Source: Planctomycetia bacterium (lineage in GTDB: Bacteria; Planctomycetota; Planctomycetia; Pirellulales; Thermoguttaceae). Taken from it: DNA of 64,000 nt. Shown piece after piece: positions 1 through 64,000 of the stretch. Where the stretch lies: the NCBI GenBank assembly GCA_030539295.1, contig JAUNSJ010000002.1, positions 62,001 through 126,000 on the forward strand, read 5' to 3'. Under the pieces are notes generated by a model. The model was given only the letters and a program-made list of their open reading frames with translations. It did not search any database and was not told the DNA's origin. How positions within the stretch are numbered: position 1 is the first letter of the stretch; every line of letters begins with the position of its first letter. A program made the translations under genes and the position numbers.

Positions 1-411
1 TGGATTCGGGAGGATGTCTTTCCCAGCGTATATGGGGAAGGGGCTGACTTGGTCGAGAGCATTCTCCAAACCATGAAAGAACGGCTGTGGCCGGAACGTG
101 ATATTTTTGCCGTTAACCTGGCAATCGTCGAAGCGATTACCAATGCAATTGAACACGGTAACCACTGCAACGCTGGTAAAAGTGTCACCGTTGAGTGCCG
201 TGTTTCCAACGATCTGGTCCACATTTCCGTACGCGATGAAGGACTTGGCTTTGCAAAGGACAAGATTCCCGACCCGCGAAACGATGATAATATTGAATGT
301 CCCACGGGGCGCGGTGTACTCCTGATCTATGGGTTTATGACCAAGGTCTGGTACAACGACCAGGGTAACCAATTCTTTATGGAAAAAGTCCGTTCGGAGG
401 ATTTGCCATAA
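1..411 (+). CDS. RsbW-like anti-sigma factor / serine kinase (5' end outside window)
   Basis: The reading frame is open from the first base to a TAA at 409-411, so the start lies upstream of the window. The 136 visible codons form a small GHKL ATPase domain: an N box EAITNAIEHGNH, a G1 box DEGLGF and a G2 box GRGVLLI. This is the layout of RsbW/SpoIIAB-type proteins, which bind a sigma factor and phosphorylate an anti-anti-sigma partner in the cytoplasm. There is no HisKA domain, so it is not an ordinary sensor kinase. ldhA follows after 27 nt and may be cotranscribed. A PP2C phosphatase of the kind that opposes such kinases lies at 42224-44188. The family call is secure; the target sigma factor is unknown. 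Confidence 0.82.
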   Translation, partial: WIREDVFPSVYGEGADLVESILQTMKERLWPERDIFAVNLAIVEAITNAIEHGNHCNAGKSVTVECRVSNDLVHISVRDEGLGFAKDKIPDPRNDDNIECPTGRGVLLIYGFMTKVWYNDQGNQFFMEKVRSEDLP

Positions 412-438
412 TAAACAGATACGAGACGGTCTTGCCTT

Positions 439-1431
439 ATGTTAAAAGTCGCGGTCTTCAGTACAAAAAAATACGACCAGCGTTTTTTGGAAGAAGCGAA
501 TCAGGGGCGACTTGACTTGCATTTCTTCGAAGCACGGCTCGACCTTGATACCTGTCCCTTGGCCGATAAATTCCCTGTCGTTTGTACTTTCGTGAACGAT
601 GACCTTGGTCCGGAGGTCCTTCTTCGTCTCTTTGGCGGCGGAACCCGCATGATTGCCTTGCGGTGTGCCGGCTATAATAATGTCAATTTCTATTCCGTCA
701 AAAACCTTGGACTGGTCGTTGCTCGCGTGCCCGCTTATTCGCCCCTTTCCATTTCCGAGTTCACTATTGGAATCATGATTAATCTGACTCGAAAAATTTG
801 GCGCGCCATTAATCGTGCTCGCGAAGGGAATTTCTCACTTCAAGGGCTCTTGGGCTTTAATATTGCCGGACACACCGTTGGTGTTGTTGGCTCCGGGAAG
901 ATCGGGGCGGCCGTCGCCGAGGCTCTTTCCGGTTTCCAATGCCGTATCCTGCTGTCCGACCCCTATCCGAACCCGGACCTGGTGACCAAGGGCTACGACT
1001 TCGTGTCCGTAGAACAGCTTTTCAGGGAAAGCGACCTGATCACACTTCACTGTCCTCTCACCGACACGACACGCCATATGGTCAATCGCGACAGCATCGC
1101 GACCATGAAGCAGGACGTTATGATTGTCAATACAAGCCGCGGCGCTCTCATTGACACCGAGGCGGTGACCGAAGGACTCAAAGAAGGCAAAATTGCCGGA
1201 CTTGCTATCGACGTCTATGAGGAAGAGGCAGACATCTTTTTCGAAGATCGGTCTGATTCCATCATACAAGATGATTCCTTTACCCGTTTACTTCATTTTC
1301 CCAATGTGATCGTTACCGGTCACCTTGCATTCTTTACCATTGAGGCTATGCGTGCCATAGCGAGTCAGACAATTGACAATATTCTTGCCTGGCACAATGG
1401 CGAGTCGCCGCCGGGGCTTGTTACGCCCTGA
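439..1431 (+). CDS. ldhA: D-lactate dehydrogenase (2-hydroxyacid dehydrogenase family)
   Basis: The 330-residue protein matches the length and motif order of fermentative LdhA, which reduces pyruvate to D-lactate with NADH in the cytoplasm. It opens with VAVFSTKKYDQRF, has the family stretch ALRCAGYNNVN, a Rossmann motif GVVGSGKIG, the substrate-binding Arg in NTSRGALID (about residue 234) and the catalytic His in VTGHLAFFT (about 295). The Asp/Glu-rich VYEEEADIFFED segment is also typical of LdhA rather than of phosphoglycerate dehydrogenase. The ATG has a GAGACGG-type ribosome site upstream. It lies 27 nt after the RsbW-like gene. It suggests fermentation as an NADH sink; D-lactate specificity is inferred from family resemblance. 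Confidence 0.88.
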   Translation: MLKVAVFSTKKYDQRFLEEANQGRLDLHFFEARLDLDTCPLADKFPVVCTFVNDDLGPEVLLRLFGGGTRMIALRCAGYNNVNFYSVKNLGLVVARVPAYSPLSISEFTIGIMINLTRKIWRAINRAREGNFSLQGLLGFNIAGHTVGVVGSGKIGAAVAEALSGFQCRILLSDPYPNPDLVTKGYDFVSVEQLFRESDLITLHCPLTDTTRHMVNRDSIATMKQDVMIVNTSRGALIDTEAVTEGLKEGKIAGLAIDVYEEEADIFFEDRSDSIIQDDSFTRLLHFPNVIVTGHLAFFTIEAMRAIASQTIDNILAWHNGESPPGLVTP

Positions 1432-1540
1432 CCGGAACCCGTTGTGAGAGCGCGCGTTATGCCTTGTTGCAGAGGTGCTGCTCACAAAGAATCGAAATAT
1501 TCGGTTCGACACTGTTACTTCATCTTTGAAAGGGGACTCT

Positions 1541-4500
1541 ATGAAAATGCTCTCGGCTCTCGAAAAGACGGTAAGAATTGCCGCCGTACTGTTCACTTTA
1601 CTGGCCTTATTACCCACGGCCCGCTCGGGCGAGACTTCGTCTGAGGGCGAAGCGGCCTTTGCTATTGGCGAGTTCTCTGTCGAACTGCTGCACAATCCGC
1701 AGGGTATTGACGTTGCGAATCCGCAGTTCGGTTGGAAACTGCAGTCGCCTCTTTCGGCAGATTACCAAACCGCCTGGCAGATTCAACTTTTCCCGGCCAA
1801 GTGCATAGGCCAGCCGGAGGAGTCGCCAAGGTGGGATTCCGGCCGCGTTGAAAGTGACCAGCAGACCTTCGTTACCCTGCCCGGCGAACCACTTCCTGCC
1901 GCTTCCTGCTGGCACGCCAAACTTACCGTCTGGAATCGCGAAGGGGACTCCGCAACGGCAACGGCCGACTTCTCCACAGGTCTTTATCCCGACCCGAATG
2001 AGAGTCAGCCCTGGAAGGGTAAGTGGATTGGCTTGAAGCACGTGGAAGAGCCTCAAGATGTGATTTCTCTTGCGGACGCCTTCTGGATTGCCCCCGCGGC
2101 CGACTCGGGAGAACCGGGCTATTGGACCGCTCGAAAAACTTTCCAAGTGCAGGACGCCCGCGAAGTGCTCCTCGCCTTGGCTTGTGATGATAACGGAACT
2201 ATCTGGCTTAACGGCAATAAGATAGGTCCGTGCACCATGTCGACGGCTGTCATGACTGACGTGACGCAATACGTTCAGCAGGGGGAGAATACCCTCGTTT
2301 TGGAAGTCATGAACGGCGGTGCCAATGTCAATCCTACCGGAGCTGTTGGCGCGGTTCTTCTTCGCAACGGGTCGGGCGAGGAAACTTCAATTGTGACAGA
2401 TAAGTCCTGGCGGGTTTCCCCTGGACGTGGCCCTGACTGGTTCGCCGCGACGTTCGACGATTCAAACTGGGCCCAAGCTCACGAAATTGCCAAGTGGTCC
2501 GGCGAATGTGTCTGGAACGACCTGCCGAAGGTCATTCCTTCCCGACTGGACCTGCCTGCCCGTTATTTGTCTCATAATACCCCTTTGCCCGCGAAGGAGA
2601 TCCAGCAGGCAACCATCTGGATTTCCGGACTCGGCCTTTACGAACTGTTTGTCAATGGCATACGTGTCGGCGACGCTGCTATCAACCCAATCTACACAGA
2701 CTACACAAAACGGGTCGCCTACAATACTTGGGACGTTACCGATATTCTGCGTACATACGAAGCAAAGTCCGTTGACTCGGAGCATCCTGTCCTTTTGCTT
2801 AGTGTGCTGCTTGGTAATGGCCGATTCTTCTCGCCGCGCTCGGAGAATTCACGCACGTTCGGCGAGCCCAGACTCCTCTTTCAGATGCAAATCCGGTACG
2901 TAGACGGCTCCTCTCAGCTCATTGTCAGTGACGAATCCTGGAAAATCTCCGACCAGGGTCCCATTCGAACCAACAACGAGTTCGACGGCGAAACCTATGA
3001 CGCACGAAGTCAGGGTATTGACGACGAAGACGCTAAAGAGGTTTTTCTCGCGATGGAACCCAACGGGCATTTCACCATTGTCCCGACTTGCAAACCGGTC
3101 GATATTATGGAAGCGCCTGGGGGAAAAATGGTCTCGCAAATGATGCCTGGCATGGGCGTTAATATGGAGATCAAGCCGAAATCTCTTGTCGAGTTACGGC
3201 CCGGCGTCTGGATTTATGATTTTGGTCAAAACTTCGTTGGTTCGGTCCGTCTGAAAGTCAAAGGCCCTGCCGGAACAACGGTGAAAATGCGACACGCGGA
3301 GACACTTCAGACGGAAGGACCGGGTCAGGGCGAGCTTTACATGGACAATCTGCGTACGGCTTTATGTACCGACCGTTACATACTCCAGGGGAATGGTCGG
3401 GAAGAGGTCTACGAACCTCATTTCGCGTATCATGGTTTTCGTTTCGTCGAGCTGACCGGCTTTCCCGGCACGCCTGACCTTGAGACCCTGACTGGGCGCG
3501 TTATCGGAACGAGCCTTCCGCTGGTTGGACGTTTCGAATGTAGTTCTAAAACTGTAACAGAATTTTTTAAAAATGTCGAATGGGGCACGCGTGGTAACTA
3601 CTTGAGTATGCCGGTCGACTGCCCGCAACGCGACGAGCGACAGGGCTGGCAAGGGGACCGGGCCGAAGAGTCCAAAGGGGAAATGTTTCTCTTTGACAAT
3701 ATAACGCTCTACCGAAAATGGATGCAGGATATTGAAGACAGTCAGCGGGAAGACGGTAACGTTTCCGACGTCGCGCCCAATTATTGGCAGCTTTACGGAA
3801 CGAACGTAACCTGGCCCAGTGCCCAGACGATTGTCCCGTATTCCCTCTATCAGATGTATGGCGACACATACACGATCGCCAGGCATTATGACTCGCGTGT
3901 GAAATGGCTGACGCATCTGGAAACTTTCCTTAAAGAAGATGGTACGATTGATAAGGATAATTATGGCGACTGGTGTGTTCCACCGGAGGAGCAGCATTTG
4001 ATTCATTCGCAGGACCCCGCGCGCCAGACGAATCGCGGTCTGCTGGCAACGGCCTATCTTTACTACAATTATCGGCTCACTGCGGAGTATGCCGACATGC
4101 TAAACAAACCAGAAGATGCCACATTATACCGTGAAAAAGCGGATAAAATAAAATCGGCATTCAATAAAGTTTACTATAATGCGGAAAAAGGTCAGTACGA
4201 CAATGGAACGCAAACTTCGTCGGTCTTGCCTCTGGCTTTTGGTCTGGTACCCGAGAGTGAAAAGGAACGCGTCTTTGCCTCTCTTGTTAATAATATTGAA
4301 AATGTGACTGATGGACATATCGGTACCGGCCTCATTGGCGGCCAGTGGATTAATCGTGTTCTCGTCGATAACGGCCGTCCCGACCTGGCCTGGAAGTTCG
4401 CGACGAATACGGATTATCCGAGCTGGGGATATATGCTTGCCAAGGGTGCCACAACTGTTTGGGAACTCTGGAATGGCGATACAGCCGACCCGGCCATGAA

Positions 4501-4897
4501 CAGTGGCAACCACGTTATGCTCGTTGGCGACTATGCGATTTCACTTTTCGAAAATTTCGCCGGAATTAAGAGCGATGCTGAAAAGCCTGGCTTTAAACAT
4601 ATTATCATGAAGCCGATTGTCGTGAATGATCTGACCTGGGTCCGCGCCTCTTACGAGTCCATTTATGGCACTATTACCAGTCATTGGAATCTTGATACAG
4701 AAAAGTCTATTTTTAGCTGGACTGTTGATATTCCAGTCAATACAACGGCGACCGTTTCGGTCCCGACCTCGGATCCGGCGTCCGTCTCCTGTAAAGGCCT
4801 GGACCTGCAACAAACAGAGACGACTTTCCGTGATGGCCGCCTGGAATTTAATCTTCCTGCGGGAAAATGGACACTGACTTCCCGGTTCCAGCGATAA
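1541..4897 (+). CDS. exported alpha-L-rhamnosidase, glycoside hydrolase family 78
   Basis: The frame is open from 1475, but ATG 1541 is chosen because GAAAGGGG lies just upstream and the protein then begins with a clean signal peptide (MKMLSALEK, hydrophobic core, ARSG). The 1118-residue product has N-terminal beta-sandwich domains, an (alpha/alpha)6 catalytic domain and a C-terminal beta domain. The GH78 hallmark DCPQRDERQGWQGD lies near residues 692-706, with the presumed general acid in DER; the second acidic site is the Glu of TVWELWNGD near residue 975. Enzymes of this family remove terminal alpha-L-rhamnose from pectin, ulvan-like polymers or plant glycosides. The product is probably periplasmic or surface exposed. 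An exported Ntn hydrolase gene follows after 30 nt. Confidence 0.9.
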   Translation: MKMLSALEKTVRIAAVLFTLLALLPTARSGETSSEGEAAFAIGEFSVELLHNPQGIDVANPQFGWKLQSPLSADYQTAWQIQLFPAKCIGQPEESPRWDSGRVESDQQTFVTLPGEPLPAASCWHAKLTVWNREGDSATATADFSTGLYPDPNESQPWKGKWIGLKHVEEPQDVISLADAFWIAPAADSGEPGYWTARKTFQVQDAREVLLALACDDNGTIWLNGNKIGPCTMSTAVMTDVTQYVQQGENTLVLEVMNGGANVNPTGAVGAVLLRNGSGEETSIVTDKSWRVSPGRGPDWFAATFDDSNWAQAHEIAKWSGECVWNDLPKVIPSRLDLPARYLSHNTPLPAKEIQQATIWISGLGLYELFVNGIRVGDAAINPIYTDYTKRVAYNTWDVTDILRTYEAKSVDSEHPVLLLSVLLGNGRFFSPRSENSRTFGEPRLLFQMQIRYVDGSSQLIVSDESWKISDQGPIRTNNEFDGETYDARSQGIDDEDAKEVFLAMEPNGHFTIVPTCKPVDIMEAPGGKMVSQMMPGMGVNMEIKPKSLVELRPGVWIYDFGQNFVGSVRLKVKGPAGTTVKMRHAETLQTEGPGQGELYMDNLRTALCTDRYILQGNGREEVYEPHFAYHGFRFVELTGFPGTPDLETLTGRVIGTSLPLVGRFECSSKTVTEFFKNVEWGTRGNYLSMPVDCPQRDERQGWQGDRAEESKGEMFLFDNITLYRKWMQDIEDSQREDGNVSDVAPNYWQLYGTNVTWPSAQTIVPYSLYQMYGDTYTIARHYDSRVKWLTHLETFLKEDGTIDKDNYGDWCVPPEEQHLIHSQDPARQTNRGLLATAYLYYNYRLTAEYADMLNKPEDATLYREKADKIKSAFNKVYYNAEKGQYDNGTQTSSVLPLAFGLVPESEKERVFASLVNNIENVTDGHIGTGLIGGQWINRVLVDNGRPDLAWKFATNTDYPSWGYMLAKGATTVWELWNGDTADPAMNSGNHVMLVGDYAISLFENFAGIKSDAEKPGFKHIIMKPIVVNDLTWVRASYESIYGTITSHWNLDTEKSIFSWTVDIPVNTTATVSVPTSDPASVSCKGLDLQQTETTFRDGRLEFNLPAGKWTLTSRFQR

Positions 4898-4927
4898 TTT
4901 GACCGAACTAAACGTAAGGAGTTTTTT

Positions 4928-6124
4928 ATGAAAAAGACCGCTCCCTGTTGCAAACATGTTAAGTGTGTCTTGCTTTTTGTCACTGTTGTTTGTCTCTGCG
5001 TCTGTAATTTGCGGGCGCAAGAGGGACAACCGAACTCTTTAAAGATTCTGGCGAAAACCGACCATGGACTGCTGGCCGAACTTGACGGCGCGAAACGCGT
5101 TCTTATGATTTCCGGTACGCCCGAACAGATGGGCAGGGCACACGGCGCTCTCCTCGCTGATATGATGGACGGTATGCGTGAGAAGCTCCTGGTCGTTGCC
5201 GCTGGCTATACCTTAACCAAAGGGAACTGGTTCTTCGACCATATTCGCGACGCGGAAGATCGAACCCGGCCCTACGTTCCTGACCGGTTCGTGCGGGAAA
5301 TGGATGCCCTTGCCGACGGGGCAGGTCGCCCCACAAAGGAGATTCATGAGATACAATCTTTTCCGGAGATGTTTCATTGCAGTGGAGTGGCCGTGGCCGG
5401 TCGAGCAACTTGCGACGGGCGTGTTCGTCATGTTCGCGTACTCGATTACATGCGCAAAATTGGTCTCCACAGCCAGGCGGTCTTTATGGTCTTTATGCCC
5501 GACGGGTACAACGCCTGGTGCAGTGTTTCCTATTCCGGACTCATCGGCTCTGTTACTGCCATGAATGAAAAGGGACTTACCATAGGCGAAATGGGAGGCC
5601 GAGGCGAGGGTAAATGGGATGGTTTGCCCATGATTTTCCTCATTCGACGCATTATGGAAGAATGTGAAACGGTAGACGAGGCGATCGCCCTCATGAAATC
5701 CGGACCTCTTACCTGCGACTATTATTATATCCTTTCCGACAAGAGCGGAAATATGGCCGCGATCGAAGCGATAGCCGGAAGTGACGAGCCTGTTCGCGTG
5801 CTCCGGCCGGGCCAGGCACATCCGCAACTTCCCGGCGCCCTTGACGATACGGTTTACATTTCCGGGCCAGGCGTCCGTATGAATACACTCTATGAGCGAC
5901 TCAAGGAGAATTACGGAAAAATTGATACGCCCTTACTCATGGAAATGATTAAACGCCCGGTCGCCATGTCGTCCAATCTGCACGATGCCCTCTTCGAACC
6001 GGAGTCGCTGGACGTCTGGTTCGCCGACGCAAACGACAGCAATGTCGCTTGTGACGAACCTTACTTTCACGTCAACCTTCGCGAGCTTATGACGTTTTAT
6101 GACGAGAACCTCGACACAAAATAA
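4928..6124 (+). CDS. exported C45-type Ntn hydrolase / acyltransferase-like protein
   Basis: A 398-residue protein with AAGGAG 6 nt before the ATG and a signal peptide rich in Cys ending near NLRAQE. The core resembles the C45 acyl-CoA:6-aminopenicillanate acyltransferase and phospholipase B-like superfamily. A Cys at residue 151 (FHCSGVAV) is followed by a conserved strand and turn ending in HVRVLDY, and then by SGLIGSVTAMNEKGL, as in C45 proteins. In that family the Cys becomes the N-terminal nucleophile after autocleavage. The substrate cannot be read from sequence; family members cleave amides of small acylated compounds. It lies 30 nt downstream of the rhamnosidase and probably belongs to the same transcript. 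Confidence 0.72.
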   Translation: MKKTAPCCKHVKCVLLFVTVVCLCVCNLRAQEGQPNSLKILAKTDHGLLAELDGAKRVLMISGTPEQMGRAHGALLADMMDGMREKLLVVAAGYTLTKGNWFFDHIRDAEDRTRPYVPDRFVREMDALADGAGRPTKEIHEIQSFPEMFHCSGVAVAGRATCDGRVRHVRVLDYMRKIGLHSQAVFMVFMPDGYNAWCSVSYSGLIGSVTAMNEKGLTIGEMGGRGEGKWDGLPMIFLIRRIMEECETVDEAIALMKSGPLTCDYYYILSDKSGNMAAIEAIAGSDEPVRVLRPGQAHPQLPGALDDTVYISGPGVRMNTLYERLKENYGKIDTPLLMEMIKRPVAMSSNLHDALFEPESLDVWFADANDSNVACDEPYFHVNLRELMTFYDENLDTK

Positions 6125-6190
6125 AACGTTTACTGCACCGCCCCGGGAAAACGTGATGTTCTTCCGGGGGCACGCTTGTGACAGTGGTGG

Positions 6191-6326
6191 GGCAAATCCA
6201 AGGCGGGTGTTTTGTGAGGGTAAAAAGGACAAGTCGCGGCGGGGTGGCAGTTCCCGAACGTTATTGCTGGGTGGGGCCTTGGCGAGCAGGTCCTCCCTAT
6301 CCTCGAAAGAAAATTTGGCACGCACC
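6191..6326. repeat. degenerate intergenic repeat, copy A
   Basis: Positions 6282-6326 match 61759-61803 at 40 of 45 bases. A shared 10-mer GGCAAATCCA lies about 90 nt (here) and 81 nt (copy B) before this block, and TTCCCGA is shared between them, so the homology probably extends over about 135 nt. Orientation is the same at both sites. The conserved block reads across the segment CTCCCTATC to TTTGGCACGCACC. Confidence 0.65.
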
Positions 6327-6372
6327 TCCGTCGCCCGATCTCCCGATCTGTTCGCCTGTCCTGAAGAGGTCC

Positions 6373-6400
6373 TTGTACCGCATAGCACTTTGGGTATAAT
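6373..6400 (+). promoter_or_regulatory. sigma-70 promoter for the DUF1080/oxidoreductase gene
   Basis: TTGTAC, a 16-nt spacer and a perfect TATAAT. Transcription would start near 6407, giving a leader of about 100 nt before ATG 6509. Confidence 0.65.
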
Positions 6401-6508
6401 ACAGGAATGCACCCCAAGTTCGTTGCGTGGCTGACCAGTCGCGGATTTTTTCAGATCGCGCCGGCAGTCTCGAATCTGATCAACCCCTTTAGCAGAAAAG
6501 GAACATGT

Positions 6509-8377
6509 ATGAAAGTTGCAATCGCGAACAAGCTGTTACGGTTGTGCACACTGGTTTTGCTCTTTGGTTTGTTCATGCCAGGTGTGGGCAAGAGTGAGGG
6601 TGACGTCCCGGATGGTTTTACGCCCCTATTCAACGGTCAGGACCTCACCGGTTGGATTGGTGTGGAGCGTGATCTGAGTCCCTACACGTTTTTCGGCTGG
6701 TCGGAACAGGAACGGGCCGATAAACTGGCCTCCTGGTCCGAAGAATTTGTGAAGGACTGGACTGTTGAAAACGGTGAACTGGTCAATAATGGAAATGGAC
6801 CTTACGCCACCACGGCCAAGAGTTACAAGGATTTTGAACTCCGCCTGGAATACAAAACGGTCGCGCAAGCCGACAGTGGTATTTACCTTCGCATGACTCC
6901 CCAAGTTCAGATTTGGGACTACACGGAAGAAGGCGGAAAGTGGAACATTCACGCCGACAAAGGTTCCGGTGGACTGTTCAATAATCAGAAAAACGTGAGT
7001 ATCCCGCTCGAATTTGCCGATAAACCTTTTGGCCAGTGGAATAGTTTTCGCATAACACTTGTGGGAGACGTCGTTAATGTCTGGCTCAATGACAAGCACG
7101 TCGTTAAAGACACGGTTATGGAAAATTACTGGGATCGCGAAAAGCCGCTTATCGAGGAAGGGCCGATTCAGCTGCAGACACATGGCGGCGAAATCCGGTG
7201 GCGCAATATATACATTAAGGAACTGACGCCGGAGACGGTCTCGCCTTTCCGTATTGGCATTATTGGCACGACGACCTCGCACGTTCCTGCCGCGGTTGAA
7301 TATTTCAATAAGATGGGTGCCCGGGGCGTTGCCCGACCTCAAAAGGTTACCGCGGTCTATGTCGGGGGTATGCCGGACAATCCCTCCAGTTGGGACCGTC
7401 GTGAGAAGTACGCCGCAGAATGCGCCGAGGCTGGAATTACCGTTTACGCAACCATTGAGGAACTGCTGGAAAATGTAGACGGTGTCATGCTTGAAAGTGT
7501 CGACGGTCGGCCTCATCTGGAGCAGGTAAGGCCTGTAATCGCCGCGAAGAAACCGGTCTTTATCGATAAACCGATTGCCGGGGCCTTGTGTGACGTTTTG
7601 GAAATCTTTCGCCTTGCGCAAGAGAATCAGGTACCCCTGTTCTCTTCCTCTTCACTTCGTTACGCGACGAGCTTGCAAAAAATGGTTCAGGAGCGTCCTC
7701 TGGGTGCAATTGTCGGGTGTGCCGCGTCGAGTCCCGCTTACCTTAACGAGAAACATCCCGATTTCTATTGGTACGCTGTACACGGCGTTGAAACGCTTTT
7801 TACCGTTATGGGACCTGATTGCGTTTCCGTATCACGCGTCAAGACGGACGGCGCTGACCTGGCAACCGGCGTCTGGAACGACGGTCGCGTTGGTACCATG
7901 CGCGGCATGCGACAGGGGAGTGCTCCTTACTCCGCGATGGTTTTTGCGGAAAAGGGCGTTCAGGAGGCAGGCGGCTATGAAGGTTACAATCTGCTCTTCG
8001 ATCAGGTTGCGAAATTTTTCGAAACCGGCATTGCTCCCATTGATCCCCGCGAAACGATAGCGATGTTTGCCTTTATGTCCGCCTGCGACGAGAGTTGGGC
8101 GGCTGGTGGCAAGCAGATTGCTCTGGCTGATGTCCTTAACCGTGCCCGGGAGCAAAAGACGCTCACCGCCACGCTGACACTCACTCCCGACGGAAAAGTC
8201 AGCTGGAACGAAGACGCCATTGATATTACTGACATTGCGACCAAAATTGACGAACTGGCCAAGGACGGTACTTTTGTCCGCATGATCGTCAATAATCGCG
8301 CAGCAGCACCGGCCAAGACACTTCAGTCTGTACTTCAAGCGATCGATAAGGCGTATTTCGCCGCTTACTGGTATTGA
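6509..8377 (+). CDS. exported DUF1080 / Gfo-Idh-MocA fusion protein
   Basis: ATG 6509 is preceded by AAAAGGAAC and starts a signal peptide (MKVAIANKLL, hydrophobic run, GVGKSEG), so it is preferred to the longer frame from 6407. The 622-residue product joins two families. Residues about 32-236 are a DUF1080 beta-sandwich (GFTPLFNGQDLTGW, later NGNGPY, DSGIYLRM, NSFRITLVGD, IQLQTHGGEIRWRNIYI). Residues about 247-622 are a Gfo/Idh/MocA-type oxidoreductase with a Rossmann start FRIGIIGTTTSH and DKPIAG at the usual EKP site. DUF1080 proteins include 3-keto-glycoside lyases or hydrolases, and Gfo/Idh/MocA enzymes can make 3-keto sugars, so a two-step enzyme is a reasonable inference. The Rossmann glycine pattern is loose, so the second domain may be a sensor or weak enzyme. 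Confidence 0.8.
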   Translation: MKVAIANKLLRLCTLVLLFGLFMPGVGKSEGDVPDGFTPLFNGQDLTGWIGVERDLSPYTFFGWSEQERADKLASWSEEFVKDWTVENGELVNNGNGPYATTAKSYKDFELRLEYKTVAQADSGIYLRMTPQVQIWDYTEEGGKWNIHADKGSGGLFNNQKNVSIPLEFADKPFGQWNSFRITLVGDVVNVWLNDKHVVKDTVMENYWDREKPLIEEGPIQLQTHGGEIRWRNIYIKELTPETVSPFRIGIIGTTTSHVPAAVEYFNKMGARGVARPQKVTAVYVGGMPDNPSSWDRREKYAAECAEAGITVYATIEELLENVDGVMLESVDGRPHLEQVRPVIAAKKPVFIDKPIAGALCDVLEIFRLAQENQVPLFSSSSLRYATSLQKMVQERPLGAIVGCAASSPAYLNEKHPDFYWYAVHGVETLFTVMGPDCVSVSRVKTDGADLATGVWNDGRVGTMRGMRQGSAPYSAMVFAEKGVQEAGGYEGYNLLFDQVAKFFETGIAPIDPRETIAMFAFMSACDESWAAGGKQIALADVLNRAREQKTLTATLTLTPDGKVSWNEDAIDITDIATKIDELAKDGTFVRMIVNNRAAAPAKTLQSVLQAIDKAYFAAYWY

Positions 8378-8402
8378 CACTCACGGTTCTTCGACCCTCA
8401 AT

Positions 8403-8450
8403 AAAAAAACGGATTCCAGGTCCTCGTGTGGTCTTGGAGTCCGTTTTTTC
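8403..8450 (+). terminator. intrinsic terminator after the fusion gene
   Basis: Long stem of about 20 pairs (arms AAAAAACGGATTCCAGG and its near complement CTTGGAGTCCGTTTTTT) with a 6-8-nt loop and a U tract on both strands, so it may act in both directions. Confidence 0.85.
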
Positions 8451-8554
8451 CCGGACTCTTGGCACACTCCCACGTTCTGGTGTCGTGACTTGGGATGGAA
8501 TTTTCCCGCAACAGGCCCGCTGTATTGTGATTTAACCTAAAGGATTTTTACCAA

Positions 8555-9124
8555 ATGGGCAAGCCTCTTTCCGACATGACTCTGCAAGAGCTGTGGCAGC
8601 TTTTCCCAATCCAACTCACGCCGCACAACGACTCCTGGAAATCTTGGTACGAAGAGGAACAGGATTTTCTGAAAACGGTCCTCCCTCCTCACGCACTGAT
8701 AAACCATATCGGCAGTACCGCTGTTGATGCCATTTGGGCAAAACCCATCATCGACCTCCTTGTGGAAGCCCGGTTAGCGGATTTTCCCACAATTGACCAG
8801 TCACTCCGCAATTGCGGTTTTCTTTGCATGCACACCGAATCCCGGTCTGCCGACTACAACAAGGGATACACCGAAAACGGCTTCGCGCCGCGTGTCTTTC
8901 ATTTGCATTTGCGGACCTTCGGTGACAATGACGAACTCTACTTTCGTGATTATCTCTGCGAGCATCCGGATATTGCTCACCAGTATGAAATGCTCAAAAT
9001 TGCCCTATGGAAGCAATTTGAACATAATCGCGATGAATACACCCATAAAAAAGGGGATTTCGTCCGTCAGTACACAAACGAAGCCCGGCAGCGGTATCCC
9101 GAACGATACCGAAGAGTTTCGTGA
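8555..9124 (+). CDS. GrpB-family (UPF0157) nucleotidyltransferase-like protein
   Basis: A 189-residue cytoplasmic protein with AAAGGA before the ATG. It carries the family core NHIGSTAVDAIWAKPIIDLLVEA (near residues 50-72), a nucleotidyltransferase-fold signature (GS...D.L), then HLHLRTFGDNDELYFRDYL and a basic helical C-terminus. GrpB proteins are widespread, small and of uncertain function; some are fused to dephospho-CoA kinase. The gene stands alone after a strong terminator and before a 505-nt gap, so context gives no functional hint. The family assignment is firm and the activity unknown. Confidence 0.85.
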   Translation: MGKPLSDMTLQELWQLFPIQLTPHNDSWKSWYEEEQDFLKTVLPPHALINHIGSTAVDAIWAKPIIDLLVEARLADFPTIDQSLRNCGFLCMHTESRSADYNKGYTENGFAPRVFHLHLRTFGDNDELYFRDYLCEHPDIAHQYEMLKIALWKQFEHNRDEYTHKKGDFVRQYTNEARQRYPERYRRVS

Positions 9125-9629
9125 AACTCCACTCTTTTAGCAAAATATCACACCAGGTACCATCTGGACCGGAGATATACCTTACCGTAAAACGTACCTT
9201 ATCGCAAAAGAAAACGGTTTTTTATACTTTAAATGATACAAAAATATACGAATTGAAATGTTTCTGTTTTTATTTCCCTGATTTCTTCTGCGACTGTACG
9301 GGAATTACGGAAAAAGACGTCAAATATCCGGACATTGGGGGGAAAGGTTATTGACTTATTCCGGTTTTTAAATTACAATTTCTTCGTTGTGTTAAAGTGT
9401 GGGCTCGCGAAGGACGCCCTTTGCGACATGAGAAATCACTTGACCCAACAGGGGGGATAGGTGCCGTACTGCAAACCTTGCCATGTGGGAGGGGGAGTCC
9501 GCTGATTCATCGTCCACACGCTCCGATAGAAGCAGTCGCCATTCCAGGAGAGTTCACTATTGGTGTACTGAAGGGCGGTTGTTTGCCCCAAAATCATGAG
9601 TACTCCACAGAACAGGGAAAATTTGTAAG
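9125..9629. other. 505-nt intergenic region: AT-rich part, promoter, long leader
   Basis: The left 230 nt are AT-rich with no recognisable gene. A sigma-70 promoter lies at 9351-9379. The remaining 240 nt form a G-rich leader with one clear hairpin (CGCGAAGG pairing with CCTTTGCG around 9405-9425). The leader has an open frame starting at GTG 9397 that overlaps the kinase start by 13 nt; coding is possible but unsupported. It fits no riboswitch consensus that I know. Confidence 0.5.
9351..9379 (+). promoter_or_regulatory. sigma-70 promoter for the hybrid kinase
   Basis: TTGACT, exactly 17 nt, TACAAT: five of six matches in each box. Predicted start near 9386, leaving a leader of about 244 nt before ATG 9630. 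Confidence 0.7.
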
Positions 9630-12600
9630 ATGGCTGGCTTGAGGGTATTGGAATTGATATACGGCAAGGAAAGCAAACGGAACGACGAACGTCAACTTGC
9701 CGTTAAGGGCTCCTTTTCCTCTCATGCGTCTTGGACAGGCCGGTTGTCAACTGTCTGCCTGGTCGTGTTTTTCGTGGTGGCTGAACTCATTATATTACGT
9801 TCCGAAGCGGCTACGGCAGAAGAATCTCTGCTTTTCAATACCAGATCGCAAGTCGTTCGCGTGGGACTCTTTACGTGCCCAGGCTACCATAATTTTGACG
9901 AAAGCGGGATAAAGGACGGCTATGGCTACGATTACATCGAGCTTCTTCGTCGATTTACATCGTGGAAATATGAATTTTCCGACCCGCAATCCGACTGGAA
10001 TGATCTGCTGCGACTGCTGGATGAGGGTAAGATTGACCTCGTCACTGGCATGGAAAAGACGCCGGAACTGGAAGAGAAATATGCGTTCTCGCGAAATCCT
10101 ATAGGACAATTCTCATCGGTGCTCGCGATTAAGTCGGGGAACTCGCGGCTTTTGACAGAAGACTACGCGGACTGGGATGGAATTCGTGTTGGCATGCGTA
10201 AGAACAGCGCTCGGAACGCCGGTTTTGACCAGTTTGCCCGGGAAAAAGGGTTTACGTATGTGCCTGTCTATTATGACAATAACGCACTCCTGCAAGAGAG
10301 TCTTCAAACGGGTAAGGACGTGGACGTGGTCGTCTGTAGCAGTCTGCAGCGACTTGAGAATGCGTGGATTATCGAACGGTTCGACCCTGCTCCCTTTTAT
10401 ATCGTCGTCCGGAAAAGTGACCGAAAATTGCTTGAGGAACTCAACTCGGCCATGATACTTCTGGAGACGCAATCGCCGAATCTTCAGAGTATTTTGTGGC
10501 ACCGCTATTATGCCAAAAATGGTGACGAGGAAGTCGCTTACTCTCCCCAGGAGCGTGCCTTTATTGAAAAAATGCGTGCTTCCGGACGCACGATCAAGGC
10601 CGTCTTGAGTCCCGACCGCAAACCTTTGTCCTGGTTCGAAAATGGTAAGTATCACGGTATACAAAAAGATTTAGCCGACGAGATTATTCGCAGAACCGGC
10701 CTGAACATACAGTTCGTACCCACGCACACGTTAACCGAATACCGCGACGCTTGCCTGAATCCGGACATCGACATTATTTTTGATTGTGTCTTTGATTTTC
10801 GACAAGCGACCCAAGAGAGCCTGGTCCTAAGTGACCCGTATATTAACACGTTTCTGTCCGTGCTCTCGAATCGAAATCGCGCCGGGGGACTGCACAAAGT
10901 CGCGATTCTTCACGATTACAGCTCGGTTAATGTGGTCAAGTCGTATTTTCAGAGGGATGTCACTTTCGACTTGTGTAACTCCACGCAAGAGGCGATTCAA
11001 CTGATGCGTCAAGGGAAATGCGACGCCGTCTGCCTTCACACGTGTGTTGTCGAATCCATTGTATTTAACGATGCCAAAGCGGAATTGTTGTCCAATCAAC
11101 TCGCGTCCAGCCTCATTCGATACTCCATAGGCATACGTGAATCTCGAAACTTATTGCTCCCTGCTATCTTAAACAAAGCCGTTTTAAGTCTGAACGATTC
11201 CGTTGTGAACCAAATCATTTCTGGTTACGACCCCATTGTCAACTCGCCCTATTCGCTGAAACGGCTTGCCAGTAACCGACCTGGCCTTTTTATTGGACTT
11301 CCCTTTTGCATCTTGCTCCTGTTTTGCGCTCTTTTGATCTACTTGCTTCATGCAAGGAAAAAAGAATATCGAACGGGAGTAGTTTTCGGCAGTCTTCCGA
11401 TCCGCCACCTCGTGGCCGATGAGCAGGGAAATGTCCTACAGCACAACCTGGGCGACAGCAACTATCCGCTCAGGGGAACCTTATCGACCCTGTCTCAAAT
11501 CCCTTTTGAAGAGACGGGCCGCATTATGCGTGATTCAATCGCCACCGTACTGCGGACCGGTGTCTCAACGACCGTTGTCTATGAGGAAGCAGGCGGGATG
11601 CGAACCGCGGTGATTTCTCGTCTGCCGGACTCCTGCTTCAATAAGCCCGCCGCCATATGGATTTCTCAAGATATGACGGAATTGCAGAAATCGCGGGAAA
11701 AAGCACAGCAGAATGAAGAATTTTGCCGCATGACGCTCAATTCCATTGGCGACGGCGTTATTGCCACCGACGTTCAAGGACGCGTCATTCTGCTCAATCC
11801 GGTCGCGGAACACATGATTGGTATCAAGTTGGAAGACGCGATCGGCAAACCACACGAACAGGTTTTCAAAATTGTCAGTGCCTATGACAATACGATTTTG
11901 GAATCTCCTGTCTTTCGAACCTTGAGAACCGGCGTGATTGTCGAACTTGCGAACCATACCGACCTTTTATCCCTGGACGGAACTCGACGCTATCACATTG
12001 CCGATAGCGCGGCGCCCATCCACGACGCCAGTGGCAAGATAGCCGGTGCCATTTTGGTCTTTCGCGATGTTACCGAGGAATATCGGCGACGACGTGCAAA
12101 TCAACTTGAGCTGGCCAACTGGACCATAGCCGCCGACATGGCACAAATTCACACTTTTCGGTTTAATTGCGTAACTCGTATTATTCACGGAAGTGGCGAT
12201 TTTAAGCGGATCTGGCCGACTTGCGACGGAAAAGCAATTCCCTCTGAAGAGTGGATCCTTCCTGAAGATCTCGTCCTTTTACGAAAGGAGAGTCAGGAGA
12301 TCCTGACCGGACGCAAGGAACAGGCAAATCTCCAGTATCGTGTTCACGACGGTGACTGCACACGGCATTTCCGCATTTTTATGCGACGCTCTACCGAAGA
12401 ACCTAACGAAGTATCCGGCATTGTACAAGAGATTACCGAATTTGTCCGGACCCGCGACAAGCAGAATTCTATTCAATCTTTGTGGACGACCGTTGTCAAT
12501 GCGCTGCCGGCCATGCTGTTTGTCAAATCGGCAACCAATGACTTCCGGTACAAGCAGTGCAACGACCGCTTTGCCACTTGGCTTAACCGCACTCAGATGG

Positions 12601-15284
12601 AAATTGTCGGCCAAAACGACGCGGAATTATTCGAGAAGCCCGACGAAGCGGCCTGGTTCCTGAATTGGGACAAACGCATTATGGCCGGCGGTAAACCCGT
12701 GGAATTCCATGAAGACGTCAAAGGAGCCGATCAGATATTGCGCCACATTCGTACGGTCAAGCTGCCTTCGACCGACGAGGATGGCAATCCGATCCTCATT
12801 GGTATTTCTTTGGACGAAACCGAGGATTATCTGCGAAGTGTTGAACTGCAAAACCTGCTGGAGAACTGGGAAATTGCCACCGAATTGGCCGGGATTGTCA
12901 CGTTCCGCATGAATTGCAAAACACGCGAGGTCTCCGGAAGCCGGCGATTCCCGGAATACTGGCCTGTCCGGGATGGCAAGGTCCTCTTTGAGGAAGAATT
13001 CATTCATCCCGACGACCTGGCCGCGACAAAGGCTCATTTCGCCGATGTTATTGACGGACGCGTTGAGCACGTCGTTTGTGACTATCGCACTCTGGCCAAC
13101 GGGAAAATTCGATATTTCAAGTCCTTTCTTCGTCGAAAGCCTCAAGACGACTCAATCTGGGGCGTACTTCAGGACATAACCGAGGCGACAGAAGAACGTT
13201 TAAAACATGAATCGACCCGGCTCCTGTGGGAAACGATTAGCAATGCCATACCGGCGATTCTCTATGTGAAGGACGCGGAAGACGATTTCCGCATCTTGCA
13301 AGTCAATCACAGATTTTTGGAGTTCGTCGGAGTAACCGCGGACGAGGCGATCGGGAAAACGGACAGCGAACTGTATCAGGGAACGCCCAATGTCGAGATC
13401 TTTTTACAAGAGGATCAGGACGCTCTGAAAATGGGTAAAATGGTGGAGTTTTATGAGAATGCCCGCAGTGCCAAAGGTGAGTTACGCCGGTTCCAAACCA
13501 TTAAAATCCCTTTCACGCAACCGGATGGCCACAGGATTCTCATTGGTATGTCAGTCGATGTGACCGATTTGCAGGAACTGGCCGAGACACGCGAACTCGT
13601 TTCGTCCGCCTTTGAACTCCTCTTTGCCACGGAGGATGAAGAGAAGTCCATTCGCACCGTTTTCGAACGTATTGGTGCCTACATCGGAGCCGACCGCAGT
13701 TACGTCTGTTGCGTCGACCACGATTCGCACATGACCCGATGTTTCGCCGAACTCATTCCGGACGGCGAGCAGAGTCTGTTTGCCGAGGACATTCCTCTGA
13801 CTCACGAAGAGGAAACCGCCTGGTTTCAAAAAACGCAGGAAGCAGAACCTTCTTTCTCTTGTGATTTCGAAAATGAAACCGACCGAAAGTTCGCACGACT
13901 CTATGCTCCTTCCATGTTCGCCGAATACAAACGCCTGAATATTCGTTCACTGCACGTGAACTTCATTGCTATTGCCGGTAAGATCTGGGGAAAGGTGGGA
14001 TTCGCCAGCAGTACGGCCAAGATGAAATCGCTTTCCGACGTTGAAAAGAATCTTTTGAGAATGATGGGGCATGTGATTGAGCTTATGATCGTGCGTCGTT
14101 CGGTCCGTCGCAAGCTGGAGATCGCTCTTCAGGACGCACAGGCAGCGGCCAAGGCAAAAAGTTTCTTTATAGCGAACGTGAGCCATGAGATACGCACGCC
14201 GCTGAACGCTGTTATCGGATTTGCCGAATTATTAAAAGATGGCCAGGTTCGTCCCGAGGAAGTGGAAGAGTATCTGGCAAACATTGTCTACTCGGGTAAT
14301 GTCCTTTTGCAACTCATTAACGATGTGCTCGACCTTTCCAGTCTGGAGGCCGGTCAAATACGCCTTGTTAATGCCCCGGTCGATTTCGAAACGTTTGGGA
14401 AAGAGGTTCTGCGTGTCTTTTCGCAAAGCAATTCGCAAGCGAATTTCGTCTTGCAGGCCGAGATTCCACCCATGCCGGCCCTTGAACTCGACCGGCTCCG
14501 TATTCGCCAGATTCTCTTTAATTTGCTCGGGAACGCCGTAAAGTTCACGCTGAACGGTTCCGTGACTCTATGGGCGAACTTCGAGCCGGATTCCGACACG
14601 GAAGGAACGTTTCGTTTTGGCGTGACGGACACGGGAATAGGAATTGCGCCCGACGAACAGCACAAACTTATGGAACCTTTTGTCCAGGTTGGACAACTCT
14701 TCGGAATGGATACGTCGCGTAAAGGAGCCGGGCTGGGCCTGTCCATTTGCAAACGACTGGCCGAGCGTATGGGGGGCGAGCTCAAGTTGGAAAGTGAATT
14801 GGGGCTGGGCAGCACGTTCTCTGTTGTATTGCCACATACCGCTTACACCTGGGAGGGAGGAACAAAGGAAAAAGACGGCTTCGAACCCGTGGATTCCAGC
14901 ACGCCTTCCACTATGTCTGTGCTGCTCGTCGATGATGTCCCTCTCAATTTAACGGTCCTGAAAGCCATGTTCGTCAAACTCCGGTTCGAGAACCTGTTTT
15001 GTGCTACTTCGGGCCAGGAGGCACTCGAAATGCTCAACCAGCGGCACTTCGACCTTGTCTTAACGGATATGTGGATGCCTAAAATGAATGGCGAGGAGTT
15101 GGCTCAGAAGATTCATTCACTTCCAGACTATGCCACACTTCCCGTGGTCGCTGTTACGGCTGATGTCGAATTCCAGGGTAATTTCTCTCTGAATCATTTT
15201 TCCGGCATTTTACTGAAACCGGTTACTTTGGCCAAGATACAAAAAATACTGGCCGACGTTTCAAAGCCTACCGAGTCCTCGTGA
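9630..15284 (+). CDS. hybrid sensor histidine kinase, two SBP3 sensor domains, PAS array, GAF, HisKA, HATPase, receiver
   Basis: A 1884-residue membrane kinase. After an N-terminal membrane or signal segment (about residues 35-60) come two amino-acid-binding-protein-like (SBP_bac_3) domains, beginning VVRVGLFTCPG and IKAVLSPDRKPLSWF, which should lie outside the membrane. A second membrane helix lies near 552-575. The cytoplasmic part has about six PAS-like units (about 590-1310; repeated patterns such as NALPAMLFVKSA and NAIPAILYVKDA), a GAF domain (about 1320-1490), HisKA with SHEIRTP (His about 1519), HATPase motifs (NAVKFT, DTGIGIAP, GAGLGLS) and a receiver with DD, phospho-acceptor Asp about 1813 (LTDMWMP), VTAD and LLKPV. 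It would sense a small external ligand and pass phosphate to an unlinked partner. The start is uncertain by a few codons. Confidence 0.9.
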   Translation: MAGLRVLELIYGKESKRNDERQLAVKGSFSSHASWTGRLSTVCLVVFFVVAELIILRSEAATAEESLLFNTRSQVVRVGLFTCPGYHNFDESGIKDGYGYDYIELLRRFTSWKYEFSDPQSDWNDLLRLLDEGKIDLVTGMEKTPELEEKYAFSRNPIGQFSSVLAIKSGNSRLLTEDYADWDGIRVGMRKNSARNAGFDQFAREKGFTYVPVYYDNNALLQESLQTGKDVDVVVCSSLQRLENAWIIERFDPAPFYIVVRKSDRKLLEELNSAMILLETQSPNLQSILWHRYYAKNGDEEVAYSPQERAFIEKMRASGRTIKAVLSPDRKPLSWFENGKYHGIQKDLADEIIRRTGLNIQFVPTHTLTEYRDACLNPDIDIIFDCVFDFRQATQESLVLSDPYINTFLSVLSNRNRAGGLHKVAILHDYSSVNVVKSYFQRDVTFDLCNSTQEAIQLMRQGKCDAVCLHTCVVESIVFNDAKAELLSNQLASSLIRYSIGIRESRNLLLPAILNKAVLSLNDSVVNQIISGYDPIVNSPYSLKRLASNRPGLFIGLPFCILLLFCALLIYLLHARKKEYRTGVVFGSLPIRHLVADEQGNVLQHNLGDSNYPLRGTLSTLSQIPFEETGRIMRDSIATVLRTGVSTTVVYEEAGGMRTAVISRLPDSCFNKPAAIWISQDMTELQKSREKAQQNEEFCRMTLNSIGDGVIATDVQGRVILLNPVAEHMIGIKLEDAIGKPHEQVFKIVSAYDNTILESPVFRTLRTGVIVELANHTDLLSLDGTRRYHIADSAAPIHDASGKIAGAILVFRDVTEEYRRRRANQLELANWTIAADMAQIHTFRFNCVTRIIHGSGDFKRIWPTCDGKAIPSEEWILPEDLVLLRKESQEILTGRKEQANLQYRVHDGDCTRHFRIFMRRSTEEPNEVSGIVQEITEFVRTRDKQNSIQSLWTTVVNALPAMLFVKSATNDFRYKQCNDRFATWLNRTQMEIVGQNDAELFEKPDEAAWFLNWDKRIMAGGKPVEFHEDVKGADQILRHIRTVKLPSTDEDGNPILIGISLDETEDYLRSVELQNLLENWEIATELAGIVTFRMNCKTREVSGSRRFPEYWPVRDGKVLFEEEFIHPDDLAATKAHFADVIDGRVEHVVCDYRTLANGKIRYFKSFLRRKPQDDSIWGVLQDITEATEERLKHESTRLLWETISNAIPAILYVKDAEDDFRILQVNHRFLEFVGVTADEAIGKTDSELYQGTPNVEIFLQEDQDALKMGKMVEFYENARSAKGELRRFQTIKIPFTQPDGHRILIGMSVDVTDLQELAETRELVSSAFELLFATEDEEKSIRTVFERIGAYIGADRSYVCCVDHDSHMTRCFAELIPDGEQSLFAEDIPLTHEEETAWFQKTQEAEPSFSCDFENETDRKFARLYAPSMFAEYKRLNIRSLHVNFIAIAGKIWGKVGFASSTAKMKSLSDVEKNLLRMMGHVIELMIVRRSVRRKLEIALQDAQAAAKAKSFFIANVSHEIRTPLNAVIGFAELLKDGQVRPEEVEEYLANIVYSGNVLLQLINDVLDLSSLEAGQIRLVNAPVDFETFGKEVLRVFSQSNSQANFVLQAEIPPMPALELDRLRIRQILFNLLGNAVKFTLNGSVTLWANFEPDSDTEGTFRFGVTDTGIGIAPDEQHKLMEPFVQVGQLFGMDTSRKGAGLGLSICKRLAERMGGELKLESELGLGSTFSVVLPHTAYTWEGGTKEKDGFEPVDSSTPSTMSVLLVDDVPLNLTVLKAMFVKLRFENLFCATSGQEALEMLNQRHFDLVLTDMWMPKMNGEELAQKIHSLPDYATLPVVAVTADVEFQGNFSLNHFSGILLKPVTLAKIQKILADVSKPTESS

Positions 15285-15539
15285 TCTGTTGCGTTGCCGC
15301 CATACGGCCGAAATGGCAGTGTTTCGCTTCCTGCCACGCTTCGTGTCTAAAGACGCACGAAGCCGCGGACGCTGAGTTGTGGCCGTGTCGCACCCTCGTC
15401 CGCATAAATTTGTTCCGCTCCCCTTTACATGCGAGGCGTATTTGAGTAAAATGACAAATAGGACACGCGCGAGGAATATGTACCGGTGCGTGACAGGCCA
15501 CAGAGACAGAAGTCTCACAGAAACGTGGGGAGTAAACAC
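15285..15539. other. 255-nt intergenic region with two hairpins and the arsR-type promoter
   Basis: Downstream of the kinase stop are two hairpins without U tracts: GGCAG/CTGCC at about 15315-15335 and a bulged stem with arms CTTCGTG and CACGAAG at 15339-15362. They may form a factor-assisted termination site. A promoter lies to the right at 15424-15452. Confidence 0.5.
15424..15452 (+). promoter_or_regulatory. sigma-70 promoter for the ArsR-type regulator and yifB
   Basis: TTTACA, a 17-nt spacer and TAAAAT, each five of six to consensus. The predicted leader is about 80 nt before ATG 15540. Confidence 0.65.
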
Positions 15540-15860
15540 ATGGCACGAAATGCGCAAGACCAAATAGAACGGGATTGGGGCGAGACAATCGCTTTAATGA
15601 AAGTATTGTGCAATCCGATTCGTTTGTACATTGTGACGGAGCTATTAGGGGGCGACGAATGCTCTGTGGGATATTTCGTCTCGAAGCTGAAATTGGAGTT
15701 TTCCGTCATTTCGAAGCACTTGTCCATCCTTCGGCACGCGGGAATCGTTACAAGCGTTCGCGACACCCAGTGGGTTTACTACAAATTAAGTTCACCCAAG
15801 ACGGCCTCTTTCGTCCGCGAACTGGAAAAATTGAACGAAACGCTCATCCGGGAAAGTTGA
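15540..15860 (+). CDS. ArsR-family winged-helix regulator
   Basis: The frame extends upstream to 15486, but ATG 15540 is preferred because GGGGAG precedes it and the protein then has the usual ArsR length (106 residues). It shows the winged helix: MKVLCNPIRLYIVTELL, SVGYFVSKLKLEFSVISKHLSILRHAGIV and a wing VRDTQWVYYKLS. The metal-binding ELCVCD motif of arsenic or cadmium sensors is absent; only isolated Cys residues remain. It is therefore probably a metal-independent or redox-type repressor. yifB starts 7 nt later, so the two are probably cotranscribed. Targets cannot be read from this window. Confidence 0.82.
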   Translation: MARNAQDQIERDWGETIALMKVLCNPIRLYIVTELLGGDECSVGYFVSKLKLEFSVISKHLSILRHAGIVTSVRDTQWVYYKLSSPKTASFVRELEKLNETLIRES

Positions 15861-15867
15861 ATATTCC

Positions 15868-17409
15868 ATGTTGGTCAAACTAAAAACCTTTTCGCTTCAG
15901 GGAATAGAAGCGGTCGAAGTGGAAGTTGAAGTCGATATGGCCAGCTGTGGCAAGCCGAACTTTACTTTGGTTGGTCTTCCGGAGGCGGCGGTCAAAGAGA
16001 GCACTCATCGCGTTCTTCGTGCATTGCAGAATTCCGGCTTTCGTCCCCCGATGCATCCGGTGGTCATAAACCTGGCGCCGGCCGACCTGCCGAAACAGGC
16101 GGCTTCTTTTGACCTGTCCATTGCCTTGGGTATGGCGAATCTCTCGCAGACTCTGGACACGGAGAAAATGGCGCGATACGCGGTGGTCGGTGAATTGGCA
16201 CTCGATGGAACGACGCGTCCCTGCCGCGGTGTGCTCGCCATGACTCTCGCAACGGCAAAGTCGAATCATTTAAAAGGCATTCTCGTTCCTCTTGAAAACG
16301 CGGGGGAAGCGGCCGTGGTCGAGGACGTCGAAGTGATTCCCATTTCACACCTGTCCGAAGCGATTGGGTTTCTCTCCGGTAATTTAACCATTGAGCCGGT
16401 GCAAGGGCACGCGGAAGAACTTTTTGCCCAGAATTGTCAATACGACATGGATTTTGCCGACGTCCGGGGCCAGGAGCTTGCGAAACGTGCGCTGACGATT
16501 GCGGCGTCCGGTGGCCATAATGTGCTCATGATTGGCCCCCCTGGTACAGGCAAGACCATGCTGGCCAAACGTTTCCTGACGATTCTCCCGCCCATGACCC
16601 TGGCCGAAGCTCTTGAGACCACCCAGGTCTTTAGTGCCTTGGGGCACACCCGCGCTGACGTCCCTATTGTCGCAACGCGGCCGATTCGTGAGCCACACCA
16701 CACCATTTCGCAAGCCGGTCTGGTTGGCGGTGGGTCGCCCCCGACGCCAGGCGAAATCAGTATGGCGCACAACGGCGTACTTTTCCTCGACGAACTACCG
16801 GAGTTTAATCGCCGCACTCTGGAAGTCCTACGCCAGCCGCTGGAGGACGGACGCGTTACCATTGCCCGTGTCTCCCGTGCCAGTACATTCCCCGCCAATT
16901 TTATTCTCATTGCCGCTCTGAATCCATGTCCCTGCGGCTATCGTAACGACCCTCGCCGCACCTGTCGCTGTACGCCCGTTCAGATTGAACGATACATGTC
17001 TCGCATTAGTGGCCCGCTACTCGACCGAATTGATATCCATCTTGAAGTGCCTCCTGTTGACTATCAGGAATTGGCATCCGGTCGGCCCGGGACCTCTAGC
17101 GCGACGATTCGGGAACAGGTGCTCGACGCCCGAGCCATACAGACGGCCCGATTTCGACGTGCGAAAGCCCGATACAATGCCGACATGAATCATCGTCAGA
17201 TCCAAGCCTGGTGCAAGTTGGATACCGAGGGCCATCGTATCTTGGAGAACGCTATGACAGAGTACGGGTTGTCCGCCCGGGCACACGACAAGATTTTACG
17301 CATTGCCCGAACCGTTGCCGATTTGGACCATGCGGAAAACATTTTACCGGATCATTTGTATGAAGCGATTACCTATCGAACTTTAGACAGAAAAATCTGG
17401 AATGAATAG
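15868..17409 (+). CDS. yifB: YifB/ComM-family Mg-chelatase-like AAA ATPase
   Basis: The 513-residue length and architecture are those of YifB/ComM. An N-terminal Lon-S16-like domain (GLPEAAVKESTHRVLRAL, LDLSIALGM-type segment) is followed by a AAA module with Walker A GPPGTGKT at residues 223-230 and Walker B GVLFLDELPEF. A Cys cluster CPCGYRNDPRRTCRC and a C-terminal helical domain complete it. ComM helicases act in branch migration during natural transformation in Vibrio; in many bacteria the role is unproven. The start lies 7 nt after the regulator stop without a strong ribosome site, suggesting translational coupling. Confidence 0.92.
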   Translation: MLVKLKTFSLQGIEAVEVEVEVDMASCGKPNFTLVGLPEAAVKESTHRVLRALQNSGFRPPMHPVVINLAPADLPKQAASFDLSIALGMANLSQTLDTEKMARYAVVGELALDGTTRPCRGVLAMTLATAKSNHLKGILVPLENAGEAAVVEDVEVIPISHLSEAIGFLSGNLTIEPVQGHAEELFAQNCQYDMDFADVRGQELAKRALTIAASGGHNVLMIGPPGTGKTMLAKRFLTILPPMTLAEALETTQVFSALGHTRADVPIVATRPIREPHHTISQAGLVGGGSPPTPGEISMAHNGVLFLDELPEFNRRTLEVLRQPLEDGRVTIARVSRASTFPANFILIAALNPCPCGYRNDPRRTCRCTPVQIERYMSRISGPLLDRIDIHLEVPPVDYQELASGRPGTSSATIREQVLDARAIQTARFRRAKARYNADMNHRQIQAWCKLDTEGHRILENAMTEYGLSARAHDKILRIARTVADLDHAENILPDHLYEAITYRTLDRKIWNE

Positions 17410-17532
17410 ACTGCTGCCGACCTTTCCTTTCCCCGACGCCCGGGTCTGTTTGTCCGGTTCCCGGCTTCATGGAGACCGCGTGACGGGAAAAGCCAGGCGG
17501 TTCCAGTATAGATAATTAAAGGAGTGAAAAAC

Positions 17533-18294
17533 ATGAGTAATGAAACACGAAAAAAACTGCCTCTTGCCGTTTTGATTTCGGGAACAGGCCGCTCTCTCAA
17601 AAATCTGATTGAGAAGATACAACGTAACGAAATCGATTGCGAGATTAAAGTCGTTATCGCCAGTTCGAAGACGGCACGCGGCATACAGTACGCGGAAAAG
17701 GCCGTAATTCCAATCGAAATTGTCGAACGGGCGAATTACGAGACCAGTGAAGGATTTAGTGAAGCGGTATTTCAGGAATGCACTCGATACGGCGCGGAAT
17801 ACGTTGTCATGGCAGGCTATTTAAAACTCTTGCACATCCCCGACAGTTTTCGCGGACGCGTTATCAATATCCATCCGTCGCTCATACCAAGCTTTTGTGG
17901 AAAGGGGTTTTATGGCCATCGGGTCCACGAAGCGGCTCTGGACTACGGCGTCAAAGTAAGTGGCTGTACCGTTCATTTCGTTGATAATGAATACGACGGC
18001 GGCCCCGTTATCTTGCAAAAAGTTGTCCCTGTCCTGGAAGACGATACGCCCCAGACGCTCAACGACCGTGTCTTCTATCAGGCGGAATGCGTTGCTTATC
18101 CGGCGGCATTACAGCTCCTGGCCGAAGGACGCGTGAGTGTCCGCGGACGCAAAGTTCTTATCGCCCCGGGCATGGAGCCTGTGATTACACCGCCGGTTCT
18201 GCCCGATGACCTCGCCCTGAAAACAAGCTCAACAGGCGACGACAAGTCCGAATATCTTCAGACGTCCATCCGGGAAGCGCCGCGACTGTTCTGA
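17533..18294 (+). CDS. purN: phosphoribosylglycinamide formyltransferase
   Basis: ATG 17533 is chosen over GTG 17524 because AAAGGAG ends 9 nt before it. The 253-residue protein carries the PurN core: LAVLISGTGRSLKNL, the catalytic Asn112 and His114 in VINIHPSLIPSF and Asp155 in VDNEYDGGPVI. It transfers a formyl group from 10-formyl-tetrahydrofolate to GAR in purine synthesis, in the cytoplasm. The usual GSN of the phosphate loop is replaced by GRS. A C-terminal tail of about 40 residues rich in Pro, Asp and Ser extends beyond the usual length. No other pur gene is adjacent. Confidence 0.9.
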   Translation: MSNETRKKLPLAVLISGTGRSLKNLIEKIQRNEIDCEIKVVIASSKTARGIQYAEKAVIPIEIVERANYETSEGFSEAVFQECTRYGAEYVVMAGYLKLLHIPDSFRGRVINIHPSLIPSFCGKGFYGHRVHEAALDYGVKVSGCTVHFVDNEYDGGPVILQKVVPVLEDDTPQTLNDRVFYQAECVAYPAALQLLAEGRVSVRGRKVLIAPGMEPVITPPVLPDDLALKTSSTGDDKSEYLQTSIREAPRLF

Positions 18295-18345
18295 ACGGCA
18301 CGCCAGCCGGCAACGGCGTAGGCAAAACGGGCAGGGCTGCACCGG

Positions 18346-19428
18346 TCACGACCGAGCGTCGACTTCGCCTCGGGTTGTGTATTGTTTCTTGACGTCGATC
18401 CAAAGGGGTACTGACCCGTCCCGCAGAGGAAAGCCAAGCTCTTTACCCCGGGGCGACAAGAGATTGATCAGCGGCTCGCCGGATTTATAGCGACGGACAT
18501 TTTCGCAGAAGATATCGCAAATATCCTCAAAACGCCAGCGAATTTGCCCCGCGACGTGAGGTGTTATGAGCACGTTCGGCAAAGTCCAGAGCGGATGGTC
18601 CTTGGGCAGCGGTTCCGGCGAGGTTACGTCCATAATCGCGCCGGCCAGGTCCTGCTCCTTGAGTGCCTGGACAAGGGCCTCGGTCTCTACCAACGGTCCA
18701 CGTGCCATATTGGCAAAAAGAGCGGTTCGCTTCATAAGTCGGAACTTCTCCGCGGTAAACAGGCCACGCGTCGTACTGTTAAGCGGCAGACAGAGAATGA
18801 CCACATCCGCTTGCGTGAGCAGGTCATCGAGTCGGTCGGCCGCCCACAGTTCCGCGACTTCCGCCGGCTTGTCTTGTGGGAACAGGTCCGTCGCGATAAT
18901 TCGCCTGGCAAACGGTGCAACCACCTGCGCCATGCGACGCCCAACGCCACCAAGTCCGACAATACCCACCGTCTTCCCGGTCAGGTCGTCGGTCGGTTTC
19001 CGCTTAAACGCGTGGTAATCCGGATTATCCGACGCGAAATACTGGTCGCTGATGAACGCCTGAAGATTACGATGCCAGGCGAGAATCAGGGCTAGGCCAT
19101 GTTCCGAAACCTGGTCCGAAAGCACGCCTGCCGCAGTCGTTACAGTTATTTCAGATGCTATGACCGATGGCACCAGGCACCAGTCCATCCCGGCTGCCGA
19201 CGATTGTATCCATTTTAACCGTCCCTGCGCGACAATACCATCCCAATCGACAGGAACCTTCGCGTGGCCGCAGAAATAGTCGGCCTCCCACAATGCCTTG
19301 GCTATGCCCTTTTGGTCCGTATTGATGATATGGACTTCCGGCCAACAGCGGGCGATGCGGTCAATGAGAACCTGTTCAACAGGTGCCGAACGAAAACAGA
19401 CAACCAGATTTTTTTTGCTTTGTGTCAT
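18346..19428 (-). CDS. D-isomer-specific 2-hydroxyacid dehydrogenase
   Basis: A 360-residue cytoplasmic NAD(P)-dependent enzyme, read leftwards and convergent with purN. It has the Rossmann motif GIVGLGGVGRRM, the catalytic-region motifs MARGPLVETEAL (Arg), DVTSPEPLPKDHPLW (Glu) and ITPHVAGQ (His), with a C-terminal extension of about 35 residues. It is closer to the hydroxypyruvate/glyoxylate reductase-like branch than to the LdhA at 439-1431, but the substrate is uncertain. There is no clear ribosome site before ATG 19428. uxaC is divergent, which could point to sugar-acid metabolism. Confidence 0.85.
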   Translation of the reverse strand: MTQSKKNLVVCFRSAPVEQVLIDRIARCWPEVHIINTDQKGIAKALWEADYFCGHAKVPVDWDGIVAQGRLKWIQSSAAGMDWCLVPSVIASEITVTTAAGVLSDQVSEHGLALILAWHRNLQAFISDQYFASDNPDYHAFKRKPTDDLTGKTVGIVGLGGVGRRMAQVVAPFARRIIATDLFPQDKPAEVAELWAADRLDDLLTQADVVILCLPLNSTTRGLFTAEKFRLMKRTALFANMARGPLVETEALVQALKEQDLAGAIMDVTSPEPLPKDHPLWTLPNVLITPHVAGQIRWRFEDICDIFCENVRRYKSGEPLINLLSPRGKELGFPLRDGSVPLWIDVKKQYTTRGEVDARS

Positions 19429-19490
19429 TATAAATAGGCGTTTGCGGTAATAATGTGGCCAAAACTTGAAAAAACCCGCCTGCGGGGGTG

Positions 19491-19519
19491 TTCAACGAAT
19501 GGCCTGTTTGTGGTATACT
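19491..19519 (+). promoter_or_regulatory. possible promoter for uxaC
   Basis: TTCAAC, 17 nt, TATACT. The -10 box is good and the -35 box weak. It lies about 120 nt before the chosen uxaC start. Confidence 0.38.
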
Positions 19520-19640
19520 TGGACTATGTGTCGTACGCGACCGTTTGACCGCGGCAGGCACACTAACAGAAGTATACTCATTTTTGGACGACCGCAAAGG
19601 GCAGGTTATTCAAAAGTGTCAGGAATTGGGAACCAGAGAC

Positions 19641-21080
19641 ATGGGAACGTTAATAAACGACCGGTTTTTGCTGGAGTGCGACCAGGCGGTCCGGCTCTAC
19701 GAGGAATACGCGAAACCGCAACCGATTTTGGACTATCACTGCCACCTGTCGCCGGCCGAAATTGCGGAAAACCACCGGTTTGCGGATATGACTGAGGTCT
19801 GGCTCGGCGGCGACCACTATAAATGGCGCGCTATGCGTGCCGCTGGTGTGCCCGAAGAATATATTACCGGTTCCGCCTCACCACGCGAGAAATTTCAAAA
19901 ATGGGCCGAAGTCTTCCCCTTAACCGTACGTCATCCCTTATTCCACTGGACGCTCTTGGAATTAGCGCGTTTTTTTGGAATATCTGACCGATATCTTAAT
20001 AGTGAAACAGCCGAAGATATTTGGAATGAATGCAACGGACTCCTGGCGACCCCGGAGTTTTCGGCCCGGGCGCTTATGACCCGGATGAACGTTAAAGGGG
20101 TCTGTACCACGGACGACCCGCTCGACTCCCTGGAGCACCACAAACGTCTGCGGGAAGAGAACAGGGCAGGGGAGTTCTCCGTAAAAGTCCTTCCGACGTT
20201 CCGGCCGGACAAGGCCCTGCCGCTCGGCGCGTCGGGAGAAGAAGGGGCGGTTCGTTTCAGTCGCTATGTACAGGCTCTGTCAGAACTTGACGGGAGCAAT
20301 CTGACCACATTTTCCGAGTATCGGGCGGCCCTGTTACGGCGTCATCAATATTTCCATGAGCAGGGCTGCCGGCTGTCGGACCACGGATTTGAACTGTTTG
20401 AGTATGCGGAGGCTGGTACGGAACAGGGACTGGAATCGGCTTATCGTCAGTTACGTTCCGGGCGTCCGGTGGACCGCGCCGTCTGCCTGGCCATGTCCTC
20501 CTGTTTACTAAAAGATGTGGCCATGGCCGACGCCGAACGCGGTTGGGTTATGCAGTTACACATTGGTGCGATAAGGAACACGTCGACGCGAATTCTTTCG
20601 GCCTTGGGCGCGGATTCCGGCTGCGACTCCATTGTGGACGGGTCCTACGCCAAGCCCCTGGCCCGTTTCCTCGACGCACTCGATCAGTGCGATAAGCTTC
20701 CGAAGACCATCGTGTACAATTTGAATCCGGCCTCAAGCGACATGCTTGCGGCCATGGTCGCCAACTTTAACGGCCATGGAATTCGCGGTAAGATGCAATA
20801 TGGAAGTGGCTGGTGGTTCCTCGACCAGCTCGATGGCATGCGACGGCAGTTAGAGACGGCTTCGACGATGAATCTGCTGCCTCTGTTTGTCGGCATGTTG
20901 ACCGACAGCCGTTCATTTTTATCCTATACGCGTCATGAATACTTCCGGAGAATTTTATGCAATCTGCTCGGAAGTGAAATGAAACGTGGTTTGATTCCGG
21001 ATGATTTCGACTGGATAGGAAAATTTGTGTCCGATCTATCGTATGGGAATGCCAGACGATATTTCGATTTTGGTTTGTAA
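19641..21080 (+). CDS. uxaC: glucuronate (uronate) isomerase
   Basis: The frame is open from 19488, but the family begins at MGTLINDRFLLECD, so ATG 19641 is chosen; its ribosome site is weak. The 479 residues align by eye with UxaC throughout: PILDYHCHLSPAEIAEN (metal-binding HCH), LGGDHYKWRAMRAAGV, NPLFHW-like HPLFHWTLLEL, TTDDPLDSLEHH, MQLHIGAIRN and YGSGWWFLDQ. UxaC interconverts D-glucuronate and D-fructuronate, or D-galacturonate and D-tagaturonate, the entry step of hexuronate catabolism. KDPG aldolase at 53655 would serve the end of that route; the middle enzymes are not in this window. Confidence 0.93.
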   Translation: MGTLINDRFLLECDQAVRLYEEYAKPQPILDYHCHLSPAEIAENHRFADMTEVWLGGDHYKWRAMRAAGVPEEYITGSASPREKFQKWAEVFPLTVRHPLFHWTLLELARFFGISDRYLNSETAEDIWNECNGLLATPEFSARALMTRMNVKGVCTTDDPLDSLEHHKRLREENRAGEFSVKVLPTFRPDKALPLGASGEEGAVRFSRYVQALSELDGSNLTTFSEYRAALLRRHQYFHEQGCRLSDHGFELFEYAEAGTEQGLESAYRQLRSGRPVDRAVCLAMSSCLLKDVAMADAERGWVMQLHIGAIRNTSTRILSALGADSGCDSIVDGSYAKPLARFLDALDQCDKLPKTIVYNLNPASSDMLAAMVANFNGHGIRGKMQYGSGWWFLDQLDGMRRQLETASTMNLLPLFVGMLTDSRSFLSYTRHEYFRRILCNLLGSEMKRGLIPDDFDWIGKFVSDLSYGNARRYFDFGL

Positions 21081-21205
21081 GGCTGACCGGTTGCACTCGC
21101 GATTTTCCACGATGTGTTCTCAAAACAGATCTGGTACAAAGTTATCAGAAGAGGACTCGTGAGAACGGGAGAGCCGGCAGTATAAAAGACAAAGGAGTAG
21201 AGCTC

Positions 21206-22612
21206 ATGTTGAAACGCAGTGTACGCTGGTGTTTGGTTCTGTGTGCTTTCGTGGCTTGTGCCGCGAATTTCGCAGCCGCGGAGGAAGTCAAAGATGCTTG
21301 TGCGACGACCGTTGCTGATGGGAGTCGTCTTGGCGACGATTGGTGGGGAAAACGATACAACCAGCAGAAAGAGCAAATGGAGCAGGGTAATGTCGACCTG
21401 ATTATGATTGGCGACTCCATAACCGATTTCTGGGCTACTGCCGGACGCGATATTTGGAAAAAATATTACGGTAACCGAAACGCGCTGAATTTCGGAATTA
21501 GTGGCGACAAGACACAGCATGTAATCTGGCGACTGGAAAACTCCCCGTTGGACAAGATTTCGCCGAAACTGGCCGTCATTATGATTGGTACGAACAACGT
21601 CGGTCGCAACGACTATACGCCGGAAGACACGGTCCTTGGTATCCAGACGATTGTCAACAAGGTCCAACAGGCATGGCCTGAAACGAAGGTTCTCTTGCTC
21701 GAGGTTTTTCCGCGTGCCAATAAAGCCACGGATTCACAGCGGCTGTCGGTTAATAAGATAAACGAAGGACTGCGAACCATTTACGCCGATGGTAAAGTCG
21801 ATCGCGTTACGCTCTTTTCTCTGGCCGACAAATTCCTGACCGAAGATGGAACCCTGCCGCCGGAAGTCATGCCGGACTTTTTGCACCCGAATGCCGAGGG
21901 CTATATCCGCTGGGCCGAAGCGATTGCCCCGTTTGTCGATGAGGCTCTTAATGCCAAGGCTTGTGTTGCGACCACTCCGGCCGACAAACTCAACGAGCAA
22001 TGGTGGAAAGACCGATACGAGCAGGAGAAAGCCCGTATGGAACAGGGCAATGTCGACCTGATTATGATTGGTGACTCCATTACGCACAACTGGGAAAATC
22101 CGGGGAAAGATACCTGGCAAAAGTATTATGCCAATCGGAATGCCATGAATTTCGGTATTGGCGGCGATCGGACGGAGCATGTACTCTGGCGATTGGACAA
22201 CTGCCCGCTGGACAAGATTTCCCCGAAGACGGCGGTCATTATGATCGGGACGAACAACGTTGGCCACGGTACCAGTTCTCCGGAAGATACCGTCCTTGGC
22301 ATTGAAGCGATTGTCAATCGCGTAAAGACGGCCTGGCCCAATGCGAAGATACTCCTGCTGGAAGTTTTTCCGCGTGGCGGAACCGCGGACGATGGAATGA
22401 GAGTCGCCGTTAACAAGATAAACGAAGGACTGCGCCCGATTTACGCCGATGGTAAAGTCGCCAATGTGACTCTGTATTCACTGACCGAATTTTTCCTGGA
22501 TGACCAGGGAATTCTTCCGGCGGCCATTATGCCGGACGGGCTTCATCCGAGTCCGGCTGGTCACGAGATTTGGGCGGAAAAGATTGAGCCATTTATTCAA
22601 CAGGCCCTGTAA
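21206..22612 (+). CDS. exported tandem SGNH/GDSL hydrolase (two complete domains)
   Basis: A 468-residue protein with AAAGGAG before the ATG and a signal peptide ending near AAAEE. Two full SGNH domains of the PAF-acetylhydrolase-like type follow (about residues 46-248 and 266-468). Each keeps the catalytic set: Ser in GDSIT (71 and 291), Asn in GTNNVG, and Asp/His in DFLHP or DGLHP. Such enzymes are esterases acting on acetylated glycans or lipids; here export beside uxaC suggests carbohydrate deacetylation, an inference. The domains are related at the DNA level with a constant 660-nt offset and no net indel, so this is a fairly recent internal duplication. Confidence 0.88.
   Translation: MLKRSVRWCLVLCAFVACAANFAAAEEVKDACATTVADGSRLGDDWWGKRYNQQKEQMEQGNVDLIMIGDSITDFWATAGRDIWKKYYGNRNALNFGISGDKTQHVIWRLENSPLDKISPKLAVIMIGTNNVGRNDYTPEDTVLGIQTIVNKVQQAWPETKVLLLEVFPRANKATDSQRLSVNKINEGLRTIYADGKVDRVTLFSLADKFLTEDGTLPPEVMPDFLHPNAEGYIRWAEAIAPFVDEALNAKACVATTPADKLNEQWWKDRYEQEKARMEQGNVDLIMIGDSITHNWENPGKDTWQKYYANRNAMNFGIGGDRTEHVLWRLDNCPLDKISPKTAVIMIGTNNVGHGTSSPEDTVLGIEAIVNRVKTAWPNAKILLLEVFPRGGTADDGMRVAVNKINEGLRPIYADGKVANVTLYSLTEFFLDDQGILPAAIMPDGLHPSPAGHEIWAEKIEPFIQQAL
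21341..21949 (+). repeat. internal duplication unit 1 of the SGNH gene
   Basis: Unit 1 matches unit 2 (22001-22609) at a fixed offset of 660 nt, with roughly three quarters of bases identical by eye; the best-conserved part surrounds the GDSIT motif (21378-21420). Confidence 0.8.
22001..22609 (+). repeat. internal duplication unit 2 of the SGNH gene
   Basis: Second copy of the unit at 21341-21949. Both units keep their catalytic codons. Confidence 0.8.
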
Positions 22613-22654
22613 GACTACTCAGCGTGAGCTGTAAGAAGCGGAACGAAAAAATTC

Positions 22655-23617
22655 ATGAAAAAAGAATTTCTACAACAGAAGTGGGACGCGATAATCGAGA
22701 AATCGTTGTGTGACCTCATGCGACTGGCAATGCGTGAGGATTCCGACGGTTTTCTCGATATAACGAGTCTTTCTTTGATTCCGGAAGAAGCGAAATGCCG
22801 GGCCGCTATTGTCGCCAGAAGTGGCGGCGTTCTGGCCGGGGCTGCCGGGCTGCCGGCCTTTACGCGTCTGTTTAATCAGGAGCGAGAGGAATGTTGGGTT
22901 GACGGCAGGGTCCGATGGGAACCTGTCCTGAAAGATGGCGCGGTGCTGGCCCCCGGGACCGTCGTGGGCCATGTCTCCGGCAGCGCGCAGGCCGTTCTCT
23001 GTTGGGAACGGCTGGCCCTGAATCTTTTGGGCCACCTTTCCGGAATCGCAACCTCCACGAAAGCTTGTGTCGATGCCATTTGTGGCACGAACGCGCGAAT
23101 CTATGATACGCGTAAGACGACCCTCGCTTGGCGGCGACTGGAAAAATATGCCGTTCGCTGCGGGGGTGGCCACAATCATCGTATGGGCTTGTACGACCAT
23201 GTCCTGATAAAAGACAATCATCTGGCGCACGGCGCGACGACCGGAATAACGCCGGGCCAGGCCGTACGCGACTGTCGCGACTACATTAAATCGACAGAGG
23301 ACGGAGAACAGGTTCTCAAGAATTTGATTATTGAAGTGGAAGTCGATACCCTTGACCAGTTGCGCGACGTCCTGACGCAACATCCGGATATTGTTTTACT
23401 CGATAACATGTCGTGCGAGACCATGCGAAACGCGGTTACCCTGCGGAACGAGCTTTCGCCGGAGACGGAGCTGGAAGCCTCTGGCGGGATAACCTTGCAA
23501 ACGCTGCGCGCGGTCGCGGAATCCGGTGTGGAACGAATCAGTTTAGGGGCCTTGACTCATTCGGCGAAAAATCTTGACCTTGGCCTGGATTATGAAATGG
23601 AACGAAAAGAATCATGA
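22655..23617 (+). CDS. nadC: nicotinate-nucleotide pyrophosphorylase (carboxylating)
   Basis: The 320-residue protein is quinolinate phosphoribosyltransferase, which makes nicotinate mononucleotide from quinolinate and PRPP in NAD synthesis. Diagnostic stretches are [11 protein letters not shown] near the N-terminus, [56 protein letters not shown] and [23 protein letters not shown]. The domain order is the usual N-terminal alpha/beta sandwich and C-terminal barrel. Its stop overlaps the metG start by 4 nt (ATGA), so the two are translationally coupled. nadA and nadB are not in this window. Confidence 0.93.
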
Positions 23618-25704
23618 CGAAAGAGCGAAAAATTTTGGTTACCAGTGCCTTGCCGTACGCCAACGGTGAGATCCATATTGGTCATTTGGTGGAATATATC
23701 CAGACCGACGTCTGGGTCCGGTTCCAGAAGATGCGGGGCAATCGGTGTGTCTATGTCTGTGCCGACGATACGCACGGAACTGCCATTATGATTGCCGCGA
23801 AGAAGGAAGGTATTTCCCCGGAAGATTACGTGGCCCGCACGGCCGTCTCGCACCAGAAGGATTTCGCCGAGTTCGGCATACAATTCGACAACTACGGGAG
23901 TACGAATTCGGCGGAAACGCGGCGATTTTGTGACGAAATATGGCACGCCGCTCTTAAGGCCGACCTCGTTTGCGAGCGGGAAATTGAGCAATTGTACGAC
24001 CCGGTCGCGGAAACCTTTTTGGCCGACCGCTTCGTTCGCGGAACGTGTCCCACCTGTGGCCGCAAGGATCAATATGGCGACAACTGCGAGTGCGGTGCTA
24101 CGTATTCGCCGACCGACCTGATCGACCCGGTCAGTACGCTTTCCGGGGCCAAGCCGGAATTGCGAAAGTCCCGCCATCTCTTTATTGAGCTGGAAAAACT
24201 TCATTCCTTTCTCAATACGTGGGTTGCGGAATCCGGAGCACTTCAGGAAGAGATTGTCAACTACCTTAAGGGCCAATTCCTGTCCGAGGCCCTGTTCCCG
24301 TGGGATATTTCACGCCCTGCCCCCTATTTCGGCTTTGAAATACCCGACTCCCCTGGCAACTACTGGTACGTCTGGTTCGATGCGCCCATCGGGTACATGG
24401 GGTCCATGCAGCAGTGGTGTGATAAGCACGGCGAAAATTTCGACCAGTGGTGGCGTAATCCGGAGACGGAAATTCATCATTTTATCGGTAAGGATATCTG
24501 CTATTTCCACACCCTGTTCTGGCCTGCCATGCTGCACACGGCGCACTTTACCATGCCGAAAAAAGTGCATATTCACGGCTTTTTGACCGTCGACGGCGAA
24601 AAGATGTCGAAATCGCGCGGGACATTTATTCTCGCGCGAACCTGGCTGAATCATCTCGACCCGTCTTACCTGCGTTATTTCTTCTCGACCAAGACGTCGT
24701 CCCGCGTTGACGATTTGGACCTGAATCTGGAAGAGATGGAGCTTAAAGTCAATGCTGATTTGGTCGGTAATATCGTTAATATAGCGAGTCGGTCGGCGAA
24801 ATTTGCGAACTTGACCGGCTTAGCGGCCGTCTATCCGGACGACGGCGGTCTCTTTGCCCAGGCGGCAGCCCAAGCGGAGGAAATCGCCGACGCCTACGAA
24901 AAACGCGAATTCGGAAAAGCCATTCGGCTCATTCTCGAATGTGGGTATCGTGCCAATAAATATATCGAAGAATCCGCGCCTTGGGCGAAACGTAAGGAAC
25001 TGGCCGCTCTGGATAAAGACCCGAATGCCGACCCGGCCGAACGCGAACGCGTCTTTCGTGAACTGCGAGATGGGGTTACCGTCAGTCTCAACCTGTTCCG
25101 ACAGATTGTCATCTGGCTCGCGCCTGTGCTTCCCGAACTGGCCGCCAAGACGGAAAAACTCCTCAAGACAACCTTTACCCAATGGGACGACGCACAGCAA
25201 CCACTTCTGGGAACAACCGTTGCCCCGTATGAATATTTAATGACCCGTGTTCCCAAAGAAGGAATTGAAAAAATGATTGAAGAATCCAAAGTCACCATTC
25301 CGGCCGAAAACGTCGACGCGGCGCCCAAGTGGGACGACTCCGCCGAGCCACTTGCCGCCGAACCTCTTGCCGAAACCATCAGTATTGATGACTTCCTCAA
25401 GGTGGACCTCCGTGTCGGACGTATTCTGGAAGCCGAACTTGTCCCTGATGCTCGAAAACTGCTCAAGCTGAAAATCTCACTCGGCGGTGACCAGACGCGT
25501 CAGGTCTTTGCCGGCATCAAAGCCGCGTATCCGGAACCCGAAAAACTCATTGGCCGGCTCGTCGTCTTTGTTGCGAACCTGGCGCCCCGCCAGATGAAAT
25601 TCGGATTGAGTGAAGGTATGGTCGTTGCTTCGGGACCCGGTGGTCCTGAGGTTTTCCTGACCTTTCCGGACGAAGGCTCCAAGCCTGGCTATCGCTTGCA
25701 CTAG
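23614..25704 (+). CDS. metG: methionyl-tRNA synthetase
   Basis: The 696-residue class I synthetase charges tRNA-Met. It has HIGH at residues 21-24 (GEIHIGH), a zinc-binding insertion [21 protein letters not shown] at 330-334 and a C-terminal EMAP/Trbp111-like tRNA-binding domain from about residue 588 ([30 protein letters not shown]). This is the long, dimer-forming type with the appended RNA-binding domain. It overlaps nadC by 4 nt. The pairing with nadC is probably transcriptional convenience. Confidence 0.96.
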
Positions 25705-25767
25705 ACTTAGGTCGAGAAACGAGCCACTTCGAGTGAGCGCGCGTCGCTTGCTATAGAATCTATACGA

Positions 25768-25795
25768 ATAGGGCATGGTGAAAATCATGCCCTAT
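25768..25795. terminator. hairpin after metG, possible terminator
   Basis: Perfect 10-bp stem (ATAGGGCATG and CATGCCCTAT) with an 8-nt loop, 64 nt after the metG stop. No U tract follows, so termination is uncertain. Confidence 0.45.
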
Positions 25796-25891
25796 CGTTA
25801 TCGTGCGAACCGGAAACAATCACGTAAGAAACCGGCAGCGTGTGAGTCACCGACTTGACAACAGGGAGAACAAGAGAGGAGAATTTGGTCA

Positions 25892-26941
25892 ATGAAAGAG
25901 AATGTATTGATAATAGGAAGTGGCCCGGCAGCCTGGACGGCGGCGATCTATGCGGCCCGGGCAGCTTTAAATCCACTCGTCTTCGAAGGCGCCGTTACCG
26001 CGGAAAATCAGGAGGCAGGAACGCTGCCCATGGGGCAACTTTCCCGAACGACCGAAGTTGAAAATTATCCCGGGTTTCCGACAGGGAATAAAATCGGGGC
26101 TTATATCGAAAGTGCTCTGGACAGCGACCGCTATTCCTATCTGCTTCCCAACGAAGGAGATTGCATAACCGGTCCGGAATTAATTGAACTGATGCGTAAG
26201 CAGGCGACGAATTTCGGAACGCGTATTCTTGGCGAAGATATTGTTCACGTAGATTTCTCCGCTCGTCCGCTGCGTGTCACGGATTCTTCGGGCGAGGTGT
26301 ATGAAGGTGCGAGCGTAATCATTGCGACCGGAGCCAGCGCACGCTATTTGGGACTGCCTTCGGAAGAAGCGTATAAGAATCGCGGCGTGAGTGCGTGTGC
26401 CGTTTGCGATGGGGCACTTCCACGATTTCGTAACAAGGCAGTCGCGGTCGTTGGCGGTGGTGACTCCGCCGTGGAAGAGGCGGATTACCTGGCAAAGTTC
26501 GCGGACAAGGTCTACTTAATTCACCGTCGGGACGAACTTCGTGCCAGTAAGACCATGGCGCAGCGCGCGAAGCGACATCCGAAAATTGAAATTTTGTGGA
26601 ATCGCGTTCCGGAAGAGATTCTTGGAAACGACGAAAATGGTGTGACGGGCATCAAGCTCAAGAGTACGGTGGGCGAAGAGCCTCTTACTCTTGAAGTCAC
26701 AGGCGTCTTTCTGGCGATCGGGCACACGCCCAATACAAAATTCTTGAATGGAGCCCTCGAACTGACGGAAAAAGGTTTTATCAAGCGAACGGTTCCTTTT
26801 CGGACGAATACAAGTGTTCCGGGAGTTTTCGTCGCCGGGGATGTGGCCGACGATTATTACAAACAGGCCATTACCGCCGCTGGCAGTGGCTGTATGGCCG
26901 CGCTCGACGCGGAACGTTACCTCGCCGCTCTGGAGGAATAG
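25892..26941 (+). CDS. trxB: thioredoxin reductase
   Basis: A 349-residue FAD- and NADPH-dependent flavoprotein. It shows the FAD motif [20 protein letters not shown], the redox-active pair CAVC at residues 169-172, the NADPH motif [14 protein letters not shown] with HRRDELRAS, and the C-terminal FAD motif [27 protein letters not shown]. Compared with E. coli-type TrxB there is an insertion of about 30 residues after NYPGFP ([15 protein letters not shown] to GDCITGPEL). From memory, planctomycete homologues carry a similar insertion. AGAGGAG lies upstream of the ATG. It reduces thioredoxin in the cytoplasm and could supply the Msr enzyme encoded next. Confidence 0.93.
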
Positions 26942-26971
26942 TCCCCGGTTAATTTACAGAAAGGTCCTGTA

Positions 26972-27982
26972 ATGAGTCACGACGCGTCGAAAGCACAAGT
27001 TTCGGGTTGCCGGCACGCAGCCCGCAGCGAGCGAACGAAATATAACCGCCCTCGCTCTACTTTTTTGCGGGCCGTCTGTCTTCTCTTTTTAATCATGCTC
27101 ACGAAAGGATTTTCCATGACTGTCTGGGCCGACTCCCCTTATGGGGCCTTATCCGAACTGGAAAAATATGTCCTCCTCGAAAAAGGCACGGAACGAGCTT
27201 TTACGGGGAAATATACCGACGAAGCCGGCGCCGGCGTTTATGCCTGTCGCAATTGTGGGGCTCCCCTCTATCGTTCTGACGATAAATTTCGTTCTTCCTG
27301 CGGCTGGCCTGCTTTCGACGACGCTATTGGCGGCGCTGTTGTTCGCACGCCCGACGACGATGGAGTCCGTACAGAGATCACCTGTCATGCCTGTGCCGGA
27401 CATTTGGGGCACGTTTTCCAAGGGGAGCAAGCGACGGAAAAAGATACCCGCTACTGCGTGAATTCCGCCTCGCTCGTCTTTGAACCGCAGCGGCAGGGGC
27501 GACTTGCACGCGCCGTCTTTGCCGGCGGATGCTTCTGGGGCGTTGAGGAACTCATGCGAACGCTGCCAGGCGTCTTGACCGTTACCAGTGGTTATACAGG
27601 CGGCCGCACCTCGTTTCCCACTTACGAACAGGTCTGCCAGGGACGCACCGGACACGCGGAAGCGGTCGAAATCGTCTACGATACAACGAAGACGGATTAT
27701 GAAACGTTATGCAAATTTTTTCTCGAAATTCACGATCCGACGCAAAAGAACCGGCAAGGGCCTGATGTTGGTATTCAATATCGCAGTGCCATCTTTTATC
27801 TTGACGACCAGCAAAAGGAGACTGCGAAACATCTCCTGAAGATACTCCGCGACAAGGGGCTGGACGTTCAAACCCAGGTTGAACCCTTTAAACGTTTCTG
27901 GCAGGCGGAAGATTATCATCAGGACTATTATCAGTACAAGGGAACCGCTCCTTATTGCCATCGATATCAGAAACGATTTTAG
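26972..27982 (+). CDS. msrAB: peptide methionine sulfoxide reductase MsrB-MsrA fusion, probably exported
   Basis: A 336-residue fusion in the order MsrB then MsrA. The MsrB part has zinc-binding CRNC and CHAC pairs, GHLGHVF and catalytic Cys162 in RYCVNSASL. The MsrA part has catalytic Cys187 in GGCFWGVEE and ends EDYHQDYYQYKG. Together they repair R and S forms of methionine sulfoxide. ATG 26972 gives a long basic N-region and hydrophobic segment (FLRAVCLLFLIMLTKGF), consistent with export. A second in-frame ATG at 27116, preceded by GAAAGGAT, would give a cytoplasmic form without the signal. The gene lies 30 nt after trxB, matching a redox-repair operon. Confidence 0.92.
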   Translation: MSHDASKAQVSGCRHAARSERTKYNRPRSTFLRAVCLLFLIMLTKGFSMTVWADSPYGALSELEKYVLLEKGTERAFTGKYTDEAGAGVYACRNCGAPLYRSDDKFRSSCGWPAFDDAIGGAVVRTPDDDGVRTEITCHACAGHLGHVFQGEQATEKDTRYCVNSASLVFEPQRQGRLARAVFAGGCFWGVEELMRTLPGVLTVTSGYTGGRTSFPTYEQVCQGRTGHAEAVEIVYDTTKTDYETLCKFFLEIHDPTQKNRQGPDVGIQYRSAIFYLDDQQKETAKHLLKILRDKGLDVQTQVEPFKRFWQAEDYHQDYYQYKGTAPYCHRYQKRF

Positions 27983-28025
27983 AAAAAATTGTGTAATAAG
28001 TTGAAAAGAAACGATTCAATAACCA

Positions 28026-28055
28026 CAAGGGCGTCGTGTCAAAACAACGCCCTTG
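28026..28055. terminator. bidirectional terminator between convergent genes
   Basis: Perfect 9-bp stem CAAGGGCGT/ACGCCCTTG with a 12-nt loop, midway between msrAB (plus) and the HEAT-repeat gene (minus). The U tract is poor. Confidence 0.5.
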
Positions 28056-28089
28056 CGCGTTACGAGTCTTTTCAGGAGACAACTTTGTG

Positions 28090-29970
28090 CTACGGATTTG
28101 TGGCGGCTGGAATCGTGTCGCGATAGCGCTGGGCCCGATCTTTCTGGCCTGCGTCCGTTGACTCCTTAAGGACAAGGTCGAGTGCGGCACGAAATGCGTT
28201 CGGATCTTCCTTGCGAAGGAAATCGTGATGCGCCAGATCGAGTATGGACTCAAGGACGGCCGACTTCAGTTCAGCATTGTCCGCAAACTCCAGAATATAA
28301 GCCAAAGTTCGCGGGCTACGTACAGCCGAGGCGCGGCGTATAACCAGCGTTTTTTCCTTGGTCCCGCTTGACCAATTCATGGCCTTGCGCAATGACTCAA
28401 GCCGTTCGTCGACCGAAATGGTAATTCCAATCTGGTCGTCCGGGAGCGTCATAACACGAATATAAGCACGCAAAGCCGGAACACGTAATGCCTCCGGCAG
28501 ATCCTTATTTTCAATCAGTGCGACCAAATCGGCGGCCACTTCCGCGTTCGGCCAATTGCACAATCCGCGTACGGCATAGTTCCTTTGGGCACTCTCGCCA
28601 GGCGTGGCCAAAACGTCGCGCAATTTATTGAGTGAGTCGGTTCCGCCAATGCGACCGAGCAGTGGCAGAAGAACAGCCGCGTTGTCCTCATTGAGTCGTT
28701 GCATGACGTGTGACCCGTTCCCCGCCGAAAGGCCGGATATGAGTTTTTCGATTTCATCACGCTCTTTCGCTCCGTCGGTCGCGAGGAGTGCATCCACAAA
28801 AAGAGGAACATCCGTCGCCTTGGCCAATTGCGCCGCCGAAGAGAGTAGGGTAATCCGGTCAGGTCCTTGCACCGATGCTACGCGTTGGAGTAAAAGAGGA
28901 AGTGCCGCGACCAGATTACGATTTGCGGCGATTCGGGCAAGTTGAATCACCGTTACAGTCGCGGGGTCCTGCAATTGAGCGGTAATCGCCGAGTCAAGTT
29001 CGCTCCCCGGATATCGTGTGGCCACGAGCATGACCTGCTGTTCCCATCGCGTCCCGAAGAACCGGGTCAGACCGAGAATATCATCGGGCGTGCCCACCTT
29101 TTCCAGGGCAAAGATCGCGACCGCAACGAGGTCTTCATTATCGGAGTCAAGGGCCTTTCGGGCAAGCGGGAGCAGAGCAGGGTCTTTCCGCACCGTGAGC
29201 GAGGCAAGAGTGCGAACCTGGTCGTCGAGTGAAAAAGAATCATATTGCGCGAGATATTGTTGAACGGCCTCTTCTTCCATCGTGGGAATCGCCATAGGGA
29301 GTTCTGATTCGGACGCAACGGTCAGGTCCACATTAAGCTGAGCCAGAACGCCGGCGAGCAGCTCTTTGCGCCCGGGCGCGGTTACGGTATCAAGTCCCTT
29401 TTGCAGCGCCGCACAGGCAGCAGGCGATTGGATCTCCGCGAGCGCTCTGGCAGCTTCATCGGCCAATCGGATTTCATCGCTGTTGAGTAAGGCGGCCAGA
29501 GCACTGACTTCATCGTCCGTTCCTGTCCAGCCGAGCAGATGCAGAAGCCAGACTTTCGCCTCGAGTTGACCCTCCGTTTGCAGTGCATCAAGCATTTCGC
29601 GATTCGCCTGACGCAAAAGAGCAGACTTCTCCGGCGCGGAGGCCACCTTTAAACAATAGTCCATCCAAGCCGTCTGCGCGGTCTCCATCTTTTGAACCTG
29701 CTCACCATTTGCAAAATCGCTCGGCGTCATGTCGGACAGGTACTGCTCCAGATGAATTTCGGTGTTGGATTCCTGGCCCACAGTTCGATTCACAATGGCA
29801 ACATTCGCAATTGCAACGATCACTAAAGCGAGCGGCAAAGCTCTACTCACAGCGATCCATTTTTTTGACCGTTTTCCCACGCTTGTTCCACAATGGCGCG
29901 TCGTGCAAAATTGTACAGCTAAGGCCGAGAGGAACCGGGACAGCGATTTTGGCAGTAGAAAATTCTTCAT
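28090..29970 (-). CDS. HEAT-repeat protein with N-terminal membrane anchor or signal
   Basis: The frame can be extended to 30093 but would then overlap the preceding gene; ATG 29970 lies 22 nt after that gene's stop and gives MKNFLLPKSLSRF. The 626-residue product has a basic N-terminus, a hydrophobic helix (WIAVSRALPLALVIVAIANVAIVN, about residues 37-60), then helical HEAT-like repeats to the C-terminus (patterns such as EIRLADEAARALAEIQSPAACAALQKGL and RNYAVRGLCNWPNAEVAADLVALI). These scaffolds bind proteins or peptides. It is probably periplasmic or membrane anchored. It follows a Tat-exported oxidoreductase in what looks like a two-gene operon, so it may be its partner, an inference. Confidence 0.75.
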   Translation of the reverse strand: MKNFLLPKSLSRFLSALAVQFCTTRHCGTSVGKRSKKWIAVSRALPLALVIVAIANVAIVNRTVGQESNTEIHLEQYLSDMTPSDFANGEQVQKMETAQTAWMDYCLKVASAPEKSALLRQANREMLDALQTEGQLEAKVWLLHLLGWTGTDDEVSALAALLNSDEIRLADEAARALAEIQSPAACAALQKGLDTVTAPGRKELLAGVLAQLNVDLTVASESELPMAIPTMEEEAVQQYLAQYDSFSLDDQVRTLASLTVRKDPALLPLARKALDSDNEDLVAVAIFALEKVGTPDDILGLTRFFGTRWEQQVMLVATRYPGSELDSAITAQLQDPATVTVIQLARIAANRNLVAALPLLLQRVASVQGPDRITLLSSAAQLAKATDVPLFVDALLATDGAKERDEIEKLISGLSAGNGSHVMQRLNEDNAAVLLPLLGRIGGTDSLNKLRDVLATPGESAQRNYAVRGLCNWPNAEVAADLVALIENKDLPEALRVPALRAYIRVMTLPDDQIGITISVDERLESLRKAMNWSSGTKEKTLVIRRASAVRSPRTLAYILEFADNAELKSAVLESILDLAHHDFLRKEDPNAFRAALDLVLKESTDAGQKDRAQRYRDTIPAATNP

Positions 29971-29992
29971 ATTTTTATTCTCACTTTCTTTT

Positions 29993-31243
29993 TTATTCAC
30001 AGCAAATGGTGTACGGAGCACGTTGCGGACGAACGACCATGCGTTGTGCCTGTGCGTCGCTGGGGAAGCAGTGTGCGTCGGGGTCCCAGTCAAGAGGACG
30101 ATTCAGCTTACAGCAGATGGCGAGTAATTGACACACGGCGGCCGCACGCGAGGCGTATTCAAAATCCTGAAATGGACGCAATCGATTCCGGACACAATAG
30201 GCGAAATCACCCTGGATAGTCGTTTCGCCCCCGTGATAACGCCGGACTTCGACCGCTTTGAGAGGCTTTAATGTACTCTTGCGATGTTCATAAACGCCTT
30301 CCGTCCCAACGAATGTAATATCGTAATCTTCCTGGGACGCGTAATGAACTTTTATTCCGTTTGAGAAGACGAAGGCGGGCCACGGGGCGCCTTCATGCCC
30401 TTTCGGGATGATTTTTACCGGACCGGTATCGTCGAGTCCGAGAACGTAAAGGACACCAGCGAATTTATGTGCCCCCCAGTCGGCGAGAAAACCATTGCCG
30501 TATTCCGTGTAACGCCGCCAGCCGCCACCATAATCCCCGGAGCAACGTTCCGCATTGTAGGGTGCCCACGGTGCCTGGCCCAGCCAGCGGTCCCAGTCCA
30601 TACCTTCCGGAATCGGCTGCTCCGGAAGATAACAATGTTTGGGCGGCAGACCAAGTCCGACAAAGACCTCTTGCACTTCCCCTATGGCTCCACTTTGAAT
30701 GATCGGCGCCATATAACCATAATCGTCCATGACACGCTGACTGCCGCCGGTGCAGACCCGATTGTACTTTCGGGCCGCTGCGACGATCTGACGTCCTTCG
30801 GCCAGAGTGAGCGTCAGAGGTTTTTCACAATAAACATCCTTCCCGGCCCTGCATGCTTCGATTGCAATTTTTGTATGCCAGTGATCTGGCGTGGCGATGA
30901 CCACCGCGTCGATATCAGCCTGGGTCAGGACTTCCTCATACTGGTCGATTATGACCGCGTCTGTATTGCCGAACTGCACCAGTCGCTCCAGGCTCCTTCT
31001 CGCGTGCTCGGAATAACAGTCGCACACCCCGCGCACTTTATACCGACTGTCGCCGTTAAAACCGCCGAGTAACTCATTGCCACGGTTCCCGAGGCCAATA
31101 TGAAAAATGTTAATGCGATTCGCGGGAGAGACGCCTCCATTATAGCCCAAGACGGTGCCCGGCAAGTACAGTGGGAGAGAACATAGAGTGACTCCGGCAG
31201 CGAGAAATTGTCGCCGGCTCATTGCAGGGGATCGTTTTTTCAT
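29993..31243 (-). CDS. Tat-exported Gfo/Idh/MocA-family oxidoreductase
   Basis: The frame is open from 31399, but ATG 31243 has GAAAGG upstream and begins a twin-arginine signal (MSRRQFLAAG, then a hydrophobic core). The 416-residue product has a Rossmann start INIFHIGLGNRGNE, ATPDHWHTKIAIEA, the family EKP motif in DVYCEKPLTL and a C-terminal domain with FLADWGAHKFAG. Enzymes of this family oxidise or reduce sugars with a tightly held NAD(P); Tat export implies that the cofactor is loaded before transport. The substrate is unknown. It is divergent from xylR, and the HEAT-repeat gene follows 22 nt later. Confidence 0.88.
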   Translation of the reverse strand: MKKRSPAMSRRQFLAAGVTLCSLPLYLPGTVLGYNGGVSPANRINIFHIGLGNRGNELLGGFNGDSRYKVRGVCDCYSEHARRSLERLVQFGNTDAVIIDQYEEVLTQADIDAVVIATPDHWHTKIAIEACRAGKDVYCEKPLTLTLAEGRQIVAAARKYNRVCTGGSQRVMDDYGYMAPIIQSGAIGEVQEVFVGLGLPPKHCYLPEQPIPEGMDWDRWLGQAPWAPYNAERCSGDYGGGWRRYTEYGNGFLADWGAHKFAGVLYVLGLDDTGPVKIIPKGHEGAPWPAFVFSNGIKVHYASQEDYDITFVGTEGVYEHRKSTLKPLKAVEVRRYHGGETTIQGDFAYCVRNRLRPFQDFEYASRAAAVCQLLAICCKLNRPLDWDPDAHCFPSDAQAQRMVVRPQRAPYTICCE

Positions 31244-31390
31244 AAAAAACCTTTCTTTTGTGTTAGGGTTCCGATATTCCGTTGGCCCGTCGCTTTCAGC
31301 GTAGATTCCTACCGGTTCGCTTAACCAGGCCTCCCATGACAGGAAAGCCGCCAGATTGAGTAAATTTCTAATTCTGGCACGACTCCGGGC

Positions 31391-31419
31391 TTGACACAAT
31401 ACTGCTTATGATATAAAGT
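31391..31419 (+). promoter_or_regulatory. sigma-70 promoter for xylR-xylA
   Basis: A consensus TTGACA is followed by either TATAAA after 15 nt or TAAAGT after 17 nt. Predicted start near 31426, about 140 nt before GTG 31566. Confidence 0.6.
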
Positions 31420-31455
31420 TTCTTGCATGATGTCAATGTTTTTTATTCGTGATAA

Positions 31456-31483
31456 GCGCAAAAATATTCCAATTCTGCGCAAA
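31456..31483 (+). promoter_or_regulatory. candidate XylR operator (direct repeat, 21-bp period)
   Basis: GCGCAAA occurs at 31456-31462 and again at 31477-31483, a spacing of 21 bp or two helical turns in the same orientation. AraC-family dimers commonly bind such direct repeats. The site lies downstream of the promoter, which would suit autorepression. Confidence 0.45.
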
Positions 31484-31565
31484 GGCGGACAGAAACGGAC
31501 TTACGTACCTTGATTTTATACGACGGCTTTGTACAATAGCGAACAGTAGAGGAAAGGGAATTATT

Positions 31566-32741
31566 GTGTCCTGGAAGAAAACACGAATTATTCTGCTGAT
31601 AGAAACGGCCAATGAATATGGGCGTGGTATCCTGCGTGGAATCGCCAACTTCGCGGGTCAGCATGAAGACTGGGAAGTTTTACTTACGCCCGGCGGTATT
31701 GAGCAACTTTCCGTGCCGTTCCGACGCTGGGGCGGTTCGGGAATCATTGCCCGTGCGGAAACGAAGGAGCTGGAAGAAGCGTTGATTCGCGCGCGAGTTC
31801 CCCTTGTCCTCATTGACCTGTCGGGAGAACAAGCGGCATCGCGTCATCCATTCTCCCGGCATTGCCAGTTGCAATCGAATTCCGTGGCAATAGCCACAAT
31901 GGCGTTTGAGCATTTGACGGGCCTGGGCCTTTCGCATTACGGATATGCAGGCTATCGCCGGCGCTACTGGTCTCAGGTGCGTCAGGAAACGTTTGCCGGA
32001 CGCGTCTGCGAGGCGGGGTTTTCCTGTGAAGTCTTTCAGGCGAATGCCCAGGGAACTCGATTATCCGCATCGTCGCAACAGCGATTGACCGCCTGGCTCC
32101 GCAAGCTTCCCAAACCGATCGGCATCATGGCGTGTAACGACGAGATGGGACGCGACCTTTTGGCCGCCTGCTGGAGTGTTGGGATACGCGTTCCGGAGGA
32201 GGTCGCCGTTATTGGAGTCGATAACGACGAACTGCTTTGCGATTTATGCAATCCATCGCTGACAAGTATACAAATGAATACGGAGAAGGCCGGGTTTGAA
32301 GCCGCTTCTCTCTTGAACGACATGATAAACGAAGGGAAAACGCGTGCCCAACGTATTCCGGTTGATCCCCTTTGGGTGGTGGGCCGAAATTCGACCCGGG
32401 TGATTGTCTCGCACGATTCGGACGTTGCCCGGGCCATAAAATTCATTCACGAATTTTTTGGACGGGCCATTTCCGTTAAGGACGTCGTGGACCATGTCGC
32501 CATTTCGCGGCGGTCCCTGGAACTGCGTTTTCGCAAAGTCACCGGTCACACGCTCCTGGACGAGATACGGCAATCACGTCTGCTCAAGGCAAAACGTCTG
32601 CTTTTGGAGACCGATATGGGAATTGCGCAGGTTGCCCGGGAGTCCGGATTTACTTCCTCCGGATACATGATTCAGACCTTTCGCGATACATTGAATACAA
32701 CGCCTGTTCGTTTTCGTAATTCGGAGCGATTGGGCAAATAA
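31566..32741 (+). CDS. xylR: XylR-type transcription regulator (PBP-like sensor, AraC DNA-binding domain)
   Basis: GTG 31566 is chosen because AGGAAAGGG precedes it and the protein then starts at the family position (KKTRIILLIETANEYGRGILRGI). The 391 residues comprise a LacI/ribose-binding-protein-like ligand domain (about 1-270; MACNDEMGRDLLAACWSVGIRVPEEVAVIGVDN) and a C-terminal AraC-type double helix-turn-helix (about 285-385; ISVKDVVDHVAISRRSLELRFRKVTG and IAQVARESGFTSSGYMIQTFRDTL). E. coli XylR has this layout and activates xylose genes with D-xylose. xylA follows after 42 nt, supporting xylose as the ligand. A possible operator lies in its own leader. Confidence 0.9.
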   Translation: MSWKKTRIILLIETANEYGRGILRGIANFAGQHEDWEVLLTPGGIEQLSVPFRRWGGSGIIARAETKELEEALIRARVPLVLIDLSGEQAASRHPFSRHCQLQSNSVAIATMAFEHLTGLGLSHYGYAGYRRRYWSQVRQETFAGRVCEAGFSCEVFQANAQGTRLSASSQQRLTAWLRKLPKPIGIMACNDEMGRDLLAACWSVGIRVPEEVAVIGVDNDELLCDLCNPSLTSIQMNTEKAGFEAASLLNDMINEGKTRAQRIPVDPLWVVGRNSTRVIVSHDSDVARAIKFIHEFFGRAISVKDVVDHVAISRRSLELRFRKVTGHTLLDEIRQSRLLKAKRLLLETDMGIAQVARESGFTSSGYMIQTFRDTLNTTPVRFRNSERLGK

Positions 32742-32783
32742 CCCACTCTTTACACAAAAATTTATAAGTATAAAGGAGAACAC

Positions 32784-34097
32784 ATGACTGCGTTTGCTAA
32801 TGTAAGCCCGGTTCCATTTGAAGGACCGGACTCAAAAAATCCTCTTGCATTTCGCTACTACAACGCGGAGGAACTCGTCGAAGGGAAATCCATGCGTGAC
32901 CACTTGCGATTCTCGTGCGCCTTTTGGCACACGATGCGTATGAACGGTGCGGACCCGTTCGGAAGTCCGACCATGTCGCGGCCTTGGGATACCGGCGACG
33001 ATTCCCTTGAAAACGCGCAAAATCGGGTTCGCGTCTTCTTTGAATTTTGCGAAAAAGTGAATATTCCTTTTTATTGTATTCACGACCGCGATGTAGCGCC
33101 CGAGGGTCAGAGTCTGGCGGAAACCAATCGCAATCTCGACGCCGTCGTCAAAGTGTTTAAGGAGGAGTCGTCCCGCACGGGAATTCAAATGCTCTGGGGT
33201 ACCGCTAACATGTTCGGCAATCCCCGGTTTATGCACGGAGCCGCGACAAGCTGCAACGCCGACGCATTTGCTTATGCCGCTGCCCAGGTCAAAAAAATGC
33301 TCGAAGTCACCCAAGAGCTTGGGGGCGCTGGGTACACGTTCTGGGGCGGCCGGGAAGGTTATCAGTGCCTCTGGAATACCGATATGAAACGGGAAATGGA
33401 GCATTTGGCAATTTTTATGCACATGGCTGTCGACTACGCCAAGGAAATCGGATTTACCGGTCAGTTCTATTTCGAACCAAAACCGAAAGAACCGACCAAG
33501 CACCAGTACGATTATGATTCCGCCGCGTGTATTAACTTCCTCCGTGCTTACGAACTTGACAAATACGTTAAAATGAATATTGAAACGAACCATGCGACTC
33601 TGGCAGGGCACAACGTTGAGCATGAGCTGGACTATGCAGGCAGTCAGGGGTTCCTCGGCTCCGTCGACGCCAACTCCGGCGATATGCTCTTGGGCTGGGA
33701 TACCGACCAGTTCCCAACCGATGTGGCCATGACTACAAAAATGATGCTCATCATACTCAAATACGGTGGCTTTACAACCGGCGGTCTGAACTTCGATGCC
33801 AAGGTAAGACGCGAAAGTTTCGAGCCAATCGACCTGTTTTATGCCCATATTGGCGGGATGGATGCTTTTGCCAAAGGCCTCAAAGTGGCCGCCGCTTTGC
33901 GTGCGTCAGGCGAATTCGACGCTCTGCTCCGACATCGCTACGCCACATGGGACTCCGGAATCGGCGCGGAAATCGAAGCTCAAAAGCATAATTTCCGCTC
34001 CCTTAGCGAATACATGCTCAACAAAGGGGAAATCTCACCCAATACAAGTGGGCATCAGGAACTTTGTGAAAATCTATTGAATCGATATTTGTTCTAA
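32784..34097 (+). CDS. xylA: xylose isomerase
   Basis: The 437-residue length is that of class II xylose isomerases, which convert D-xylose to D-xylulose with two divalent metal ions in the cytoplasm. Signatures are the catalytic His100 in YCIHDRD, the family motif FWGGREGY, and the metal-binding region [25 protein letters not shown] lies 7 nt before the ATG. The gene is 42 nt after xylR and is probably cotranscribed with it. A terminator follows at 34137. A xylulokinase gene is not seen nearby. Confidence 0.96.
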
Positions 34098-34136
34098 TAG
34101 TATATTTTCGTTAAGAATAAATATTCCCGTTACACA

Positions 34137-34192
34137 CTGCCGCGAGGAACCTCCTTTTGGACTCCTCCCTGCGGCAGGGAAATATTTTTTTG
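34137..34192 (+). terminator. intrinsic terminator after xylA
   Basis: Stem CTGCCGC/GCGGCAG extended by GAGGA/TCCTC with a 3-nt bulge, followed by GGGAAATATTTTTTT. Confidence 0.75.
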
Positions 34193-34210
34193 TAAAAAAA
34201 GTCCCAATTT

Positions 34211-34234
34211 CCGGAAATCCGATTGCATTTCCGG
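34211..34234. promoter_or_regulatory. palindromic operator candidate
   Basis: CCGGAAAT, 8 nt, ATTTCCGG: a perfect 8-bp inverted repeat of 24 bp in total. It covers the -35 box of the promoter at 34223-34251, where a bound dimer would block polymerase. Confidence 0.5.
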
Positions 34235-34251
34235 TGAAGATATGTTAAAAT
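34223..34251 (+). promoter_or_regulatory. extended -10 promoter for the second Tat-exported oxidoreductase
   Basis: TTGCAT, 17 nt, TAAAAT, with TG one base before the -10 box (TGTTAAAAT). The weak -35 box lies inside the palindrome at 34211-34234. Confidence 0.5.
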
Positions 34252-34441
34252 GGAATCATTCCGTCCGGGAAGAAGGCAAGAGTGTGTTTTTACCACTTAA
34301 TGTGTCTGTATTTCCCATTTTACCCCCCCACCAGATCCTCTATAGAATATAATGGTCCTATTTGTTTTCCGCAGAAAGGAACAATCCGCATTGGACTTTG
34401 GAAAACAGCACGGTTGGTCCATTATCTGAAAGGAAGTCTCT

Positions 34442-35905
34442 ATGTTCCATCGAATTTCACGTCGTCGTTTTGTCCAAGCAGGAACCATTGCCGGTGCGGG
34501 TTTTCTCGTCGCATTCGGTAACAACAAGAAGCAAGCCCGGGCAAGTGCTCTGCAAAGTATTGCCGTGGCAGGAATTGGAGTCGGTGGTAAAGGAACGGGC
34601 GATATAGAGCAGGCTGGGTACTACGGTAAGGTCGTTGCCCTGTGCGATACCGACCGCAATATCCTCGACGGCATGGCCCAGCGGTTTGACAGTCCTCGCA
34701 CCTTTACCGACTATCGCGACTTGTTTGCCGAGATGGACGATAAAATAGATGCCTGTACGGTCAGTACGCCCGACCATATGCACGCCGTGCAATCGGCCGC
34801 GGCTATGAAACTTGGCAAGCATGTCTATACACAGAAACCACTTACGCGAAGTATAACCGAAGCGCGATTTCTGGGTCGTCTTGCCAAGGAAAAGGGCGTC
34901 TGTACCCAAATGGGTAATCAAGGCAGTGTGGAAGATTGGCTGCGGAAAGAAGCCGCCCTCTATCGAGCCGGGGTGGTTGGCCAGGTGCAGGAGATTCATA
35001 TTTGGACGAATCGACCCATTTGGCCTCAAGCTCCGAATCGTGGCGTTACTATGGCCCAGTTCTCCGAAGAAATGACGGCCACTGACCCCGAAAATGCTGA
35101 AGAACTCATTCAGGAGAAGAAACAGCAGGTGGAAGCCGCGCTTGGCGTCGTCGACTGGGAGCATTGGCTGGGCGTTTCCCCGAAACGGGAATACTGGCCC
35201 GGCGTTTATCATCCGTTTGCCTGGCGAGGATGGTGGGATTTCGGGACCGGAGCTTTGGGCGATATCGCTTGTCATTCCTTTAACCTGTTCTGTAAAGGGC
35301 TGGACTTAAAGAATCCGGTGCGTGCCGTGGCAACGACCAGTGGTCACGACTTCAACAGTTTTCCGAGCTCAAGCGTTGTCGAAATTGATTTCGCTGAAAA
35401 TGAATGCCGCGGCCCGGTCAAATTCTTCTGGTACGATGCCAAGCAGACTCCGTCTCTGGAACTGACCAAGAAATATGCCCTGCCAGATTACGACCCCAAC
35501 GGCGGCGCTCTCGTTATTGGTGATAAAGGCGCAAGTCTCTATGGCCAATTCAAGGCCGAAGGCGGAACTGACCTGCCTGTGCCAGAGGTGGAATTCGAGA
35601 TTGCGCCGATTGACGACGAGAAACGAGGTGGTGACGCTCGTCATAAGTTTGAATGGATGCAGGCAATAAGCGAGAACCGTCCGGAACTTTGCTGGTCCAA
35701 CTTTCCGGAGCAGGCGGGTCCGCTCACCGAAAGTGTTCTTCTGGGGAATTTGGCGACTTGGACCGCGTACAAACCGAACGTGCAGGGCGAAGTCATCTGC
35801 TGGGACCCGGTCAATGCGAAGATCACGAACGCCGCGGAGATTACCACGCCCGGCCTGGACAAGGTTTTGACCCCGAAATATGAAGACGGCTATTCGCTGG
35901 AATAA
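34442..35905 (+). CDS. Tat-exported Gfo/Idh/MocA-family oxidoreductase
   Basis: GAAAGGAAG precedes the ATG. The 487-residue protein starts with a twin-arginine signal (ISRRRFVQAG, then GTIAGAGFLVAF). The Rossmann start is IAVAGIGVGGKGTGDI, followed by CDTDRN, STPDHMHAVQSA and VYTQKPLTRSITEAR, where Gln replaces the Glu of the usual EKP; from memory this QKP form defines a subfamily common in planctomycetes. The region GVCTQMGNQG and a long insert with GRGVTM-type loops also fit that subfamily. It probably acts on sugars in the periplasm. It has its own promoter and a possible operator, suggesting control separate from xylRA. Confidence 0.88.
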   Translation: MFHRISRRRFVQAGTIAGAGFLVAFGNNKKQARASALQSIAVAGIGVGGKGTGDIEQAGYYGKVVALCDTDRNILDGMAQRFDSPRTFTDYRDLFAEMDDKIDACTVSTPDHMHAVQSAAAMKLGKHVYTQKPLTRSITEARFLGRLAKEKGVCTQMGNQGSVEDWLRKEAALYRAGVVGQVQEIHIWTNRPIWPQAPNRGVTMAQFSEEMTATDPENAEELIQEKKQQVEAALGVVDWEHWLGVSPKREYWPGVYHPFAWRGWWDFGTGALGDIACHSFNLFCKGLDLKNPVRAVATTSGHDFNSFPSSSVVEIDFAENECRGPVKFFWYDAKQTPSLELTKKYALPDYDPNGGALVIGDKGASLYGQFKAEGGTDLPVPEVEFEIAPIDDEKRGGDARHKFEWMQAISENRPELCWSNFPEQAGPLTESVLLGNLATWTAYKPNVQGEVICWDPVNAKITNAAEITTPGLDKVLTPKYEDGYSLE

Positions 35906-35918
35906 AATTTGTGACGAA

Positions 35919-35955
35919 CGGGGCGAAGCTGTCAGGTCTTGTGACTCACGCCCCG
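35919..35955. terminator. hairpin after the oxidoreductase gene
   Basis: 7-bp stem CGGGGCG/CGCCCCG with a 23-nt loop, 14 nt after the stop. There is no U tract, so this is a weak call. Confidence 0.35.
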
Positions 35956-35981
35956 CTCGCTATTGACTTTCCTTCGTTCGC

Positions 35982-36320
35982 TTATTCGTTACGCTCGGCG
36001 TTGATTATTTCATAAACGTCTTGCAGCGAATTCCACTGAATAATAACGCGAAGTCCTCTCTGGAGCGTCTCGCCTGGCCGGGCCAGCGGCGCGTGGCACG
36101 TGTAATTGTGGGCACCCACGACACAGGTAGCAATTGCGTCTCGCGCCCCGTTCTGCACAAAATCTTCTTTAATAAGGGCGACCATATGTCCCAGTTTTTT
36201 GGAATACCGGCTACGCCCCGGTACCGGTTGCCGGATCTGCTGCTGATTCCTGTATTCTGAAAGTGACCCGGACTCAACGATACGGCGACAGGTTGCTTTG
36301 GTAAACTTTAAGGTTGGCAT
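35982..36320 (-). CDS. small hypothetical protein
   Basis: A 112-residue frame read leftwards, in a stretch with no competing gene. AGAGGTCC lies about 10 nt before ATG 36320, and a plausible minus-strand promoter (TTGTTT, 17 nt, TACACT) lies at 36404-36432. The product is basic at the N-terminus (TKATCRRIVES) and has a compact second half (GHMVALIKEDFVQNGAR, VVGAHNYTCHAPLARPGE, LRVIIQWNSLQDVYEII). No signal peptide, membrane helix or known domain was recognised. It may be a small soluble regulator, but no function is proposed. The evidence is start context and an open frame only. Confidence 0.5.
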   Translation of the reverse strand: MPTLKFTKATCRRIVESGSLSEYRNQQQIRQPVPGRSRYSKKLGHMVALIKEDFVQNGARDAIATCVVGAHNYTCHAPLARPGETLQRGLRVIIQWNSLQDVYEIINAERNE

Positions 36321-36634
36321 AATGAACGGACCTCTACGTGAATTAGGAAATCTTGTGAGTAAGAATCCGCGGAAGCGTTCATGCCCCGCAGAAAACGTCG
36401 TTCAGTGTATAAGAGATAAAATACACAAACAAGGCAATTGCAAGTGAATATTCCCTTCTTTCTCTGATAAGATACGCCGATATTTCCTTGTAGGCTGCAC
36501 GCTTATTTTCACGATTTTTCGAAAAAATTCCCTTTTTTGCCTAAAAAAATCGGAAAGAACCGTGCTCTCATGTGTGTAGTATTAAAACAGGCAGGTAGAA
36601 ACTTGCCGAAAGGAGTTCCTGGGAGGGATTGATT
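36321..36634. other. intergenic region upstream of the sigma-factor operon
   Basis: A 314-nt AT-rich gap. A plausible leftward promoter is noted for the small gene. For the rightward operon no housekeeping promoter stands out; GGAAAGAACC near 36551-36560 and TATTAA about 20 nt later could be an ECF-type promoter, which would mean autoregulation. This is weak. Confidence 0.35.
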
Positions 36635-37192
36635 GTGCCGAATGACAAGAAATTGAAAGCGCAAGAGCAGGCGAGTCAGCTGTTTTTGGACAACTATGGT
36701 CTCGTGCGCCAGACGGCGTTCGAAGCGGCGCCCTCACTGGATCTCATTGACGATATCGTTAATGAAACGTTCCTGTACTTTATTGAAAAGGCGGAAACTT
36801 GGGATTATAACGAAAAAATTCAACCTCTTTTGCGTACCGTAACGCAAAATATTGGCAAACGAATGTGGCGAGAGCATTTGAGGAAACTCCCGGAGGCTTA
36901 TGTACGCATTGCCGAAAGCGCGCAAGCGGTCCTGTCGGAGTCCACTTTTCTAAGCGACCAAGTTCATCATGAGTCGAAAATGACCGCACTGAATCTTTGT
37001 ATCCAGAAGCTGCCCCAGAAAACACGCGATGTCGTTGAAACGCATTACCTGCATCAGATTCCCGTCGTTGAAATTGCCCGGCGAACCGGACAGAGTCTAT
37101 CCACTCTGTATAAAATCCTTCTTTCCGCCCGACGCATGTTGCACGACTGCGTTATGAATGCATTGTATGGAGAATGGACTCATGACGAATAA
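36635..37192 (+). CDS. ECF-type sigma-70 family RNA polymerase sigma factor
   Basis: GTG 36635 is chosen over TTG 36629 because GGGAGGG lies 7 nt before it. The 185-residue protein has only regions 2 and 4, as in ECF sigma factors: LFLDNYGLVRQTAFEAAPSLDLIDDIVNETFLYF, then LRTVTQNIGKRMWREHLRK, and region 4 with LPQKTRDVVETHYLHQIPVVEIARRTGQSLSTLYKIL. It resembles the planctomycete/verrucomicrobial sigma group found beside FecR-like proteins. Its last 11 nt overlap the start of the FecR/LamG gene, so production of the two is coupled. The overlap and the operon suggest that the next protein controls it. Confidence 0.87.
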   Translation: MPNDKKLKAQEQASQLFLDNYGLVRQTAFEAAPSLDLIDDIVNETFLYFIEKAETWDYNEKIQPLLRTVTQNIGKRMWREHLRKLPEAYVRIAESAQAVLSESTFLSDQVHHESKMTALNLCIQKLPQKTRDVVETHYLHQIPVVEIARRTGQSLSTLYKILLSARRMLHDCVMNALYGEWTHDE

Positions 37193-38930
37193 CACCGATC
37201 TCCTGATTTGTCAATATATCGACGGGACCTTGACCGAAAGCGACGCTCTTGTCCTGGGTAACCAGCTTGAGCGGGACCCCGCCTTGCGAAAAGTTTTGCG
37301 TGACAATCTCCTGGTACATTTTCTTTTAAACGAGCAATATCTACGTTACCGCAGCGTTCAGGCCGGCAGAGAAATGTACCCGCTTCCTGCTTGCTTGTCG
37401 GGAGAGGGTACCGTCGTGGACGCAGGGCAACAGGGGATTCCCTGGGATGAACTGGTGCGACTCCAGAACGCGGAGCGGCCCGTTTCGGCCATTGTTGCGG
37501 AATACAGAGCGGCCTTGGCCGCCAGAGGAACCCATCTATACATGGTTAAGGGTATTCTTCGTTTTGCAAGAAAATGTATCTGGCCGACTCGTCGTGACTT
37601 TGAGGAGTCCATTGCTCCGGTCGTTACACTTCTGGTCGCATTTTTGCTTGCAGCGACCATAACGATTTTCATGATCGAACGTTCACTGCGTCCCGACCTG
37701 CGTGAGCCTATTACGGCCATGGCCCGTGTCAATGAAACCATTGATCCTGTTTGGGAAGAGAACGAGGCGGGATACAAGCGTGGACAAATTGTTGATTCCA
37801 GTTCTTTTCGACTCAAAAGTGGTTTGGTCCAGCTTGAAATGAATAACGGAACAACGCTCATTCTGGAAGGTCCGGCCGAACTGACGATAAGTACTGCCAT
37901 GAATGCCTTCTGTTATTCGGGTAAGGTAAGCGTACACGTGCCAAAGAAGGGACACGGTTATACAATCAATACGCCCAGCGGCTCGATTGTGGACCGCGGT
38001 ACCGATTTCTTTCTTGAAGTTGACAAAGATCAATCTTTGGTGGAAACCATTAAAGGGAAAGTCGACGTTATTTCCGCCGCCAATGAAGCGATTCGACTCG
38101 TTGCCGGTAAGGGCATGAAATTGTTTACCTCCAGTCAAATGGAGATGTTTGACCCGCTCCATGATTCCGAATTCTACTCATCCCCCAGGTTTGAAAAGAA
38201 AGTCAAGGAACAGGCGGAAAAGATGCTCGAAACAAAGGACCTGTCGAGACAGAAGGAAAACGCTGATCCCCACCTGATCGTTTGCTTCGATTTCGGAAAA
38301 AATGTATCCGATTCTTTTTTGAATGAAGCGCCGTTTGGACGTTCGCTCTGCCCTCAAGCGGAATTAAGACAGGGGCGAACCGTCGAGGGGATACTCAGTG
38401 CGACCAGAGCCGTTGCGTTTAAGACGGAAAATTCCGGCGTCACGTGCCATTTACCTGGTGAGTATCGGTCCATGACTTTTGTTATGGATGTTCGAATTGA
38501 TTATCATGTCAACATGTCGAATACGCTTTTAGTCAGTGACTCATTTTATCACGGGAGAGGAGGAATACGCTGGCAAATATCGCGGTCCGGAGCTTTGCAA
38601 TTCTTTGTAAAAGAGAATGACGAGATTCGATCATTCGTAACCCACGACGTGCTTCGCAATATGCGCCCGGGTACCTGGATTACTCTGGCGGTTGTTTTGG
38701 ACGCCGACAAGAAGAAGATCACCCATTATCTCGACGGCAGACCCATTATTTCAGTGCCTTGGGCTAATCCAGGCAGTATTGTGCCAGGTGCGTTAATTAT
38801 AGGAAACGGACCCAGCAATTCACCCAGTAACAATAGCAGTTTTTTTGACGGAGCTATAGAGCGGGCGTTAATCTACGACTATGCTGCCGTCTTGCGAGTT
38901 AAACCCATTTACACAAAGGAACCCCAATAA
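37182..38930 (+). CDS. membrane FecR-domain protein with C-terminal LamG-like domain (likely anti-sigma)
   Basis: ATG 37182 (GGAG upstream) overlaps the sigma gene. The 582 residues comprise a cytoplasmic N-terminus of anti-sigma type ([27 protein letters not shown]), a membrane helix at about 147-168 ([16 protein letters not shown]), a FecR domain at about 200-320 ([46 protein letters not shown]), a linker and a LamG/concanavalin-like domain at about 395-575. In FecR systems the external domain senses a surface signal and controls the sigma factor; a glycan-binding LamG head would fit. The stop overlaps the next ATG (TAATG). Confidence 0.85.
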
Positions 38931-40087
38931 TGAAAAAAGAAAAAAAACTAACAGCGAAGTGCCAAAACTTTGGCTTCACCCTCGTCGAACTCCTCGTGGT
39001 CATTGCGATTATCGGAATCTTAATCGCTTTGCTCCTCCCTGCGGTTCAGGCTGCCCGGGAAGCCGCGCGACGTATGCAGTGCACCAACAACTTTAAACAG
39101 TTTGGTATTGCTCTGCACAACTATCACGATGTGCGACAATCGTTCCCTGCCATGACGGAGTGCATGGTGAATAAAAACGGGACTCGCCGAACAAAATGGT
39201 CTGGCCTCTTCGTTTTGCTCCCCTATCTGGAACAGCAGCCCATGTACGACACGGCCGTGGGTGAACTGCGAGAAGTTAGCTCTCCTGACCCGGACGGGAC
39301 TGCCGCGCCCAGCTTAAAAAATAAAAAAGTAGACGCCTATTTCTGTCCCTCAGATTCCGGTGCGACGGAAATGAGTATTGACGGCACTTTAATTTCCAAA
39401 ACTTCCATTGTACTCTCTTTAGGAGATATTAGTCACATGGAACCTGACGTTTATAATAACCCGGAAGGCCCTCACGTAGTATCAGTTGAACCTCATGCCG
39501 CGTTATCACAGCGGGGTGCCTTTTTCCCGCACAAATGGCGCACTTTTGCCAGTATACTTGATGGTACGTCGAATACACTTGCTGCCAGTGAAACGGTAAC
39601 ACCAACAGTAGAAAATGATCGTCGTGTGGCCGGGGGAGTTGCGACCGCCCCCAGTGCTCCGATCGGACTTTGGGTGTCGGGGTCCGGACTTCTGCCATCA
39701 CCATGTATGAATCAGCGAGATCCGTCAGCACCAAAATTCCTTAAGTGTGCCGGAAAATCGCGACGTGGGAATCGTTTTGTTGCCGGTGTACCTCAATGGA
39801 TTAGTTTTGCCACGATATTACCACCCAATGCACCAAGTTGTTATCGAGCCAAAGATGGGTCCGAGAAGCCGAGCGAGTCTTGGGGAATCTTCTCGGCTTC
39901 CAGTCACCATTCGGGAGGTGTGAACGCCTTGTTGCTGGACGGGTCGGTAAGATTTGTTTCTGATACGATTGACTGTGGCGACTTAACCATAATAAGAGAC
40001 CCCAAAGTCTATCTCTTGGCGAAGAGTCCTTTTGGCGTTTGGGGCGCTCTTGGTACAATGAACGCTGGCGAATCGGTTTCCTATTAA
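38930..40087 (+). CDS. DUF1559 prepilin-like protein
   Basis: A 385-residue planctomycete pseudopilin. It has the type IV prepilin N-terminus: cleavage at G15/F16, Glu20 at mature position 5 and hydrophobic helix [16 protein letters not shown], then the family segment [14 protein letters not shown]. The rest is the DUF1559 domain, including the C-terminal [18 protein letters not shown] pattern. Such proteins are amplified in Planctomycetes, are processed by prepilin peptidase and probably form surface or periplasmic filaments or displays. The start overlaps the FecR stop by one base, and the ribosome site AAAGGA lies inside the FecR gene. Its exact role is unknown. Confidence 0.93.
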
Positions 40088-40104
40088 AAAGAAAGAATTC
40101 TGTC

Positions 40105-40626
40105 ATGAAAAAAAAGAAAACATTTTACACAGGCTTGGGGATACTCCTGGTGTCCTTAGTTCTCACCGGGTGCTCCTCCGAAGTTCCCGACGATTTTCCT
40201 AGACTCCATAACGTTACCTTGGAGTTTACCCAGGAAGGTAAACCCATGACCGAGGCTGAAATTTATCTCGTTTCCGCAGACGATGCCTGTCCTTGGTGTG
40301 TGACCGGGACCACGAACAATAAAGGTCAAGCGGAGTTGTATACTCATGGTCAATACAAAGGCGCTCCAGAAGGTGTTTTTCGCGTTATCGTGCAGAAACA
40401 AAAATCCGAGGGCGAAAAGGAAATAACTCCTGAAGAGCAGAACAGTCTTGATGATTCCGTTCAGAAGGAACCCATCTACATCTACTCACTCGTGGACAAA
40501 AAATATACAACAAAAGAGACAACGCCTCTTGAAGTCACAATTCAAAAAGGTAGTAATTACCAGCCGTTTGAACTTGGCAAAGAGGAAAAGGTCTTAATGC
40601 AAACGATTAAACCAGGACAACCGTAA
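40105..40626 (+). CDS. lipoprotein, transthyretin-like fold
   Basis: ATG 40105 (AAAGAAAG upstream) starts a lipoprotein signal with lipobox LVLTGC at residues about 16-21. The 173-residue product continues with a beta-rich domain (HNVTLEFTQEGKPMTEAEIYLVSADD, TGTTNNKGQAELYT, GAPEGVFRVIVQKQ) of the carboxypeptidase-regulatory or transthyretin-like type that often accompanies DUF1559 genes in planctomycetes. It lies 17 nt after the pseudopilin gene. It probably sits on the inner or outer membrane and may bind the pseudopilin, an inference from gene order. Confidence 0.8.
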   Translation: MKKKKTFYTGLGILLVSLVLTGCSSEVPDDFPRLHNVTLEFTQEGKPMTEAEIYLVSADDACPWCVTGTTNNKGQAELYTHGQYKGAPEGVFRVIVQKQKSEGEKEITPEEQNSLDDSVQKEPIYIYSLVDKKYTTKETTPLEVTIQKGSNYQPFELGKEEKVLMQTIKPGQP

Positions 40627-40642
40627 CAGAAAAGAGAAAAAA

Positions 40643-42115
40643 ATGGACTATTATACTGCCATGCCTTCGTCCTCCATGATGTCTTCATCTCATGACGAGG
40701 CAACCCGAGGCACCAAAAGACTGTGCACCAAAAGAACACCGGTGGCGGCAATTGGCATTGCCGTAATCCTGTGCCTGAGCTGTGTGTTCTCTCGGGCAAG
40801 CGAGGAATGTATTGTCGTTCAGGAGGATTGTACTGTTTGTGACGTACTCATTGTTGGCGGTGGGTCGAGTGGCATTTCGGCTGCGATCCAGGCCGGGCGG
40901 GCCGGGGCCAAGACGGTGCTGATCGATTCCAATTTCCAATTGGGCGGTACGACGACTTCCGGGGGGGTCTCCTATCCAGCTCTGTTCTATGCCTGGGGGC
41001 GACAAGTTATTGCCGGCACGGGCTGGGAGCTGGTCCATGACACGGTCATTTTAGACCATAATGTTTTTCCAGATTTCAGCAAACCGTTTGGCAAAAAACA
41101 TTGGGAACATCAAGTGAACGTAAACCCCGCTCTTTACAGTATGCTCGCGGAAGAGAAATGTTTGAACGCCGGGGTGGAAATACGATATTTTGAATCCCCT
41201 GTCCGGATCACACGGCAAGGCCCGGATTCCCGCGACGCGGCTGCCCCAGAAGCAAATTGGAAAGTGCTTACCTCATCTCAAGGTCAGCCGAGGCTTCTGT
41301 TTTGCAAAGTCATTGTTGACTGTACTGGCAACGCGGCCGTGGCGGATATGGTTGGCGCGCAACGCGTTCGCAGTGATGTTCGTCAGCCGGGGACCTTTGC
41401 TGCTCATGTTAGCGGTTTCGACAAGACGAAAATCACTGACGAAGAAATGCAGGTTTTGTTTGCACAAGCTCTTGAGAAGAAACAGGTCGTGGCCAGCGAC
41501 ATACAGGGAGTTCGGCAGCTTATGAACGGACAGTACAGTATGTATGTACCCGACGCAGATAATTCCACCGGTCAGTTACGGGGCGCGACGAACCAGCAAG
41601 GTCGACAGGCATTACTGCGTGCCTTTCGATTTGCTCTGACTTTGCCAGGGGGCGACAGTCTTCGCATGCACCGCATTAACCCGGAAGTGGGCGTTCGCGA
41701 AACATGGCGCGTCGTCGGTGAATATGTAATAACAAAGGATGATTACGTTTCCGGCAAAGTTTGGCCCGACTCCATCTGCTATGCCTATTTCCCCATTGAT
41801 ATTCACGATTTTCAGGCGGGAGGTGCCAGTCCGCAACATCTGGAAGAGGGTATTGTCGCGACGGTCCCGCTTCGTGCTTTGTGTCCCAAAGGAATTGATG
41901 ATTTTCTGGTTGCCGGCCGTTGTATCAGTAGCGATCGGGAAGCGAATTCCGCGCTTCGGGTGCAAGCGACCTGTATGGGTACAGGACAGGCCGCAGGGGC
42001 CGCGGCGGCTCTTGCCGCGAAGGAAAATGTCACGCCCCTGAAACTTGACTTGACCGCTCTTAAAGTGCTACTGAAGGAGCATGGCGCAATCCTGCCAGAA
42101 GAGAATCGTCCGTAA
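40643..42115 (+). CDS. exported or membrane-anchored FAD-dependent oxidoreductase
   Basis: A 490-residue flavoprotein with a hydrophobic segment near residues 34-50 (VAAIGIAVILCLSCVFSRAS), so secreted or anchored. The FAD motif is CDVLIVGGGSSGISAAIQAGRAGAKTVLID, followed by GGTTTSGGVSYP and near the C-terminus DFLVAGRCISSDREANSALRVQATCMGTGQAAGAAAALA, the signature of the FAD_oxidored family. Several ATGs near the start make the exact N-terminus uncertain. It is the last gene of the sigma-factor operon, 16 nt after the lipoprotein. Relatives oxidise sugars or sugar acids; the substrate is unknown. Confidence 0.85.
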   Translation: MDYYTAMPSSSMMSSSHDEATRGTKRLCTKRTPVAAIGIAVILCLSCVFSRASEECIVVQEDCTVCDVLIVGGGSSGISAAIQAGRAGAKTVLIDSNFQLGGTTTSGGVSYPALFYAWGRQVIAGTGWELVHDTVILDHNVFPDFSKPFGKKHWEHQVNVNPALYSMLAEEKCLNAGVEIRYFESPVRITRQGPDSRDAAAPEANWKVLTSSQGQPRLLFCKVIVDCTGNAAVADMVGAQRVRSDVRQPGTFAAHVSGFDKTKITDEEMQVLFAQALEKKQVVASDIQGVRQLMNGQYSMYVPDADNSTGQLRGATNQQGRQALLRAFRFALTLPGGDSLRMHRINPEVGVRETWRVVGEYVITKDDYVSGKVWPDSICYAYFPIDIHDFQAGGASPQHLEEGIVATVPLRALCPKGIDDFLVAGRCISSDREANSALRVQATCMGTGQAAGAAAALAAKENVTPLKLDLTALKVLLKEHGAILPEENRP

Positions 42116-42129
42116 TACGGGCATCGGTG

Positions 42130-42153
42130 CGTTACATTTTCACGAGTGTAACG
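42130..42153. terminator. hairpin between convergent genes
   Basis: Perfect 7-bp stem CGTTACA/TGTAACG with a 10-nt loop, between the FAD oxidoreductase (plus) and the PP2C gene (minus). The U tract is weak. Confidence 0.4.
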
Positions 42154-42223
42154 GTATCAAGCCATTAGAGACACCTGCCCGGGGCCGCTGGGAAAAATCT
42201 CACCGACAGCGCCGGGCACACAG

Positions 42224-44188
42224 TTACTTCCCCGTGGCAGAGGTCTCGTTATTATTTACGAACATGAGCATGGTTATGTCGTCGGACTGCACGGAACCGT
42301 TGGCCCAGTTTTGTACTTGCTCCAGCACGGCCTGCGTGCACGGCTGAACGCCCGAGCGCCAGTTCTTCTCAAGGGCGGCGAGCAGATTCTCTTCTCCGTA
42401 ACATTCACCTTCCGGGTTCATGGCCTCGGTCACGCCGTCCGTGTAGAGGAAGAGTGCGTCGCCTGGGTCGAGATGGAAGTGTTCGTTGACGTAAGTATAA
42501 TCGGGGACAATGGCCAAGGGGAGGCCCGGCTTGACTCGAAGATATTCCGGCTTAACCCCTTTTCGCAGAACGACCGGCGGATTGTGCCCCGCATAGGCGC
42601 ACACGAGGTCGCCGGTTCGCGGGCAGAAGTATCCGGCCAGCGCCGTTATGAATGAGGTGCCGTCGGGATTGTATTGAATCAGTTCCCGATTCACCGCGGT
42701 CATTGCTTCGCCGGGGTCATTCATGGAATGAAAGAGCGACTTGAGCAGCGTCTTGCCAACAGCCATAAACAGAGAGGCAGGCACGCCTTTGCCAGAGACG
42801 TCGCCGATACAGAAATAAAAACGGTCCTTGTCGAAGAAGGCGAAATCGTATAAATCGCCGCCCACTTCCTGCGCCGGTTTCATGGTCGCGTACAGGTCGA
42901 TATTGTGCTCCATGCCAGCGGAGAAATCTTTGGGGACCATGCCAAGCTGAATATCGTGAGCCACGCGGAGCGAGACGGCGAGTCGTTCTCGCGCGGCCGT
43001 CGTCTCCGTAAGGTCATCCACGTATCGACTTAGGTCAATCCGCATCTTATCGAAAGAACTGATGAGCGAACTGATCTCGCCATTGGAGGCGGCGGGCGGC
43101 AGAGGAACCTGAAAGTTCCCTTGAGCGATTTGCGCCGCGGCAACGCGCAGTTTTGAGAGCGGTCGCGCGACACTTCGTGCAATTCCCCAAGCAGGAACCG
43201 CCATGAGCATAAGTCCAATAAGCCCGAACAGAGGAATCCAGCGAGTCATGTTCGCAATGGCGTTGTGGACGCGTTTTTCCGGCAGGACACAGGCGAGCGT
43301 CAGACCAATTTCCGGATGTCGGTTAAAATAGCACCAGACAGGCTCCTTGGTTCCGGGATATTTAAACCGCAGACGACCGGACTCCGCCGTCGTGATGGTT
43401 TGAGAAACGCGTTCAAAAGTGGCCTTGTCTTCGGGGCAGGTGCAGCTTTCCGCCAGCGACGGCAGAGATTCTTTTAGCACATAATCTTTATTTCCGCAGA
43501 CAAGGAACCTCTGTTGCGCCGAGAGCAGAATCGGTTCGCCGGAATCGCCGACAGGAAGGTCTTTCAGCATGGAATCAAGCCAGTCGAGCGCGATGTCTCC
43601 GGTCAGAATGACATAGGGATTACCTTGTTCGTCCATAAGCGGAATGGAATAAGTAATCATGAGTTTTTGTGACCCACTGTCGATGTACGGTTCACTCCAG
43701 ACCGGGGACTTGTTCAAAATGGGCAGCTGATACCACGGCTCTTGCCGGTCCTGGGCCGCATCCCGCTCCAGGAGAATGGACTCCGGACCCTGCTGGTAAA
43801 CATACAGAGCGGTAAAATCACGGTTGGGGTCCTCGGGCGCGGATTCCGTAAAAATAACCTCTGCACCACACAGCAGTTCATGCGACTGGAGACACTTGTC
43901 CAAAAGCTGGACGGTTCGTGCCCGCGTGTGAAAACTCTTATCCTTGTATTCCAGGGCGTTCTGGTTGATGGCCTCTTCGACGTTGTTGCAGTGGGCCTCA
44001 ATTTCCTCCATGCTCGCACGCATAAGCGCAGTGAACATGTTGTCTTGGGAACGCAGCAGGACTCGCTTGAACATAAGCCTGTTCGAAAACCCCACGAAAG
44101 CCAGGACCAGACTGACACTCAAGAGCGTAATCGCCATAAGCCACGTGAAAAGTGACAGGTGCCGCAGTGATAATAAGCGTGTGTTCAT
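42224..44188 (-). CDS. membrane PP2C (SpoIIE/RsbU-like) phosphatase with HAMP
   Basis: GGAGCAAAGGA precedes ATG 44188. The 654 residues comprise a membrane helix (about 11-38), an external sensor of about 270 residues of Cache-like type (WSEPYIDSGSQKLMITYSIPLMDEQGNPYVILTGDIAL), a second helix (about 313-335), a HAMP linker (ARSVARPLSKLRVAAAQIAQGNF) and a PP2C domain (about 425-650) with metal-binding motifs GGDLYDFA, GDVSGKG, DGVTEA and SDDITML. Such proteins dephosphorylate an anti-anti-sigma protein in response to an external signal. The RsbW-like kinase at 1-411 is the matching type, though far away. It lies 71 nt after pyrE on the same strand. Confidence 0.9.
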   Translation of the reverse strand: MNTRLLSLRHLSLFTWLMAITLLSVSLVLAFVGFSNRLMFKRVLLRSQDNMFTALMRASMEEIEAHCNNVEEAINQNALEYKDKSFHTRARTVQLLDKCLQSHELLCGAEVIFTESAPEDPNRDFTALYVYQQGPESILLERDAAQDRQEPWYQLPILNKSPVWSEPYIDSGSQKLMITYSIPLMDEQGNPYVILTGDIALDWLDSMLKDLPVGDSGEPILLSAQQRFLVCGNKDYVLKESLPSLAESCTCPEDKATFERVSQTITTAESGRLRFKYPGTKEPVWCYFNRHPEIGLTLACVLPEKRVHNAIANMTRWIPLFGLIGLMLMAVPAWGIARSVARPLSKLRVAAAQIAQGNFQVPLPPAASNGEISSLISSFDKMRIDLSRYVDDLTETTAARERLAVSLRVAHDIQLGMVPKDFSAGMEHNIDLYATMKPAQEVGGDLYDFAFFDKDRFYFCIGDVSGKGVPASLFMAVGKTLLKSLFHSMNDPGEAMTAVNRELIQYNPDGTSFITALAGYFCPRTGDLVCAYAGHNPPVVLRKGVKPEYLRVKPGLPLAIVPDYTYVNEHFHLDPGDALFLYTDGVTEAMNPEGECYGEENLLAALEKNWRSGVQPCTQAVLEQVQNWANGSVQSDDITMLMFVNNNETSATGK

Positions 44189-44259
44189 GGGTATGTCCTT
44201 TGCTCCTGAAGGCCCGGGACGCGTGAAGTGTCCCTCTGTAATACAGTGTAAATGCCGTT

Positions 44260-44826
44260 TTACTCGGTGGTTACGGGAGGCTCAATGCCGAAGTCGCGAA
44301 TGGTCAAGAGCGATTGAAAACGATATCCACGTTCCGCGAACGCCTGGTCGCCCCCTTCCATACGATTGATGATTGCAATAACGCCGTCTACGACGATTCC
44401 TGCCGCTTCCAGTCGCTCGATAGCAATGAGTGACGAGCCGCCGGTTGTAACAACGTCTTCAACGACAACGACGTGATCACCTTCCCGGACAGGGCCTTCA
44501 ATAAATTTATTGGTTCCGTGTCCTTTACTTTCCTTGCGAACGAGAAAACCCTTGAGCGGACGATTCTGTACGCCCGCTATGGTTATGACCGCGGCCGTAA
44601 TGGGGTCGGCACCAATGGACATGCCGCCCACAGCGTCTGGAAATGTCGAATCGCTGGCCAGAAGTTCAAGAATACCCTCGCCGACCAGTTTTGCGCCTTC
44701 GGAATCCAGCGTGACCTGCTTACCATCCAGGTAATACTTGGCCTTCTTACCGCTGGCGAGTGTGAAGTCGCCGAATTTGAGAGATTTCTCGCGAACCAGA
44801 TCCATTAAACGGTCTTTACTATACAT
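44260..44826 (-). CDS. pyrE: orotate phosphoribosyltransferase
   Basis: A 188-residue enzyme with GGAG 7 nt before the ATG. It shows GDFTLASGKKAKYYLDGKQ, the family loop KESKGHGTNKFIEG and the PRPP-binding motif HVVVVEDVVTTGGSSL. It converts orotate and PRPP to OMP in pyrimidine synthesis. The start lies 3 nt after the transglutaminase stop, so the two are cotranscribed. A pyrF domain is not fused. Confidence 0.94.
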   Translation of the reverse strand: MYSKDRLMDLVREKSLKFGDFTLASGKKAKYYLDGKQVTLDSEGAKLVGEGILELLASDSTFPDAVGGMSIGADPITAAVITIAGVQNRPLKGFLVRKESKGHGTNKFIEGPVREGDHVVVVEDVVTTGGSSLIAIERLEAAGIVVDGVIAIINRMEGGDQAFAERGYRFQSLLTIRDFGIEPPVTTE

Positions 44827-44829
44827 GGG

Positions 44830-47800
44830 TCACTCCATTATTTTAAGGTTTTTAAGGTATTGTTCCAATTTGTGAATTTCACTCTGATTGGCAGGAAGCT
44901 GTCCAAAGCGAATCTCGTAGTATATGCTGATAATACGGCGTACCAGTTCAGCAAAAATCTGCCGTTTACGCTCAATCGAAAGATTGGGCGTGGATTCACC
45001 CGCGGTGGCAAGCCAACTATCGAAGCGGGCATCGGTTAACGAGCGCGTAAAAAATTCTCGCGGCGTCTCCGACGGCAGACGCGTTATTCCCAGCTTGCGG
45101 AAAAAACGCGTCATGCGCACGTAACAGACCAGAAAACCGCCCGTACGCGAAAGATTCAGCAAACGATTCTCCTTGCTCTTCTTCAGGAGTCGTCTTATAT
45201 AGGCAGCGACCGAAGCGAGTCCAAAAAGGAGTATGGCCAGCGGTATGGCTATCCGAAAGAATTCAAGCGTGTCCCAATTACCTTCCCGAACCCCGCGGAC
45301 AAAATTCCGTATCTTGTGCATGAAGTCCAAGGCAAGACTCTTCCAGAAGGCAGGTTTGATCACCGTGTCCATAACCGTTTCGTACAGCTCTCGCAGCGGT
45401 TTATAGATGAGTGCTTCCTGATTCGACGGGTCGAAGTTCATAACACAGGAGTTCCAACTGTTCCATACCCGACCTCGCCAGGACTGCCATGATTTCGCCA
45501 CTTTTGTCATGTACGGGTCACTCGACTCCGGAGTTGCGTCCAGACGCAACCAGCCCCCATCACGCCACCAGAGACTCTTTAATTTATCGGGCTCCGGCAG
45601 ACGAACCGAGGACTGGGTCCCCTTGAGTGAGTCGGCCGGGACATAAGCTTCCACCCACGAATGGGCGTCCGACTGCACGACCATCGTACGAGGATTATTC
45701 TTGATGGTTAAGAAGCCAATGACAACCCGTGATGGAATGTCAACGGCGCGGAGCATCATGGCCAAAGCGCCCGCAAAGTATTCGCAATGTCCTTCCGGAT
45801 GGTTCGCGACAAAATCTTCCAGAGGGTCCAGTTTCCGGTCACGCATAACGTAGCCTCGCGTGTAGGAAAAGTCGCCTGAGTCACGTAATTTCCCTTCCAG
45901 GTATTTCGCCCGACTAATAACGTCGCTCTTTGGCAGTCCCGACTCATCATCCCACTGGCGCGCCAGGGCCGCCAGTTTCGCCAGTCGTGTCAGGTCGATT
46001 CGCTTAAACAAAGCCATGTTCGGCGCCACACGCTCCTGATTCGGCGTCAGCTCGTTTTGTCCCTGTTCCGAAAGCGAGTTCGTGTACAAATGAAACGTCG
46101 ACGTCCGATCCACTTCGTTACCCGGACGCACATACCAGTCACCTTCAAAGAAACCATTCGAACCCTGGCGGTCTATCCGGAAAAACGGCCATATACTGAA
46201 AATCACAGGCGTGCTCAGCGGAACAAGCTCGATCTCCTGACGCACAATGGGGTTACGTGAATCGTAAATATTCGACTCGAAACTTTCACCAGGTCGTATT
46301 GAGACCCCCTTCTGTATGATGCTGTTTTGCGACCTGTTCTGACGATTGCGATTAAAATCGCTTTCAAAAGTCACCTCGGGCAGGGGATCGTCAAAAGTTT
46401 GCCACGCCACAGGGTCACTGTTCAAGGGGAAGAAAGGATCCTGGTCACGACGTCTTGGATTGTCATAGCGGACCGCGTTCGGAAATAACATGGATGGTCG
46501 TAGGCCAGGCATGCGGTCAAAGGGGTAGTCGTTGAACCAATCTTCATAATAGTGCCCTTCGGGATCATACTCGTCGTAATAATAACCGATGCCATAATCG
46601 GAATAGGACATACCCATGGGCCCTTGAAGTGTATCGCCTCCGGCGGCAAACCCAATCGGAAGGCGTTCCCACAGTCCGTTTGTATAGGTTACCAGAGTCA
46701 CGCCCCGCAGATACAACGGTGTGCCGCTTGCCAGTTTGGCCGCTGTTCCCGATTCCGGGTCCACCAGATTTAAACTCATGACCAGCTCATGATTCTCACC
46801 CGTTGGTCCTAGCTGCCCTAGCTTCATATTCTCGTTAAAACCAACGAAGTTGTTTACCGGACGTGACGACGAATGCCAGCGGTCATGTCCGACATCCATT
46901 CCGATAAACCGAATCTCGGAAAACCGGGGAAAGACCAGAAAGACCACGATACCGACCAGGAAGGCCGCGCCTGTGCCGCCCAAAAGTCGCACAAAGAGTT
47001 CTCGCGTAAAGGGGCTTTCGTTACCGCCACGACTCGACCCGGAAAAAATGGGCGACATGTGTGCCAACGGAAAACGCTTACCCAAGCCTTGCGCCCCTGG
47101 CAGTTGCCGCTGCGAAATCTTTTCGTGCGGAGAGACCCGCGAGACGGAATCGACGCTTTCCCATGAGCCAAAAGTTTGGTCGCCCCAACGCATAGTCGAA
47201 TCGGTTGACCTCTTGCGCCGGGACCCGCCACCGAGGAGCAGATTCAATTGCTCACGGGCAAAGGAGACCATTCTGTCGAAAAAAGTATTTTGCACACGCG
47301 ACGACGATTCCGCCAGGAGTCCTTCGTCGTCATGGTCCTTTTCTTTTATGCGGGACGCGGCCGCCGGCGTCATACCGTGGATCGCTTCTGTTTCCCAACT
47401 GGAATAGGTATTCCATTCGTCTGGATAAGGAGAGGCCGCCGGCGTGTCCTGCGATTCATCGTGAAAACCGAACAAGACGTATAACGGAGCCGTTACCAAC
47501 GTCTTTAAGGCGAGCCGGGCAAGATGCCCTTTGCGATGCCGTACTCCGGACGTGTCCTTGCCAAAAGCGGGCTTGGCAAAGGCATGATTCTCATAATATT
47601 TCTGCTCTTCCACGAGCTGTAAGGTGGTCGCAACACACACCATAAACAAGACATAGAAGACCAGAATGACACCGAAAACAAAAGGAACGGGAGAAACGCA
47701 CCCCACGACCGTCAAAATGAGCGACAGAATAATGAGGTGGTAACAGGTGCGCAGATCCTTCTTCTTGAAAAAGAGAATGATCTGAATATAGACCAGGATA

Positions 47801-48066
47801 TTTGCTATCGAGTAGGCGAGAAATTCCGTCGGCGCGCTGGTTACACCTCCCAAGTGCATAACAACGACCAGAATAATAATAAAATTACTCCAGGCATTGG
47901 AAAGAGAGAACAGCCCGGTCAAATCCGTAACGAACAGCCCGGTCAAGATGGCAAAGAAAGAGAAAACAGAGATGAAAGCGGCACTCTCACGGCTGTCGCC
48001 CAACTGCAACATGACCGTGGCCAAAATGGCGCTGATCGCCAAAAAAACCGAAAGTGCCTTTTTCAT
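44830..48066 (-). CDS. large membrane protein with transglutaminase core (DUF3488/TgpA-like)
   Basis: ATG 48066, with GGGGAA upstream, is preferred to a TTG at 48102 that would overlap ftsY. The 1078 residues begin with six or seven membrane helices (about 5-185), another helix near 380-400, a long external loop and a transglutaminase core with Cys about 760 (GHCEYFAGAL), His about 801 (DAHSWVEAYVP) and Asp about 840 (RLDATPE). A last helix lies near 930-950. This is the DUF3488-transglutaminase layout of TgpA-like proteins. Many are found in operons with DUF58 and MoxR genes, absent here. Activity may be hydrolysis or crosslinking of envelope protein. Confidence 0.87.
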   Translation of the reverse strand: MKKALSVFLAISAILATVMLQLGDSRESAAFISVFSFFAILTGLFVTDLTGLFSLSNAWSNFIIILVVVMHLGGVTSAPTEFLAYSIANILVYIQIILFFKKKDLRTCYHLIILSLILTVVGCVSPVPFVFGVILVFYVLFMVCVATTLQLVEEQKYYENHAFAKPAFGKDTSGVRHRKGHLARLALKTLVTAPLYVLFGFHDESQDTPAASPYPDEWNTYSSWETEAIHGMTPAAASRIKEKDHDDEGLLAESSSRVQNTFFDRMVSFAREQLNLLLGGGSRRKRSTDSTMRWGDQTFGSWESVDSVSRVSPHEKISQRQLPGAQGLGKRFPLAHMSPIFSGSSRGGNESPFTRELFVRLLGGTGAAFLVGIVVFLVFPRFSEIRFIGMDVGHDRWHSSSRPVNNFVGFNENMKLGQLGPTGENHELVMSLNLVDPESGTAAKLASGTPLYLRGVTLVTYTNGLWERLPIGFAAGGDTLQGPMGMSYSDYGIGYYYDEYDPEGHYYEDWFNDYPFDRMPGLRPSMLFPNAVRYDNPRRRDQDPFFPLNSDPVAWQTFDDPLPEVTFESDFNRNRQNRSQNSIIQKGVSIRPGESFESNIYDSRNPIVRQEIELVPLSTPVIFSIWPFFRIDRQGSNGFFEGDWYVRPGNEVDRTSTFHLYTNSLSEQGQNELTPNQERVAPNMALFKRIDLTRLAKLAALARQWDDESGLPKSDVISRAKYLEGKLRDSGDFSYTRGYVMRDRKLDPLEDFVANHPEGHCEYFAGALAMMLRAVDIPSRVVIGFLTIKNNPRTMVVQSDAHSWVEAYVPADSLKGTQSSVRLPEPDKLKSLWWRDGGWLRLDATPESSDPYMTKVAKSWQSWRGRVWNSWNSCVMNFDPSNQEALIYKPLRELYETVMDTVIKPAFWKSLALDFMHKIRNFVRGVREGNWDTLEFFRIAIPLAILLFGLASVAAYIRRLLKKSKENRLLNLSRTGGFLVCYVRMTRFFRKLGITRLPSETPREFFTRSLTDARFDSWLATAGESTPNLSIERKRQIFAELVRRIISIYYEIRFGQLPANQSEIHKLEQYLKNLKIME

Positions 48067-48091
48067 GGTTCCCCGCGTCCCCGTCTGTCGC

Positions 48092-49006
48092 TTAATCTTC
48101 AAACATGGCGTCTATGTAGGAGTCCGGATTGAATTCCGCGATATCGTCAGCCTTTTCCCCTGTTCCTATATACTTCACCGGTAAACCGACATTCTGCCGT
48201 ATCGCTATGGCCGCCCCACCTTTGGCCGTGCCATCCAGCTTCGAAAGGAAAATCCCGGTGCAGGCCACGGAATCGGTGAAATGTTTTGCCTGACTCAATC
48301 CGTTCTGCCCGGTCGTCGCGTCCAGAACGAGAAGGACCTCATGCGGCGCGTCCGGAATGAGCTTCGATATGACTCGCTTGATCTTCTCAAGTTCATTCAT
48401 AAGGTTCTTTTGCGTCTGAAGTCGTCCTGCCGTGTCGATAATACACAGATCAGCTCGGGTTTCTATCGCCCTGGCAACCGTTTTGTGCGCGACACTGGCG
48501 GGGTCACTCTGTTCCGGACCGGTTACAATCTCGACCATAAGACGTTTCGACCAAATCACGAGCTGGTCAACTGCGGCGGCCCGAAACGTGTCCGCTGCAC
48601 CCAAGATAACCTTATTGCCCAGCGTTCTCATGAGTTTCGTCAACTTCGCTATGCTCGTCGTCTTGCCACAGCCGTTAACGCCACAGAACAGGATGACCGT
48701 GGGCCCCGAGTCCGCAAAATGGATCGGAACCCCCTCCTGTCTCATGAGCGATTTGAATTTCTCCTTTAAAATATTGATAACGTCTTCCTGTTTTACCACG
48801 CGACCACGGTAAGAAGAACGCACTTCTTCCACCGCTTCCTGCGCCGCGGCAACGCCCATGTCAGTCTTGATGAGGATCTCAAACAACTCGGTCAAAAAGT
48901 CTTCATCGACCAAACGACCTTCTGACTTGAAAAGGTCGCGCACGTCCGTCTTGAACAGGTTAACTGTTTTCGAGAGCCCTGCTTTTATTTTTGCAAAAAA
49001 GCCCAT
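48092..49006 (-). CDS. ftsY: signal recognition particle receptor FtsY
   Basis: A 304-residue SRP GTPase receptor of the NG type: N-terminal helical domain (FAKIKAGLSKTV), P loop GVNGCGKTTSIAKLT, DTAGRLQTQKNLMNEL and TKLDGTAKGGA. It docks SRP-ribosome complexes at the membrane. The acidic A domain of E. coli FtsY is missing, as in many bacteria. The start has no strong ribosome site. It lies 67 nt after nusB, and the transglutaminase starts 25 nt after it, so all may share a transcript. Confidence 0.96.
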   Translation of the reverse strand: MGFFAKIKAGLSKTVNLFKTDVRDLFKSEGRLVDEDFLTELFEILIKTDMGVAAAQEAVEEVRSSYRGRVVKQEDVINILKEKFKSLMRQEGVPIHFADSGPTVILFCGVNGCGKTTSIAKLTKLMRTLGNKVILGAADTFRAAAVDQLVIWSKRLMVEIVTGPEQSDPASVAHKTVARAIETRADLCIIDTAGRLQTQKNLMNELEKIKRVISKLIPDAPHEVLLVLDATTGQNGLSQAKHFTDSVACTGIFLSKLDGTAKGGAAIAIRQNVGLPVKYIGTGEKADDIAEFNPDSYIDAMFED

Positions 49007-49073
49007 ATTTATTTAGTCCGTCTATTAATCAATTCTTGTTTGGTATTTTCTAACACGTTTCCCGCCCCGTGTA

Positions 49074-49685
49074 TCACGAATCCGTGTCCGGCGTACCGGA
49101 GGTGGTCTCGTCTTCCGAAAGGTTCGTACCGGAATCGGCAGTCGGCCCAAGCTCAGGCGGCTTAACCCGAACACGGTCCAATATGCCATTGATGAACGGC
49201 AGTGACTCGCGGTCACTAAATTTTTTCGCCAACTCGAGGGCTTCGTCAATGACGATGGCTTTAGGGGTGCGCCCAATTTGCATTTCGCCAGTCGCCAGTC
49301 GCAGAATATTCCGCTCGGCCACTCCCATACGCGAAAGGTCCCAGTTCTTCGAAACGGCCGTTATAGCCTCGTCGATACGGTCACGATTCTCCTGCACATT
49401 ACGCACAAGGCGCCGCGTGAACGCTACCAGCGCGGTAAGTTCTTTGACCGAAAGAGGTTTCGTCTGGGGTAGTTCATCGTTTACCGGTTCGCCAGCACGA
49501 GCCAGAGCCGGGGTATCGTCAGGCGTGACTCCACATGTCAACTGATGTAACTCATTGTAAATAAAGTCATCGGCGTATTCCGAAACCAAACCGGGATTGG
49601 TGTCCTCCTGATATAAAATCTGAAAGGCAACCATGCGTGCATAACTGCGGGTGGGAAATCCGCCTGTTTTCTCTACCTCGGCCAT
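49074..49685 (-). CDS. nusB: transcription antitermination factor NusB
   Basis: The 203-residue protein has the NusB fold: RSYARMVAFQILYQED at the N-terminus, FTRRLVRNVQENRDRIDEAI, NWDLSRMGVAERNILRLATGEM and VIDEALELAKKFSDRESLPFINGILDRV. NusB with NusE (S10) binds boxA RNA for rRNA antitermination. It is about 50 residues longer than usual, with an internal insert near 40-70 and an acidic Ser/Thr-rich C-terminus. It begins 3 nt after the ribH stop and is coupled to it, the classical ribH-nusB arrangement. Confidence 0.94.
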   Translation of the reverse strand: MAEVEKTGGFPTRSYARMVAFQILYQEDTNPGLVSEYADDFIYNELHQLTCGVTPDDTPALARAGEPVNDELPQTKPLSVKELTALVAFTRRLVRNVQENRDRIDEAITAVSKNWDLSRMGVAERNILRLATGEMQIGRTPKAIVIDEALELAKKFSDRESLPFINGILDRVRVKPPELGPTADSGTNLSEDETTSGTPDTDS

Positions 49686-49688
49686 GAC

Positions 49689-50552
49689 TTATTTCTTGCC
49701 CTTTCTGCCCTTGGACGCGTGCTCACTTTTGGCATGTCCCGCAGACTTGTGTCCACTTCCGGATCCCTTACCCGAAGTGCGGTGCTCGTTATGACGGGGC
49801 TTGCCCGCATCCCGCTCCTCTTTGCGAAAGCTTCTGTTACCACGTCCGGAATCACGATTCCTCGCATCATAACTCTTTTTGTCACCACGAGATCCGCCAG
49901 GGAGAAACCAGCCGGGGTCGCTGCCTTCGTCCACCTCTTCGAATTCATCCTCGTCTCCATATTCTTCAACCGCGTCAAATTCGCCATTGCTATATCGAAG
50001 ACTGTTACCTGCCAGGGCCGACTCGGAAATCGTCATGGTTTCTTCCGGCAGAGGGGGCAGACTTTGCAGGAGATCAATCATCTCCAGTGCGGCCTGTGCC
50101 GACTCGGCGCCTTTATTGCCCGCCTTCGGGTTCACCACCTTGTCGTGCGTGCCCTCGCTCTGACCACTGCGAACGAGTGCCTGTTCCGTCGTCTCGCAGG
50201 TTAAAACGCCAAAAATAATCGGAATGCCGTTCTCAACGCCCATGCGAGCCAGCTCCGAAGAGACAGCGCGATTGATATGGCGGTCGTGACTCGTTTCCCC
50301 TTTAATAACACAGCCCAGACACACAACTGCTACATAGTCCTCATCCAAAGCAAATCGTTGTGCCAAAGTCGGAAGTTCAAAGGCGCCGGGCACCCAAGCT
50401 ACAGTAATCTGCTCCTCAGGAACCCCGCATTCCTGTAATTTACCTAAGGCACCATCCAAAAGTGGCTTCGTTATGCTCTCGTTAAAACGAGCGACAATAA
50501 TAGCAATCTTACCGTTCTGTGGCGGAACCGGCTTCCCTTCAAATATGTTCAT
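49689..50552 (-). CDS. ribH: 6,7-dimethyl-8-ribityllumazine synthase with long charged C-terminal tail
   Basis: ATG 50552 has GGAGTG upstream and starts [18 protein letters not shown], so it is preferred to the frame start at 50618. Residues 1-167 are the RibH core: [45 protein letters not shown] with catalytic His89, and [15 protein letters not shown]. RibH condenses the ribityl pyrimidine with butanone phosphate in riboflavin synthesis and usually forms 60-mer shells. The family is about 155 residues long; here about 120 more follow: an acidic stretch (191-213, rich in Asp and Glu) and then a basic tail (221-287, rich in Gly, Ser, Arg, Lys and His). There is also a 10-residue insert before GNKG. 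The tail function is unknown. Confidence 0.92.
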
Positions 50553-50639
50553 TTGTATTTCACTCCATTCATCATATATATTAAATGTCTGCTCTCGTTC
50601 GTTAAGCGTCGCGCTCAAAAGAAGAGCAGTCTGGTTGCA

Positions 50640-52868
50640 TCATTCCATCTTCAGACCCATAAGGAACTCGGCATTCGACTTCGTCTTGCCAAGACGTTGC
50701 GTTAAAAATTCCATGGCGTCCACCGGATTCATGTCGTTCAGCATTCTGCGTAGAAGAGTCATACGCTGGTGCTCTTCGTCGGTGCAAATCATCTCTTCGC
50801 GTCGGGTACCACTTCGTGTTATATCAATGGCGGGCCAGACGCGTTTGTCAACCAGAGCGCGATCCAGGCGGATTTCCAGGTTACCAGTCCCTTTGAATTC
50901 TTCAAAGATGACCTCGTCCATACGACTGCCCGTATCGACCAAAGCGGTCGCAAGAATCGTTAAGGAGCCACCCTCTTCCACCTTTCTGGCGCTGCCAAAG
51001 AGTTTTTTCGGTCGCTGCAGTGCGTTGGCATCCACACCTCCGGTAAGGGTTTTGCCCGAATCGGGGCATTCAGTATTCCAGGCCCGGGCAAGTCGCGTTA
51101 TGGAATCCAGGAAAATCACAACGTCCTTCCCATATTCCACCATGCGTTTGGCCTTCTCCAAAACCATTTCCGAGACCTGAATGTGACGACTGGGCGGCTC
51201 ATCAAAAGTTGAGCTGACAACTTCGCAATGCGGACCCTTGATCTGACGCTCCATGTCGGTCACTTCCTCCGGACGCTCATCAACGAGCAGCATGAAAACA
51301 TAGCTCTCCGGATAGTTCGTTAAAACAGCTCTGGCAATTTTTTGCATGAGAATCGTTTTACCGGCCCGAGGCGGACTGACAATCAGCCCTCGCTGACCAA
51401 AGCCAAGTGGAACAACTAAATCGACGACCCGCGTACTCATTTCACCGTCCGCGGTCTCCAGCACAATACGCTCGTTCGGGTGCATCGCGGTTAAATTGTC
51501 GAACAGGACTTTTTGCCCCAGCAGGTTGGGGTCTTCCCGATTGATGGCCTCGACGCGTAGCAGAGCGAAGTACCGTTCCCGCTCCTTCGGCGGCCGAATC
51601 TGACCGGAAATGGTAAGTCCGGTCCGCAGACCAAAACGGCGTATTTGGCTGGGAGATATGTAAATGTCGTCGGGACACGAGATATAATTGAAATCGGGAC
51701 TCCTCAGGAATCCGAATTCGTCGGGAAGAATCTCCAGGGTCCCTTCTCCAAACATAAGTCCGCTCTTGCGTATCCGCTCACGCAGAATGCGGAACATGAG
51801 GTCGTTACGCACTTCACCCTCGACGGTTGAAAGGTCTTGCGCCCTCGCTTCGGCGACCAGGTCCTGCATACTCATGTTCTGCAAGTCCGCAATGAACGAA
51901 ATGCGGTCCTTATCGGCCGGATTATTGGGATCCACTTCCGTCTCCACCTCGGGTACCGGCGGCTCTTCCGACCCGCTGGGCCCGGAAACATGCCAACCCT
52001 GCTTCTCTAACGCCAACTGCTCGGCTAAGGTAATCGGTTCACCGCGCCGTCCCCGAGCCCCGGTCTGCGGTTCCAGCTCCTCGCGGTAGAAGCCTTCTCC
52101 GGATCGACGGCGTATATAGTCGCTCATCGGGCGAGAGTACGATTGATTTGTGCCCTCACCCCTGTCGTTCTGGTCGCCGTCGGGAGAACCGGAGTAGTTG
52201 TATTGCTCATTCTGGGCGTGCCAAGACGGCTTCTGCCGCCACGGACGTGCGTTCCGGTCACGCCAGCCGCCACGGTCAGAACGGTCATCACGCGGTCCTC
52301 GATAATCCTGGTCCTCCCGGTAACCCCGGTTATCCCGCATACCACGGTCCCGATAGTCCCGGTCTCCATAACCCCGATTACCCGAGTCACCAGAACCTTG
52401 TTGACCCTCGTCTCGATTGCCCAGACGTCCGTCATTACGATTCTCACGCCAGGGACGCTCATAACGCCGACCCCGATGCCCATAATCCTCGTTGCCCTGC
52501 TCCTCATTACGCGGACTGCGGTCATAACGTGAATTGTCCAGCAGACTTCGTCCCTTAGTCCAGATACTGTCGCCGCGGTGTCGCTCCTGATAGTCGCGGG
52601 CAATCTTGTCGTCTGCGGTTTTGTCGTCCGACGTCCTGTTCTCGTCTTCAGAAGTGACCGCCGGTGCGGGGGAGCGGCGCGAACGTCGTGCCCGAATCGG
52701 CTCTGGGTCAATAGGACCTTCACTCGCAGACTCTGCGGCGCTTGACACTGCCTGGCCCGAATCCTGCTGATTCGGGGTTTCCGCGGAAAAGGCGTCCAAT
52801 TCCGACTCGGCACCAAAGATGCCTTCTCCAAAAGCTGTCTTTTTCTTTCGTAACGATTCCTTGGCCAT
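50640..52868 (-). CDS. rho: transcription termination factor Rho with long disordered N-terminal extension
   Basis: The last 418 or so of 742 residues form a complete Rho: N-terminal helical and RNA-binding domain ([57 protein letters not shown]), Walker [14 protein letters not shown] near residue 500, and the ATPase and Q/R-loop regions ([52 protein letters not shown]). Rho is the hexameric helicase that ends untranslated transcripts. The first 320 or so residues are low complexity, rich in Arg, Gly, Asp, Asn and Tyr (repeats such as [13 protein letters not shown]). Such extensions occur in Rho of Actinobacteria and Bacteroides. It sits 87 nt before ribH on the same strand. Confidence 0.96.
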
Positions 52869-52968
52869 AATTGTCTCTCTCTTGGATTTTCAATAAGGTG
52901 AGTGTTGGGGAATACAGCAAAAGCAAAAAAAGGGAGGGTGTAACACAAATCTTTTTTGCGTGCGTTCG

Positions 52969-53649
52969 TTAATTTTTGTTGCTATTCATCAGCTTCGTGA
53001 AGAGCAACAAAACCTGTTCTCTCATTCTTTCATAACTTCCATTATTGTCAATAACATATTGGGATTTTTTTTCTTTTTCTCCCAAAGAAATTTGACATTT
53101 TTCCCGATTTTTGAGTTCTCCCGGGTCCCAACCGCGTATCTGCACCCGTTTTTCACGAACCCGGTCGGAAGCAGCGACGAAAATCACGGCGGTACAAATG
53201 CGGTCCAAACCGGCCTCAAAGAGGAGAGGAGCGTCGAGCAGAATCAGGTCGACGCCCAATTCCCGGCCGCGGGAGATTTCCATATCTATATTGCGAGAAA
53301 TAATCGGATGGGTAAGCGACTCAAGAAAAAGGCGATTCTGCTCCGCCTCGGGGGTCGCGCCGAAAACCAAACTGGCAATTTTGGCACGGTCAAGAGTACC
53401 GTTCCTCCGAAAGCAGGATTGACCCCAGCGGTCTACAATGGCCTCTTGCACGTGCGGCAGAGTCAGGGCCTTACGACCCAGTGAATCTGCCGAAACCAGA
53501 AGCGAACGGGTCAACGACGCAAGCTGTTGCGCAACGGTACTCTTACCGCTTCCTATACCACCGGTCAGGCCAAACACAGGCGTGTCCCAGCCAAACGGCG
53601 CGTTCTCGGCGGGACACGGAGGCGAACTGGAATTATCCGAATCAGTCAT
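52969..53649 (-). CDS. coaE: dephospho-CoA kinase
   Basis: A 226-residue P-loop kinase with GLTGGIGSGKSTVAQQLA, SADSLGRKAL with the conserved Asp, HPIISRNID, and LILLDAPLLFEAGLDRICTAVIFV, the typical CoaE order. It phosphorylates dephospho-CoA at the 3' hydroxyl, the last step in CoA synthesis. About 25 extra residues precede the P loop. It starts 5 nt after the eda stop, so they are cotranscribed. Rho follows after 100 nt. Confidence 0.94.
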   Translation of the reverse strand: MTDSDNSSSPPCPAENAPFGWDTPVFGLTGGIGSGKSTVAQQLASLTRSLLVSADSLGRKALTLPHVQEAIVDRWGQSCFRRNGTLDRAKIASLVFGATPEAEQNRLFLESLTHPIISRNIDMEISRGRELGVDLILLDAPLLFEAGLDRICTAVIFVAASDRVREKRVQIRGWDPGELKNREKCQISLGEKEKKSQYVIDNNGSYERMREQVLLLFTKLMNSNKN

Positions 53650-53654
53650 GCGAA

Positions 53655-54314
53655 TTAACCACGAATCTGCCGAATAATCTTGCGGGCATCAGCCGCGTTT
53701 TTGGTAATCGCCGTCCAATCGCGTGCGGCGATCAGCTTACGCGGAGCTATCCAACTACCGCCCGCCGCCAAGATATAAGAGGCGTTCATGTAGTCCGGCA
53801 GATTGACCAAAGTCAGTCCACCCAAGGGGAGAAAACGGACCCCCAAATGAGCGTAAGGTGCTTGAATGCTCTTGAGATACGAAAGACCACCGAGCGGCTC
53901 ACTCGGAAAGAACTTCACGTTCCGGCAGCCGTAGGAGAGTGCCAGTTCCAGTTCGGACGGAGTCATAATACCAGGCGCAAACGGGAACTTCAGCCGCATT
54001 GCCTCGTCCATAACGCCACGCTGTAAGCCGGGAGAAACGCCAAAGGCAGCGCCGGCGTCCTGCGCCTGTTGGACCTGCTCCGGAAAGATGATCGTTCCGA
54101 CGCCCGCTAACATATCAGGCACATCGCGGCGAATCGCTTCCAGGGCACCCAGAGCGGCGTCCGTACGCAGCGTTAATTCCATAACGTCGACCCCGCCTTC
54201 CAATAAGGCTTTCGCACACGGAACCGCATCTTCCACACGATCCATAATCAGTACGGCAACAAGTCCGCAATTGGCAATTCGATCCACGATAGTTGAGTTA
54301 AATATGGTCTGCAT
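53655..54314 (-). CDS. eda: KDPG/KHG aldolase
   Basis: A 219-residue class I aldolase with VAVLIMDRVEDAVPCAKALLEGGVDVMELTLRT, GVGTIIFPEQVQQAQDAGAAFGVSPGL, and the Schiff-base Lys in NVKFFPSEPLGG followed by FLPLGGL. It splits 2-keto-3-deoxy-6-phosphogluconate into pyruvate and glyceraldehyde 3-phosphate, ending the Entner-Doudoroff and hexuronate routes in the cytoplasm. The usual Pro in the KFFPA segment is kept and the Ala replaced by Ser. uxaC lies elsewhere in the window. The gene is 33 nt after the zinc-ribbon gene and 5 nt before coaE. Confidence 0.92.
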   Translation of the reverse strand: MQTIFNSTIVDRIANCGLVAVLIMDRVEDAVPCAKALLEGGVDVMELTLRTDAALGALEAIRRDVPDMLAGVGTIIFPEQVQQAQDAGAAFGVSPGLQRGVMDEAMRLKFPFAPGIMTPSELELALSYGCRNVKFFPSEPLGGLSYLKSIQAPYAHLGVRFLPLGGLTLVNLPDYMNASYILAAGGSWIAPRKLIAARDWTAITKNAADARKIIRQIRG

Positions 54315-54347
54315 AACAATCTCAAAATGGTTAAGGATTAGGGAAAG

Positions 54348-54710
54348 TCAATATTCGCTGACTTTCCCCATTAAATAACAGCGGCAATGGGGGCAGATGC
54401 GATAACCGGAATCAATCTCCCAATCGCACTGCGGACAAATCTGTGTTTTTGGGGTCGGGGCCGCCGCCTTCGTACGCCCTAAAACGAAATCCTGCGGGTC
54501 AGGGGGTATGGCCCCCGGTGGCGTGTCTGCCTTACGTAACTCCTCGCCTATGCCAAGAATGCGTAAGATGGAACTCTCGGAGCAACCGACGGCCTGAACC
54601 GTTGGTATTTCTACTTTCGCTCCACATGCGGGACAACTGGCCGATGTTCCCGCCCGGCTTTCTTTCGCGGCCAGCCGATGTCCATTCGGACAGGTAAATT
54701 TGATGGCCAT
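54348..54710 (-). CDS. small zinc-ribbon protein
   Basis: A 120-residue protein with AAGGAG about 10 nt before the ATG. It has two likely zinc ribbons: CPNGHRL with CPACGAKVEIP near the N-terminus, and CPQCDWEI with CPHCRCYLMG near the C-terminus. The linker is rich in Pro and Ala. The N-terminal ribbon resembles those found in many planctomycete hypothetical proteins. It is the first gene of the group with eda and coaE. The function is unknown; it may bind protein or nucleic acid. Confidence 0.75.
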   Translation of the reverse strand: MAIKFTCPNGHRLAAKESRAGTSASCPACGAKVEIPTVQAVGCSESSILRILGIGEELRKADTPPGAIPPDPQDFVLGRTKAAAPTPKTQICPQCDWEIDSGYRICPHCRCYLMGKVSEY

Positions 54711-55107
54711 GACTCTTGACTCCTTGTGAATTCTTGTAACGCCGATTCGTCTTGCTCGCTATGAATCTTCATACGCGCGAGGGCCGGCAGTTACTCCTCC
54801 ACTCTTGATACTATTATTACAATTATAAGTGAAATAATATTTGATCGAGTCGGATACGCCCGCTCTGGTCACTCACACCTCTTTGGCCTCGGCCTTGCCC
54901 GGAAGAAAAAAACGTTACGGCCTTCCTCTTCCGATACCCATTTTCATTATACCTCTTTTTATTCTGGTTTTCCAGTTCAGTTCCCCCTTTTTTTCTCATT
55001 TTTTTACTTTTTTCCCAAAAAAATACCCGAGCCTTACAAAATCCGTTTTCTGAACGTTGATTTCAGTGTAGTAAACAATCAATACGCATTCAAAAATAGG
55101 TATTCTA
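54711..55107. other. intergenic region, AT-rich with T tracts
   Basis: A 397-nt gap between two minus-strand groups. The left half should hold the promoter of the zinc-ribbon, eda and coaE group: a minus-strand TATAAT lies near 54818-54823, without a clear -35 box. The right half (54950-55030) is a run of T-rich sequence that gives a weak frame on the plus strand, judged not to be coding. The hisB terminator lies at the right edge. Confidence 0.5.
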
Positions 55108-55119
55108 TTACAAAATACC
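55091..55119 (-). terminator. intrinsic terminator overlapping the hisB stop
   Basis: On the minus strand GGTATT and AATACC form a short stem around the stop codon at 55108-55110, followed by TATTTTTG. Confidence 0.55.
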
Positions 55120-55695
55120 TTTTGTGCTTGGTATTCCCTCCTGCCTCGGGTCTTGCTCGACCGCGCAACGTAGCGCTCGCCCAGCACCTTTGAACAGAGC
55201 TTCCGCAATATGATGGCCATTCATTCCGTATCTTAAATTCATATGTAAGGTTACTCTCGCATTATAGGCAAACCCCTGCCAGAATTCGTGCACCAAATCC
55301 AGGTCAAACTGCCCTGTCGTCTGACATGGGAAATCCACTTTGAAGACGAGGTACGGACGTCCCGAAAAATCCAGGGCTACTTCCGCCAGGGTTTCATCCA
55401 TGGGCAAGAGAAAGAAGCCATATCGGTAAATCCCTTTTTTATCGCCCAGCGCCTCGTCAAAGGCCTGGCCCAAAGCAATTCCAACGTCTTCGACCGTGTG
55501 ATGCCCGTCCACTTCCAAGTCGCCCACCACCTTAAGGTCCAAATCAAAATGTCCGTGGGCCGCGAACAGGGTAAGCATATGGTCGAAAAACCCAATGCCT
55601 GTCTCAATGGTCGAGTTCCCTGTTCCGTCCAGATTGAGTTTCAAGGAAATCCTCGTTTCTTTCGTGTTTCTTACCAGAGTAGCGGTTCTTGACAT
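55108..55695 (-). CDS. hisB: imidazoleglycerol-phosphate dehydratase
   Basis: A 195-residue monofunctional HisB (no phosphatase domain) with AGGAAGG before the ATG. Family motifs are [20 protein letters not shown], the metal-binding [17 protein letters not shown], and the second half [23 protein letters not shown] and [19 protein letters not shown]. It dehydrates imidazoleglycerol phosphate in histidine synthesis with manganese. The gene lies 30 nt after hisC and is the last of its group, with a terminator across the stop codon. Confidence 0.96.
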
Positions 55696-55725
55696 AATCT
55701 TTTTTCCTTCCTGAACTTCCGTTTG

Positions 55726-56856
55726 TTATTGTTTGTTGTGCGCAGTAACAACCGGTTCGGTTTCGTTAAGTGCCCGTTCGACAAGAGCCAAACAGGCCCT
55801 CGTCTGCTCTTCTGTTCCGACGCTAATGCGTAGCCCGTCGCCCCAACCGGCATAATTCATGTAACGGACAAGGTAACCATGCCGTTTGAGGAATTCATAA
55901 ATGGCTTTGTGAGAAACGTTTTTGTCGCGATGGACGTTCCAGGTAAAATTCGCGCAGGAGTCGGGAACGAGGAACCCGAGTTCCCGCATGCGCTGGGTAA
56001 GAACGGCGCGATTGGCGAGTATTTTTTTAAGGTTCTCCTGCCGCCAGGCCTGGTCGCGCAGGGCAGCCGTCGCACCGGCTATGGAGACGGCGTCACAATT
56101 GTAAGAATCCTTGACTTTAGCCAACTCATAAACGAGGTCCGGGTGAGCAATCAAGTAGCCGAATCGCAAGCCGGCCAGTGAGTAGGCTTTGCTTAAGGTG
56201 CGAGTAACAATAATGTTAGGGTTGCTTTTGACGAGTTCGACGCAATGGGAAGGCGCGAAATCGGCGTAGGCTTCGTCGACGACCAAAGGGCAGGGTAGTG
56301 TCTTGGCGAACGCGGCAATCTGCTCTTGGGGAATCATGGTCCCGGAGGGTGAATTCGGATTGGGTAGAAAGACGAGGCGAAGAGGAGGAGCGGGCGTACG
56401 GAGCGGACTGTCCGGACTAGAGGCGTCCGCAGGAAGTCCGAAATAGGGGGGGAGCGTCCAGTCGTCCCGAAAGCGAATCTCTTCGCAAGCGGCGCCCTGG
56501 ATCTCGGCCAGAGATTTATATAAGATGTAGCTTGGACAGGCCATGCGTACAAGTTCGCCGGCCCCGACAAAGGTCCGGGTAAGTATCGTGAGGATATCGT
56601 CGCTCCCGTTCCCGCAGAGGAACCAGTCGGGGGTCAGGTCGAAGAGTTCGGCGGCCGCCTCTCGAAAGGGTTGGCCCATGGCATTCGGATAGCGCGACAG
56701 ACCCACTTCGCCTGCCTGTCGCATTGCCGCATAGACTTTCTCTGAAGCACGATAGGGATTTTCGTTCGTGTTAAGCTTAACCGCTTCGTTACCCTTCGGT
56801 TGCTCGCCGGGTACGTAGCCGCCCATTGCCTTGATTTCAGGTCTTACAAAATCCAT
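55726..56856 (-). CDS. hisC: histidinol-phosphate aminotransferase
   Basis: A 376-residue fold-type I PLP enzyme with GGAG before the ATG. It shows LNTNENPY, the glycine-rich LCGNGSDDILTILTR, NPNSPSG, DEAYADFAP and the PLP Lys in TLSKAYSLAGLRFGYL. It converts imidazole acetol phosphate and glutamate to histidinol phosphate. The start overlaps the context of the YkgJ-type gene (3-nt gap), and hisB follows after 30 nt. Activity towards aromatic amino acids cannot be excluded. Confidence 0.93.
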   Translation of the reverse strand: MDFVRPEIKAMGGYVPGEQPKGNEAVKLNTNENPYRASEKVYAAMRQAGEVGLSRYPNAMGQPFREAAAELFDLTPDWFLCGNGSDDILTILTRTFVGAGELVRMACPSYILYKSLAEIQGAACEEIRFRDDWTLPPYFGLPADASSPDSPLRTPAPPLRLVFLPNPNSPSGTMIPQEQIAAFAKTLPCPLVVDEAYADFAPSHCVELVKSNPNIIVTRTLSKAYSLAGLRFGYLIAHPDLVYELAKVKDSYNCDAVSIAGATAALRDQAWRQENLKKILANRAVLTQRMRELGFLVPDSCANFTWNVHRDKNVSHKAIYEFLKRHGYLVRYMNYAGWGDGLRISVGTEEQTRACLALVERALNETEPVVTAHNKQ

Positions 56857-56859
56857 GCC

Positions 56860-57318
56860 CTAACTCCTTTTCCCGGCTGGCGTTCTAAAACCAGCGCCCG
56901 GACGCGGACCCAGTTTGGCCAACGCGTATTCTTCCACCTGTTCCGGAACTTCGAAAAACTGGTCATGAACAAAATTATCTTCATACTCGCAGTTTTCCGT
57001 CGTGTAATCGCGGCATATCTGCGGCCGGGTTTCGTACTGCCCGCACATGTTATCATCTCTTAAATTCCGGCATTTCGTCATGACGAGAAGGTACCACGTG
57101 CCGTCGGAAACGAAAACCGTTGCCCGGTCGTGCAGAATAAACCACCGCACGAAATCATATTCCCGCCAAGTCTCCGGAGTATCAATTGGCAGAGCGAAAT
57201 ACCGGCAGCATTTGGCGGCACAAAACTCGCACAAATTCGCCTCTTTCGGCAGGTCTTTGCGTCGAGGCCGACCTGTCGGTACGGCCCTTGTCTGTTTGTC
57301 TGGGGTGCTTTGTGACAT
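56860..57318 (-). CDS. YkgJ-family cysteine-cluster protein
   Basis: A 152-residue protein with the YkgJ/UPF0153 Cys pattern: LCEFCAAKCCRYF, KCRNL, MCGQYETRPQICRDY and ENCEYED, eight or so Cys that may hold a zinc or iron-sulfur centre. The N-terminus is basic and the body is cytoplasmic. It is the first gene of the group with hisC and hisB, behind an extended -10 promoter at 57411. The ribosome site is poor. Functions of the family are not established. Confidence 0.85.
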   Translation of the reverse strand: MSQSTPDKQTRAVPTGRPRRKDLPKEANLCEFCAAKCCRYFALPIDTPETWREYDFVRWFILHDRATVFVSDGTWYLLVMTKCRNLRDDNMCGQYETRPQICRDYTTENCEYEDNFVHDQFFEVPEQVEEYALAKLGPRPGAGFRTPAGKRS

Positions 57319-57410
57319 TATTATTCATTGTGTTTCAGGTTCGCTTGCAGTCAAAACCAGGCCACGCAGTCTGGGAAAAACGCCAAGTCTCATGGTACAC
57401 GACAGCCCGC

Positions 57411-57419
57411 ATTATATCA
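57411..57419 (-). promoter_or_regulatory. extended -10 promoter for the YkgJ-hisC-hisB group
   Basis: Read on the minus strand: TGATATAAT, a perfect extended -10 element. The -35 region is weak (TTGTTA at a 19-nt spacing). Start near 57404, leader of about 86 nt. Confidence 0.6.
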
Positions 57420-57521
57420 TTTTCCCGGATTTGTTTAACAAGGCCGGACCAAAAAAAGGCTAAAAGGAGGCTTTTTTTTGCAAAAATTTTACCTTTTAGC
57501 CCTGTAAAGCCTTGTTTACGC

Positions 57522-57550
57522 TTGACTTCCCGGGGAAAAGGAAGTAAAAT
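57522..57550 (+). promoter_or_regulatory. sigma-70 promoter for polA
   Basis: TTGACT, exactly 17 nt, TAAAAT. Both boxes match consensus at five of six bases. Confidence 0.72.
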
Positions 57551-57688
57551 TACTTATTCTGTCGTTTGCCTGGTAAGTTTCTCGTTGAGACTTCGTTGCG
57601 AATGCGTCGCGTTAGCAGGCCCTTTGGCACAATCGCGACCGCGTCAGACGACTGATACCCCGAACCCCTCCCCCACGGCTGCACCCCC

Positions 57689-60682
57689 ATGACAACGCCC
57701 AACCTGACCGATAAAACCGTCTGTGTGCTTGATGCGCACGGAATCTTGTACCAGGTCTTCCACACCATGGGCGAAATGTCGTCGCCGCAAGGGGAAGCGA
57801 CCGGCGCGGTTTACGGCTTCGTTCGCGACCTGACGACGGTCTTTACAAAAGTACCTTTCGACTACATTTTTTGTGCCTTTGACCTGCCGGGCAAGACCTT
57901 TCGTCACGACCTCTATTCGCTCTACAAGGCGAACCGGGAGTCCATGCCACTTGACTTGCAGGCCCAGCTCGACTACGTGCGTCAGTTCCTGCCGGCGTTA
58001 GGGATCACCCCTTTGGGACTGGCCGGGTACGAAGCCGACGACCTGCTGGCAACCGTGGCCGCACAGACAACGCAAGCGGGCGGTAACTGTGTTCTCGTGA
58101 CGAGCGATAAAGACGCCCGTCAACTTCTGACAGAAAAGGTGAGCCTGTACCAACTGCGAAAAGAGCGTTACTACACAGACAAAGAACTGCTCGACGACTG
58201 GGGTATTACCCCGGAACAGGTTTTGGACTACCAGACCATGGTTGGCGATGCGACGGACAATATCCCCGGGATTCCGCTTGTGGGTCCGAAGACGGCGTCC
58301 GCTTTGCTGAAGCAATACGGTTCTCTCGACGGCGTCTACGCGCATCTGGCGGAATTAACGGGGAAAAAACGGGACAATATCGCCGCGTCGCGAGACCAGG
58401 CGGGCATTAGTCGGCAGCTTGTTACGCTCAAGCGTGATGTCCCGATTGATATTCCCTGGACGGAGGGCCTGTTTCGTGGAGTGGACCCTGTCCGTCTCCG
58501 TGAGTTGTGCGAGTATTTTGGTTTTCGGAGTCTCTTTGCCAAATTCGATGCCATTGCGAAGCAATTCGGAGAAATTCATTTGGAACCTGACCCCGCGCGT
58601 AAGTACGCCGGTACGACCAGACGGCAGTCTTCCGCGTCGGTCGAGAAGAGCGATTCCTACGGAGAACTGCCGCTGTTTGCCGCGCAAGGGGGAGAAATGT
58701 CCGAGTCGGAGTCACCATCGGGGCCGCCGCTGGCTGAATCGATACAACGTCTTTTGAACCGGGAATCCGACCGGCATCGCCTCCTGCTGGACCTGTCGCA
58801 GAGGTATCCCCGTGCCGTTGAGAGATGGCCCAATATGGCGTATCATTGTGTCGATTCCAATGAGGCGCTGGACCGATTTTGTGCCCTCCTGGCAAAGCAA
58901 AAGTTGGTCAGTATTGATCTGGAAACGACCGACAAGCGTCCCCGTTTCGCGAAAGTCGTGGGGTTGGCGTTCTGCTTTGAGAACGATCGGGCGTGGTATA
59001 TTCCGGTGCAGGGTCCGCTGGGAAGTCCCATGCCGGACCCGAGCTATACGTGGGCATGCCTGACACCCTTTTTGGAATCGCAGGATCTTCTTAAGATTGG
59101 TCAGAATATAAAATACGATACCATTGTTCTTCGCGCACGCGGGGTGTCCCTCAATGGTGTTGTTTTCGATACCATGGTGGCCGACTATTTATTGCGAGCG
59201 GGAGAGCAGAGTCACAATCTCGACTCCATGGCCGAAAATTATCTTCAGCACGAGACGATCCCGATCGAAAAACTTATTGGCACGGGTCGTCAGCAAAAGA
59301 ACATGCGGGACATTTCCGTGGAGCAGGTGAGCGAGTACGCGGGCGAAGATGCCGCTGTTCCCTGGCTGCTCTTTCCCTGGCTGCTGGCCGAGCTTAAGCG
59401 AGACCCAAACCTTCTGCGACTCTTTGCGGAACTGGAAATGCCGTTGATCGATGTGCTTGTGGAAATGGAATTCGAAGGAATCGCCATTGACTCGGCTTTC
59501 TTCAAAGAAGTGGTCACCCGCTTTACCGATCGGCTCGCGGCTTTGGACGAAAGTATCCGCAGTGAGGTCGCTCTGGTTGATGCAGACCCGAACTTCGCCG
59601 CAGGCTTCAACTTGCAGTCGCCTCAGCAGTTGCAACGCGTCCTGTTCGACGATCTGAAATTACCGGTCTTGAAAAAGACCAAGACCGGCAGGAGTACCGA
59701 CATCGAGGTACTCGAAGGCTTGGCCCGTATTCATAAGCTTCCGGAGAAGATTATCGAGCACCGGCAACTCTCCAAACTGCTGGGGACCTATGCCAGTCCG
59801 CTGCCTCTTATGGTAAATCCGGATACTCACCGCATTCACGCGTCGTTTAACCAGGTGGTGACCGCGACTGGTCGGCTTAGCTCAAGTGACCCCAATCTTC
59901 AAAACATTCCTGTTCGTTCGGAAGAGGGGAAACTGATACGGACCGGGTTCGTCCCCGACGCCGCGAACAATTTCACGCGGTTGCTCTCTTTCGACTACAG
60001 CCAGGTGGAACTGCGTGTGCTAACCCATTTTTCAGGTGATGCGAATCTGATAAAAGCGTTCGAGAACGATGAAGACATACACACCCACGTCGCGTCCAAT
60101 CTGTTCCACGTGCCGTCTGATGAAGTCACGGCGGAAATGCGTCGTAAGGCGAAAGCGGTCAACTTCGGACTGGTCTACGGTCAGTCGGCATTTGGCCTGG
60201 CTCGAACGATTGATATTTCGCGTGAAGAAGCGGCGGTCTATATAGACTCCTTCTTCCGAACCTACGAATCCATTAAAGTTTTTTTTGAGAAGGTACTTGC
60301 CGACTGTCATCGTTTGGGTTACGTTCAAACATTGTTCGGTCGCAAGCGTCGAATCGAAGGGGTTCGCGCGGTGCGTTCGAACCAGCAGCTTACCATGCCG
60401 GAACGAACGGCCATCAATACGGTCATCCAAGGCACGGCCGCCGACCTCATGAAACTTGCCATGGTACGCGTCTGGCAGCGACTCTACCATAAGGAAAAAG
60501 TCGCGCCAAGTCAGGCTCGCCTCTTGCTACAGATACACGATGAACTCGTGTTCGAGACCGTTGCCGACCTGGCTCCGGTTCTCTCGTCCTGGGTTGTTGA
60601 AGAAATGGAACTCGGTCAACCGCTCATTGTGCCGCTCAAGGTCGATTGCGAGTCCGGGGCCAATTGGGGAGCGTTTGCATGA
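57689..60682 (+). CDS. polA: DNA polymerase I
   Basis: The 997-residue protein carries three domains. The 5' nuclease (about 1-295) has AFDLPGKTFRHDLY, GYEADDLLATVA and the helix-hairpin VGDATDNIPGIPLVGPKTA. The proofreading exonuclease (about 395-585) keeps all motifs: Asp410 and Glu412 in SIDLETT, IGQNIKYDT and YAGEDAA. The polymerase (about 600-997) has motif A FDYSQVELR with Asp769, the O helix RRKAKAVNFGLVYGQ, and motif C QIHDELVFE with Asp951. It acts in Okazaki-fragment processing and repair. An extra linker of about 60 residues, rich in Ser, Glu and Pro, lies between the first two domains and explains the length. A terminator follows. Confidence 0.97.
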   Translation: MTTPNLTDKTVCVLDAHGILYQVFHTMGEMSSPQGEATGAVYGFVRDLTTVFTKVPFDYIFCAFDLPGKTFRHDLYSLYKANRESMPLDLQAQLDYVRQFLPALGITPLGLAGYEADDLLATVAAQTTQAGGNCVLVTSDKDARQLLTEKVSLYQLRKERYYTDKELLDDWGITPEQVLDYQTMVGDATDNIPGIPLVGPKTASALLKQYGSLDGVYAHLAELTGKKRDNIAASRDQAGISRQLVTLKRDVPIDIPWTEGLFRGVDPVRLRELCEYFGFRSLFAKFDAIAKQFGEIHLEPDPARKYAGTTRRQSSASVEKSDSYGELPLFAAQGGEMSESESPSGPPLAESIQRLLNRESDRHRLLLDLSQRYPRAVERWPNMAYHCVDSNEALDRFCALLAKQKLVSIDLETTDKRPRFAKVVGLAFCFENDRAWYIPVQGPLGSPMPDPSYTWACLTPFLESQDLLKIGQNIKYDTIVLRARGVSLNGVVFDTMVADYLLRAGEQSHNLDSMAENYLQHETIPIEKLIGTGRQQKNMRDISVEQVSEYAGEDAAVPWLLFPWLLAELKRDPNLLRLFAELEMPLIDVLVEMEFEGIAIDSAFFKEVVTRFTDRLAALDESIRSEVALVDADPNFAAGFNLQSPQQLQRVLFDDLKLPVLKKTKTGRSTDIEVLEGLARIHKLPEKIIEHRQLSKLLGTYASPLPLMVNPDTHRIHASFNQVVTATGRLSSSDPNLQNIPVRSEEGKLIRTGFVPDAANNFTRLLSFDYSQVELRVLTHFSGDANLIKAFENDEDIHTHVASNLFHVPSDEVTAEMRRKAKAVNFGLVYGQSAFGLARTIDISREEAAVYIDSFFRTYESIKVFFEKVLADCHRLGYVQTLFGRKRRIEGVRAVRSNQQLTMPERTAINTVIQGTAADLMKLAMVRVWQRLYHKEKVAPSQARLLLQIHDELVFETVADLAPVLSSWVVEEMELGQPLIVPLKVDCESGANWGAFA

Positions 60683-60720
60683 CCCGTTTTTCTTCGACTG
60701 CCTCATGTTCAACTGCTAAT

Positions 60721-60747
60721 GATGCGGAGTCGTGTCCGCATTCTTTT
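60721..60747 (+). terminator. intrinsic terminator after polA
   Basis: Stem ATGCGGA/TCCGCAT (7 pairs plus one G-U), 6-nt loop, followed by TCTTTT. Confidence 0.6.
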
Positions 60748-60920
60748 GGCAGCGTAAGATGGAATTCACGCCCTAGCTGTGTCCCGCGACCTGCCTAACC
60801 AACCCGGGCGTCTGAAAGACCGCCCAAACTCAATACCGATCGACCTGATTCCTCTGGTTCGCCTCGCGGTGCGACAGAGAGAAGACGGAGTGGTCGGTAC
60901 CATACCCCTAACCCACTGCC

Positions 60921-61541
60921 ATGCAACGATTTATTTTGCTGTTTGTTTCCGTGCTCCTGCTGTTCGGCTCCTCTTTCGTGGCCGGTCAGGAAGTGATTTT
61001 CGAGGATAAATTTGAAGGCAATCTCCGGCCCGGCTGGAATTGGCTTCGTGCCAATCCGGCCTGTCAGCGGTTTGGCAGTGACGGTTTGGAGATACGAGCG
61101 GAGCCGTTTGCCGAGAATGCGGCACGCAACGTATTGGCACGCCGGGTCGACTTCCTGGGTAAAGGGCCGGTACGAATTGAGACACGCCTATCCTGTATAA
61201 AGCGCCCAGTCCAACAGTATCAGCAAAGCGGACTGTGCTGGATGCAAAACGGACAGGTCGTCTTTAAGCTGGTCTATGAACTGGTCGACAATCAACTATT
61301 TATCTTTCCCGGTAAAGTCCCGATCGACTCGGACTCTGCCACGTTGCGGCTAACGCTTAATGGTGACGATCTGGTTGCCGAGTTTCAGGCGGGAAATGAG
61401 TCCGGGTACCGCCGTGTCTATGAAGGGAAACTGACCGGCAGTAACGACGACGAAATCAGTCTGCAGTGTTGGAATGGCCCGGAAAACGACGAGCACTGGG
61501 TCCGGTTTCGGTATTTCCGCGTCTACAAAGCGGAGGATTAA
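60921..61541 (+). CDS. secreted beta-sandwich protein, unknown function
   Basis: A 206-residue protein with a clear signal peptide (MQRFILLFVSVLLLFGSSFVAGQ). The mature part begins EVIFEDKFEGNLRPGWNWLRANP and has the strand pattern of concanavalin/LamG-like modules, similar to the domain found at the C-terminus of some GH43 enzymes and in DUF1349 proteins (LEIRAEPF, GPVRIETRL, QSGLCWMQNGQVVFKLVYE). No catalytic motif is visible, so it may bind carbohydrate. It stands alone: polA ends 238 nt before and phosphofructokinase starts 476 nt after. The family call is tentative, but secretion is well supported. Confidence 0.72.
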   Translation: MQRFILLFVSVLLLFGSSFVAGQEVIFEDKFEGNLRPGWNWLRANPACQRFGSDGLEIRAEPFAENAARNVLARRVDFLGKGPVRIETRLSCIKRPVQQYQQSGLCWMQNGQVVFKLVYELVDNQLFIFPGKVPIDSDSATLRLTLNGDDLVAEFQAGNESGYRRVYEGKLTGSNDDEISLQCWNGPENDEHWVRFRYFRVYKAED

Positions 61542-61677
61542 TACGGGATATGGGAGTGACTGCTTGCAGGTCACGACCCAAACAATAACGAAAAACAAGA
61601 ACCACCCACAATGTACCACCTTGCGCTTCGCTGTGCTGCCCTTACAGGCCGCCGGTTCTTGGCGATGATGGGTAAAT

Positions 61678-61803
61678 GGCAAATCCATCGCAGATTGGCG
61701 GTGCTGTGCTTCCGTTTTCGTTGTTGCTGGTTCCCGACCTGCGAGCAGTCGGGAACGCGTGAGCAGGCCCTCCCTATCATCGCAAGAAAGTTTGGCACGC
61801 ACC
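61678..61803. repeat. degenerate intergenic repeat, copy B
   Basis: Second copy of the repeat at 6191-6326; the block 61759-61803 matches at 40 of 45 bases. Unlike copy A it contains a perfect 9-bp hairpin at 61730-61756. Confidence 0.65.
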
Positions 61804-61926
61804 CGCGGCTAATTATTCGGGGTTCACCCCTCTTCCCTTTTCATGACAAACATGTAAAATTGACATAAGATATAAAGAATGGTTATTTTTGGCCGCTGCC
61901 CCGGCAAGAGGAGTTGGTTAGACCAT

Positions 61927-61955
61927 TTGAGTGAATGCAAGGTCAGTTTTATATT
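61927..61955 (+). promoter_or_regulatory. sigma-70 promoter for phosphofructokinase
   Basis: TTGAGT, 17 nt, TATATT; predicted start near 61962, giving a leader of about 56 nt. Confidence 0.58.
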
Positions 61956-62017
61956 GTCTTTGTATTTTATACAGTATGCCCAAGTAATGTAAATTAACAC
62001 AAAAAAGGAAGAATTTC

Positions 62018-63373
62018 ATGCAAACGCCCCTTTCGAGTCCCCAAAAGAAAGACACGTCGATTAAAAAGGTAGCCATATTGTTCTCCGGCGGACCGGCTCC
62101 GAGTGCGAACGCGGTCATTGCCAGTGCGGCCACCTGCTTCGCACGAGCGGGGATTGAGATTTACGGTATGAAAAATGGCTATAGTCACTTGGTAGACTTT
62201 CAGTCGGACAAGCCACTGGTGGAAGGCCAGGACTACGTTCGGCTTGACAAGATGAATTTAGAGGGGATGCGAACCGCACAGGGAATTTGCATAGGCACGG
62301 CACGAGCGAACCCCGGTAAGGCGCTCAAGACGCACACGGATCTGGCTGACGAGGTCAAGACGGCACCCATGATGACGGTCTATAATGCTTTGAATTCGCT
62401 TGGGATCGATGCCCTGATTTCTATCGGGGGCGACGATACCCTGACGACGGCGGCGAAGTTCAAGCTGTTTATGGACAAGATGCCGGAAGGACAAAAGCGT
62501 ATAAAAGTCGTGCATTTGCCGAAGACGATCGACAATGACTACGAAGGAATACCGTTTACATTTGGCTATTTCACGGCGGTCGAGCTGCTGTCGAAACAAC
62601 TTCGGAATCTTCTGGCGGATTCGGAGGCGGCCGGTGGCGGTTTTGTCTGTCAGCTTATGGGTCGCAAAGCGGCCTGGTTGGCGTACGGGGCTGCCGTGGC
62701 TGGCGAGGCCAGTCTGGTCATTGGTCTGGAGGACGTTCCGGAGGAATGGCAAACGACTGAAGAGACGCTTGACCCGGAAACAGGCGACGTTATGCTCGAC
62801 GACCATGGCAAGCCGCTTATGCGAATGGTCTTTGATATTAAGAAGATAGTTGACCATTGCGTGGACGTCGTTCTGGCGCGGGAAGCGGAAGGGAAAAACG
62901 CGTTCGTCGCTGTGATTTCGGAAGGTTTGGCCGAATATCTTCCGCTGTCGGAAATTAAAATGTGTGTCTCGGACGACGAATATCGTTCGCTCAAGCCGGA
63001 CACGTTTGGCCATTTCCCGGTCTCCCAGCTGAAGTACAGCAGTCGACTTGGCCGTCTGATTGCGGAAGAATACAAGCGTCGTACCGGTCGTAGTCGCAAA
63101 ATCGTCGGTCTTCAGTTCGGTTATGAAGTTCGCTGCAACGCGCCGACCGCGTTTGATGTTATTCTCGGAAGTCAAATCGGAGTCGGGTGTTATCGAGCGC
63201 TGTGCGAACTGAATTTGAACGGCGTTATGATCTCCGTTGCCGGTACAATGAATCTGACGTATCCGACGTTTGAAGAATTGATTGCCATGGAAAAGCTTCG
63301 CGCTTATGCCCGACCGATTGCCGTTGGCAGTGATATGCACCAGCTTGCCCGATATCTGGAAGCCTGGGTCTGA
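62018..63373 (+). CDS. pfp: phosphofructokinase, pyrophosphate-dependent type
   Basis: A 451-residue PFK with AAAAAAGGAAG before the ATG. It has FSGGPAPSANAVIAS at the N-terminus, ISIGGDDTLTTAAKF, PKTIDNDYEGIPFTFGYFTAVE and LMGRKAAWLAYGAA. The second Asp in GGDDT (Asp140) and the Lys in PKTIDND (Lys169) are the two residues that, in this family, go with use of pyrophosphate instead of ATP. The enzyme then phosphorylates fructose 6-phosphate reversibly, saving ATP in glycolysis. This suits a fermentative or energy-limited organism. Donor preference is inferred from those two residues. Confidence 0.9.
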   Translation: MQTPLSSPQKKDTSIKKVAILFSGGPAPSANAVIASAATCFARAGIEIYGMKNGYSHLVDFQSDKPLVEGQDYVRLDKMNLEGMRTAQGICIGTARANPGKALKTHTDLADEVKTAPMMTVYNALNSLGIDALISIGGDDTLTTAAKFKLFMDKMPEGQKRIKVVHLPKTIDNDYEGIPFTFGYFTAVELLSKQLRNLLADSEAAGGGFVCQLMGRKAAWLAYGAAVAGEASLVIGLEDVPEEWQTTEETLDPETGDVMLDDHGKPLMRMVFDIKKIVDHCVDVVLAREAEGKNAFVAVISEGLAEYLPLSEIKMCVSDDEYRSLKPDTFGHFPVSQLKYSSRLGRLIAEEYKRRTGRSRKIVGLQFGYEVRCNAPTAFDVILGSQIGVGCYRALCELNLNGVMISVAGTMNLTYPTFEELIAMEKLRAYARPIAVGSDMHQLARYLEAWV

Positions 63374-63394
63374 TTAGTTGTGATGTCTCTTGTG

Positions 63395-63420
63395 GCGGAA
63401 CCGGTCCTGTCCGGTTCCGT
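63395..63420. terminator. hairpin after pfp
   Basis: Perfect 9-bp stem CGGAACCGG/CCGGTTCCG with a 6-nt loop, 22 nt after the stop. No U tract follows. Confidence 0.38.
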
Positions 63421-63488
63421 CCCTGTTCTTGCTTTCCGTTTACCTGTTACCCCCGCCCTAAATTCATTTATCAGAGAGGTTACGTGAT

Positions 63489-64000
63489 ATGAACACCAAA
63501 CGTCCCGGCTTATTTTTTTGTTTTGTTTTCCTTGCCTTATTGTCTGCCGCGTCCGTCTTTGCGATTGACAATCTTCGCGTTCCGGCAACGCCGTTGGTCG
63601 TCCATGACCCGTATTTCAGTATCTGGTCATTTTCCGACTCTCTGACCGAAACGGAGACGCAGCATTGGACAGGCACCCCGCACCCGATGCATGCTATGGT
63701 GCGAGTCGGCGAGCAGACGTGGCGCTTGCTCGGAGCGGAACCGGCGGACGTACCGGCCTTGCCGCAAACGGCGAGTGAAATCACAGCGACTGGGAGTCGT
63801 TTCCTGTTCGAAAACGAACAATTTGAAGTCCGTTTGGCGTTCCTAACGCCGACGATTCCGACGGACCTGGAACTGCTCTCGCGTCCGGCGACGTACGTAA
63901 GAGCGGATGTGCGTCCGAAATCGGACTTTCAGGGAGCGGTGGCCTTTTATTTCGACGCCGGCGGTGAGCTTGCGGTCCATGCAAAAGATCAACAGGTAGA
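63489..64000 (+). CDS. exported DUF5127/DUF4965 glutaminase-like protein (3' end outside window)
   Basis: The frame starts at ATG 63489 with GAGAGG upstream and stays open to the window edge, so about 170 residues are visible. A signal peptide (MNTKRPGLFFCFVFLALLSAASVFA) is followed by the family's N-terminal signature: LRVPATPLVVHDPYFSIWSF, ETQHWTGTPHPMHAMVRVG, LPQTASEITATGSRFLF, TPTIPTDLELLSRPATYV and FYFDAGGELAVH. These match the beta domain that precedes the (alpha/alpha) domain in DUF4964/DUF5127/DUF4965 proteins, some annotated as fungal-type glutaminase A. Planctomycetes and Bacteroidetes export such proteins, probably to act on glycans or peptides. The catalytic half is not visible. 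Confidence 0.82.
   Translation, partial: MNTKRPGLFFCFVFLALLSAASVFAIDNLRVPATPLVVHDPYFSIWSFSDSLTETETQHWTGTPHPMHAMVRVGEQTWRLLGAEPADVPALPQTASEITATGSRFLFENEQFEVRLAFLTPTIPTDLELLSRPATYVRADVRPKSDFQGAVAFYFDAGGELAVHAKDQQV

Follow-up and report, generated by a model that had tools for sequence, protein, structure and literature searches.

A conserved, charge-segregated tail and a gate-loop insertion in the lumazine synthase of a Thermoguttaceae clade

The window (the whole 64,000-nucleotide stretch of DNA analyzed here) contains a ribH gene whose product, lumazine synthase, ends in a long disordered tail with an acidic block followed by a basic one. The enzyme itself is ordinary, and the conserved tail combined with an insertion in the gate loop has no earlier description in what we found; an open-literature search for lumazine synthase together with planctomycetes matched only a review of encapsulins. 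Our preferred reading, held somewhat short of even confidence, is that the tail is an outward-facing, charge-segregated disordered brush, which may gather RibH particles into clusters, both with each other and with polyanions.

The enzyme core and the architecture of the tail

The ORF, profile matches, a structural model and a fold match all identify ribH (49689..50552, minus strand) as the gene for a 287-aa lumazine synthase with a C-terminal tail. Its ATG lies at 50552, with GGAG 10 nt upstream of the start, and the gene is single-copy in the 4.13 Mb genome. Pfam DMRL_synthase (PF00885) matches residues 14–161 at full length (E 1.5e-48; profile positions 3–138 of 139), and the TIGR00114 match exceeds the cut-off. 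The lumazine synthase core spans residues ∼1–167 (50052..50552), as judged from Pfam, alignment to 1rvv and fold match to 3mk3. In the alignment to 1rvv, residues F23, GAFE (56–59), H89, F114, R128 and K147 correspond to F22, GAFE, H88, F113, R127 and K135 of Bacillus subtilis, which we take to be active-site residues; on this basis, the active site is predicted to be intact. An AlphaFold2 monomer model gave pLDDT >90 for most of residues 11–160, with a doubtful loop near 139–141, and the top structural matches of the core are lumazine synthases (for 3mk3, Z 24.0 and rmsd 2.0 over 153 residues).

The first-pass annotation had described a core ending near residue 167 and a disordered tail of ∼120 residues, acidic at 191–213 and basic at 221–287. 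This description holds for the core and the tail length (ORF of 287 aa, Pfam match to 14–161), for the disorder (nearly all of residues 195–287 have pLDDT <50 in the AlphaFold2 model), and for the two blocks, which are borne out by residue counts and shuffles. The tail begins with a linker (residues ∼171–196; 49965..50040), drawn from AlphaFold2 and the clade alignment. A helix is predicted at 170–188, with low to middling model confidence, and the linker positions N183, Y187, G190 and F192 hardly vary across three genera. By composition count, the acidic block (191–213; 49914..49982) has 13 D/E and no K/R. WFLP, an aromatic/hydrophobic-proline spot (215–218; 49899..49910), sits at the charge boundary. 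The basic K/R/H/G/S-rich block (221–287; 49692..49892) holds 21 K/R, 5 H and 8 D/E. All these segments lie on the minus strand. For the tail as a whole, 22 K+R and 24 D+E nearly cancel. The expectation of thousands of extra basic side chains per 60-mer was thus too high: 60 copies would bring ∼1,300 K+R alongside ∼1,400 D+E, leaving the tails with a slight negative net charge.

Related tails are 39 to 148 residues long. Across genera the order is the same: linker helix, acidic block, aromatic/hydrophobic-proline spot and terminal basic block. The spot occurs near the charge boundary in 44 of 50 tails, versus 24 expected from shuffles. Every genus has a lysine-rich terminal block, which is KKSTKKKKK-like in one of them.

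We used shuffled sequences to gauge charge segregation, taking the best split for each tail. For the window's RibH, 2 of 2000 shuffles matched the observed segregation; for nearly all related acidic-then-basic tails the corresponding number was 0–16 of 2000, and for most it was 0. Tails with both blocks gave sequence charge decoration (SCD) z values of –3.9 to –24 versus shuffles. The charge blocks are segregated beyond composition, as in charge-block phase-separating regions. On a score for acidic-then-basic tails, RibH took first place among the 577 proteins sampled in its genome (929 kb of the 4.13 Mb) and among 116 in genome G011, in the latter far ahead of the next; genome G023 was left out of the ranking because ORF calls there favored spurious ORFs and RibH was unlisted. 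A general quirk of the proteome is ruled out as the source of the tail for the two genomes ranked.

Distribution, origin and selection of the tail

RibH is present in 103 of the 119 family genomes, and all 49 sampled members of one clade of Thermoguttaceae (Planctomycetota), for the most part MAGs from ruminant gut, carry a C-terminal extension, with both blocks in nearly all. The tail is found in the window's genus (all three other genomes) and in five more genera. The exceptions are L052, which stops after the acidic block, and L062, which has only a short basic tail. In a core tree of 86 RibH sequences, from which L052 was left out, the tailed sequences form one clade (support 100/95) and no reversal is needed. 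The sister group comprises one genus with an acidic-only tail (L084–L086) and one genus without a tail. The tail arose once, in a Thermoguttaceae clade. Those relatives that have names belong to Thermoguttaceae or are other planctomycete MAGs, and goat, water deer and rumen supplied most of the samples. A scan of genome contigs with a single RibH protein as query gave no match. A second contig scan yielded 80 RibH loci, 5 of them tailed and all of these in planctomycete gut-type MAGs; among the remaining 75, none exceeds 24 extra residues.

For close pairs, dN/dS was 0.05–0.47 in the tail versus mostly 0.01–0.09 in the core, so the tail is translated and constrained, though loosely. It is under purifying selection as protein, with charge order kept while the sequence drifts. 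The first-pass annotation had pointed to relatives as the place to look for an annotation or assembly artefact; the extension in every sampled clade member rules this out. Independent MAGs, the single origin and dN/dS <1 likewise exclude an artefact or frameshift as the source of the tail.

Gene neighborhood had been read as a hint of an RNA-related role, ribH lying between rho (50640..52868, minus strand) and nusB (49074..49685, minus strand), which starts 3 bp past the ribH stop. That hint falls away. Both are ancestral neighbors: the arrangement rho–ribH–nusB–ftsY is kept in relatives that lack the tail and in further families of the same order, and many tailed genomes (L007, L053–L055, L057, L058, L063–L068 and others) gave no match to either rho or nusB near ribH. 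A link between the tail and rho/nusB was rejected on these grounds. In Rho itself, the canonical domains follow an N-terminal extension of ∼320 residues that looks disordered and is rich in R, N, D, G and Y.

Several further sequence features were seen in these genomes. The acidic-only RibH tails of the sister genus (L084:1959-2642, L085:1959-2591 and L086:1959-2636) have DDNLPF or a similar sequence at their end, much like the tip of the C-terminus in single-stranded DNA-binding protein (SSB); the SSBs that these genomes encode finish in DDVPF, SDVPF or DDPPF. A like motif is internal in two tailed RibH proteins, as EDIPF (L055) and NDQLPF (L078). SSB is present in the other seven genomes searched and was not found in the window's own assembly, probably reflecting incompleteness (88%). 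The window's own genome also has a 1419-residue ORF (L223:5379-9638) with a long G/N/S/Y-rich low-complexity tail at its end.

The gate-loop insertion and the partner enzymes

By alignment, a family-wide loop insertion lies between helices 4 and 5 of RibH (residues 129–147; 50112..50168, minus strand), at the site of the gate loop (129–133) of Aquifex aeolicus lumazine synthase (AaLS) and of the yeast IDEA insert. There are 16 residues between the catalytic R and GNKG in the window's RibH. This spacing is at least 16 residues in Thermoguttaceae RibH versus 5 in 11 of 11 RibH of other families. Relative to 9ez8, 1c2y, 4v7g, 3mk3 and 1rvv, the window's protein has an 11-residue insertion, and it lacks the short gate loop common to all aligned icosahedral enzymes. 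The insertion predates the tail; it is family-wide and occurs in many Thermoguttaceae that have no tail.

The AaLS loop 129–133 switches conformation when the cage closes (PMC13376624). The gate-loop insertion makes an ordinary T=1 shell doubtful for the window's RibH. When the IDEA insert was moved from the yeast (ScLS) loop into AaLS, a 180-subunit capsid formed, not pentamers (PMC7369331); the assembly state of the window's RibH is therefore not readable from sequence. In lumazine synthases both the N- and the C-terminus face outward (PMC7369331), which would place the tail on the exterior of any particle.

Residues 200–207 of A. aeolicus riboflavin synthase (AaRS) are a cage-localization signal that anchors the enzyme in the cage (PMC13376624). 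The riboflavin synthase of the window's genome has 199 aa, its alignment to AaRS stops at AaRS 191, and it has no segment equivalent to this signal; it does carry a different, Trp-bearing helix at its C-terminus. The position of the AaLS R29 anchor appears to be P30 in the window's RibH and is variable in the clade, the correspondence being approximate. A C-terminal Trp was observed in 16 of 19 Thermoguttaceae riboflavin synthases versus 0 of 15 from the order's other families. It is borne on a C-terminal helix (e.g. VESQKWD) in L097, L101, L103, L109, L112–L114, L116, L117, L119, L122–L125, L206 and L207, and because of this helix riboflavin synthase might dock into a cage by another mode. 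Where the correct ORF was read, no matching tails were seen on riboflavin synthase or on RibBA and RibD of the genus; this survey leaves out L264 and L268, for which a wrong-strand ORF was taken, and the L267 ORF is unconfirmed.

Possible roles of the tail and comparison with known systems

How might a brush of this kind act? Each particle would carry 5 to 60 tails, and the acidic blocks of one particle could pair with the basic blocks of another. The exposed lysine-rich ends might also grip cell polyanions, such as RNA, ribosomes or the nucleoid. RibH would thereby be held in clusters or condensates, and clustering could keep pathway enzymes close where the gate-loop insertion hinders the ordinary closed 60-mer that encloses riboflavin synthase. 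Blockier charge in a disordered region is known to raise phase separation in Ki-67 (PMC9106583). Pairing between blocks received a test from charge covariation. Clade tails have a mean net charge of –3.0, and their blocks average 16.5 acidic and 13.5 basic net charges. Across genomes, acidic and basic block charge gave a raw r of 0.54, yet after phylogeny correction r was 0.07 (p 0.64). Selected matching of the two blocks was dropped for this reason, and the vanished correlation weakens the block-pairing model. A bolder version, which we regard as unlikely, is that in this gut planctomycete clade a membraneless compartment replaces the classic closed cage, the insertion blocking the cage and the self-pairing tail drawing RibH into condensates together with its partners or RNA.

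Two other explanations are serious rivals to the clustering brush. In one, which we judge rather less probable than not but well worth weighing, the basic end would tether the enzyme to nucleic acid or ribosomes, and the acidic block, as an auto-inhibitory mimic, would tune the affinity; RibH would then be parked on RNA, ribosomes or the nucleoid via its outer face. The lysine-rich terminal block seen across the genera fits this proposal, as does the transcription-dependent confinement shown by B. subtilis RibH (PMC8414670), although that confinement was ascribed to crowding and arises without a tail (PMC8414670). Against a tether, the tail's net charge lies near zero or below it, a Pfam search of RibH found no known RNA-binding domain, and rho and nusB are uninformative as neighbors. 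In the other, which seems unlikely, the tail would serve as a brush with an entropic, solubility or anti-crowding role and no specific partner, and weak constraint on composition would keep it in place. The free divergence of sequence under a kept composition, the several-fold higher dN/dS of the tail than of the core and the wide range of tail lengths are all consistent with such an inert brush. But the acidic-then-basic order, the excess of the aromatic-proline spot and the near-invariant N/Y/G/F of the linker exceed what composition would give, and tails of this kind are rare in the same proteome.

A third explanation is very improbable: that the tail is an assembly element, replacing lost pentamer–pentamer contacts or driving non-T=1 assembly (e.g. 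an expanded capsid), with the linker helix at an interface. The predicted, conserved helix, the family-wide insertion that predates the tail, and the 180-subunit capsid obtained with the IDEA insert would suit it; however, many Thermoguttaceae have the insertion and are tailless, so compensation for the insertion does not require the tail. Least credible is the natural cargo shell of the first-pass annotation, with tails lining a RibH shell and loading RNA, DNA or acidic cargo: engineered lumazine synthases with arginine-rich peptides do package RNA (PMC8537137; PDB 7a4f-7a4j), but these are circularly permuted AaLS with arginine-rich motifs (PMC8537137), native termini face outward, the acidic block cancels the basic one and the gate-loop insertion speaks against an ordinary T=1 shell, which leaves polyanion binding by the lysine-rich end as the part of that proposal that may stand.

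Lumazine synthase serves as the textbook example of an enzyme cage and is widely used as a scaffold for nanoparticles. The evolutionary series described here (no tail, acidic only, acidic plus basic) offers material for studying shifts between closed cages and open clusters.

Compared with the icosahedral lumazine synthases of A. aeolicus (1hqk), B. subtilis (1rvv) and Salmonella (3mk3), the window's RibH is alike in fold and active-site residues, with core identity of 41–46%. Those enzymes are tailless and have a short gate loop, whereas the window's RibH has the 11-residue loop insertion and the 120-residue tail. The pentameric yeast enzyme (1ejb) has an insertion at the same loop as the window's RibH ([21 protein letters not shown]), yet the insert sequence differs and there is no charged tail. 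In the AaLS–AaRS system (PMC13376624), the enzyme pair is the same and a C-terminal peptide governs higher-order assembly; there, however, it is riboflavin synthase that bears the signal, which binds at pentamer interfaces (PMC13376624), whereas here the extension is on RibH and riboflavin synthase stops at 199. The engineered nucleocapsids (7a4f-7a4j) resemble the window's RibH in having a basic peptide fused to lumazine synthase. They are engineered and circularly permuted, whereas the tail described here is natural, C-terminal and expected to face outward, and its acidic block precedes the basic one. Finally, Ki-67 repeats (PMC9106583), like this tail, have segregated charge blocks in disordered sequence; the sequences are unrelated, and the blocks of Ki-67 are made by phosphorylation (PMC9106583), whereas those of the window's RibH are encoded.
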